A stretch of 33,938 bases of DNA from a virus: positions 1 through 33,938 of IMG/VR virus record IMGVR_UViG_3300023179_000302; one strand, 5' to 3'. The stretch's first letter is position 1, and every line of letters starts with the position of its first letter. Below the pieces are notes generated by a model, which was not told the DNA's origin, made no database searches, and was given only the letters and a program-made list of their open reading frames with translations. A program made the position numbers and the translations under genes. Shown here in pieces: positions 1 to 33,938 of the stretch.

Positions 1-6
1 TTTTCT

Positions 7-624
7 TCAGTAGTAGTTGATGCGGGCGGTCCAGGCGGACGGTTGCCCTTGCTGGAAATAGTATTTGTCGCGCTGGGCGATGAGTTCGGCTTCGACGAGC
101 TGTTCCATGGCGAGAGCTTTGTCGAGCTGGCCGTCTTCGGTGAGGAGATCACTGGCGAGTTGGTAGCCGACTGCTTTGGCGAGCACGGTGGGCACGGTGG
201 CGGAAAGGTTGCTGGTGCTGTATTCGGTCGGACGAATCCGGTAGCGGACATACACGTCATCAGGCAGATCGGTGCTTTGCGGGAAGCGCACGCTGTCGCC
301 GAGGAGGGTGTAGGCGATCTCGCGGGGAGCAACGTGGGTCACCGGGTTGTCGCGGTAGACCGCAAAGACTTCGCCCATGGGAGTCTCGCCGGATTGCTCG
401 TAGTCGATGTAGAAACCATTGGTCTCGTTGCCTTGCACGGTGCGGCTTTCGACGCGCATGAGTTCCGGCCAATCTGCCCATTCCCAGGCGTCCGCGATGC
501 GCTCGTTGGCGGCGGCGACCATCATTGTCCTCGCGCCGCTTGGGATTGAATCGATGGACGACGAATCGTTGCCGACGCGCTGCCAGGCGCGGAGGAGGAT
601 GGATTGTAAGGTGACGGTTCTCAC
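7..624 (-). CDS. Head-tail connector / tail tubular A-like protein
   Basis: 205 residues from a GTG start. The N-terminal helical part, with VAAANERIADAWEWADWPEL at about residues 36-55, resembles the helical bundle of podovirus head-tail connector (tail tubular A, T7 gp11-like) proteins, where a Trp-rich helix precedes a beta-rich domain. Residues 60-140 look beta-rich and the C-terminus is helical and charged. In T7-like viruses this protein joins portal and nozzle, and its place downstream of portal and fibre-like genes fits that. The gene that should follow (tail tubular B) would lie beyond the left edge. The assignment rests on local resemblance and synteny, so it is moderate. The start codon overlaps a short periodic element at 617-652 and no clear Shine-Dalgarno (SD) sequence is visible. 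Confidence 0.5.
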   Translation of the reverse strand: MRTVTLQSILLRAWQRVGNDSSSIDSIPSGARTMMVAAANERIADAWEWADWPELMRVESRTVQGNETNGFYIDYEQSGETPMGEVFAVYRDNPVTHVAPREIAYTLLGDSVRFPQSTDLPDDVYVRYRIRPTEYSTSNLSATVPTVLAKAVGYQLASDLLTEDGQLDKALAMEQLVEAELIAQRDKYYFQQGQPSAWTARINYY

Positions 625-652
625 GGAGACACTAAGGCGCTAAGGGGTCGGA
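617..652. repeat. Degenerate 8-9 bp periodic element between two virion genes
   Basis: On the minus strand the units CTTAGCGC, CTTAGTGTC and TCCGTGAG follow one another. The element provides the end and stop codon of the 132-aa gene and the GTG start of the connector gene. It resembles microperiodic intergenic elements of bacterial chromosomes. Only one copy is visible in this window. Confidence 0.4.
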
Positions 653-1030
653 GACGGGTTCGGGGAGCGGGGTGATGGTGACGGTGTCGCCGGACCAGAC
701 CCATTCGCGGGTGCGGGTTTCGGGGGCGCGGACGGTGCTTCCGCCGGCGGCGAGGATCTGGTTGATGCCGGTGGCGCTGCTGACGTAGAGGGTGAGGAGT
801 TGTTCGCTTTGCGCTTGGCCGAGGCGCTCGAGGACGGCTTGGAGGGTGGCGTCGTCGAGGGCGAAGATTTTGGCGTGCAGGGACGACAGGCTTTGCGCGT
901 AGAGTTCGCCGTAGTATCGGCTGGCGGCGGCGGCGCGGTCAATGTCGGCCAAGGCGCGTTCGGCGGGCGTGATGGGCAGGAGTTGCGCGTGGGCGCTGGC
1001 GGCGAGGAGGAGGATGAGGAGGTGTTTCAT
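632..1030 (-). CDS. Small exported protein with Sec signal peptide
   Basis: 132 residues. The first 15 residues (MKHLLILLLAASAHA) form a clear type I signal peptide: a basic n-region, a Leu-rich core and an AHA cleavage site before Q16. The mature part is helical (ADIDRAAAASRYYGELYAQS onward, about residues 28-90), then a short strand-rich tail and a Pro-rich end. I recognise no family. It sits 4 bp after the tail-fibre-like gene and 7 bp before the connector gene, inside the virion operon, where an exported protein is unusual. It may be a periplasmic factor for lysis, superinfection exclusion or host-surface change; none of these is shown by the sequence. The signal peptide itself is clear. 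Confidence 0.7.
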   Translation of the reverse strand: MKHLLILLLAASAHAQLLPITPAERALADIDRAAAASRYYGELYAQSLSSLHAKIFALDDATLQAVLERLGQAQSEQLLTLYVSSATGINQILAAGGSTVRAPETRTREWVWSGDTVTITPLPEPVSDPLAP

Positions 1031-1034
1031 AATT

Positions 1035-2321
1035 TTACGGGGCCATTTTGGTGACGGACACCATCGACGATTGGATAAGCGTTGTGGCGTCTGCGGAGTT
1101 GTTTATGGGATACCAGCGGTAGTTCATGGTGTTCGCATTGCTGCTGGTCAAAACGTAGACAAAGCCCGCCACGGCAAAGCGTCCTCCTGTGGCTGCGGCA
1201 GAAACATTCGCCAGCGCGATTACTGTGGCATTCGTGCCAGCGTTGATCGCCGTCACAGTAGTGTTTGCCGCTTGGCCTACGCCTGTGCGATGGGTGAATT
1301 CCGACAGATTGGTCGTGAACCCTAGTGCGTGAGCAAATCCAGAGTTGGTGGTGGCGACCCACGCGATGGCGTATTCCACGCGATAAAAGCTGTTGGCATC
1401 GAGTGACCACGATCCCATCTGCGTATCGTTGTTGGTTGATTGCGTATTAGCGTTGAATGCCCAATTTGTCTTGGTTTGGTCGTTGGTGGTGAATTTCGTG
1501 ACGATGCGGCTGGCTACAAACGAGGAGCTTCCTGCGCCGTCAGCGGTGAGGAGGGCGCCGTTGGCGGCAGCGCCGCTGAATGGCGCGGGCAAATTGCTGG
1601 CCACATTGATGCCGAGGTTGGTGCGAGCGGCGGCGGGGCTGGCGAGGTTGGCCAGATTATCCTCCGAGTTAAGCAGTGTGCGCGTGCCGTTGGTCGAATC
1701 GCGGAAGCGCAGGACATTGGTGTCGCGCCAGATGCCGCCGTTGGTAGCGAGAATATTGGTGCCGATGCGAAGGCCATTTGAGGCCCAGATGGGGTTGGTC
1801 CAAGTGAGGACGTTGGTGCGGCTGGAGCGGATGATGCCGTTGGTGTCGGTGACGAGGCCGATGTTTTGCGCGAGGGCCGAGCTGGCAAACATGAGGGCGG
1901 CGATCAGGATTGCCGAAAGCGGGAAAGCTACGGAGCGGACGACGCTGTCGGTGCCGGTGACTTTGAAGGTCAGGGTTTCGTTGTCGGTGATTTCGACTTG
2001 CATGGTGCGGGTTGTGTTGCCGTCGTCGTAGATGAGAAATTGAGCGTCGGAGAAAACGTCGGGCATGGTGCCGGCGTAGGTGTAGTCGGCGTCCCTGCTG
2101 CTTCCGCCGGTGGCCGTGCGAATGTAAATGCCTGCCTGCTTGCGGCTGACCGGCCAGACGCCGCTCGCCGTGCGGACGAGCCAGGCGCTATTAAGCGCGG
2201 CGGTGCCGTCGAGCGGGAGGTCGTTGTAGGTCGCAACCTCGCCGTCGATGTAGCTCGCCCCTCCTCCACCGGAGCCGGTGAAGTCGAAGTTGCCGCTTAG
2301 TGGATTGAGCCTGACTCCCAT
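1035..2321 (-). CDS. Tail-fibre-like protein with an internal signal-peptide-like segment
   Basis: 428 residues. The N-terminus (MGVRLNPLSGNFDFTGSGGG) and the segment to about residue 135 resemble the virion-anchoring module of phage fibre proteins: strand-rich IDGEVATYNDLP, then LTFKVTGTDSVVRSVAFPLS. Residues 130-151 are a hydrophobic stretch ending in SSALA before Q152, exactly like a Sec signal peptide but in mid-protein. Residues 153-428 are rich in Asn, Thr and Ser, with repetitive beta-like sequence (ASNGLRIGTNILATNGG), as in adhesins or fibre shafts and tips. The simplest reading is a fusion of a phage anchor with a secreted protein that kept its signal. The ATG abuts a heptamer array and no SD sequence is visible. 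Likely host-recognition or tail-associated; the exact role is unknown. Confidence 0.6.
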   Translation of the reverse strand: MGVRLNPLSGNFDFTGSGGGGASYIDGEVATYNDLPLDGTAALNSAWLVRTASGVWPVSRKQAGIYIRTATGGSSRDADYTYAGTMPDVFSDAQFLIYDDGNTTRTMQVEITDNETLTFKVTGTDSVVRSVAFPLSAILIAALMFASSALAQNIGLVTDTNGIIRSSRTNVLTWTNPIWASNGLRIGTNILATNGGIWRDTNVLRFRDSTNGTRTLLNSEDNLANLASPAAARTNLGINVASNLPAPFSGAAANGALLTADGAGSSSFVASRIVTKFTTNDQTKTNWAFNANTQSTNNDTQMGSWSLDANSFYRVEYAIAWVATTNSGFAHALGFTTNLSEFTHRTGVGQAANTTVTAINAGTNATVIALANVSAAATGGRFAVAGFVYVLTSSNANTMNYRWYPINNSADATTLIQSSMVSVTKMAP

Positions 2322-2348
2322 TGGAAATTTGAAATTACAGATTTAAGA
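2321..2348. repeat. Degenerate heptamer array (TTGGAAA/TTTGAAA type)
   Basis: Four 7-bp units: TTGGAAA, TTTGAAA, TTACAGA, TTTAAGA. It fills the gap between the 69-aa gene and the ATG of the fibre-like gene and overlaps the ends of both. Confidence 0.7.
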
Positions 2349-2552
2349 GCGGACGACGGTGGCGATGCGGGCGTCGTCCGAGGACGGGGTTCCGCCGACA
2401 TAAGTGAATGTCAGCGTGGCGACGGTGTTGGTGCCTTCTTTGTAGACCACGGTGCTCAGGTTGTTGGTGGAACCCACGTAGTTCAGCTCGACGGTGGTAT
2501 GCTGCGGGATGTTGAGGCCCGGGATGTTGCGGACTTGGACGTTGGGGTTCAT
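2343..2552 (-). CDS. Small beta-rich protein of the virion operon, unknown function
   Basis: 69 residues with strongly alternating, beta-like sequence (TTVELNYVGSTNNLSTVVYK, then TLTFTYVGGTPSSDD) and no signal peptide, membrane segment or cysteine. It lies between portal and the fibre-like gene in the virion operon, so a minor structural or accessory tail role is plausible. I do not recognise the family. The stop falls in the heptamer array shared with the next gene. Confidence 0.6.
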   Translation of the reverse strand: MNPNVQVRNIPGLNIPQHTTVELNYVGSTNNLSTVVYKEGTNTVATLTFTYVGGTPSSDDARIATVVRS

Positions 2553-2558
2553 GGGAAG

Positions 2559-2591
2559 GAGTGACGAGTGACGGGTGACGAGTGACGAGTG
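2559..2591. repeat. Heptamer array (GTGACGA type)
   Basis: Five near-identical 7-bp units: GTGACGA, with GTGACGG once. It is followed directly by a GC-rich palindromic element. The same unit type interrupts the terminase gene at 12061-12095. Confidence 0.8.
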
Positions 2592-2619
2592 CGGCGGGTC
2601 CGGAGGCCCCGCCCTACCC
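2592..2619. repeat. GC-rich palindromic repeat, copy 1
   Basis: 27-28 bp element with outer arms GGCGGG and CCCGCC around TCCGGAGGC, followed by CTACC. It can fold into a hairpin with one internal mismatch. Intergenic, between a GTGACGA array and another heptamer array. Confidence 0.85.
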
Positions 2620-2625
2620 GATTAC

Positions 2626-2653
2626 TCAAAGTTCTGGTTTCAAGTTTCATACT
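2626..2653. repeat. Heptamer array at the 3' end of the portal gene
   Basis: Units TCAAAGT, TCTGGTT, TCAAGTT and TCATACT. The portal stop codon (complement of 2653-2655) touches its end. Confidence 0.6.
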
Positions 2654-4809
2654 TAGGCGGCGGCAGGGGTTGCGGTGGCGCCGCGGGCGGCGAAGGCTCC
2701 GCCCATGGATTGGGGCTGGCTGGCTAACGCGGGGACGGCGCCTACTCGGCCGATCTGGGCGTTTTGGATTTGGGTCATTTGGAATTGGAGGGCTTGGGCT
2801 CGGGCATCGACCATGCCTTTGTAGATTTCGTCGCCGGCGTAGCGTTGCTGGAGCTGGGGATTCGCCTGGATGGCGCCTTGGAGGACTTGGAGGCGGAGCT
2901 GGGGGTTGACGCCTTGTTCGGGTAACGGGGGTTCGACGCCGGCGGCGATCTTGGTGAGGGCGAGTTGTTCGTCTTCGGCCTCTTGGGCGGTGGCGACTTG
3001 TTGGCTGCGGACGATCATGGACGCCAGGCTCGGATCGACGGCGCCGACGATGAAGTTGACCAATCCGGCGCGGTCGATGACGCCGGCGACGTCGAGGGGG
3101 ACGGCGACCTTGGCGATGTATTCGAGCTTTTTTCCGAGGACTTCGGCGTCGAGGTCGCGGACGTCGAATTCGGTGACGAGGTCGTAGCGGCCTTGGATGG
3201 CTTCGCGGGATACCTGGAAGGGGGCGGGCATGGCGCCGGCGACGCGGGCGATCTCGGTGTCCGAGAGGTATTGCTGCATCAAGGCGAAGGCTTGGGCCAT
3301 GACGGCTTTGCAGCTGCGGAGCCAGCGGTCGACCATGGTTTGCTGCGTCAGCATGGTAAGCGGCTGCGGGACCGACTGGCTGAAGCGGCCGAAGTATTCG
3401 TCCACGTCGCGGCGGGTGGCGGCTTCGATTTCGATGGTGCCGCTGTCGAATCTCGGTGGATCCATCCATCCGAATTCGTTGGGCCTTCTCTCCGGGATCT
3501 GGGCGCCGGGGCCGAAGATGAGGTTCAACTTGCCGCGGTTGGCGGGGACGCGGACGGGCGGGAGGACGGCGACGGCGGCGCGGTCGCTGCGGAAGTCGCG
3601 CTGGGTCTTGATCTCATACTGCTGGCTCTCGAGGAGCTCGGGGACGCCGCGGGATTCAAGGAGGTTGCGGGAGATGCGTTCGCGGGCGAATTCGACGAAG
3701 GGGTAGTCGCCGTGGCTATACGGGAGGAGTTCGGAGACGGCGACTTCGTCGGCGACGGATTCGTGAAGGACGGTGTAGTGGACGCGGGTGGTTTGGTCCT
3801 TGTTGAATTGCTTCTGGTAGTAGTGCCAGAGCTCGATCATCTCGCGCTCGGTTTCGAGGTTGATGATTTCTTGGCGGTAGTAGTTGCGGATGGGCCTGCG
3901 ATAGCTGCCTTTGTGTTTGAGGGCTTCGGTGACGAAGGCTTCGTCGTAGCCGTCGGTGACGATGCGTTCGCGGAGTTCGGTTTCGGTGACGAGCTCGCGC
4001 CAAGCGACGTAGCGGGCGCGTTGGAGGTCGGCCGTCTGAGCCGGGAAATAAATATCTTCCCACGGCTCGAGGGCGACGAATTCGGGGCGGTTCTCGAAGA
4101 GGTAGGGGTTCTCGTAGGTGCAGGCGCCGGTGTTGCGGAGGTCGCGGACGCAGCCGACTTTGCCGGCGGCGGGGCCGAAGAGGTCGCTGAGCATTTGCTT
4201 GGCGTCGTCTTCCTGGAGCGGGTCCATGATGCTCTCGAGGAGGATCTGGATGACGGGGTCGCCGGTTTCGGCGAGCATGGCGGCGAGCTGGTCGAGGGTG
4301 ATGGTCTTCGACTCGGTGCGGGTGGTGCGGCGCCAGAAAACGCCCATGATCCCCAGGCCGTATTGCTCTTGCATTTGCGCGAGGAGCTCGACTTCGCGGC
4401 GGAGGTCGTCGGCGCAGTGCTGGAAGAGCATCCATTTGAGCGCGGTCTCGGCGCTGACTTTGGCGGCGTAGTCGCCGCTCTCGACGGGCTGGAGCTGGAG
4501 TTTGCTGCGGAAGAAGGCGTTGGTGAGGAGGGCGACGTTCTCGTTGCAGATTTGGTCGGCGAGGCGGACGCGGGCGTCGGAGGCGCCTTCCCAAGGGAAG
4601 GCTTGGCGGCCGAGGGCGGCGGTGTGCTTGCGTCCGTCGGGGCTTTGGCCGGACCAGATGGCGTGGCGGACTTCGTAGTTGCGCTGCTTTTTGTCGAGGT
4701 AGCCGGAGACGTCGGACTCGGCCTCTTGGATGTTGAGGAGGAAGCCGCGGATGTCGTCCGCGGAGGGCCTGCCGAGGGTGGCTTCGTAGTTGTAGCCGGA
4801 GGAGTCCAC
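2653..4809 (-). CDS. Portal protein
   Basis: 718 residues, within the usual size of podovirus portals (about 500-750). The portal is the dodecameric ring at the capsid vertex through which the terminase packs DNA. Supporting features are a helical N-terminus with YLDKKQRNYEVRHAIWSGQ near residues 37-55, FPWEGASDARVRLADQICNE (about 72-91), which I recall as typical of large portals of this group, a long central stem/wing region, and a Gln/Ala-rich C-terminus (about 630-718) suited to the barrel and crown. The GTG start overlaps the stop of the upstream 143-aa gene (TAGTG), suggesting translational coupling. Order in the operon (capsid, decoration, small protein, portal) differs from T7, where portal precedes scaffold. 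Confidence is high for portal, low for any subfamily. Confidence 0.85.
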   Translation of the reverse strand: MDSSGYNYEATLGRPSADDIRGFLLNIQEAESDVSGYLDKKQRNYEVRHAIWSGQSPDGRKHTAALGRQAFPWEGASDARVRLADQICNENVALLTNAFFRSKLQLQPVESGDYAAKVSAETALKWMLFQHCADDLRREVELLAQMQEQYGLGIMGVFWRRTTRTESKTITLDQLAAMLAETGDPVIQILLESIMDPLQEDDAKQMLSDLFGPAAGKVGCVRDLRNTGACTYENPYLFENRPEFVALEPWEDIYFPAQTADLQRARYVAWRELVTETELRERIVTDGYDEAFVTEALKHKGSYRRPIRNYYRQEIINLETEREMIELWHYYQKQFNKDQTTRVHYTVLHESVADEVAVSELLPYSHGDYPFVEFARERISRNLLESRGVPELLESQQYEIKTQRDFRSDRAAVAVLPPVRVPANRGKLNLIFGPGAQIPERRPNEFGWMDPPRFDSGTIEIEAATRRDVDEYFGRFSQSVPQPLTMLTQQTMVDRWLRSCKAVMAQAFALMQQYLSDTEIARVAGAMPAPFQVSREAIQGRYDLVTEFDVRDLDAEVLGKKLEYIAKVAVPLDVAGVIDRAGLVNFIVGAVDPSLASMIVRSQQVATAQEAEDEQLALTKIAAGVEPPLPEQGVNPQLRLQVLQGAIQANPQLQQRYAGDEIYKGMVDARAQALQFQMTQIQNAQIGRVGAVPALASQPQSMGGAFAARGATATPAAA

Positions 4810-5240
4810 TATGCGGCCTCCTTGGAGTTGGCAGTATTCAGTTGGCAGTTGGCAGAGTCAGAGATTTGAGATTTCAGATTGGAGATTTCAGAGGGACAGA
4901 TGCCGGAGGGCTCGGCGGGGCGGAAGTCGAGGCCGGCCATGCTGATTTGGGTTTTGGCGGACTTGGATTCGACCCGGCATTCGGGGTTGTCGCGGAGGAG
5001 GCTTTTGAGCCAGTCTTTGTCGCGGGTGATGCCGGGGTTGCGGCGTTCCCAGTCGACGAAGGCGAAGGCGTCGATGCTGGCGACGTGCTGGCCGACTCCT
5101 TCGATGTGGGCGTGCTCGAGGACGGCGTTGGCTTGGGCGATGCGCATTTGCCGGGCGCGGGCGTTGACGGCTTGGGCATACCAGCCGCGTTGGAGTTCCT
5201 CTTTGACGAGGGCGCCGAGTTCGGTGTCGAGGTCGAGCAT
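4809..5240 (-). CDS. Phage protein of unknown function with a repeat-encoded tail
   Basis: 143 residues from the ATG at 5240, chosen because longer reading would take in a heptamer array. Residues 1-65 are helical (LGALVKEELQRGWYAQAVNA, ARARQMRIAQANAVLEH). The middle holds IDAFAFVDWERRNPGITRDK, resembling short phage proteins found beside portal or capsid genes. About residues 115-143 (from CPSEISNLKSQIS to the end) are translated from the heptamer array at 4826-4895, so they probably carry no conserved function. The stop overlaps the GTG of the portal gene. A minor head or adaptor protein is plausible; I do not recognise the family. Confidence 0.55.
   Translation of the reverse strand: MLDLDTELGALVKEELQRGWYAQAVNARARQMRIAQANAVLEHAHIEGVGQHVASIDAFAFVDWERRNPGITRDKDWLKSLLRDNPECRVESKSAKTQISMAGLDFRPAEPSGICPSEISNLKSQISDSANCQLNTANSKEAA
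4826..4895. repeat. Compound heptamer array (AGTTGGC and AGATTTC types)
   Basis: About ten 7-bp units: AGTTGGC, AGTATTC, AGTTGGC twice, then a shift to TGAGATT, TCAGATT, GGAGATT and TCAGAGG. It lies inside the end of the 143-aa reading frame and encodes its last ~25 residues. It joins two unit types that occur separately elsewhere. Confidence 0.85.
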
Positions 5241-5251
5241 GAAGAGAGGGC

Positions 5252-5278
5252 GGAGACCGGAGACCTGAGACCTGAGTG
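5252..5278. repeat. Heptamer array (GGAGACC type)
   Basis: Units GGAGACC twice, TGAGACC and TGAGTGA, immediately upstream (minus strand) of the 143-aa gene, where an SD sequence would be expected. Confidence 0.7.
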
Positions 5279-5287
5279 AACTGGTCA

Positions 5288-5315
5288 CGGCGGGTCCGGA
5301 GGCCCCGCCCTACCC
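5288..5315. repeat. GC-rich palindromic repeat, copy 2
   Basis: Same arms and centre as copy 1 (GGCGGG, TCCGGAGGC, CCCGCC, CTACCC). Intergenic, flanked on both sides by heptamer arrays. Confidence 0.85.
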
Positions 5316-5320
5316 TCTAC

Positions 5321-5348
5321 TCAGGCTTCATGTTTCAGCCTTCAGCCT
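5321..5348. repeat. Heptamer array (TCAGCCT type)
   Basis: Four 7-bp units: TCAGGCT, TCATGTT, TCAGCCT, TCAGCCT. Intergenic between the decoration gene and the 143-aa gene. Confidence 0.65.
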
Positions 5349-5371
5349 TGGTTGTTCGAAGTTTCACGCGA

Positions 5372-5441
5372 TTGCGGCCCTGGGAGTTTTCCCTGATTCC
5401 CACCATGAGTTGCCGAGTTGGCGACAAGCCCAGGGCCGCAA
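5372..5441 (-). terminator. Long inverted repeat after the decoration gene
   Basis: A perfect 13-bp inverted repeat (TTGCGGCCCTGGG at 5372-5384 and its complement at 5429-5441) separated by 44 bp, just 3' of the capsid/decoration gene pair. It could be an RNA hairpin that terminates transcription, sets the capsid-to-portal ratio or protects the 3' end. There is no T-run, so intrinsic termination is doubtful. Confidence 0.4.
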
Positions 5442-5457
5442 GGTGCGTGCTACCTCG

Positions 5458-5901
5458 TTAGGTCAGCGTGTCGAGCTGGGCGACGTTGAGGAAGATGTGG
5501 ACTTCCCCGGCGTTGAGCTCAGCCAGGTCGTAGCTCGCCATGGAGGCGAAGCGTGCGACGACGGCCGTGGCCGCGACGTAGGCGTTGGTGGTGTTCGTGG
5601 CGTTGGCCAGAACTTCCGAGCCGTTCACGTTGATCTGCTGGGCGTTGACGTAGCGGGTGGCGCTGCCGGAGTCGCCGATGGACAACGTGTTGCTGTTGTA
5701 GGCCGTGGTGCCGACGAGCTCGAAGGGAGTCTTCAAGTAGACGGCGGTGCCGCGGACGACACTGTTGGCCGGCAACGTGACCAAGGTGATGTCTTGGGCG
5801 GTGTTGTCGGTGCTCTCCGTCAGATCGGTGTGATCGATGACGAAGCGGTAGTTGTAGCCACGAGGGGCTTCGTTGACGCTGCGGAATATGTTGGTTGTCA
5901 T
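5458..5901 (-). CDS. Capsid decoration / head structural protein
   Basis: 147 residues, 18 bp downstream of the major capsid gene. The pattern HTDLTESTDNTAQDITLVTL, then GTAVYLKTPFELVG, SNTLSIGDSGSATRYVNAQQ and NVNGSEV is typical of a small beta-rich structural protein that I recall next to the coat gene in many podoviruses, generally taken as a head decoration or stabilising protein. There is a strong SD sequence (GGAGG about 10 nt before the ATG), like the capsid gene, which fits high expression. No signal peptide or membrane segment. Confidence 0.65.
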   Translation of the reverse strand: MTTNIFRSVNEAPRGYNYRFVIDHTDLTESTDNTAQDITLVTLPANSVVRGTAVYLKTPFELVGTTAYNSNTLSIGDSGSATRYVNAQQINVNGSEVLANATNTTNAYVAATAVVARFASMASYDLAELNAGEVHIFLNVAQLDTLT

Positions 5902-5919
5902 AATAGTGATTTCCTCCGA

Positions 5920-6933
5920 TTAGTCCGCGGTGCTGGCGATCTTGCCGTGCACGAGGGGGTTATCGACTTGCAAAGCAGCAATGGTGTCGACAATACCCCT
6001 GGGCCCCCCGCCGGCGTCGTCCAAAGGCAAATATCTCGGACGGCGGTTGTAGCGGATCGAGACGCCATCCATGTCGAGGATGTAACCGCGGCGCAGCTGG
6101 GAAGCTGTGACTTGGTCTTTCGCAAGAAATAGGGATGGTGTGAGGGCCAACTCGCCGAAGTCGCCGATGAAAATATCGACCTTCGCCGTGTAGCTGAGGT
6201 CCGCGCTGTCTTGGTTGAAGAGGCGGACGGTGGCGCCGGTGTTGGCCGAGCCGAACTGGACTTGCTGGAAGCCGGTGAAGCGGCGTTTCAGCGTGGGTCC
6301 GCAGAGCAAGGTGTAGCTCTTGTTCTTGCCGCACTGCTCATACAACGACTGGAGCAGCGCCTGGATGGTGCCATCCGTGATGCTGTTGGTCGCGGTCGTG
6401 GTGATCGAGGCAGTGGGTGTGCGGTAGGCCGACGGAACGGCCGTGGCTGAGTCCGATTGCGCACCGTTGCTGATCCAGCTACCCAGGCCCCTCGTTTTAT
6501 AGGGTGTGTTGCCGGATTGTTCGGTGCTGTCTTGGTCGGAGCAGAACACGGATTCGAGGTCACGAGCGAGTTCCTGCAAGGCCCGGGTCACCGATCTGGC
6601 CATCTCACGCTTGCGGCCGATGCCGGCGACATCCGAGACGGACTCGGCGAGGTCGTCGACCTTGGGCAGACGCCACATCTTTTGGATGCGGCCGTAGAGG
6701 CGGGCGCGGTTGGCAGCTTGGTTAGCGAACGTGGTAGCGTCCTGGTTGGAGAGCACGCCGGTGAGGACGGGCTCGTTCATTGCGTCGACGAGCCAGCTAA
6801 AGAGCGGGTTGGTCGGTTCTTTGGATTTCTTGGCCATCGAGAGCAACGGAGTGCTCTTTTGGTCCGCAACCGCGATGAGGTCCGCGAGATCCTCGCGTGC
6901 GCCCACCTGGTTGGTAATGAGAAGTTCAGCCAT
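5920..6933 (-). CDS. Major capsid protein
   Basis: 337 residues, the usual size of an HK97-fold coat protein. The start MAELLITNQVGAREDLADLI, followed by STPLLSMAKKSKEPTNPLFS and the central RSVTRALQELARDLESVFCS, matches the SU10/DUF5309-type major capsid family as I know it. It assembles the icosahedral shell around the scaffold. It lies between the acidic scaffold-like gene and the decoration gene, the standard head-gene order. A strong SD sequence (GGAGGAAAAC) precedes the ATG. The middle (about residues 140-200) is rich in Ser/Thr, as expected of surface loops. Confidence 0.85.
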   Translation of the reverse strand: MAELLITNQVGAREDLADLIAVADQKSTPLLSMAKKSKEPTNPLFSWLVDAMNEPVLTGVLSNQDATTFANQAANRARLYGRIQKMWRLPKVDDLAESVSDVAGIGRKREMARSVTRALQELARDLESVFCSDQDSTEQSGNTPYKTRGLGSWISNGAQSDSATAVPSAYRTPTASITTTATNSITDGTIQALLQSLYEQCGKNKSYTLLCGPTLKRRFTGFQQVQFGSANTGATVRLFNQDSADLSYTAKVDIFIGDFGELALTPSLFLAKDQVTASQLRRGYILDMDGVSIRYNRRPRYLPLDDAGGGPRGIVDTIAALQVDNPLVHGKIASTAD

Positions 6934-6984
6934 TTTGTTTTCCTCCTTGGGAAATGTTGGTTTCTTGGATTGGTCGGAAAGGCA

Positions 6985-8028
6985 TCACACGATGCTCTCC
7001 ATGAATGCCTCGAGGGCGGAGCGATCGCCTCGCGCCTTGAGCACGGAGTCGGCCTTTTGCCGCAGAGCCGCGCTCGATGAACTGGACACTTTGGGACTGG
7101 CGCTCGGAGTCGGAGTTTTCGGCACCTTGTCGGTGGCCGCCGCTTTCGTCGCCGGTGCTTTACGATCGGCAGTGGCTCGCTTTTCCAGCTGCTCGATCCT
7201 TTTTCTACGCAGATTTTGTCCTGCAAACGCGTCGCCGATGATGAGCTCCATGTTGGGGTAGCTCATGAGGTGTGGATATTGCTTTAGCGTGGCCTGCATC
7301 GCCTGGTATTCGACGGAACCTTTTTGGAAGAGTTCCGGATAGAAGGTTTTTGCTTCGGGCAGGGTTTGCTCGCGGATGCGGATGTATTCCTGCTGTTTTG
7401 GAGCGGCTTTGAGCAGGGCGCGGGCGTTGGCCCGGATCTGCTTGATGGCGTCGGCATCGTAGAACTTTTCCTCGCCATTGATCGTGACGGTGGCACCGTC
7501 GCGATGGTCGTCGCTCCAATCCAAAGCGGCCTGCGCTTTGGCAATCTCCGCCTCGACGGCGGCTGCGTCTGTGAAAGAGCTCAACGGGTTGTCGGGGTCT
7601 TTGAAGATGACCGGTGGCTTGGCTTCGGCGGCGGCTTTGGCCTCCGCGAGTTGGGCCTTCAGCTCGTCGAGCTGCTCGAGGGCTTCGCGCTTTTGGGCGG
7701 TGAGCTTGTCGATGCGTTGCTGGACCTTGGAGGGTTCGGGCTCGGTATCCGGGCTTTCTTCCTCGTCGGTCCCCTCGCCGGCACTGTCGTCCGGTTCGGC
7801 GTCGTCTGATGTTTCGGTTTTTTCTTCGGTGTCCCCGGCGTCTTCGGCGGCTGGCTCGGAGTCTGGCTCTTTGTCGGCTGCGTCGGTTCCGCTGGTTTCT
7901 GCGTCTGGCTCGGTTGTGGCGTCTTTCGGCTTGGTGAATTGGACGCCGAGGTTTTCGGCGATTTCAGCGAAGTCGATGTCGGCGACATCCGGACCGGTTT
8001 GCACCTTGTCGGTGGTGTCTGTTGCCAT
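6985..8028 (-). CDS. Capsid scaffold protein
   Basis: 347 residues from ATG 8028 (MATDTT); an in-frame ATG 15 nt further upstream is possible. The first ~120 residues are extremely acidic and low-complexity (EDAGDTEEKTETSDDAEPDD), followed by a predicted coiled coil (RIDKLTAQKREALEQLDELK, then AQLAEAKAAAEAK) and a Ser/Lys-rich C-terminus. This composition and the position directly upstream of the major capsid gene are those of phage scaffolds, which guide procapsid assembly and then leave or are cleaved. No protease domain is visible. Confidence 0.75.
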   Translation of the reverse strand: MATDTTDKVQTGPDVADIDFAEIAENLGVQFTKPKDATTEPDAETSGTDAADKEPDSEPAAEDAGDTEEKTETSDDAEPDDSAGEGTDEEESPDTEPEPSKVQQRIDKLTAQKREALEQLDELKAQLAEAKAAAEAKPPVIFKDPDNPLSSFTDAAAVEAEIAKAQAALDWSDDHRDGATVTINGEEKFYDADAIKQIRANARALLKAAPKQQEYIRIREQTLPEAKTFYPELFQKGSVEYQAMQATLKQYPHLMSYPNMELIIGDAFAGQNLRRKRIEQLEKRATADRKAPATKAAATDKVPKTPTPSASPKVSSSSSAALRQKADSVLKARGDRSALEAFMESIV

Positions 8029-8176
8029 GGTTAGTGGGTCCAAGTCCCGGCAGCATTAGTTGCGGGCGTCGTGGTTGACGCCGTGCGTGCGTGGCCAATG
8101 CAGAATGCCTTGCGCATGCGCATTGACGTAACGCGACGGATGGCGGAGCGATAGGGAGCGGCGGACGAACTGGCAA

Positions 8177-8207
8177 CAACGCGCACCAACTGGCGCCAAT
8201 TAGCGCG
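8177..8207 (-). repeat. Decamer iteron cluster 1
   Basis: Minus-strand units CGCGCTAATT, GGCGCCAGTT and GGTGCGCGTT in tandem. The order and consensus match the cluster at 10181-10214, which has one extra unit. A 10-bp period would put binding sites on one face of the helix. Confidence 0.6.
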
Positions 8208-8258
8208 TTTTAGGACGGAGTTTTAGCCACGGATAGACGCGGATTGTCACGGATGGGA

Positions 8259-8293
8259 GGAGATTGGAGATTTGAAATTTAAGATTTCAAAAA
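8259..8293. repeat. Heptamer array (GGAGATT type)
   Basis: Units GGAGATT twice, TGAAATT, TAAGATT and TCAAAAA. Intergenic, beside the hairpin at 8301-8323. Confidence 0.75.
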
Positions 8294-8300
8294 TGCTCCG

Positions 8301-8323
8301 TAGTTCAAGCGTGGCTTGAACTA
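8301..8323 (-). terminator. Perfect 10-bp hairpin, possible terminator
   Basis: TAGTTCAAGC, a 3-nt loop, then its exact complement. On the minus strand it follows the 51-aa gene and is itself followed by CGGAGCATTTTTG, a weak T-tract. It may end the middle operon before the head genes, or be an operator; the stem has low GC for an intrinsic terminator. Confidence 0.4.
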
Positions 8324-8339
8324 TTGTGCAGTTTGTATG

Positions 8340-8366
8340 CGGCGGGTCCGGAGGCCCCGCCCTACC
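8340..8366. repeat. GC-rich palindromic repeat, copy 3
   Basis: Same element as copy 1. With copy 4 it forms a tandem duplication of period 43 bp that includes the flank TTGAGCCGG. Confidence 0.85.
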
Positions 8367-8382
8367 TTGAGCCGGAGACGGA

Positions 8383-8409
8383 CGGCGGGTCCGGAGGCCC
8401 CGCCCTACC
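8383..8409. repeat. GC-rich palindromic repeat, copy 4
   Basis: Second half of the 43-bp tandem duplication. Its terminal CCTACC supplies the TAG stop (complement of 8405-8407) of the 51-aa membrane protein. Confidence 0.85.
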
Positions 8410-8560
8410 TTGAGCCGGCGACGGTGATGTAGAGGAAGCCGATGTTGCCGAGGGTGTAGCCGAGGAAGGCGATGCCCATGCCTACTTGGCCTTCGCGGAA
8501 AAAGCCGATCGCGGTGAGGACGTAGCAGATGGTGCAGATGAGGAGCGGGGTGAATGTCAT
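8405..8560 (-). CDS. 51-residue two-helix membrane protein, holin candidate
   Basis: Starts at ATG 8560 (MTFTPLLICTICYVLTAIGF), overlapping the stop of the HExxH gene by ATGA. Two hydrophobic helices, about residues 3-21 and 27-48, are joined by a short charged turn (FREGQVG). Size and topology fit a small holin or another phage membrane peptide, but no endolysin is recognisable next to it, so the role is open. The stop codon comes from a GC-rich palindromic repeat, so the original C-terminus may have been altered. Confidence 0.6.
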   Translation of the reverse strand: MTFTPLLICTICYVLTAIGFFREGQVGMGIAFLGYTLGNIGFLYITVAGSR

Positions 8561-8838
8561 AGCCGGTAGCCGAGGGTCCAGAGGATGCGGGCGAGGTCGC
8601 TGCTGCGTTTGTCAATGACGTCTTCGCTCATCTCGGGGAAGGCGGCGTGGAGGAATTCGTGCAGTTCGATGCGGAGGCGCTTGCGGCCGGTGAGGCGGTT
8701 GTCGATGAGGATGCGGTGGTCGACCTTGGTTGCCGGATCGGTGGGATCGGGGGTGAAGGCGTAGCCTTCGTTGTCGCCTTTCAAGCGCACGTAGCGCCAG
8801 GGCCACATGCGGCGGTTGATGCGGAAGCGGTGTTGCAT
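8557..8838 (-). CDS. Small HExxH protein, putative zinc metallopeptidase-like
   Basis: 93 residues. RIELHEFLHAAFPEMSED (about residues 56-73) has the zinc-binding HExxH core (HEFLH), followed by a helical stretch ending ARILWTLGYRL. Small phage proteins with the HE-hh-H core and a following helical tail are common, and may be minimal SprT/ImmA-like metallopeptidases or enzyme remnants. The N-terminus is basic and aromatic (FRINRRMWPWRYVRLKG). It overlaps the 51-aa membrane gene by ATGA. Substrate unknown. Confidence 0.6.
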   Translation of the reverse strand: MQHRFRINRRMWPWRYVRLKGDNEGYAFTPDPTDPATKVDHRILIDNRLTGRKRLRIELHEFLHAAFPEMSEDVIDKRSSDLARILWTLGYRL

Positions 8839-8840
8839 GG

Positions 8841-8867
8841 CGGCGGGTCCGGAGGCCCCGCCCTACC
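8841..8867. repeat. GC-rich palindromic repeat, copy 5
   Basis: Same element as copy 1, filling the whole gap between the winged-helix gene and the HExxH gene and providing the end (CCCTTT side) of the former. Confidence 0.85.
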
Positions 8868-9138
8868 CTTTCTTGAGGCGGTAGTGGGGGACGGGGCGGG
8901 CGCGTTGTTCGAGTTGGATGACGAAGTCTTGGCGTTCGGCGGCGCCGGCTTTGATTAGTTTGCGGATGCGCTCGCTGACGGTGACGTGGGCTTTGTTCAA
9001 TTCGGCGGCAAGTTCGGCAACGGTGAACCAGCCGGGGGGAACGTCATCGAGTTTCACTTTGGGCTGAGCCAACTGCTGGCAAAAGTCGGCGAGTGAGGAT
9101 TCGATTTGCTCGGAGGTGATCTTCGATTTTTTGGTCAT
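8863..9138 (-). CDS. Winged-helix DNA-binding protein
   Basis: 91 residues from ATG 9138, which overlaps the stop of the phosphoesterase gene (ATGA). Residues about 40-70 (WFTVAELAAELNKAHVTVSE, RIRKLIKAGAAER) form a helix-turn-helix with a wing, as in MarR/ArsR-like or phage regulatory proteins. The C-terminus is basic. It could be a late-gene regulator or a small terminase-like DNA-binding protein; nothing decides between these. It lies about 2 kb downstream of the large terminase gene. Confidence 0.6.
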   Translation of the reverse strand: MTKKSKITSEQIESSLADFCQQLAQPKVKLDDVPPGWFTVAELAAELNKAHVTVSERIRKLIKAGAAERQDFVIQLEQRARPVPHYRLKKG

Positions 9139-9956
9139 AGCCGGGTGACTTTGGGTGCCGGGGGGTTGTAGAAGATGTGATGCGGGGTCGGGAGTTCGCC
9201 CGAGGGTTTGCCGCGCCAGTCGAGGATCAAGATGCTGGGGCGCGGGATGGCGTCGGGGACGACTTTGTGTCCGTGGCGGGTGAGGAATTGCCATCCGCCG
9301 GTGACGCCGATCAAGCCGGAGCCGTCGCTGTAGACGCCGCCGCAATGGCGGTGGGCGCGGAGGTAGACTTGGGCGACGGGATGGCCGGCGCGGACGCTAT
9401 TGAGGCGGGCGTTGCCGAGGGTGATGCTGAGCGCGGAGGCTTCGAGGTAGGCGCGGCTGGTCACGCCGATATGGTGGGTGGCGTCGATGGCGCAGCCGTG
9501 GATGTTGATGAGCCATTTCTCGCGGGCGACTTCGTCCTGGGCGCCGATGAGTTTGGCGAGGTAGGTCTCGACGTTATGGGTATGGCATTCGGTGCCTTTG
9601 GTGATGAAGGTGGCGGCGGCTTTGGCGGTGAGCGGCCGGAGGGTTTCGGCGGCCATGGCGCAGTGGTTTTCGATCAAGCTGGCGACGACTTCGGGAGAGC
9701 GATGGTGGATGCCTTCGGTGGCGTCGCCGTTGACGAGGACCGCATACGGATCGCCGGCGGCGAGGTCGGCGACTTGGCCGAGGGCGTTTTGCCAGCATTC
9801 CCAGAGCCAGGCTTGGTGGTGGTTGTTGCCGAAGCCGATGGTGTTGCCGGCGAGGTTCTCGCTGTCGGGGGGCATCAAGCCGACCGACGATCCGCAATGG
9901 AGGTCGGAGACGACGACGAGGATCGAGGTCTTGGGAACGGCTTTCTTCTTGGGCAT
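9135..9956 (-). CDS. Calcineurin-like metallophosphoesterase
   Basis: 273 residues. It has the metal-binding motifs of the metallophosphoesterase fold in order: SDLHCG (about 17-22, D18 and H20), NGDATEG (about 76-82), GTECHTHN (about 121-128, in place of the usual GNH), a His-rich segment (DATHHIG) and RAHRHCGG (like GHxH). Family members hydrolyse phosphodiesters or monoesters with two metal ions, and some phage and host relatives (Mre11/SbcD) act on DNA ends. The replacement of GNH by GTECH suggests a divergent branch. It is the first gene after a 300-bp non-coding region, so it probably starts an operon with the winged-helix, HExxH and membrane genes. Confidence 0.75.
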   Translation of the reverse strand: MPKKKAVPKTSILVVVSDLHCGSSVGLMPPDSENLAGNTIGFGNNHHQAWLWECWQNALGQVADLAAGDPYAVLVNGDATEGIHHRSPEVVASLIENHCAMAAETLRPLTAKAAATFITKGTECHTHNVETYLAKLIGAQDEVAREKWLINIHGCAIDATHHIGVTSRAYLEASALSITLGNARLNSVRAGHPVAQVYLRAHRHCGGVYSDGSGLIGVTGGWQFLTRHGHKVVPDAIPRPSILILDWRGKPSGELPTPHHIFYNPPAPKVTRL

Positions 9957-10180
9957 GCGCTTAGTGTGGGGAAGGCGCAGTGGGTAAATAAGGACCGCCT
10001 ACCTGCGCAAAACCTTCCCGGTGCATGGGTAACGAAGGAGCGGGGCCGTCCGTGGAATAGATCCGGCGAGCATTGGCGACGCCATGCTTTGCAGTATTTT
10101 TGACGCGTTGCCTTGTGGCCATGCGGTCGGAGCAATGCGCGTGTGGGCGGCGGATTGCGAGGGGGGCGTGTCGCAATGCG

Positions 10181-10214
10181 CACGAATTGACGCGAATTAG
10201 CGCGAATTAGCGCG
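10181..10214 (-). repeat. Decamer iteron cluster 2
   Basis: Minus-strand units CGCGCTAATT twice, CGCGTCAATT, then CGTGCGCATT. Same consensus and order as the cluster at 8177-8207, with one more unit. Candidate protein-binding array or replication iterons; the type also resembles host intergenic repeats. Confidence 0.65.
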
Positions 10215-10228
10215 TTGGAGACGGAGGG

Positions 10229-10255
10229 CGGCGGGTCCGGAGGCCCCGCCCTACC
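10229..10255. repeat. GC-rich palindromic repeat, copy 6
   Basis: Same element as copy 1, ending at the stop codon of the 102-aa gene. Confidence 0.85.
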
Positions 10256-10564
10256 CTACAGACCTTGTGGCGATGCGATGGCGTCGGCTCTTCTTGCGGC
10301 GAGGTCTTCTTTGAGAGCGAGGATGGCGTCGAGGCCGCCGGCGGTGTGGGCCAGGAGCGGCGGCTGTTGCGCGGTTTGCGGGGCGCGGACGATCGCCTGG
10401 GCGTCGCCGATGTGTTCGTCGATGATTGCCATTATTCCGGCCCAAAGCGGTGTGGATTCGGGCACGGCCAGGGCGGCGCGTTTCTCTTTGTCGGTCAACG
10501 TGGGGACGTTGAGTTCGATGCGCCACGTGAAGAGGCGCCGGATGAGGTTGATGAGCCAGGTCAT
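10256..10564 (-). CDS. Phage protein with N-terminal amphipathic/membrane helix, unknown
   Basis: 102 residues from ATG 10564 (MTWLINLIRRLFTWRIELNV), chosen because it overlaps the stop of the upstream HTH gene (ATGA). The N-terminal ~18 residues form an amphipathic or membrane-anchoring helix. The rest is helical (KEKRAALAVPESTPLWAGIM, then DAILALKEDLAARRADAIA), ending at a palindromic repeat. I do not recognise the family. Confidence 0.6.
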   Translation of the reverse strand: MTWLINLIRRLFTWRIELNVPTLTDKEKRAALAVPESTPLWAGIMAIIDEHIGDAQAIVRAPQTAQQPPLLAHTAGGLDAILALKEDLAARRADAIASPQGL

Positions 10565-10737
10565 GTTTCTTCGAGTTGCAGGGTCTTTACGATGTCGCTG
10601 CGGCGGAACCATTTCTTGGCGATGCCGCGGAGTTTGACGGGTTTGAGGAGTCCGCTTTCCAACCACTTGCGGTAGGTCGCGGGGGTGATTTGCAGCCATT
10701 CGAGGATGTCTGCGCGTTTGAGGAGGTGTTTTTGCAT
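10561..10737 (-). CDS. Small excisionase-like helix-turn-helix protein
   Basis: 58 residues, ATG 10737. HLLKRADILEWLQITPATYR, KWLESGLLKPVKLR and WFRRSDIVKTL match the HTH_17/excisionase layout: a short MerR-like helix-turn-helix, a Gly-containing wing and a final recognition segment. It overlaps the 102-aa gene by ATGA. It could be a Xis-like directionality factor or a regulator. It is far from the integrase (25 kb), so the Xis role is only a possibility. Confidence 0.65.
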   Translation of the reverse strand: MQKHLLKRADILEWLQITPATYRKWLESGLLKPVKLRGIAKKWFRRSDIVKTLQLEET

Positions 10738-10744
10738 GGTTTGG

Positions 10745-10778
10745 AGTTGGCAGTTGGCAGTTTTCAGTATCAGTTGGC
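10745..10778. repeat. Heptamer array (AGTTGGC type)
   Basis: Units AGTTGGC twice, AGTTTTC, AGTATC (6 bp), AGTTGGC. It contains the stop codon (10770-10772) of the DUF551-like gene. Confidence 0.8.
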
Positions 10779-11072
10779 TTGCTCCTGCAAGCCTGTCTCG
10801 CAGACTCGGCTGGCAGGGGGAGAAGGGAGAAAGGCCCAGTGGCTTACATAAAGGCCAGCTGGTTCGGCTTCGGGGCTTTCGTAGCGGTTGGAATCAGGAT
10901 TCCAATGCCAGTCGTCGAAACACTGGCCCCACATCTGGCTTTCGTTGTCATCCGGGGCAATGCGGCAGCCGACGACGACTTGCTCAATGTTCGGCAGCCA
11001 AAGCAAGACCGGCTCGTTAAGTGGTGGATGCTGCGTGCTGACTTCGCGCCATGATGAGTTGGGTGTGGTCAT
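10770..11072 (-). CDS. DUF551-like phage protein
   Basis: 100 residues from ATG 11072; the longer frame would begin inside a heptamer array. The pattern SWREVSTQHPPLNEPVLLWL at the start and YVSHWAFLPSPP near residues 76-87 is that of DUF551 proteins, which have PP-x-n-x-x-VL early and a late THW-x-PLP-x-PP. These are common in phages, with no known reaction. The last ~13 residues (RVCETGLQEQAN) run into the AGTTGGC array, which supplies the stop. Confidence 0.65.
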   Translation of the reverse strand: MTTPNSSWREVSTQHPPLNEPVLLWLPNIEQVVVGCRIAPDDNESQMWGQCFDDWHWNPDSNRYESPEAEPAGLYVSHWAFLPSPPASRVCETGLQEQAN

Positions 11073-11074
11073 AG

Positions 11075-11109
11075 TTTCAGGTTTCAGGTTTCTGGTTTCC
11101 GGTTTCAAT
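11075..11109. repeat. Heptamer array (TTTCAGG type)
   Basis: Five 7-bp units: TTTCAGG twice, TTTCTGG, TTTCCGG, TTTCAAT. It contains the stop codon of the terminase gene (11105-11107) and lies immediately upstream of the DUF551-like start. Confidence 0.85.
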
Positions 11110-12853
11110 AACTTCCAAGGGGTTCGAAGCTGAGGTCTTCGTTTTGCAGATGCCTTGCGCCGCTGAGGACGAGGTATCTTATGACGTCGACGAAATCACG
11201 GCAGGCGCCGGTTTTGCCGTCGCGGCCGGTCCATTCTTGGAGGGCGTAGATGGTGTTCTTGCACCGGTCGGCGACGTAGAGTTTGGGTTGGTTGAGGGCG
11301 CTGACGGGTTGGGTGGTGTCATAGGCCAAGAGGTCGTTGATGAGGGTGACGCCTTCGTTGACGGTGTCACCGGGGGCGGCGAGGAAGGCGAGGTCGATCT
11401 CGGCGCATTCTTCGATCAAGGTGGTGGCGCCTTCGCGGGCGACGGTTTGGGCGTTGCCGTAGCGGGAGTCCATGAGGCGTTCGAAGACGGGGAGCGGTTC
11501 GCCGGGCGGGAGGCCGGCTTCGCGGCCGAGTTCTTTCTCGATGGCTTCGATCTCGGCTTTGTATTCGAGGAGGCCGAAGCCGAAGCATTTCTGCGCGTCG
11601 CCGGGGCGGCCGTCGTGCTTCTTGCCGTCGGGCTCGGCCCAGGCGCCGGGGAAGCCGACGCCGGGGATGTAGCGGTCTTGACCGGGCCATTCCTGGATGA
11701 TGAAGCAGCGGCCGATGTCGTCGAAGCGGGCCCAGATTTGCGCCCAGTTGCGGGCGCCGCAGGGGTCGACGACGTGGTAGACGGTGCCGGTGCGCGGGAT
11801 GCGGTCGACGGGGACGACGTGGACTTTGTCGTTGAAGCGGGGAAATTGGTTGCCGATGGACTTGGTGGGGACGCCGTAGGCTCTGACGAGGATTTCTTCT
11901 TTCTTGGCCTTGAGCAGTTCGGTGCGGAGCTCGGGGTAGCCGCTGAAGGGGTTGTCTTGGGTCCAGAAGTATTGGACGCGGCCTTTGCGGCGAGCTGGCT
12001 CTTGGAGGGTCGGGAGGCGTTCGTGGCCGATTATGACTTTGGCGTCGTCCGGAGCGTCGGAGTGACGAGTGACGAGTGACGAGTGACGAGTGTCGGAATC
12101 GGCTTGGCCGTAGATGGGGAGGAGTTCGGCTTCGCGGTCTTCGAGGGTTTTGGCACCGGAGAGGTAGTCTTTGACGACGGCGCTGTAGCCTTCGATGGGG
12201 GTGAAGGTGAGCAGGAGCCAGCCTTTGCGGGTGATGAGGCGGAAACGGGCGGTTTCGAGGAAGGTGCTGGGGACCAGTTCGTCGAACCAGATGCCGTCCA
12301 CCTCGCCGCCTTCGATGGTGCTGACGTCTTGGCTGTAGTTGCGGAAGAAGCATTGGGCGCCGTTGGGGAGGACGAAGGAGTTTTCGGCGAAGCCGGTTTT
12401 TTGTCCGTAGCTGATATTGGTGACGCGGGATTTCTTGGTGTTGCGGTATTCCGGCGGCATGTATTTCCACAGGAGGGGTTGCTGCATTTCGACGGAGTTG
12501 CCGGAGGTCTCTTGGAAGCACCAGAAGCGGCCGTCGGGTTTGTCGAGCATGGCTTTCATGATGCGCTTGGCGGCGTAGGAGGATTTGCCGGAGCGGTTGC
12601 CGCCGAGGATGAGGAGCTCGCGGTGTTCGTCGAGGATGGCGTCGGCCTGGCGCCAGGCGTCGGGCTCCCATTCGTAACGCAGCGGGTCGTTCTTCTCGTT
12701 CGCTATTTGCTCTTCGCGGATGCGGTGGAATTCGGTGAGCTGGTCGACCGTCATGCGGCGGACGCCGTCTTTGAAGCGCAGGAGGATGTTCCCGGCGGGG
12801 TCGCGGCCGAGGATGGAGGGCGCTTCGTGGATGGGATGGTCGCTAAAGATCAT
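11105..12853 (-). CDS. terL: Terminase large subunit (packaging ATPase-nuclease)
   Basis: 582 residues. It drives DNA into the procapsid through the portal and cuts the concatemer. Walker A is GGNRSGKS (84-91), Walker B DGIWFDE (186-192, catalytic Glu 192), and the coupling motif is TFTPIEG (217-222 region). The C-terminal RNase H-like nuclease has acidic candidates D363 (HVVDPCG), D462 (ERLMDSRYG) and D556 (FVDVIRY). Residues about 254-266 (DTRHSSLVTRHSD) are translated from a heptamer array and sit in the linker between ATPase and nuclease, an in-frame insertion. The ATG overlaps the stop of the 94-aa gene (ATGA) and the stop lies in another array. No small terminase is obvious; HTH proteins nearby are candidates. 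Confidence 0.92.
   Translation of the reverse strand: MIFSDHPIHEAPSILGRDPAGNILLRFKDGVRRMTVDQLTEFHRIREEQIANEKNDPLRYEWEPDAWRQADAILDEHRELLILGGNRSGKSSYAAKRIMKAMLDKPDGRFWCFQETSGNSVEMQQPLLWKYMPPEYRNTKKSRVTNISYGQKTGFAENSFVLPNGAQCFFRNYSQDVSTIEGGEVDGIWFDELVPSTFLETARFRLITRKGWLLLTFTPIEGYSAVVKDYLSGAKTLEDREAELLPIYGQADSDTRHSSLVTRHSDAPDDAKVIIGHERLPTLQEPARRKGRVQYFWTQDNPFSGYPELRTELLKAKKEEILVRAYGVPTKSIGNQFPRFNDKVHVVPVDRIPRTGTVYHVVDPCGARNWAQIWARFDDIGRCFIIQEWPGQDRYIPGVGFPGAWAEPDGKKHDGRPGDAQKCFGFGLLEYKAEIEAIEKELGREAGLPPGEPLPVFERLMDSRYGNAQTVAREGATTLIEECAEIDLAFLAAPGDTVNEGVTLINDLLAYDTTQPVSALNQPKLYVADRCKNTIYALQEWTGRDGKTGACRDFVDVIRYLVLSGARHLQNEDLSFEPLGSY
12061..12095. repeat. Heptamer array inside the terminase gene
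   Basis: Five 7-bp units, AGTGACG four times and AGTGTCG, in frame inside the large terminase coding sequence. The same unit type as the intergenic array at 2559-2591. Confidence 0.9.
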
Positions 12854-13134
12854 GAGGCGCCAGTTGGCAGTTGGCAGTTTTCAGTTGGCAGAGTGTCGGA
12901 ATGCCTCAAGGGGGCTTGGCTTTGGTTGTGGGCGTAGAGGCCGACGAGCTTGATGAACGCGGCGGAGTGTTCGTCGCTTTCGGAGTTGAGCCAGGCGGTG
13001 CAGTCTTCGGCAATTTGTGCCAGGGCGGTGCGGAGCTGGTTGCGTTCCTGGGTGACGTATTTGAGCGACTGCTTGGTCATGCGGTGCTCGGTGCGTTCGG
13101 CCCAAAGGTCGAGTTTGGCGTGGTCGGTAGTCAT
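12850..13134 (-). CDS. Small helical phage protein upstream of terminase, unknown
   Basis: 94 residues from ATG 13134 (MTTDHAKLDLWAERTEHRMT), which overlaps the stop of the 74-aa gene (ATGA). Residues 5-60 are helical and charged (LKYVTQERNQLRTALAQIAE, like a coiled coil), then CTAWLNSESDEHSAAFIKLV. The last ~15 residues come from the heptamer array 12862-12895, yet the stop still overlaps the terminase ATG. The place just before the large terminase suggests a small-terminase role, but there is no recognisable DNA-binding motif. Unknown. Confidence 0.55.
   Translation of the reverse strand: MTTDHAKLDLWAERTEHRMTKQSLKYVTQERNQLRTALAQIAEDCTAWLNSESDEHSAAFIKLVGLYAHNQSQAPLRHSDTLPTENCQLPTGAS
12862..12895. 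repeat. Heptamer array (AGTTGGC type)
   Basis: Units AGTTGGC twice, AGTTTTC, AGTTGGC, AGAGTGT. Lies inside the end of the 94-aa gene and encodes its C-terminal tail (LPTENCQLPTG). Confidence 0.85.
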
Positions 13135-13355
13135 GAGGTCGGAGTGTTCCAGTTGAACCGTGGGTGGATCGGATACTGCTGCATGATTTCGTCGCGGCGG
13201 CGGCGGGCTTCTTCGAGGTCGTGGGTCTTGAGGTTCCACGTGAGGCGCTGGCGCTTGATGACGGGATCGTAGGGCGTGAGGCGCATCCAGTAGCCGCTGC
13301 CGTTGTTCTTCCAGAGGAATTTGTCCTGGTGCCAGGCGAAGTAGTTTTTCTTCAT
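13131..13355 (-). CDS. Small basic phage protein, unknown
   Basis: 74 residues, rich in aromatic and basic residues (KNYFAWHQDKFLWKNNGSGY, then LKTHDLEEARRRRDEIMQQY). The second half resembles the arm-binding helix that joins strands in integrase N-terminal domains, but the protein is too short and lacks the rest, so this is not a call. Both ends overlap neighbours by ATGA. Confidence 0.5.
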   Translation of the reverse strand: MKKNYFAWHQDKFLWKNNGSGYWMRLTPYDPVIKRQRLTWNLKTHDLEEARRRRDEIMQQYPIHPRFNWNTPTS

Positions 13356-13591
13356 TTCAGCTTTTCAGCTTTCCAATCTTCCGGCAGGTCGAGGTCGTAG
13401 CCGTGGCCGTCTTGGGGGTTGCCGATTAACCGGATGTCGGGTTGCCAGTAGAAGCGGAAGTGGCCGCCGGGGCAGCGGACGCCGAATTCGCAGTTGTGGT
13501 CGGTGCCGTAGATGACCATGACTTTGGCGGTGCCCTCGCCGTGCGGGCACATGACGGGCCATGGGGGGTCGAGTTGGATTGCTATTGTCAT
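13352..13591 (-). CDS. Small phage protein, unknown
   Basis: 79 residues with several Cys and His (MCPHGEG, DHNCEFGVRCPGGHF) that may bind a metal, and an acidic C-terminus (YDLDLPEDWKAEKLK). No family recognised. The ATG directly follows the heptamer array 13595-13629, with no SD sequence. Confidence 0.5.
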   Translation of the reverse strand: MTIAIQLDPPWPVMCPHGEGTAKVMVIYGTDHNCEFGVRCPGGHFRFYWQPDIRLIGNPQDGHGYDLDLPEDWKAEKLK

Positions 13592-13594
13592 AGA

Positions 13595-13629
13595 AGTTGG
13601 CAGTTTTCAGTTTTCAGTTGGCAGAGTTG
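13595..13629. repeat. Heptamer array (AGTTGGC/AGTTTTC type)
   Basis: Five 7-bp units: AGTTGGC, AGTTTTC twice, AGTTGGC, AGAGTTG. It holds the stop codon (13614-13616) of the 66-aa gene and forms the leader of the 79-aa gene. Confidence 0.85.
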
Positions 13630-13814
13630 TAGGCGGCGCGGAGTTTGCGGACGTCGATGATGGCGGCGGGGTCTTGCGTGATGGCGTGGACGATGTTGTC
13701 GACGTAGGCGGCGCGGCGGGCCCGGAGGTCCCGCCCTACCTGGAAGATGGCGTCGTAGTTGGCGCGGTATTTGTCGCCGTCGACGGGTCGGGGTTTGCTG
13801 CCTTTGCCGGCCAT
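13614..13814 (-). CDS. Small phage protein carrying an in-frame palindromic repeat
   Basis: 66 residues. The start GKGSKPRPVDGDKYRANYDA is typical of a very common short phage protein that runs ...KPRPV...NWD/YD-x-IF. Right after NYDAIF the GC-rich palindromic repeat (13714-13740) is read in frame as QVGRDLRARR, followed by a helical tail (VDNIVHAITQDPAAIIDVRK). Those family members, as I recall, end soon after the IF, so the tail may be read from formerly non-coding DNA. The stop comes from a heptamer array. Function unknown. Confidence 0.55.
   Translation of the reverse strand: MAGKGSKPRPVDGDKYRANYDAIFQVGRDLRARRAAYVDNIVHAITQDPAAIIDVRKLRAAYNSAN
13714..13740. repeat. GC-rich palindromic repeat, copy 7 (inside a gene)
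   Basis: Variant of the element with C and T exchanged at the two inner mismatch positions (CCCGGAGGT centre). Nine codons long and read in frame in the 66-aa gene. Confidence 0.85.
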
Positions 13815-13817
13815 GAT

Positions 13818-14075
13818 TTACCAGGGTTGCTGCCCTTCCCCTTCGGATGTTTCGGGGAGGAGTTCTTTCTGCGCTTCTTTGATTTTGATGAAGCCGCCGA
13901 TGAATTTGACGTCGGTTTTGGTGACGCGTTTCCAGGCGGTAAGTTTGTATTCGGCTTGGGTGCCGTCGGGTAAGGTGAGCAGGGCCGTGCCGCTGAAGTC
14001 GGGATGGGTCTCGTCCTTTTTGTATTTGTTGGGGAAGAGGGTCCAGGTGTTGGGTTTGGGTTGGTATGATGACAT
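13818..14075 (-). CDS. DUF736-like phage protein
   Basis: 85 residues. WTLFPNKYKKDETHPDFSGT, then EYKLTAWKRVTKTDVKFIGG and FIKIKE match the short beta-barrel-like phage proteins with a GTLF-N-x-K-K start and an AW-K-x-x-x-K-G-x-KF/Y core, which are usually annotated as DUF736 or hypothetical. Such OB-like small proteins may bind nucleic acid, but this is inference. It lies 3 bp upstream of the 66-aa gene and downstream of a heptamer array. Confidence 0.5.
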   Translation of the reverse strand: MSSYQPKPNTWTLFPNKYKKDETHPDFSGTALLTLPDGTQAEYKLTAWKRVTKTDVKFIGGFIKIKEAQKELLPETSEGEGQQPW

Positions 14076-14081
14076 GAGAAG

Positions 14082-14116
14082 TTGAGGGTTGAGAGATGAG
14101 GGTTGAGGGTTTGAGG
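14082..14116. repeat. Heptamer array (TTGAGGG type)
   Basis: Five 7-bp units: TTGAGGG, TTGAGAG, ATGAGGG, TTGAGGG, TTTGAGG. It fills the gap between the 106-aa and 85-aa genes. Confidence 0.8.
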
Positions 14117-14123
14117 TGGGCGG

Positions 14124-14444
14124 TTAGTCGGCGCGGTCTATTTGGTCGAAGAGTTGGAGGACGTCGTCGAGGGCGCGGATCATGCCGGATTGGACGATGC
14201 ACATGCGTTCGTAGACGTCGGCGCGGCGGGGGTCGTCGCCGGCGCGGGCGTCGGCGGCGTAGCGTTGGTTGTGGTTGTAGCGTTCGATGGCGCGGCTGCG
14301 GAGTTGGTGAACCCCTTCCCTGGCCATGCTGGCTTGTTTGAGGAGGCGTTCGTTGTGCTCGCGTTCGACTTGCCAGCGTCGGGCCCAGGTGTCGGACGTG
14401 TTCAGCTCGGCGTTCATGCGTTCGATTTTTTCTTGGTGGCTCAT
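14124..14444 (-). CDS. Helical, coiled-coil phage protein, unknown
   Basis: 106 residues, almost wholly helical and charged: IERMNAELNTSDTWARRWQV, LKQASMAREGVHQLRSRAIE, MIRALDDVLQLFDQIDRAD. It starts 1 bp after the DnaB stop, so it is probably co-translated with it, and a replication-associated role is possible. No family recognised. Confidence 0.55.
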   Translation of the reverse strand: MSHQEKIERMNAELNTSDTWARRWQVEREHNERLLKQASMAREGVHQLRSRAIERYNHNQRYAADARAGDDPRRADVYERMCIVQSGMIRALDDVLQLFDQIDRAD

Positions 14445-14445
14445 A

Positions 14446-15849
14446 TCAATCGTCTCCGTTGGGGTCGTTGAAGTTGTTGGGCTTGTAGGTTTGGCGTTCG
14501 GCTTTGTTGTTGGAGTAGAGTTTTTCGGTGCTGCTGCGGAATTGGGTGATTTCGGCGTCGAAGTGCATCTCTATTCGGCCGACGGGGCCGTTGCGTTGTT
14601 TGGCGAGGATCAAGACGGCTTTGCCTTTGTCTTCTTCTTTATGACTTACGCGCTCGGGCCTGTGCAGGAGGGCGACGACGTCGGCGTCTTGTTCGATGCT
14701 GCCGGATTCGCGGAGATGGCTGAGCTTGGGTTCGGCGCGTTCTTCGGCGTCGCGGTTGAGCTGGCTGAGGGCGATGACGGGGACGCTGAGTTCTTTTGCG
14801 GTGGCTTTGAGGCCGGAGCTGATTTCGTCGATCTCGAGGCGGCGGTCTTGGGCGGCGCGTTTGGTGGCGCCTTTCATGAGCTGGAGGTAGTCGACGATGA
14901 GGAGTTTGACGCCGTGTTTGGCGACGGCGCGGCGGGCGCGGGCGCGGAAGGCGGCGATGGTGAGCGCGGGGGTTTCGTCGAGGTAGAGGGGGGCGGACTG
15001 GATCTCGCCGACGATGCGGCCGAGTTTGCTCATTTCGTCTTTTGACATAAAGCCGTCGCGGACGCGTTGGAGTTTGACGCGGGCTTGGGTGCAGAGGACG
15101 CGTTCCATGAGCTCTTCGCCGGTCATTTCGAGGCTGAAGAGGGCGGTGGGGACCTGATCGTGGAGGCAGGCGTGTTCGGCGATGTTGGTGGCAAAGGCGG
15201 ATTTGCCCATGCTAGGGCGGGCGGCGATGATGATGAGTTGGCCGGGCTTGAGGCCGCCGGTCATGCGGTCGAGGTCGGTGAAGCCGGTGGCGATGCCGAT
15301 GGGTTTGCCGCGTTTTTTGTGGGCGAGTTCGATGCGCTGGGCGGCGGCGTCGACGGCGTCGGCACAGTGGATAAGGCCGGTCTGCCGGGTCTCGAGGCGG
15401 AGGTCGAGGAGGAGTTTTTCGCTGGCGTCGAGGATGTCGTCGGTGGGTTTTTGGAAGTTGCGGGATTCGAGGATGAGCTCGAGGCCGATGCGGTGGATCT
15501 CGCGGCGGCGCCAGTAGTCGCGGAGTTGGTCGGCCCAATGGGTGAGGTTGCCGGCGATGCGGGTGTATTCGGCTGTAATGTAGCCGGGGCCGCCTTCGAT
15601 CTTGGCGAGTTCGCCGGATTGGCGGAAGGCCTCGGTGAAGGTGAGGAGGTCGACGGGTTGGCGTTTGTGGGCGAGGTCTTTGAGGAGGAGCCAGGCGGTG
15701 CGGTTGACGGGGGCGTAGAACCAGTCGTCGGCGACGAGCTCGAGGGCGGCGTCGAGGGTGGGCTGGCCGCCGTGGAGGATGGTGCTGATGAGGGAGGCTT
15801 CGGCTTCGTGGGACCAGAGGGGGATGGTGGTGGAATCGGGAGTGGTCAT
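14446..15849 (-). CDS. dnaB: Replicative DNA helicase, DnaB family
   Basis: 467 residues, normal for DnaB. It is a hexameric ATP-driven helicase that opens the fork for host polymerase. The N-terminal domain (about 1-110, SHEAEASLISTILHGGQPT) is followed by a linker and the RecA-like domain with Walker A ARPSMGKS (210-217), Walker B LLIVDYLQLM (316-325) and the arginine-finger region LRESGSIEQDADVV. The C-terminal ~40 residues are Asn-rich and disordered. The ATG abuts the heptamer array at 15849-15876, with no clear SD sequence. The replisome organizer about 1 kb upstream probably loads it. No DNA polymerase gene is present, so host polymerase is presumably used. Confidence 0.93.
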   Translation of the reverse strand: MTTPDSTTIPLWSHEAEASLISTILHGGQPTLDAALELVADDWFYAPVNRTAWLLLKDLAHKRQPVDLLTFTEAFRQSGELAKIEGGPGYITAEYTRIAGNLTHWADQLRDYWRRREIHRIGLELILESRNFQKPTDDILDASEKLLLDLRLETRQTGLIHCADAVDAAAQRIELAHKKRGKPIGIATGFTDLDRMTGGLKPGQLIIIAARPSMGKSAFATNIAEHACLHDQVPTALFSLEMTGEELMERVLCTQARVKLQRVRDGFMSKDEMSKLGRIVGEIQSAPLYLDETPALTIAAFRARARRAVAKHGVKLLIVDYLQLMKGATKRAAQDRRLEIDEISSGLKATAKELSVPVIALSQLNRDAEERAEPKLSHLRESGSIEQDADVVALLHRPERVSHKEEDKGKAVLILAKQRNGPVGRIEMHFDAEITQFRSSTEKLYSNNKAERQTYKPNNFNDPNGDD

Positions 15850-15876
15850 TTCAGATTTCAGATTTGAGATTTCAGA
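15849..15876. repeat. Heptamer array (TTTCAGA type) upstream of dnaB
   Basis: Four 7-bp units: TTTCAGA twice, TTTGAGA, TTTCAGA. It occupies the whole gap between the 72-aa gene and the dnaB start, in the place of an SD sequence. It is the rightmost array found. Confidence 0.85.
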
Positions 15877-16090
15877 CGAGGCGGGAGCGGCGGCGGGCTT
15901 GGCGTTGGAGTTTGCGGAGGCGGAGGCGTTTGACGCGGGCGCGGCCGCGGAAGTTGGTGGCGGTGGTGCCGCTGTCTTTGCGGCGGAGTGGACGGCCGAG
16001 CAGGGTGTGTTTGGACCATTTGCGTTTGACGACGGGACCGGCGTTGTAGGGCTCGGCGCGGCGCAGTTTGGTTTTGGAGCTGGGGATCAT
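15872..16090 (-). CDS. Very basic small protein, unknown
   Basis: 72 residues, about a third Arg or Lys (RVKRLRLRKLQRQARRRSRL at the end), overlapping the upstream 75-aa gene by ATGA. It may bind DNA or RNA. The arrangement in the overlapping-gene chain supports it as a real gene. No family recognised. Confidence 0.5.
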   Translation of the reverse strand: MIPSSKTKLRRAEPYNAGPVVKRKWSKHTLLGRPLRRKDSGTTATNFRGRARVKRLRLRKLQRQARRRSRLV

Positions 16091-16314
16091 TGGAGGTCGG
16101 GGTCGAGGGCTTCGCTGCGGGCTTGTTGGGCGCGTTTGGTGAGCGGGGCGCAGAGTTTCAAGGCGTGTTCGAGTTTCTCGATGCGTTTGGCGGCTTTGTC
16201 ATAGAGCTCGGCGAGCTGGATGCTGGTGGGAGCGGTGGGGAAATCGGGGGGGAATTTCCGGTAGGGCGTGAAGCCGGCGCGGCCGACGGTGTAGGTGTGG
16301 TTGGTGGTGTTCAT
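16087..16314 (-). CDS. Small helical phage protein, unknown
   Basis: 75 residues. SIQLAELYDKAAKRIEKLEH and LKLCAPLTKRAQQARSEALD form a long charged helix, after a short aromatic N-terminus (NHTYTVGRAGFTPYRKFPPD). Overlaps its neighbours by ATGA at both ends. No known family. Confidence 0.55.
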   Translation of the reverse strand: MNTTNHTYTVGRAGFTPYRKFPPDFPTAPTSIQLAELYDKAAKRIEKLEHALKLCAPLTKRAQQARSEALDPDLQ

Positions 16315-16409
16315 CGGAGGAACCAGGCGAGGCCGAGGGCGAGGTATGTGCAGAACGCGGCCAGGACGAGGAGGCCGGTGCGGAGTTGATGGCAGGTTTT
16401 GTTTGTCAT
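16311..16409 (-). CDS. 32-residue single-pass membrane peptide
   Basis: MTNKTCHQLRTGLLVLAAFC, then TYLALGLAWFLR: one transmembrane helix (about residues 11-29) after a short polar N-terminus. It overlaps both neighbours by ATGA, which is the main evidence that it is translated. Role unknown. Confidence 0.5.
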   Translation of the reverse strand: MTNKTCHQLRTGLLVLAAFCTYLALGLAWFLR

Positions 16410-16717
16410 AGAGGGGTTGCCCCCGCCTGTTTCATGCGGTGCACTACTTTGTGGCGCCCGGTCGGCGGATCTCCCGCCGCACCATGGGTCAGGGGCAAAG
16501 GGTTGAACCAGATGGCTTCTTGGATCTGGCGCTTGAGGCGTTTGTAGGCGCGGAGCTTGTGCCAGGCGGGGCTGCTGGCGTGCCAGCCGCCGCAGATGGG
16601 GCAGTGGTAATGGCGCATGCCGGGCTGGTCGGCCACGGCGTCGGCATGCCGTGCGTAGCGGACTTTGCGGTTGCACATGCGGAAGGCTTTGACGATGGCG
16701 CGGCTCATGGGATTCAC
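16406..16717 (-). CDS. Small CxxC zinc-finger-like protein, unknown
   Basis: About 103 residues from the GTG at 16717, whose GTGA overlaps the upstream stop; the ATG at 16708 is an in-frame alternative. The core YHCPICGGWH (two Cys, two His near residues 40-50) probably binds zinc, preceded by FRMCNRKVRYARHADAVADQ. Such phage proteins are usually of unknown role; DNA or RNA binding is possible. Confidence 0.55.
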   Translation of the reverse strand: MNPMSRAIVKAFRMCNRKVRYARHADAVADQPGMRHYHCPICGGWHASSPAWHKLRAYKRLKRQIQEAIWFNPLPLTHGAAGDPPTGRHKVVHRMKQAGATPL

Positions 16718-16809
16718 GGAAAGCGGGGGTCGTTGTCGTCGAAGATGAGGGCGACGATGAGGGCGAGGAGGGCGAAAAGCAGGAGGTAGGCGAGGATTTG
16801 GGGGATCAT
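16714..16809 (-). CDS. 31-residue membrane peptide
   Basis: MIPQILAYLLLFALLALIVA, then LIFDDNDPRFP: a single very hydrophobic helix and a short acidic tail. It overlaps the replisome organizer stop by ATGA and the next gene by GTGA, so translation is likely coupled. Role unknown. Confidence 0.5.
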   Translation of the reverse strand: MIPQILAYLLLFALLALIVALIFDDNDPRFP

Positions 16810-17699
16810 GCGGCCTCCTTTTCGGCGAGGGTGATGGCTTCGCGGATCTCGGCGCGGAGGCTGTCGGGGACTTGGCTCCAAGCGGTGTAAATGGCGGGGT
16901 CGGCGTCGGGGTAAAGGAGGGCGAGGATCTCACGCCAGTTGTCGACGGGCGGGGCGGCCCCTTCTTTTTTTTGCGATTTTTCGGGATGCAATCCTTGGCG
17001 GTCGCAATAGCGGGCGGCGCGGGTGAGTTCGCCGGACCAGTTGTTGAGGAGGGTGGCGAGGTCGCGGCGGCGGATGTCGTCGCGATCGGGGATGTCGGCG
17101 GCGTAGTAGGCTTCGAGCTGGAGCCATTCGGTGTCGGAGGTGGCGGCGACGGCGGTGTAGGCGAGTTTCCAAGCGCGGCGGGTGGCGCGGTCGAGCGGGG
17201 TGTAGGGACGCATGCGGAAGAGCGCCATGGCCCGGAGGAGGTTTGCGGGTTTTTCTTCAGCCGGAGGCTTGGGCTCTTCGTCCCCTTTGGGGACTATAGG
17301 GGTATTCCTTTCCTTTCCCTGTTCCTGCGTCGATTGGTCGTCGAGGGGTCGTCGAACGTTCGTCGAAGATTCGTCGAGCGCATATTGCTTGAGGCGAGAG
17401 GGTTGCGGACGGTCGACGCGTTGGTGTTTGCGGAAGTTGACGACGCGGCCGATGGGGCGTTCGGGGGTGCCGCCGAGGGTGATCCACTCGCTGCGCGAAA
17501 GCTCGTCGAGCATTCGTCGAACGTTCGACGAGTCTTCGCGGAAGAGGACGGCGCCGCGGATGTAGTCGGGGTCGGCACTGAAGTAGCCTTCGTCGTCGGC
17601 GAGGTTGAGGAGGCCGAGGGCGAGGATGCGGGTGTCGTAGGGCAGCCGGGACATGACGGGGTGCTGCCAGAATTCGGGTTTGATGGTGCGGATTCTCAT
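16806..17699 (-). CDS. Phage replisome organizer (DnaD-like replication protein)
   Basis: 297 residues from ATG 17699, which overlaps the preceding stop (ATGA). The start MRIRTIKPEFWQHPVMSRLP and the following LALGLLNLADDEGYFSADPD are those of phage replication initiators/replisome organizers: a winged-helix N-terminal domain that binds the origin. About residues 115-175 are low-complexity and the C-terminal ~110 residues form a DnaD/helicase-loading-like helical domain (WRLKLAYTAVAATSDTEW-like pattern, with LLNNWSGELTRAARYC). It would bind the origin and load the DnaB encoded about 1 kb downstream. A helicase-loader identity is inferred from family and synteny. Confidence 0.75.
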   Translation of the reverse strand: MRIRTIKPEFWQHPVMSRLPYDTRILALGLLNLADDEGYFSADPDYIRGAVLFREDSSNVRRMLDELSRSEWITLGGTPERPIGRVVNFRKHQRVDRPQPSRLKQYALDESSTNVRRPLDDQSTQEQGKERNTPIVPKGDEEPKPPAEEKPANLLRAMALFRMRPYTPLDRATRRAWKLAYTAVAATSDTEWLQLEAYYAADIPDRDDIRRRDLATLLNNWSGELTRAARYCDRQGLHPEKSQKKEGAAPPVDNWREILALLYPDADPAIYTAWSQVPDSLRAEIREAITLAEKEAA

Positions 17700-17878
17700 T
17701 TGGGGCGGGTTTTCTTTTTGGTGCCGAAGTCGAGGGGTTTGCGGAAGGGGCTCTCCCAGGTGATGCCGCGGCGTTTGGCCCAGGCGTTGAGGGCGCGGTT
17801 CATGTTGGCGGCGTCGAAGTGCTGGTAGCCGATGGTGCCGGGTTCGAGTTCGAGGGTTTTGCCGTTCATTTTTTTCAC
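17696..17878 (-). CDS. Small phage protein, unknown
   Basis: 60 residues from a GTG at 17878 (GTGA overlap with the upstream stop); the in-frame ATG at 17869 is an alternative. TIGYQHFDAANMNRALNAWA, then KRRGITWESPFRKPLDFGTK. A short basic tail follows. It overlaps the replisome organizer start by ATGA. No family recognised. Confidence 0.5.
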   Translation of the reverse strand: MKKMNGKTLELEPGTIGYQHFDAANMNRALNAWAKRRGITWESPFRKPLDFGTKKKTRPK

Positions 17879-18027
17879 GGGCGGCGGGTGGCGAGGCGGT
17901 CGAGGATGGTTTTCCAGCCGAGGTAGCCGACGAGCTGGTGTCGGCCGTTGTGTTCGCGGAGGACGTCGGGGGCGCGGGTGGCGCGGTTGGGCTTCGGGGC
18001 AATGGGATCAGGCTGTTTTGGCGTCAT
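17875..18027 (-). CDS. 50-residue basic protein, unknown
   Basis: MTPKQPDPIAPKPNRATRAP, then DVLREHNGRHQLVGYLGWKT and ILDRLATRRP. It begins 20 nt before the end of the 63-aa zinc protein and its stop overlaps the GTG of the next gene. Conservation of the overlapping style supports translation. Confidence 0.45.
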   Translation of the reverse strand: MTPKQPDPIAPKPNRATRAPDVLREHNGRHQLVGYLGWKTILDRLATRRP

Positions 18028-18199
18028 GTTCGTGCCTTTCGTGTTTGTCCATGGGGCGCCAACCGAGGTTGGTCAGGAGCCAGGTCATGAGTTTTTGCGA
18101 TTCGTAGAAGCAGCCGGAGCAGAGGAAGCCGATGTCGGTGTGGAAACCGGCTTGCCGCGGGCACATGCAGCACCATTGAGGTTGATCGAAGTCTTTCAT
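18008..18199 (-). CDS. Small zinc-ribbon-like protein
   Basis: 63 residues from ATG 18199, which overlaps the preceding stop (ATGA). Two Cys pairs, CCMC (about residues 10-13) and CSGC (about 27-30), could form a zinc ribbon; the remainder is helical (FYESQKLMTWLLTNLGW). Nucleic-acid binding or protein contact is likely, function unknown. Confidence 0.55.
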   Translation of the reverse strand: MKDFDQPQWCCMCPRQAGFHTDIGFLCSGCFYESQKLMTWLLTNLGWRPMDKHERHEHDAKTA

Positions 18200-18630
18200 C
18201 GAAAGCGGGGCTGACTGCGGTGGGTCTTGGCTTCCCATTCGCCGTAGGGATTCAGATAGACATCGAACTGCTCACCCTGCCGGTAAAAGCCGGTGTCGCG
18301 GACGAGGACGGCGTGCTCTTGGCCGTGGATGGTGCAGGAGAGGCGTTTGCGGTTCGGGAGGTTGCGGGAGCGCAGCGCCGTGGCCATGATCGGGCCCGCC
18401 AATGCCGGAGCCCCCTCACCCGGCCGCCACTCTTCTTTTTTTTCGGGCTCGGCTACCGGAACACTCTCCGGCTCCGCGGGCGGCTGCTGGGCCTGCTGGC
18501 GGCGCTGGCGCAGCATCTCAGCGACCTTTGTGACTCCGGTGCGTGTCAGCACTTTGAGCCCCCCTTCTTTTTTGCTGTAGTCCGCTCCTTCGGTGAGGAG
18601 CCCTTCTTTTTCGGTGGTGTGCGTTTGCAT
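18196..18630 (-). CDS. Reading frame fused to the HTH gene by putative -1 frameshift
   Basis: The open frame runs from 18630 to 18196, but its first 85 nt overlap the HTH gene in another frame and the ATG at 18630 lacks an SD sequence. A dnaX-type slippery heptamer at 18567-18573 would move ribosomes from the HTH gene into this frame, adding 123 residues from 18567 on (306 + 123 = 429 residues). The added part starts EGGLKVLTRTGVTKVAEML, has a Gln/Pro/Glu-rich linker and ends in a compact beta-like segment (CTIHGQEHAVLVRDTGFYRQ, GEQFDVYLNPYGEWEAKTHR). Separate initiation by translational reinitiation is the alternative. The stop overlaps the zinc gene start (ATGA). Function unknown. Confidence 0.55.
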   Translation of the reverse strand: MQTHTTEKEGLLTEGADYSKKEGGLKVLTRTGVTKVAEMLRQRRQQAQQPPAEPESVPVAEPEKKEEWRPGEGAPALAGPIMATALRSRNLPNRKRLSCTIHGQEHAVLVRDTGFYRQGEQFDVYLNPYGEWEAKTHRSQPRFR

Positions 18631-19484
18631 AGAGGTTGACGCGCCGGCCGTCCCCCAAGACCGGCCGGACGCGCCTTGGCCCTTTGGCCAAAATTCTGTT
18701 TTTCGGTATCAATCACCCCTGGGGCATGCGCATCAGAAGCGACACCCCCTCCCCCCCCATCACCGGCACCACGGGCACCATCGACCGCGGACGGGGCCTC
18801 AGTGGTCCGGCAAGTGGCACGACCTGCCTCGGCGTCTCTGTTGTCAGTGGTCAGAACCTCTGATCCCAAATCAGAAGCGGGCGCCGGCGACGGTAGCGCC
18901 AGAGCGCCAGCCCTTTGCTCGGATGTTTCCCCGACAACACCGGTTGAAATCTCACCTTCGACCAGCTCAGCCTCGATCACCGGCAAGGAATCCACGAACG
19001 CCTTGACTTGGTCCGGCCGCACCTCGACACGCTCCACTCGGGACGTTGCTTCACCAGAAAGCAGCTGCATCTTGTCCAGCATGACGGCCGCCGTGATCGC
19101 TGCATCCTTGGCGGACTTCAGATCCGGCATGAGCTCCAGGACCTTCTCGACACCCAGCCGGGAAGCTTTCCTCAGATCCTTCAAAAGTTCTTTTCTTTCC
19201 TGCTCTACAGAAATGCCCTCACGCTCGCGGACCGCGCAAACCGTATTCCGAGACACTCCGAGCGCCCGCGCCGTGGCCGATATGCTCAGACCCTCGGCCG
19301 CCATCCGGACAATCGCCGCATATACTCCCGGCCGGTCCCGGTGCAGCCGCTCGCCGGTAAATTCTCCAGAGTCCGCAAGACGTTTCTCCGCCTCCTCTAT
19401 CTCCGCAAAAAAAGAAAGAGCCGGGGCGGCCAGCTCCGCGGCCGTCGCCTCCTGGATCAGACTCGCGCCGCGCTTTGCCATCAT
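18546..19484 (-). CDS. HTH DNA-binding phage protein with disordered C-terminus
   Basis: 312 residues from ATG 19484, which overlaps the stop of the HTH_17 gene (ATGA). Residues about 57-90 (VRMAAEGLSISATARALGVS, RNTVCAVREREG) form a clear resolvase/transposase-like helix-turn-helix; next LRKASRLGVEKVLELMPDLK and ITAAVMLDKMQLLSGEATSR are a motif I recall from phage HTH proteins near small-terminase genes. From about residue 200 the sequence is low-complexity, Ala/Gly/Ser-rich, and basic at the end (TPPKKKGSSPKERTTAKKKG). It may be a small terminase or origin/regulatory DNA-binding protein. A -1 frameshift at 18567-18573 would replace its last six residues. Confidence 0.6.
   Translation of the reverse strand: MMAKRGASLIQEATAAELAAPALSFFAEIEEAEKRLADSGEFTGERLHRDRPGVYAAIVRMAAEGLSISATARALGVSRNTVCAVREREGISVEQERKELLKDLRKASRLGVEKVLELMPDLKSAKDAAITAAVMLDKMQLLSGEATSRVERVEVRPDQVKAFVDSLPVIEAELVEGEISTGVVGETSEQRAGALALPSPAPASDLGSEVLTTDNRDAEAGRATCRTTEAPSAVDGARGAGDGGGGGVASDAHAPGVIDTEKQNFGQRAKARPAGLGGRPARQPLCKRTPPKKKGSSPKERTTAKKKGGSKC
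18567..18584 (-). promoter_or_regulatory. dnaX-like -1 frameshift signal
   Basis: The slippery heptamer A AAA AAG (18573-18567) lies in the HTH reading frame as GCA AAA AAG, the same codons as at the E. coli dnaX site. AAGGAG sits 11 nt upstream, close to the dnaX stimulator spacing of about 10 nt. A run of six G follows at 18564-18559. No strong downstream hairpin is obvious by eye. Confidence 0.5.
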
Positions 19485-19714
19485 GCCACCCGCAACCGTG
19501 GCCGCCGGCCGATCCGCCTCGCCTCGAGCCAAGCCACCGCGGCCGGTTCCGGGATTAGCGCCCGGGACCCAACCCGATAATGTTCGAGCTCCCCAGACGA
19601 CAGCGCCGCCGTTATTGTTCGCCGGCTCAGCCCCAACCGGGCCCCAAGCTCGGCAATCGAAAACACCACCGGCAACCCCGCGGCCGCCGCTTTGCTTGCT
19701 TCTTGAGTAGCCAT
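19481..19714 (-). CDS. HTH_17 excisionase/MerR-like DNA-binding protein
   Basis: 77 residues from ATG 19714 (MATQEASKAAAAGLPVVFSI). The motif FSIAELGARLGLSRRTITAA, then ALSSGELEHYRVGSRALIPE and AAVAWLEARR is a standard HTH_17 domain, with a basic C-terminus. It could be an excisionase or an early regulator. The ATG directly follows a T-run, so no SD sequence is available. A GTG at 19762 in the same frame would run through the terminator-like hairpin instead. The stop overlaps the next HTH gene (ATGA). Confidence 0.65.
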   Translation of the reverse strand: MATQEASKAAAAGLPVVFSIAELGARLGLSRRTITAALSSGELEHYRVGSRALIPEPAAVAWLEARRIGRRPRLRVA

Positions 19715-19751
19715 AAAAAAAAGAAAAAGGCCGGGCCCGATCAGGCCGGCC
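19715..19751 (-). terminator. Intrinsic terminator/attenuator before the replication operon
   Basis: On the minus strand a GGCCGG stem with its complement (19729-19734 with 19746-19751) is followed by TTTTTCTTTTTTTT. The stop of the 69-aa gene lies inside the stem and the HTH_17 ATG starts right after the T-run, so termination here would silence all later genes. It may be an attenuator opened by translation or antitermination. Confidence 0.65.
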
Positions 19752-19950
19752 GCACGTGGCACGCCTCCGGGCTCATCTCATGCTCGGCGCAATACTGCAC
19801 CAGGGCGCCGACCGCCGTGGCTGCATGCACCACTTGGCGCCAGGGCCCGGTGAGCGGGCAAAAGCCATAAACCATCCACCGCAACCGCGCCGCCCGCCGA
19901 TCCGCGGACCGGCTCGCCCGGCGACGACGCACCGCGGCCGCCGTGCTCAT
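19741..19950 (-). CDS. Small phage protein, unknown
   Basis: 69 residues from ATG 19950, overlapping the preceding stop (ATGA). A basic N-terminus (VRRRRASRSADRRAARLRWM) precedes FCPLTGPWRQVVHAATAVGA and ALVQYCAEHEMSPEACHV, with three cysteines and helical character. The stop is within the terminator-like hairpin. No family recognised. Confidence 0.5.
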   Translation of the reverse strand: MSTAAAVRRRRASRSADRRAARLRWMVYGFCPLTGPWRQVVHAATAVGALVQYCAEHEMSPEACHVRPA

Positions 19951-20051
19951 GACCGGCGCCTCCGGCTTAGCTTCGTCAGCTCGTGACACACCCCGGCCAA
20001 CCCGACCAGGAACCAACCGAGCAAAAATAAAATGACGGCCGAGTCGCTCAC
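19947..20051 (-). CDS. 34-residue single-pass membrane peptide
   Basis: Read from a GTG (20051) whose GTGA overlaps the RHH stop: VSDSAVILFLLGWFLVGLAG, then a basic tail (HELTKLSRRRRS). One membrane helix followed by positive charges, so the C-terminus would be cytoplasmic. Its stop overlaps the next ATG (ATGA). Role unknown. Confidence 0.45.
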   Translation of the reverse strand: MSDSAVILFLLGWFLVGLAGVCHELTKLSRRRRS

Positions 20052-20221
20052 GCCGCGGCCTCCGGTTGAGCCTCGAGCGCCTCAGCGCGGCGCCTCTCGA
20101 GCTCATTGATGATGATAAGCCGGACGGCCGCGGATCGGCTTAAACACAGGCTTTCCGCGTGTTCGTCGATTCGCTTTATGACATCTTCCGGCACCTGCAG
20201 GGCAAGCACTTTGGTGGGCAT
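20048..20221 (-). CDS. Ribbon-helix-helix (CopG/Arc-like) regulator
   Basis: 57 residues from ATG 20221, with AGGA about 10 nt upstream. MPTKVLALQVPEDVIKRIDE is the classic RHH beta-strand and first helix, then SLCLSRSAAVRLIIINELER. Dimers insert the strand into the major groove of palindromic operators. It faces the plus-strand RHH gene across a region with three CCTGCAGG-like palindromes, so it is probably an autoregulator and a candidate lysogeny or early-gene switch. It is the first gene of the minus-strand early operon. Confidence 0.75.
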   Translation of the reverse strand: MPTKVLALQVPEDVIKRIDEHAESLCLSRSAAVRLIIINELERRRAEALEAQPEAAA

Positions 20222-20272
20222 GAGTCCAATTCCTACAGGAACCTGCAGGACACGCAAGAAAATTCTTGCAGG
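20194..20272. promoter_or_regulatory. Divergent operator region with CCTGCAGG-type palindromes
   Basis: Four copies of an octamer near CCTGCAGG: 20194-20201 (inside the RHH gene start), 20232-20239 (CCTACAGG), 20242-20249 and 20265-20272 (CTTGCAGG). The middle two start 10 bp apart. The 7-bp inverted repeat GCAAGAA/TTCTTGC (20254-20269) overlaps the last. No promoter can be set with confidence, but both RHH genes start from here. Confidence 0.6.
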
Positions 20273-20299
20273 AATTTATATCGGTGTCACCATACCCCC

Positions 20300-20578
20300 A
20301 TGAAACGCACGAAAAGCCCGCGGCGCGGGCACGGCCCGGGCAAGGGCTCCGTATTTATCTCCTGCACCATCCCCGAGGAATTTGACGCCGAGCTGCGCCG
20401 CTTGGCCGCGGCCTCGAACCTCACCCGCGCCGGCATGGCCCGGGAATGCATTCAGGACGCCGTGGCCCGCGGCCTCACCATCACCACCCACAAGAGCCAC
20501 GCCGGAAAAATCATCGAGTATCCGCTTGACCACCCCGGAAACCCGACCGCCCGCGCCGCCGAAGATGCGGGAGCGTGA
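20300..20578 (+). CDS. Ribbon-helix-helix-like regulator, divergent partner
   Basis: 92 residues. After a basic N-terminus (KRTKSPRRGHGPGKG), FISCTIPEEFDAELRRLAAA and SNLTRAGMARECIQDAVARG match an RHH strand-helix-helix. A helical tail follows. It is divergent from the minus-strand RHH gene across shared palindromes, suggesting mutual or self-repression, in place of a CI/Cro pair. This is inference from layout. It is followed by the ardA promoter. Confidence 0.65.
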   Translation: MKRTKSPRRGHGPGKGSVFISCTIPEEFDAELRRLAAASNLTRAGMARECIQDAVARGLTITTHKSHAGKIIEYPLDHPGNPTARAAEDAGA

Positions 20579-20799
20579 TGCTACTTCGTGAGTATCAAAA
20601 AGCAAATATCGTCCGCGGACCCTGGCCCGGCAGCTGGTTTTGACCCGGGCAAAACACCCCCCAAAAAATAATTTGAAAAAACCCGTTGACAATTAGCGAG
20701 CGCACGCTAAATTTCCCAACGTAGCGAGGCAAAACGCCGAGCTCATCAAACCAAAACCCGGAAGATCCAACCGGGCAAACAAACGGGAGTATGACACAA
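20579..20799 (+). promoter_or_regulatory. Strong sigma70-type promoter with embedded palindrome for ardA
   Basis: TTGACA (20686-20691), 16 bp, TAAATT (20708-20713). The spacer holds the palindrome TTAGCG, AGCGCA, CGCTAA (20693-20710), so a bound repressor would block the promoter. The leader with ACGGGAG (about 20783-20789) precedes ATG 20800. No other gene is visible. Confidence 0.65.
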
Positions 20800-20802
20800 A
20801 TG
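20755..20802 (+). repeat. Duplicated 5' leader, copy 1 (ardA)
   Basis: AACCCGGAAGATCC, then a GGGCAAACAA stretch and ACGGGAG, ending at ATG. It aligns with copy 2 at 21663-21708 over about 45 bp with few differences. Confidence 0.7.
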
Positions 20803-21327
20803 CAAACGCAAGACAACACGATGACAGGGCCGGCGGTCTACGTCGGCACGTATAGCAAATACAACCGCGGCAGCCTCGGCGGCCGCTGGGTCGAGCTCGA
20901 ACAATTCGCCGGCGACCGCGAAGGCTTCCTGGCTCACTGCGCCGAGATCCACGCCGACGAGCACGACCCCGAGCTCATGTTTCAAGACTTCCAGGGCTTC
21001 CCCCGGGAATTCTACGGCGAGAGCTGCCTGCCCGAGCGCCTGTTTGAGTGGCTCGAGATGACCGAAGACGACCGCGAATTGCTGGCCCGCTACGTCGACG
21101 CCACCGGCGACGACGACGCCGAGCTCCGCGACGCTCAAGACCGCTACGCCGGCACCTACCGCGACGGCGCCGAGTTTGCCGAAGCCATGGCCGAAGAATG
21201 GGGCTGCATCCCCAAAGACCTGCCCGCCTGGATCTCGATTGACTGGGAGCACAGCTGGGAAGGCGGCTTGCGCTTCGACTACTCGACCAGCGACCACAAC
21301 GGCGAAACCTGGTTCTTTCACAACTAA
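20800..21327 (+). CDS. ardA: Anti-restriction protein ArdA
   Basis: 175 residues. VYVGTYSKYNRGSLGGRWVE at the N-terminus is the ArdA signature, followed by LEQFAGDREGFLAHCAEIHA, an acidic, DNA-mimicking middle (CAEIHADEHDPELMFQDFQG) and WISIDWEHSWEGGLRFDYST. ArdA mimics bent B-DNA and blocks type I restriction enzymes, and is typical of mobile elements that enter new hosts. The ATG at 20800 is preferred over 20791 because the GGGAG SD sequence would be only 1 nt from the latter and because the duplicated leader in front of the 103-aa gene ends at the matching ATG. The strong promoter fits immediate early expression. Confidence 0.9.
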   Translation: MQTQDNTMTGPAVYVGTYSKYNRGSLGGRWVELEQFAGDREGFLAHCAEIHADEHDPELMFQDFQGFPREFYGESCLPERLFEWLEMTEDDRELLARYVDATGDDDAELRDAQDRYAGTYRDGAEFAEAMAEEWGCIPKDLPAWISIDWEHSWEGGLRFDYSTSDHNGETWFFHN

Positions 21328-21343
21328 CCCGGAGGCACCGACC

Positions 21344-21589
21344 ATGACCACGCTGACAAAACCCGTCACCCGCAAAGCCCGCACCACACCGGCCGCCCAT
21401 GGCGTCCGGCCCGAGCTCGTCATCTCGCTGCATCCCGGCGGCATTATCGGCATCCGCGAAGCCGGCCGCCGCGACGCCTCCGGCATCATGTTCGAGGCCG
21501 CCCGGCTCTACGTCGACGGCATCCGCGCCAAGGCCGCCAAGCTCCGCGAAGAAAAACGCAGAGCCCGCGCCGCCAAGCGCCGCCGCTGA
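21344..21589 (+). CDS. Small basic phage protein, unknown
   Basis: 81 residues with SD GGAGG before ATG 21344. PELVISLHPGGIIGIREAGR is a pattern I recall from small phage proteins of unknown function, followed by FEAARLYVDGIRAKAAKLRE and a very basic end (KRRARAAKRRR). It follows ardA by 16 bp, probably as part of the same transcript. Confidence 0.55.
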   Translation: MTTLTKPVTRKARTTPAAHGVRPELVISLHPGGIIGIREAGRRDASGIMFEAARLYVDGIRAKAAKLREEKRRARAAKRRR

Positions 21590-21705
21590 CCGCCCGACAC
21601 CGGCGCCGCCTCGAGCGACGCCGGCACGGACGGCCACCAGGTCGACCACACAACAACAACCGAACCCGGGAAGATCCGACCCGGCCAAAAACGGGAGCAA
21701 ACACA
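21590..21705 (+). other. Trailer and duplicated leader
   Basis: No gene. It holds a GC-rich inverted-repeat trailer and the second copy of the ardA-type leader (AACCCGG to ATG, 21663-21708). A similar trailer follows the 131-aa gene at 22410-22460 (CCGGCGCCGG twice), as if a gene-unit had been copied. Confidence 0.5.
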
Positions 21706-21708
21706 ATG
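21663..21708 (+). repeat. Duplicated 5' leader, copy 2
   Basis: AACCCGGGAAGATCC, CCGGCCAAAAACGGGAG and ATG. Aligns with the ardA leader (20755-20802), including the SD sequence and start. Confidence 0.7.
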
Positions 21709-22017
21709 CACAACAACAACCACCTGCCCGGCCCTTGGGCTGTTGGCGACGATCACAGCATAGAATCACCCACGCCCGGAGGCGGGTGCGTCGTCGTCAT
21801 CGGCCGGCACAAAATCCTCGGCTATACCGGCGAACAAGCAGCCGCAAACGCCCGCCTCATCGCCGCAGCGCCTTGCATGCTGCTCGCCCTCACCATCGCC
21901 CGGGCGCACATCCGCCGCGCCCTCGACGAGATCCCCGAGAACGACGGCCACCTCGCCGGCGCCCTCGCCGTCATCGGCGACGCCATCACCAAAGCCACCG
22001 GAGGCGACTTCGAATGA
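21706..22017 (+). CDS. Phage protein with the common NARLIAAAP motif
   Basis: 103 residues. WAVGDDHSIESPTPGGGCVV and the core AAANARLIAAAPCMLLALTI are a common phage motif (AAANARLIAAAP-x-LL-x-AL) seen in many temperate phages, function unknown. A helical C-terminus follows (GHLAGALAVIGDAITKATGG). The start is set by the SD sequence (ACGGGAG) in the duplicated leader. The stop overlaps the next gene (ATGA). Confidence 0.65.
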   Translation: MHNNNHLPGPWAVGDDHSIESPTPGGGCVVVIGRHKILGYTGEQAAANARLIAAAPCMLLALTIARAHIRRALDEIPENDGHLAGALAVIGDAITKATGGDFE

Positions 22018-22409
22018 ACGCCGCCACCATCACCCCCGCCGCCGAGCTCGAGCTCATCCGCCAGGCCTTCGACATCGGCCACCGCGACGGCACGCACGCC
22101 GGCGAGCGTAGCGCCGCCAAGCTCTTCACCGGCGACGACGCCGACCAGCTGGCCCGCCAATGCCTCGAGGACGTCGCCGACGGCAGCCCGGAGCTCTGGC
22201 AGCTCATGCCCGATCCGTGCACCGACGAAGACGCCTGGAGCCTCATTTATGACGCCGGCCACGACGTCACCGAGGCTTCCGCCGAGCTCGCCGACAACAT
22301 CGCCGGCAGCTATGCCGACGGCTACGGCGCCGGCTGGGCCGCCCACATGAAACGGCATGCCGAGCTACACCTCGCGCTGTTCGCCGACTTCGAAACCGTC
22401 CCCCATTGA
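22014..22409 (+). CDS. Phage protein, helical and acidic, unknown
   Basis: 131 residues, ATGA overlap with the 103-aa gene. Helical and acidic (ELELIRQAFDIGHRDGTHAG, QLARQCLEDVADGSPELWQL, WSLIYDAGHDVTEASAELAD). Asp/Glu-rich, like many small phage proteins that act by mimicking DNA or binding host proteins, but this is not shown here. It lies downstream of ardA in the anti-defence and early block. Confidence 0.55.
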   Translation: MNAATITPAAELELIRQAFDIGHRDGTHAGERSAAKLFTGDDADQLARQCLEDVADGSPELWQLMPDPCTDEDAWSLIYDAGHDVTEASAELADNIAGSYADGYGAGWAAHMKRHAELHLALFADFETVPH

Positions 22410-22461
22410 CCGCCGCACCCCGGCGCCGGATACTCCCGGCGCCGGCAGCGGCCGCCAAACC

Positions 22462-22653
22462 ATGAGCCACCAAGACGCAAAACAAATCGCCCGCGACGTC
22501 GTCCGGGACCTCCTAAGCAAACACCCGCCCGGGCTCGTCGCCATGATCCTCGATCAGCTCAAGATCATCCGCCGAGCCACCAAGGATCTCACCATTTACG
22601 CACCAACCGAAGGAAAGCAGACGCATGAAACGCAAAACACCCGGCACCCCTAA
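22462..22653 (+). CDS. Small phage protein, unknown
   Basis: 63 residues: a helical start (SHQDAKQIARDVVRDLLSKH), a hydrophobic helix (PGLVAMILDQLKIIRRATKD) and a Thr/Asn-rich tail. It has no clear SD sequence and overlaps the next gene by 29 nt. Weaker evidence than its neighbours. Confidence 0.4.
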   Translation: MSHQDAKQIARDVVRDLLSKHPPGLVAMILDQLKIIRRATKDLTIYAPTEGKQTHETQNTRHP

Positions 22654-22795
22654 CGCCCCCGACACCTGCCCCCATTGCGGCGCCTCGATTAACGCCGCGT
22701 CCCTCCTCGCCAAACGTCCCAGCCCCGCCCGCGCCGCCGCCGCCCGCCGCGCCGCCACCTTCCCGCGCCCTAACCGCAGGAAAGCAGAAGCATAA
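22625..22795 (+). CDS. 56-residue protein with one CxxC motif
   Basis: MKRKTPGTPNAPDTCPHCGA, then SINAASLLAKRPSPARAAAA and a basic end. CPHCG near residues 15-19 could be half of a zinc site. SD-like GAAGGAAAG precedes the ATG. It ends 22 bp before the convergent minus-strand cassette, and no terminator is obvious in this gap. Confidence 0.5.
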   Translation: MKRKTPGTPNAPDTCPHCGASINAASLLAKRPSPARAAAARRAATFPRPNRRKAEA

Positions 22796-22817
22796 AACTT
22801 CCGCAGCCCGGCACCCC

Positions 22818-23087
22818 TTACTTGCCAGGCCCCGCCGGATCATCACGCATCATTAGATGCCCCCCGGCAAACGCGCAGCCCAAGCACGCGACAAACCCCA
22901 GCACCCACGGCCAACCCGCCACCGCCGCCGCGAAAATCCCGCGGCCCCATTCCAGCTTCCCCTGGTAATCCCACGTCGCAAACACCGACGGCCCTTGCCA
23001 CGTCGCACCCAGCACCCCCGACATAAACGCACAAGCCAGCGCACCATAACACCCCACCGCCAGCAACACCCACGCAAGCGCCTTCAT
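22818..23087 (-). CDS. Two-helix membrane protein beside the integrase cassette
   Basis: 89 residues from ATG 23087, which overlaps the stop of the FGE-like gene (TGATG). Two hydrophobic helices (LAWVLLAVGCYGALACAFMS and FAAAVAGWPWVLGFVACLGC) joined by a polar loop with Trp. A holin-like or lysogenic-conversion membrane protein is possible; a role in exclusion is another. No family recognised. Confidence 0.6.
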   Translation of the reverse strand: MKALAWVLLAVGCYGALACAFMSGVLGATWQGPSVFATWDYQGKLEWGRGIFAAAVAGWPWVLGFVACLGCAFAGGHLMMRDDPAGPGK

Positions 23088-24046
23088 CAATTCCACTTCG
23101 CCAGGCGAAGCCCCATCCACTGATTCACCGCCGCCGCCGGCTGCTCACCCCGCCGCGTCGACCGCACCGACAGCTCCCCCAGCGTCGCATAAGCCCCGCC
23201 GCGAAACCGGCGCGGCGTCATCCCCACCGTTGCCAAATCAAAACACCACTCCGCCACATTCCCACTCATGTCATACAGCCCCAACTCATTCCCCAGCCGC
23301 GTCCCCACCCGTTGAGCCGACCCCGCATTCATCGAATACCAAGCCACCGCGCCCACCTCATTCGACCCCGCATACGTATATCCGCCGCTCTTCGTCCCGC
23401 CTCGAGCCGCCCACTCCCACTCCCGCTCACTTGGCAACCTCCACCCATTCCCGCCCACCATCGCCACGTCATCCCGCACCCCCGACCGATACACCGCGCC
23501 GCCCACCTGATACACCGGCGACAACCCCGACCACTCCGACAACGCATTGCACCACTTCACCGCATCATGCCAAGTGATCCCGCCCACCGGAAAATCATCC
23601 CCCGCATACGACCCCGCGCCAATGTCATAACCATTCGCCGCCGCCCACACCCGCACCGGCGCCCATTGCGAACCCTTCACCTCATACCGCGTTATGACAA
23701 ACCCGTCGATCCACCCCGACCCGAACCACGCCGACTGCACCCCTCCATCCACCGTCACCCCATCGAACACCGGCAGCGGCGTCGGTGACGGCGACGGACT
23801 CGGCGACGGCGTAGGCTCCGCCACCTCCGTCACCTCGCCCCGCATCCGGAAAAACCCCGCATCATTTGTCACCCTTCCCGCCTTCACCTGCCCATTCTGC
23901 AACATCCCCACCTCGATCACGACCGGCACCCACGGCCCACCCGGCTCATCCGCCCGCTCCAACCCCACCACCACCTCCACCTGCTTCCCCACAACCGCGA
24001 CCGCCGACCCGACAACCAAGAACCAGACAAGATACTGCGCTTTCAT
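23087..24046 (-). CDS. Exported FGE-sulfatase-fold (C-type-lectin-like) protein
   Basis: 319 residues. Residues 1-20 form a signal peptide-like helix. About 20-75 resemble a beta-domain (VVVGLERADEPGGPWVPVVI), a SPSPSPTP linker follows (about 82-95), then the FGE/SUMF1 fold: NGYDIGAGSYAGDDFPVGGI, WHDAVKWCNALSEWSGLSPV, GNGWRLPSEREWEWAARGGT, LGLYDMSGNVAEWCFDLATV and a C-terminal RRFRGGAYATLGE to GLRLAK. True formylglycine-generating enzymes have two Cys near RGG-x5-C-x4-C; these are absent, so an active enzyme is unlikely. The fold is more likely a binding module, as in phage surface or DGR-target proteins, but no reverse transcriptase or template repeat is visible. ATGA overlap with the lipoprotein gene. 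Confidence 0.75.
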   Translation of the reverse strand: MKAQYLVWFLVVGSAVAVVGKQVEVVVGLERADEPGGPWVPVVIEVGMLQNGQVKAGRVTNDAGFFRMRGEVTEVAEPTPSPSPSPSPTPLPVFDGVTVDGGVQSAWFGSGWIDGFVITRYEVKGSQWAPVRVWAAANGYDIGAGSYAGDDFPVGGITWHDAVKWCNALSEWSGLSPVYQVGGAVYRSGVRDDVAMVGGNGWRLPSEREWEWAARGGTKSGGYTYAGSNEVGAVAWYSMNAGSAQRVGTRLGNELGLYDMSGNVAEWCFDLATVGMTPRRFRGGAYATLGELSVRSTRRGEQPAAAVNQWMGLRLAKWN

Positions 24047-24423
24047 GGCCCGAAACTAAGCCCCGGCCGCGCCTCCAGCCAAGGCCGAATATCCAACAGC
24101 ATCCGCTCCGGCACCGGCTCACCCCGCTGAAGCCGCCGCCACACATGCGCCCCCGTCGGCGTATCCGTCGCCCGGATCACCACCGAGGGCCCCACCGGCA
24201 GCCCCTCCTCCGAAGTCCGCACCCGCACCGCGATCGGCGCCACCCCCACATACTCATTATTCCGCTCGATATACGCCCCCCGCGGAATCGTCTGCACCAG
24301 CACATCCCGAAAATACTCCACCTCCGGCACCGGCTCAGGTTCCGGTCCCGTGGCACAACCCACCACCGCCGCCGCGACTACAGCGGCGCCGGCTCGTGCA
24401 CAAGCGCGTGATAATGCTTCCAT
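24043..24423 (-). CDS. Small lipoprotein with PEGA-like region
   Basis: 126 residues with an ATG at 24423, 46 nt inside the end of the integrase gene. A lipobox VVGC at 20-23 predicts lipidation at C23 and outer-membrane or periplasmic location. IPRGAYIERNNEYVGVAPIA (about 52-71) has the PEGA pattern (polar strand, G-x-x-x-G-x-x-P). The rest is strand-rich (PSVVIRATDTPTGAHVWRRL). PEGA domains are often in cell-wall- or protein-binding surface proteins. The gene is part of the integrase, lipoprotein, FGE, membrane-protein cassette, all with overlapping ends, suggesting expression from the prophage. Confidence 0.65.
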   Translation of the reverse strand: MEALSRACARAGAAVVAAAVVGCATGPEPEPVPEVEYFRDVLVQTIPRGAYIERNNEYVGVAPIAVRVRTSEEGLPVGPSVVIRATDTPTGAHVWRRLQRGEPVPERMLLDIRPWLEARPGLSFGP

Positions 24424-25523
24424 GTTGTCTTGATGTCCCCGTGACGCAGCAACCGACTCGCCACCTCGATTCCATCCCGCATCGCAATCTCCGCGCCGAA
24501 CTGCTTCCGCAACTCATACGCCCCCTTCGTCCGCTCCGGAATAAACGGACGCACAAACGCATTGATCGTCCGGTGCGTCAACGCATGAGCATCCGTAGGA
24601 TTCGCCCGCGGTATGACAAACTCCCCATCCCGCCCCAGTGCCCGCCGCAACTGAGCCAATAAACGCAACCGCACCGGCACCTCCCCGCTCCGCCCCTTCG
24701 GCTTCCACCACGAACCATCCGGCAACCGCCGCCGCACCAACTGCAAAAGCGGCGACCGCTTCCCCTTCACCACCCAATCCCGACGAAGCGCCGCCACCTC
24801 CACATTCCGCAGCCCGCAATACCGCATCAACGCCCACACCGCCCAGACTCTACGCTCCTCCAGGTCCGCCGACGTCCGCAACCTCTCCGCCGCCGCATCC
24901 ATCTCCTTCAACGTCGCCGCCGGAATCAAAGTGAACCCCTCAAACTCCTCCTCATCATCCTTCGTCTCCACCCGCACCTTACGAAGCTCCGACACATCCG
25001 GCATCACGAGCTTCGCATCCCGATACCAATCCATCGCAACAGGCTGGAACATCGCCAGGATCTGCCGCGCCGTAGACTTCCGCCCCTCCGGCGACCCCGG
25101 CCAAGCCCGCAAATAACTCCGCAACTCCGAAGCCGAGCACCGCGTCATCGCCACCGCATCCTCATCCCCACCCGCAAACGACCGCACCCACTTACGCAGC
25201 GTCGACACATTATTCCGACGTGTCGAAGCCTCCGACATCTGCAACCAAACTTTACAAATATCCCCGACCGACGCATACCCCGGCCGCGCCATCGTCTCCC
25301 GCGCATCGCCCCCGGCCAGCAGCTGCTTGGCAATAATCTTCGCTTGCGCCAGCGCCAACTTCTTGTCAGAGTGTCCAGTCGATCGGTTATGACGCTTACC
25401 ATGCACCAGCACCCGGTAATACCAACAATTACTGTCCTTCGGTTTATACACCGACACCTCGCCATGCTTACGCTGACGCCGAGCCACTTTCTGTGCCACT
25501 TCCATACGCGCAGCATCGCTCAC
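24378..25523 (-). CDS. int: Tyrosine-type site-specific integrase
   Basis: 381 residues from a GTG at 25523; the ATG at 25505 is an alternative. It inserts and excises phage DNA at attP/attB. The N-terminal arm-binding domain contains SVYKPKDSNCWYYRVLVHGK and the core-binding domain SASELRSYLRAWPGSPEGRK. Catalytic residues are R239 (CGLRNVEV), a Lys near 274-277, R339 (YELRK, where the usual His is Tyr336), H361 (LLRHGD) and the nucleophile Tyr371 (TTWKHYHAL). The substitution of His by Tyr in the second motif is tolerated in some members. The attP lies in the 201 bp upstream. Confidence 0.9.
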   Translation of the reverse strand: MSDAARMEVAQKVARRQRKHGEVSVYKPKDSNCWYYRVLVHGKRHNRSTGHSDKKLALAQAKIIAKQLLAGGDARETMARPGYASVGDICKVWLQMSEASTRRNNVSTLRKWVRSFAGGDEDAVAMTRCSASELRSYLRAWPGSPEGRKSTARQILAMFQPVAMDWYRDAKLVMPDVSELRKVRVETKDDEEEFEGFTLIPAATLKEMDAAAERLRTSADLEERRVWAVWALMRYCGLRNVEVAALRRDWVVKGKRSPLLQLVRRRLPDGSWWKPKGRSGEVPVRLRLLAQLRRALGRDGEFVIPRANPTDAHALTHRTINAFVRPFIPERTKGAYELRKQFGAEIAMRDGIEVASRLLRHGDIKTTWKHYHALVHEPAPL

Positions 25524-25614
25524 GTGTGCGCATCTTGCAAGAGAAATCTTTCCTCGAAATCAGAAATCTTAACAGAGGCCCTTGGCCCGCTGCTAAGAAC
25601 TTATAAGAGATTTT

Positions 25615-25653
25615 GCGGCCATAGCTCAATTGGATAGAGCATCTGACTACGGA
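25615..25653 (+). tRNA. 5' half of tRNA-Arg(ACG), probable attP core
   Basis: Acceptor strand GCGGCCA, then TA, D-arm GCTC/GAGC, the anticodon stem TCTGA and loop CTACGGA with anticodon ACG at 25649-25651. The following bases (CCGCTGG) do not match the expected TCAGA, so the gene breaks off at the end of the anticodon loop. The 3' half, T-arm and CCA end are absent. This is a tRNA fragment as carried at phage attachment sites, with crossover near the anticodon loop. Confidence 0.8.
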
Positions 25654-25704
25654 CCGCTGGTTTCTCTCTGTCGGATTGGCACTCAGGCCAGTTACCGTGC
25701 CACT

Positions 25705-25720
25705 TGGCGCCGACGCGCCA
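25705..25720 (-). terminator. Short perfect hairpin after the giant virion gene
   Basis: TGGCGC, 4-nt loop, GCGCCA, 5 bp after the stop on the minus strand. There is no T-run. It may protect the 3' end or slow transcription before attP and the integrase. Confidence 0.35.
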
Positions 25721-25724
25721 CTCT

Positions 25725-28700
25725 TCAGAACCTTCTTTGCAGGTAGTCCGCGGCCCTTTGTTCCGGCGGCGCCACCGGAATCTGCCCTACCAGCTCGAGC
25801 GCCTGGTCGAGCAGCCGGATCTCATCCTTGTTGCCCATGAGCACGGATTGCGTGCGGATCGTGGCGGCCCGGCGCAGGTTCCGCTCGAGCGCGAAGTTAC
25901 CGGCCAGCGCCGCCGTCTTGCCGAGCGCCTGGATGTCGTCGATTTGCCGCAGGTTTTGCCGCAGCCCTTGGAGATAGCTCAGCTGCATTTGCAAGCGCAC
26001 CAAGTCCTCCGACCCCAGCTTGTCCGCCGGATACTCCGGATTCCCGTCTCGGTCGAACGCCGCCAGCACGCCATACCCCTTCGCATTGAGCCGCGTATTG
26101 AGCAGCCGCAGCTTGCCCTCCACCTCGTCCGCATTGCGCATCGCTTGGCTGCCGAACCCGATCGGATCGCGGACAAAAAGCCGCCCCACGAACGGCACAT
26201 CCGCCGCCTCCTGCATCGGCCGTCCGCCGTCCATCGCCTCGAGCATCCGCACCGTCTCATCCGCCTGCCGCGAGATCGCTTGCTGCGTGATATACTGCAA
26301 CTTCGCCGGCGAGTAGTTAAACATCTGCCCGATCTTCCGGTAAAACTCCGGCGTCGTGCTGTAGTATTGCTCGCTCGGCGGGAGATTCACCATCCACGGC
26401 GACACGATATTGCGCTGCCGGTAGTTCGACCAATTCATCCCCGCCTCCATCAACGTCGCCAGTTGCGGCCCGAAGAATTGTATCGGCGAGCCCGGGTCCC
26501 CGATCCGCTTCAGCAACATCATCGCCGTCTTGTCCGCGTCCTCCACCGGCCGGCTCAACAGATCATCCATCACCGCGTTGTAGACCACCGAGCCCATCAC
26601 GCCCTCCGGTCCGTAGGGGAACGGAATGCTGAAGCCATTGATGTCCATGAAATTCATCCGATCCTCCACCGGCCGTTGCCGCTCACGGTCCCGGTCCTCC
26701 CGGCGCATCATGAGATACGAAGCCACGGCGGCGCCGCCGAAGATCATTGGCATCATCACGAGCAGCCGCGTCCAAGCCGTCCCCCGCACGCCCGGGTCCG
26801 GATCGCTCAGCTTCTGCACCGCATTGCGCACGCCCTGGAACATCGGATTGAGGAACCCCGGAATGTTCATGATGATCCGCGCATCGGCCACGCCAGGGTG
26901 CTCGTTGAATTGCCCCGCCGCCGTCCAATACTTTATCAGCGCCTCCTCATCGGTCCCGCCGCGGCGCAGCACCGACACCGCCGCGCCCTCGCGTCCCGCC
27001 GTCTCGAAAAACTCCGCCAACGCCGGCCCCGTGAGTCCCACGGCCGAGCCGACCACGGCACCGACCGCCGCACCCACCGGACCGCCCACGACAAATCCTA
27101 CGCCGGCGCCCGGCGCGACGAGATTCATAACATCCCCCAGCTTCCACAACGGGAAGAGCCAGTTGCTCGGCTGCAACACCGTCGCCAGGATTTTCACCAC
27201 CGGGTCCTTCGCCTGGCTCACGTAGAATCCTTGCGAGAACCACTGCCACACCGCCCCGTGCCGGATCGCATTCACCAGCTCCGTCTCGCTCGGTTCCACC
27301 CGACTCAGCAGCAGCCCCTCCGAGAACACCTGCGGATATTTCTTCGTGAACTTATTCATCGTCCCCAGGATATGCGTCCCCCCGGGAATCCAGGCGATCG
27401 GGTCCGGATTCAGAATCGTCTGCGTGAAAATGTCGCGGAACAGATTTCGTATGGCAAACACCGGCCCCTGCGTGATCTGCCGCTTCCAATTCTGTGTCAT
27501 AGGCCCCAGCGCCCAGCTCAAGAACCGCCCCGCCTTGCTCGCCACCTGCGGATTGGCAAACATCCCGAAGATCGCCGGATCGCCCAGCTGGTAATACTCC
27601 CGCTGCCCGTCCCGCAGCAACGACACCACATTCACATCCTCCGGCTTCACCGGCCGCCAGATATCCTTGAAATTCCACGACAGATTGATGTCATCCGGCG
27701 TCAGGTCCGGCCGGAAACCCAGGAGCGGCTCCATCTGATCCGCCACCGCCTCGAGCACCCACGGCTTCACCTCATCGGCACTCACCGAAGCCACCGCCTT
27801 CATCGGCATTTTCAGCTGCACGATCGCCGAGCCCGCAATACTCCGGGCGTCGATCGGTAGCGACTTATCCGTCGCCACCCGCTTCATCGAATCCACCAGC
27901 GTCAGCCCAAACCGATTCCAGTAATACGCCTCGAACGCCGTCCGCACCCGCTCCTCCGTCACCTCGTCGATTTGCCGGATCGCCTCGCCCGAACCCCGTG
28001 CCCGGTAAAGCCCCGTCTGCATCTCGCCGCCGCCCTTGCCCGCCCGGCCGCGTCCCTCCTGCATCACCCGCGGCAAAGGCCAGTAAGTATCCCGCGCCCC
28101 CGTGATCCGGTCCCGCTCGCCCGGCTTCAGCAACCGGCCGAAATCCTTCAAGTCCAACACCGCATCATGGAACGCCGACTGCTCGGCAAACAGCGCATCG
28201 AAATCCTTAATCTCCGTCCGCGCCGTCGTCACGATCGCCTCGAGATCCGCCGGCGTCACGCCCTCCCGCATGCCAGGGTATTCCAGCTTATTCTTCTTCC
28301 ACCGCTCCAAAGACTCCAGCGCCCAGGCCGCTTCGTCGAATTGCCCCAGCTGCTTCGCCGGCACCTTCCGCCGCAGATCCCGCCACGTCGCCTTGGTGAA
28401 ATACGTGAACTTCCCATCCGGCCCCACCGCCCGCAGCCCCTTGCTTCCGCTTTGCCCGCTGATCGCCAGCTGCGTCTCCGCCCCGATCGAGAGGATCATA
28501 TTGTAGGCCGACAAGAGCGGCGTGAGATTCTTCTTCTCCACCGCCCGCATCTTGGCGATCGCCTGGTCGCGGGTCATCCCCACCTCCTTGCGTTGCTTGA
28601 GGATCGCCCGCCGGATCGTCCGGTCGAGCTTCGACACCGGCGCCCCGCTCGAGAGCCCGGCCACCGCATTCTCACCCATCCGGATCAATCCCCCGATCGT

Positions 28701-31700
28701 CTCGCTCGCATTCGGTTTGAGATTCGCCTGCGCGTTGAACATCGCCCACCGCTCCGCCACCGGCTTCTGCTGGAACGCATGCACCGCCCGGGCGCCATCC
28801 CGCAGCGCCTTCGCCATGCCAGGATAAAACTGCTCCGCCACCGCCGACAGCGCCGGCGTCACCTTGAGATTCTGCACCGCCGACGGGTCCGTCATCAGCA
28901 GCCGCGTCCATTCCGCCACGCCCTCGCCGATCCGGTAAGACTGCGCCTGCTCCGGCGTCAGCCCCGCCGGCGGATCGCTCGCCATACTCCCCGGCCGTTG
29001 CGTCAGCCCGATCAACTCCGTCGCGTGAGCCTTGAAGAAATCCGGCACCCGCGCCCGCACCAGGTATTCCAGCCCGTGCCCCGCCTCATGGAAATTGATC
29101 TGGCTCTGCGTGTCCCGCGTGAACGCCATGTGATGCGCCGGCTTGTAATGCGCCGGATGCACCTTCGAAGTCTGCGACCGCGACTTCCGCATCTCCACCC
29201 GCACCGCCCGGTTCACGTGATCCACGATCGTCCGGAAACCCCACCGCTGCCCCCGCTTGAAATTCTGGATGCCCTTGATGAGTCGCCGTCCCTCGCTCGT
29301 CTCGCCCGCTTGCAACACCCAATCCGGCGGCCCCATCGCCGCCATCCCCACCGGCACCGCACCCGGCGGCACCTTCGCCCCGCCACCGGAACGCACCTCC
29401 GGCGGAGGCGTAAGAGGGTCGGATGAAATTGTTGGCGTAGTCGTTACTGACACCTCTGCTGGGTCAACAGCAATCGGGCCTTTTCCAAAATCCACATACA
29501 GCAAATTGGCTGCACTGTCGTAATCCTCGACGTATCCCACCAAGCCCTTTGTTGCTGACGCATCTTGCTCTGCCAGTGGATTGTCCTCTATGCGCCGGCG
29601 GGCCTTGACATATCGTCCGACCAATTGAAATCCGTTTTCGTTTTGCCCAAACAAATCCCCCTGCCCCGGCGCCGGCCGCCGACCTCGCAGCTCCGCGGGC
29701 AACTCGTCGATCGCACCCACCCGGCCATCGCCGTAGGCATACATCGGTTTGCCCGAGCGCAACCGTTGCTCGAGCAGCTCGAAGAGATCGGCCTCCGTCT
29801 CCACCTTGAATCCCTCCGCCTGCAACGCCATCACCACGCGGTCCACATCATCCGCATCCTTGCGGAACAGATCCCTGGCTTGCTTGATCCCCAGGTCCCG
29901 CGAGCCCCGCGCCATCTCCTGCAACCGCTTCAGCTCGCCACCCCACACCGCCTTGTTCTTGCCCTTGGCCGCCGTCGGCAGCCCGCCCGCCATGCGGATC
30001 GCCTCGAGCAAATCGACGCCGCCCTGGCGCATACTCTCCGCCGCCTCCCGCTCCTGCCCCTGCACATACTTGCCCCACGCATCGAAGCTCGCCTGGTCAA
30101 ACACCGCCAGCCCCGTCTCCTCGTCCCGCACGTAATACGGCACCCGCATCTCGTAGAGATCCAGCGCCGCCGCGGACACCGGCTCGTTGTTATTGATCGC
30201 CTCGCGGACGATCCGGAAATGTTCGTTGAAGAGCTCCGTCGTCGCGTCCGGGTTGAAATCCATGTCGATTCCCCGCTCCGTCCCCACCGTTGCGGCGAAA
30301 TCATCCGGCGTCATCATCGCCGGCGTCATCGGCGGAGGCGGCACGATCGTCTCGCCCGTCGGCAAGACATTGACCGGCGCTGTCCGCGGCACCGGCGCCG
30401 CCGTCTCCCCGGCAGGGACCGCTGGCCCAGCGGTCCGCCGCTGTTGCGCCAACGCCTGGGCCGCCCGCAGCGCACCCTCCGGCAAACGCTCCGGCACCGT
30501 GAACGGCACCCGTGCCGTGGCTCGTCCCGCCGACGGCATGAATCCCGCCACCGACGTCACCGGCACCTCGACCTCGATCGGTCCGGTCCGCACGCCCCCG
30601 GCCGCATCCATGCGGGCAATCTCCGCCCGCACCGCGGGCCCCGCCGCCTTGGCCAGCTCCGTCTCCGCCGCCGAAAGTTTCATTCCCGACTTCATCTTCA
30701 TCGCCACCGCGGCCAGATCCCGCTGCGTCGCCATCCGGTTATTGATAAAGAACCCGCCCATGAGAGCGCCTGCCCCCGCCGCCGTGGCAAACCCTCCCGG
30801 CGTGATCTCCTCTCCCCGCACCGCCGCGTCGATCGGATACGCCACCACACCGGTGCCCGCACCCGCCGCCGCCGCCGCACCCGCCTGACGCGCCGCCGCC
30901 GGCAACCCGCCCGCGCCCTGCGCCGTCGTGATGAGCCCCCGGGCGCCCTGCGCCAACGACACCGGCAACGCCACCGCCGCCATGCTCAGCTCCCCGCCCT
31001 GCGTGTATTGCGGATACAACTCCGCCGCCTGCATCACATTGTCATACTGCTCAAAATGTTTCCCGAGCTGCTTGTAAAGAGCGTCATAGCCCGCCCCCGC
31101 CGCAATACCCCCGCCGATACCGCCTACCACACCGCCGGCCGCGGCGCCCACGGCGGCACCCACCGGACCACCCAGCGCCGTCCCCGCCGCTGCGCCCAGC
31201 GCCGCGCCCCCCTGCGCCCCGCCCACCGCGCCCAGCGTCATCGCCCCGCCGCGTCCGGCCCCTTGTAAAAATGCCAACAACCGCGGATCTTGCTGCGCCT
31301 TCTGCTCCAGCTTCCGCCGGTCCTCCACCACCTTGAAAATTTCCCCCTGCGCCGCCTTGATCTTCTCGTAATTCGCCTGCGGCAGCAGCCCGCTTTCAAA
31401 CGCCCGCTGCACTCCCTCCGTGAACCGCTCCGGCGACGAAGTATCGAAGACAATCTGCCCGCCCTCCGGCACCAGGCGAGGCGCCTGGCGCAACGGATCA
31501 GTCGCCATCGGCCCCGTCGAAGGATCGACCACCAGCTTCCCGGTGAACTTAAACGGCGCATCCCCCTCCTCGAACTTCACATCCGTCCCATCCCCCGCTT
31601 CCGGCGTCGTCACCGGCGGAGGCGTCTCCTTCTTGTCGTCCATCACCGCCTTGGCCAGCGCCGCCTCTTGTCCCCCGAACGAAAGATTCAAAGGCTTCGC

Positions 31701-32153
31701 CGCCGGCTCGGTCGTCAACGGCGTCACATTCGAGAAATCAAACCCCTCCGGCACTCCCTGCTCCGCGCTCCCTGCTCCCCGCTCTTGCACCGCCGTCACC
31801 TGCGAGAAATCAAACCCCTCCACCGCCGGAACGACCGGCGGCAGCGGTTCATCCGCTTGCGGTAGGGCGGGACCTCCGGGCCCGCCGTCTTTCGTCGGCA
31901 ACGGCGGCTCGCCATTCTCATCGAGCACCGCCTGCACATTTGGTTCGATCGCGCCCGGCATCGGTTGCTCCAGCGGCGCCAGGACCGGCGCCGGCTCCGG
32001 CGCGATATCCACCTCCGACGGCGTCACCGGACCGTCCGGCCACCGGGCTGAATTCGATTCCTCGAGGATACGACGTTGCTCCTCCTCCGGATCAAACGCC
32101 CGGGGGCGGATCGGCGTCACCACCGAGAAATCGAAACCGGCCATTTGCGACAT
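25725..32153 (-). CDS. Giant internal virion / DNA-ejection protein
   Basis: 2142 residues. Large single proteins of this kind are packed in podovirus heads and form the channel through the host envelope during DNA entry. Seen in order: a disordered Pro/Glu-rich N-terminus with three copies of GFDFS-x-V-T (about 6-13, 112-119, 137-144); a glycine-zipper hydrophobic segment (about 300-360: GGAAGTALGGPVGAAVG-like); LPD38-like regions; an HEAGH zinc-protease-like motif at 1022-1026; RNLFRDIFTQTILNPD near 1560; a second glycine zipper near 1675-1720 (VVGGPVGAAVGAVVGSAVG). In-frame at the N-terminus (about residues 88-97) a GC-rich palindromic repeat codes DGGPGGPALPQ. It may carry several domains, as large polyvalent proteins do. 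No lysozyme/transglycosylase motif was firmly identified. Confidence 0.75.
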   Translation of the reverse strand: MSQMAGFDFSVVTPIRPRAFDPEEEQRRILEESNSARWPDGPVTPSEVDIAPEPAPVLAPLEQPMPGAIEPNVQAVLDENGEPPLPTKDGGPGGPALPQADEPLPPVVPAVEGFDFSQVTAVQERGAGSAEQGVPEGFDFSNVTPLTTEPAAKPLNLSFGGQEAALAKAVMDDKKETPPPVTTPEAGDGTDVKFEEGDAPFKFTGKLVVDPSTGPMATDPLRQAPRLVPEGGQIVFDTSSPERFTEGVQRAFESGLLPQANYEKIKAAQGEIFKVVEDRRKLEQKAQQDPRLLAFLQGAGRGGAMTLGAVGGAQGGAALGAAAGTALGGPVGAAVGAAAGGVVGGIGGGIAAGAGYDALYKQLGKHFEQYDNVMQAAELYPQYTQGGELSMAAVALPVSLAQGARGLITTAQGAGGLPAAARQAGAAAAAGAGTGVVAYPIDAAVRGEEITPGGFATAAGAGALMGGFFINNRMATQRDLAAVAMKMKSGMKLSAAETELAKAAGPAVRAEIARMDAAGGVRTGPIEVEVPVTSVAGFMPSAGRATARVPFTVPERLPEGALRAAQALAQQRRTAGPAVPAGETAAPVPRTAPVNVLPTGETIVPPPPMTPAMMTPDDFAATVGTERGIDMDFNPDATTELFNEHFRIVREAINNNEPVSAAALDLYEMRVPYYVRDEETGLAVFDQASFDAWGKYVQGQEREAAESMRQGGVDLLEAIRMAGGLPTAAKGKNKAVWGGELKRLQEMARGSRDLGIKQARDLFRKDADDVDRVVMALQAEGFKVETEADLFELLEQRLRSGKPMYAYGDGRVGAIDELPAELRGRRPAPGQGDLFGQNENGFQLVGRYVKARRRIEDNPLAEQDASATKGLVGYVEDYDSAANLLYVDFGKGPIAVDPAEVSVTTTPTISSDPLTPPPEVRSGGGAKVPPGAVPVGMAAMGPPDWVLQAGETSEGRRLIKGIQNFKRGQRWGFRTIVDHVNRAVRVEMRKSRSQTSKVHPAHYKPAHHMAFTRDTQSQINFHEAGHGLEYLVRARVPDFFKAHATELIGLTQRPGSMASDPPAGLTPEQAQSYRIGEGVAEWTRLLMTDPSAVQNLKVTPALSAVAEQFYPGMAKALRDGARAVHAFQQKPVAERWAMFNAQANLKPNASETIGGLIRMGENAVAGLSSGAPVSKLDRTIRRAILKQRKEVGMTRDQAIAKMRAVEKKNLTPLLSAYNMILSIGAETQLAISGQSGSKGLRAVGPDGKFTYFTKATWRDLRRKVPAKQLGQFDEAAWALESLERWKKNKLEYPGMREGVTPADLEAIVTTARTEIKDFDALFAEQSAFHDAVLDLKDFGRLLKPGERDRITGARDTYWPLPRVMQEGRGRAGKGGGEMQTGLYRARGSGEAIRQIDEVTEERVRTAFEAYYWNRFGLTLVDSMKRVATDKSLPIDARSIAGSAIVQLKMPMKAVASVSADEVKPWVLEAVADQMEPLLGFRPDLTPDDINLSWNFKDIWRPVKPEDVNVVSLLRDGQREYYQLGDPAIFGMFANPQVASKAGRFLSWALGPMTQNWKRQITQGPVFAIRNLFRDIFTQTILNPDPIAWIPGGTHILGTMNKFTKKYPQVFSEGLLLSRVEPSETELVNAIRHGAVWQWFSQGFYVSQAKDPVVKILATVLQPSNWLFPLWKLGDVMNLVAPGAGVGFVVGGPVGAAVGAVVGSAVGLTGPALAEFFETAGREGAAVSVLRRGGTDEEALIKYWTAAGQFNEHPGVADARIIMNIPGFLNPMFQGVRNAVQKLSDPDPGVRGTAWTRLLVMMPMIFGGAAVASYLMMRREDRDRERQRPVEDRMNFMDINGFSIPFPYGPEGVMGSVVYNAVMDDLLSRPVEDADKTAMMLLKRIGDPGSPIQFFGPQLATLMEAGMNWSNYRQRNIVSPWMVNLPPSEQYYSTTPEFYRKIGQMFNYSPAKLQYITQQAISRQADETVRMLEAMDGGRPMQEAADVPFVGRLFVRDPIGFGSQAMRNADEVEGKLRLLNTRLNAKGYGVLAAFDRDGNPEYPADKLGSEDLVRLQMQLSYLQGLRQNLRQIDDIQALGKTAALAGNFALERNLRRAATIRTQSVLMGNKDEIRLLDQALELVGQIPVAPPEQRAADYLQRRF
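31861..31887. repeat. GC-rich palindromic repeat, copy 8 (in the giant gene)
   Basis: Same inner variant as the other in-gene copy at 13714-13740, here read as GGPGGPALP in the disordered N-terminus. It is the only copy found outside the left half of the window. Confidence 0.85.
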
Positions 32154-32162
32154 GGCGGTATC

Positions 32163-32828
32163 TTAGCGTATCGAGAAAGGCCGCCCCTGGGCGTCCGCAT
32201 AATCCCCCGGCGGCAGATCCTTCCCACTCATCTGCTTGAACTGCGCCGCCGAAAACACCGCCGGCGTCGGCGCCGGAGTCGGAGCATTCGTCGCCGCGGC
32301 AGGTGTCGGTTCGGGGGTCGGAGCGGGAGTCGGTGCGGGCTTACCCGAGCCAGGCATCCAGCTCGCCAACCAAGATCCAATCCCCCCGCCCTGCGGTTCC
32401 TGCGGAGCCACCCCACCCTCGCCCATCACCGTCATAAGATCCTCAAACCGCGAAGACTTCGGGTCCACCTTGATCGGCTTGCCCGTCACCTTATTGGTCA
32501 CGGCCGCCGCGGTCGTCCCCTCGATAGCAAACAGATTGCCCTCCGCATCCGGCTTATAAACCGTTTTCGGTTGAGCATCTCGCATCAGCGTCGCGGAATT
32601 GGCCGACGACATAAACGCCGGCACCACCTCCTGCGTGATCGAATTTGTCACCGGAACGATGGCCGGCTGGTAGCTGCCACCGCCCTTTGTTTGGCTTTGC
32701 CAGACTCGAAGGTAAGCATCCCGCTCCTTTGGCGACAAATCGACATACTCTGCATCCGGCGAGACTTGTCCGGACGCCACCAATGTTTGCTTCAACCAAG
32801 GGCCAAAGGCTTGGATTGTGTCAGCCAT
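32163..32828 (-). CDS. Internal virion protein, small, Pro-rich C-terminus
   Basis: 221 residues from ATG 32828 (MADTIQAFGPWLKQTLVASG), chosen because the upstream part of the frame runs through the end of the 182-aa gene. Residues 20-140 are strand/helix-mixed (LSPKERDAYLRVWQSQTKGG, IEGTTAAAVTNKVTGKPIKV), then a glycine- and Trp-containing segment (GIGSWLASWMPGSGK) and a TPAPTPEPTPA linker. The end (SAAQFKQMSGKDLPPGDYAD) resembles small core proteins. It lies 9 bp upstream of the giant ejection gene. Exact role unknown. Confidence 0.55.
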   Translation of the reverse strand: MADTIQAFGPWLKQTLVASGQVSPDAEYVDLSPKERDAYLRVWQSQTKGGGSYQPAIVPVTNSITQEVVPAFMSSANSATLMRDAQPKTVYKPDAEGNLFAIEGTTAAAVTNKVTGKPIKVDPKSSRFEDLMTVMGEGGVAPQEPQGGGIGSWLASWMPGSGKPAPTPAPTPEPTPAAATNAPTPAPTPAVFSAAQFKQMSGKDLPPGDYADAQGRPFSIR

Positions 32829-32833
32829 AGTCG

Positions 32834-33382
32834 TTACGATCCGAATGGCACCCGCACCATTCCGTTGCCGCCGCCACCACCGGAACCCGGCGAGCCACCA
32901 CCGCCCATCTGCTTGTTGACGATCTGCTGGCTCATGAGAGAGCGCCCGGTGTTTTGCATGCCGATGATGGAGTCGCCGATCATGGCTTGTTGGCGTGGGT
33001 TTTCGTTGAGGAAGCCTTTGATCCATTCCGGATCGAATCCCAACTGCGACCCGTGCCGCTTCATAAAGTCGCCGTAAGCCGTCCCCTTCGCCTCGAGGGC
33101 TTTGTTGTTGGCGTAGGCGTTGACGAAGCTGGCGATCACGCTGTCATCCGCGCCGCCGCTGCGGCCGCCGTCACCGCCACCACCGCCTTGCATGGCCATG
33201 GCCGCGCCGGCCGGTCCGCCCATGGCGAAGCCGGCGGCCGCTTGTCCGGCCTTGCGGATCGTGCCGCCGACGTGCTCGCCGAGCTGCTCATACATTTGTT
33301 GGTTGGCTTGGGCCGCGCCGAGGGCGCCCTTGGCGAGATACTCGCCGCTTTGGTCATAGACTCCGGGGTTGTAGGCAAACAT
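32834..33382 (-). CDS. Glycine-rich internal core protein
   Basis: 182 residues with a strong SD sequence (GAAGGAG). After YLAKGALGAAQANQQMYEQL (helical), residues about 50-75 are a glycine-rich, hydrophobic segment (AAAGFAMGGPAGAAMAMQGG), then helices (DSVIASFVNAYANNKALEAK, FLNENPRQQAMIGDSIIGMQ) and a Gly-rich tail. Such membrane-active, Gly/Ala-rich proteins are found among podovirus ejection proteins (like T7 gp14/gp15-type or P22 gp7/gp20). This is inferred from composition and position. Confidence 0.55.
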   Translation of the reverse strand: MFAYNPGVYDQSGEYLAKGALGAAQANQQMYEQLGEHVGGTIRKAGQAAAGFAMGGPAGAAMAMQGGGGGDGGRSGGADDSVIASFVNAYANNKALEAKGTAYGDFMKRHGSQLGFDPEWIKGFLNENPRQQAMIGDSIIGMQNTGRSLMSQQIVNKQMGGGGSPGSGGGGGNGMVRVPFGS

Positions 33383-33398
33383 AGTTTTTCTCCTTCGA

Positions 33399-33938
33399 TT
33401 AAGCCGCTTTGGCTTGGGTTAATTCTTGGGCCAAGGCCGCGCCGATCACGGCGGGCTTGATCGCCAGGCGCTTCTTGCCCTTCACGGTGCGTTCTTCCAC
33501 CGCTTCCGGCAGCACCTTCTGCACATCCTGCGCCATAAAGCCGACACGCTTTTCGTCGTCGCCCTTGTATTTGAACTCGTAGGCCGTCAGCCCCAGCACC
33601 TTGCCGGCCTTGCCGAGCGGCTTGATGTCCTTCTTCATCCGCTTGTCCGAGAAGATCGACGAACCAATGTTGCCGATCATGTTCATCATCCCGGCCTGGC
33701 GCATGGCATTGGCCTGCATGTTCGCGCCTTGCACCGCCGCATTGTTGTTCTGCCAAGAGTTATACATCGAGCCTTGGAGGTTCCGGTTGAAAGACTCCAC
33801 GTTCCCCGCCTGGTTCACGGCATTGTTGAACGTGTTGCCGATGAGCTGCGTGCCGGTGCCCATGGTCGCCTGGCCCAGGCCGAACGCCGGGTTGAGTCCG
33901 CGGGCAAAGGGATCGAGCGCCCCGTAGCCTTCGGCCAG
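33399..33938 (-). CDS. Protein with S74-like C-terminal chaperone domain, partial
   Basis: The frame is open to the right edge of the window, so only the last ~179 residues are seen; the ATG at 33863 is a possible start, but the in-frame upstream part (GYGALDPFARGLNPAFGLGQ) looks coding. Residues from about 95 on (SDKRMKKDIKPLGKAGKVLG, then YEFKYKGDDEKRVGFMAQDV, VLPEAVEER) match the Peptidase_S74 intramolecular chaperone of tail spikes and fibres, which folds a trimer and may self-cleave. The preceding region is Asn/Gln-rich and helical, more like a core protein. The stop is 16 bp before the next gene's ATG, with an SD sequence in between. Confidence 0.65.
   Translation of the reverse strand: MAEGYGALDPFARGLNPAFGLGQATMGTGTQLIGNTFNNAVNQAGNVESFNRNLQGSMYNSWQNNNAAVQGANMQANAMRQAGMMNMIGNIGSSIFSDKRMKKDIKPLGKAGKVLGLTAYEFKYKGDDEKRVGFMAQDVQKVLPEAVEERTVKGKKRLAIKPAVIGAALAQELTQAKAA

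Follow-up and report, generated by a model that had tools for sequence, protein, structure and literature searches.

The 5' half of a tRNA-Arg(ACG) gene as the probable attP core of a podovirus-like phage of Chthoniobacterales-type hosts

The window analyzed in this study is a stretch of viral DNA of 33,938 nt. Its positions 25615-25653 are very probably the core of a phage attachment site (attP), which the neighboring tyrosine integrase would recombine with a tRNA-Arg(ACG) gene of the Chthoniobacterales type, with the crossover at the anticodon loop. Identity to host genes, conservation of the core, linkage to the integrase gene and arm-like repeats all supported the original prediction of an attP beside an integrase.

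The tRNA half and its counterparts in hosts and phages

Direct reading of 25615-25653 (plus strand, as for all attP features given below) gave the order GCGGCCA, TA, GCTC AATTGGATA GAGC, A, TCTGA and CTACGGA. These are bases 1-39 of tRNA-Arg(ACG), comprising the 5' strand of the acceptor, the D-arm, the 5' strand of the anticodon stem and all 7 nt of the loop, including the anticodon ACG. The fragment ends where the anticodon loop ends; the predicted 5' half stopping after this loop was borne out by the direct reading and by intact host genes. ARAGORN found no complete tRNA and Rfam no RNA family match in the 33,938-base window, and we concluded that the 3' half is absent. A split or intron-bearing tRNA was ruled out on the same grounds.

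The proposed check for identity to a host tRNA gene was run on about 85,000 species genomes. With A or G at base 3, the 39 bases were found exactly in intact tRNA-Arg(ACG) genes at 33 loci. ARAGORN called tRNA-Arg(acg) at 32 of them, and the 33rd was truncated where the retrieved sequence ended. As labelled, the loci were mostly from Spartobacteria/Chthoniobacterales or other Verrucomicrobiota; eight belonged to Fibrobacter or Chitinispirillum/Chitinivibrio-type bacteria and one was labelled Armatimonadetes. The window's own allele, G at base 3, occurred at 4 Chthoniobacterales and 7 Fibrobacter-type loci. The G+C content of the window (0.632) fits that of the Chthoniobacterales with the G allele (0.59-0.64) but not that of the Fibrobacter-type carriers (0.41-0.45). 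Verrucomicrobiota had been named as hosts, which our data supported, and the tRNA match points to Chthoniobacterales. Base 3 was always paired in host tRNAs (G3-C or A3-U), and the phages vary between G and A likewise. Since this base always pairs in the hosts, matching of the allele can serve as a prediction of host range.

The inner 31 bases were single-copy in 17 of 18 carrier genomes. A 13-mer of the anticodon arm was present once in 10 of the 14 host genomes examined; in two genomes one extra copy each was inspected, and both proved to be displaced 3' fragments. Displaced 3' fragments of tRNA-Arg(ACG) followed the intact gene at downstream distances of 3.5 and 5.1 kb (locus L053, position 6811, and locus L034, position 1082, minus strand, respectively), suggesting that conventional 3'-type elements also use tRNA-Arg(ACG).

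In IMG/VR, the exact 39-mer was found in 9 stretches, which correspond to 8 contigs. Contig 3300032281_000998 was matched at both ends, and since its ends overlap by 123 bp, we regard it as circular with one attP. About 20 phage contigs carried the 39-mer with G or A at base 3. Pattern and protein scans of IMG/VR yielded 19 distinct attP sequences, which formed the set for all conservation counts. The core was constant in the 19 attPs except for base 3, across integrases with identities down to about 57-60%, and the flanks had diverged. The mean fraction of the majority base was 0.989 in the core versus 0.64 in the 60 bp to the left and 0.71 in the 60 bp to the right, a difference far beyond chance.

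The identity between attP and the host genes stops at the anticodon loop. The host genes continue with TCAGA at all 33 loci, while the first base past the core was C, A or G in all 19 phage sites and never T. This supported the predicted crossover at the loop. We infer that the exact position lies within CTACGGA (25647-25653), which would be the 7-bp crossover (overlap) region. The 5' anticodon-stem strand TCTGA (25642-25646) is a likely core-type half-site of the integrase, as judged from direct reading and the known architecture of att sites at anticodon loops.

The integrase gene and the arm-like repeats

The gene for the tyrosine-type integrase (24378-25523, minus strand, likely ATG at 25505) matched PHROG 1 integrase (1.2e-16) and also PHROG 216 integrase. 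It had no Pfam match at 0.01, a PDB search with the integrase profile returned a chance match only, and the catalytic residues were judged by eye only. The integrase gene is divergent, being transcribed away from the tRNA half, and the attP is situated about 110 bp upstream of it. The right-hand neighbor of the attP is a gene for a large polyvalent protein of 2142 aa with an LPD38 domain (25725-32153, minus strand; Pfam PF18857, 2.9e-15). The predicted location of the tRNA half between the integrase and the large gene to its right was correct.

Paired arm-like repeats flank the core. The sequence CCACTT is present at 25484 and 25496 with a spacing of 12 bp (25484-25501), overlapping the start region of the integrase gene, and has the same positions in most of the 19 attPs. 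A right-hand pair with the same spacing consists of CCAGTT at 25688 (CCACTT in several relatives) and CCACTT at 25700 (25688-25705). The pair ATCAGA/AACAGA (25559-25576), again with 12-bp spacing, is conserved in the attPs and may represent accessory or arm sites. The element TTGCAAG (25535-25541) recurs as TTATAAG at 25601 (25601-25607). Relative to the core, most attPs have CCACTT at about -130/-118 and +74/+86, and the ATCAGA-like repeats at -55/-43. The density of arm-like motifs was 9.63 per kb in the attP windows versus 0.58 in the contigs (about 17-fold). Judged from sequence, this arrangement is the layout expected of arm-type integrase sites, and we consider the repeats putative arm sites.

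The half-site pattern was present in none of 213 Chthoniobacterales genomes. No relative of the integrase was found in the scan of about 85,000 species genomes, which used two short peptide patterns only, and no integrase of the window's clade was present at the fetched host tRNA-Arg loci. Sampling could explain that no own-clade lysogen was found among the genomes scanned. The same result would also be expected if the tRNA half were a dead relic, left by an earlier imprecise excision or captured from host DNA, and had no current function. A relic is, however, difficult to reconcile with a core that stayed constant but for one allele while integrases and flanks diverged, and with arm-like repeats kept at fixed spacing, and we regard it as very improbable.

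Expression of the rebuilt tRNA

If 25615-25653 is the attP core, the host tRNA-Arg(ACG) gene, present in one or few copies, would be the partner with which the adjacent integrase recombines it. The strands would be exchanged within the 7 bp of the anticodon loop, which the inverted repeats of the anticodon stem enclose. Integration, which we infer for the window's own clade, would yield a complete tRNA at the integrase end, composed of the phage 5' half and the host 3' half; at the other end, the host promoter would be left with a non-functional 5' half. Completeness of the rebuilt tRNA would be the reason why the phage matches the host over the entire 5' half. As a consequence of the 5'-half polarity, the rebuilt tRNA would lose its native promoter and would presumably be expressed from phage DNA.

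The predicted loss of the tRNA's own upstream region is logically sound; replacement of the upstream region in a chromosome was observed only in genomes G150 and G123, for distant relatives. On contig 58 of G150, the start of a related integrase gene (E 5e-26) adjoins an intact tRNA-Lys(CTT) gene, the 5' end of which faces the integrase gene. At a distance of 45.4 kb, the 5' half of tRNA-Lys(CTT) recurs in the same orientation as an exact 38-nt copy that stops at the loop. This duplicated half also counts in favor of the attP reading. The longest reading frames of this element, read by eye, resemble host-type and restriction-modification genes, and we therefore classed the element as an island. 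Integrase-like upstream sequence is present at its far border, too, and may indicate a tandem array. G123 showed the same geometry of integrase and tRNA, and G202 harbored a 5' half of tRNA-Thr. For tRNA-Ser of G344, no duplicated half was found. Remnants of a G150-like integrase were seen near intact tRNA-Lys genes at loci L150 and L153, which suggests that decayed 5'-type elements left element-derived DNA upstream of these tRNAs.

The upstream regions of the host tRNA-Arg genes showed the pattern TTGAC-17/18-TATNNT, and 22 of 33 reached p < 0.05 against shuffled sequences, versus none of the 19 phage upstream regions with a sigma-70 promoter scoring above shuffles. When the scan was widened to 110 bp, the spacer between the integrase gene and attP, again no sigma-70 promoter above shuffles was found, neither toward the tRNA nor toward the integrase gene. 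Both scans used a sigma-70 matrix that we drew up ourselves, with mononucleotide shuffles as nulls. Since no score was obtained even toward the integrase gene, the scan may miss promoters that these phages use. With the scan silent in both directions, the missing match alone is weak evidence, and the contrast between host and phage is stronger. The TATAAG motif, which had been proposed as the phage promoter, did not hold up in this role. It belongs to the conserved, repeated TTATAAG element of the attPs and is missing in most relatives, many of which have TTACAAG at the aligned position; none of the 19 attP upstream regions was promoter-like, and the integrase gene reads away from the tRNA.

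It is possible, though not probable, that the attP functions as described but that the tRNA is not driven by the phage, with lysogens using other arginine tRNAs or distant or non-consensus transcription. This variant differs from our main conclusion only in the promoter step. It would agree with the different sigma-70 scores of host and phage and with the integrase and most other window genes being transcribed away from the tRNA half. On the other hand, the D-arm bases, which are not needed for strand exchange, are also kept identical. Conservation of the whole 5' half including the D-arm implies selection for a working tRNA, and the single copy of the anticodon arm in most host genomes examined likewise argues against this variant.

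Target polarity among related integrases and in known systems

A profile search with the integrase in the 213 Chthoniobacterales genomes yielded L098 (E 3e-96, 43% identical), and five close relatives of L098 were found in IMG/VR. In all six, a 3' half of tRNA-Lys(CTT) precedes the integrase gene by about 120 bp, on the same strand as that gene. In the 5'-Arg and the 3'-Lys clades alike, it is the integrase side of the loop that is occupied by the tRNA half. In the tree, the 17 integrases with a 5'-half Arg site grouped with a support of 97/97, the 3'-half Lys(CTT) clade was their sister, and the joint node had 100/100. Since the sister phages hold a 3' half in the same integrase-side slot, we concluded that polarity relative to the attP arms was switched within the family. 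Over the whole sampled integrase set four polarity changes are needed, a count that includes unsafe deeper joins; the joins among L099, L100, L130, L131 and L133 are long-branch and were not relied on. The near-palindromic anticodon stem probably makes such a switch mechanically easy.

The slot shared with the sister phages, which holds the half of another tRNA there, also speaks against expression of the 5' half as an RNA (tRNA-half or decoy) instead of a role as attachment core. Such an RNA would account for the conservation of the 39-nt half and for the lack of integrated copies of the clade in the 213 Chthoniobacterales genomes. The fragment, however, ends exactly where att cores at anticodon loops end, the integrase gene and arm-like repeats lie alongside, and the upstream region is without promoter-like sequence, so that we give this explanation hardly any credence. 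Returning to the attP core, we tentatively propose, as a scenario that may well prove wrong, that target polarity flipped in this integrase family while the layout of the attP arms stayed, and that in the 5' clade an essential host tRNA comes to be transcribed from a non-consensus or lysogeny-controlled promoter of the phage, so that the host would depend on the prophage.

Another, distant integrase group (L104-L111, L113-L115), also from the order Chthoniobacterales, is associated with 3' halves of several tRNAs, among them tRNA-Arg, -Lys and -Thr. In this group the loop end faces the integrase gene, so that integration would place this gene at the end opposite the rebuilt tRNA. G217 contained many related integrase genes and fragments, with 8 matches, several of them broken (contigs 3, 20, 21, 22, 45, 51, 52).

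The site combines an end fragment of a host tRNA, an adjacent integrase gene and putative flanking arm-like repeats, as is typical of tyrosine-integrase attPs that target tRNA genes, and the fragment polarity places it in the 5'-half (upstream-replacing) subclass. The unusual polarity had been predicted and is supported by the Islander collection, in which 159 islands have 5' fragments versus 3760 with 3' fragments (total 3919), and crossovers are centered on the anticodon in about half of all islands (PMC4383910). Like the window, the Islander islands with 5' fragments combine a tyrosine integrase, a tRNA target and an attP with a 5' end fragment; they were mapped in sequenced chromosomes (PMC4383910), whereas we describe free Verrucomicrobiota phage contigs and found no lysogen. 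According to a review, rebuilt tRNAs of bacteria nearly always retain the original promoter.

Among archaea, use of a tRNA 5' half is known for pTN3-like integrases (PMC5495485). In pTN3/TKV4-type elements of Thermococcales the att site is likewise a tRNA 5' half (41 bp shared) and the rebuilt tRNA is cut off from its original promoter, but these elements have their attP within the integrase gene itself. Integration splits that gene (suicidal), and transcription of the tRNA then starts at the integrase promoter (PMC8371274, PMC5495485). The window's attP lies outside a divergent integrase gene, about 110 bp upstream, and a suicidal integrase of the pTN3 type was rejected. Given the Islander counts and the archaeal precedent, the site is a new and well-supported case within a known but rare class, and its sister clade adds an informative comparison.

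The mycobacteriophages Boilgate and Omega, like the window, have a common core of 30-45 bp and reconstruct a tRNA on integration, but they carry the 3' half (PMC10865867), so that the host promoter is kept. In the tRNA-dependent lysogeny of Fionnbharth, integration at a tRNA gene also makes the host depend on phage sequence, but the identity of its attP is limited to about 10 bp, and a complete tRNA encoded by the phage provides complementation (PMC10865867). The window has no phage tRNA gene, and its shared 39 bp would restore the host gene; this class was rejected, too. For the marine Verrucomicrobia phage group G11, the host was also assigned by an exact match of a tRNA-fragment attP (PMC3861242); G11 is a different phage group.

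The SU10-type major capsid (5920-6933, 4.9e-43) and portal (2653-4809, 2.1e-7) matches indicated a podovirus-like phage, and Phage C75C1 was the nearest named record by TerL (32% identity). The attP provides this uncultured podovirus-like phage group with a host link at the sequence level, to Chthoniobacterales and allele-specific at base 3. Sister integrases on opposite tRNA halves are a natural comparison that makes recombinase tolerance of target inversion testable, as is the fate of an essential tRNA whose promoter viral DNA replaces. The window also encodes a 319-aa protein with an FGE-sulfatase domain (23087-24046; Pfam 3.3e-26), for which the PHROG label was 'kinase'. The FGE-sulfatase fold is also known from phage variable proteins.
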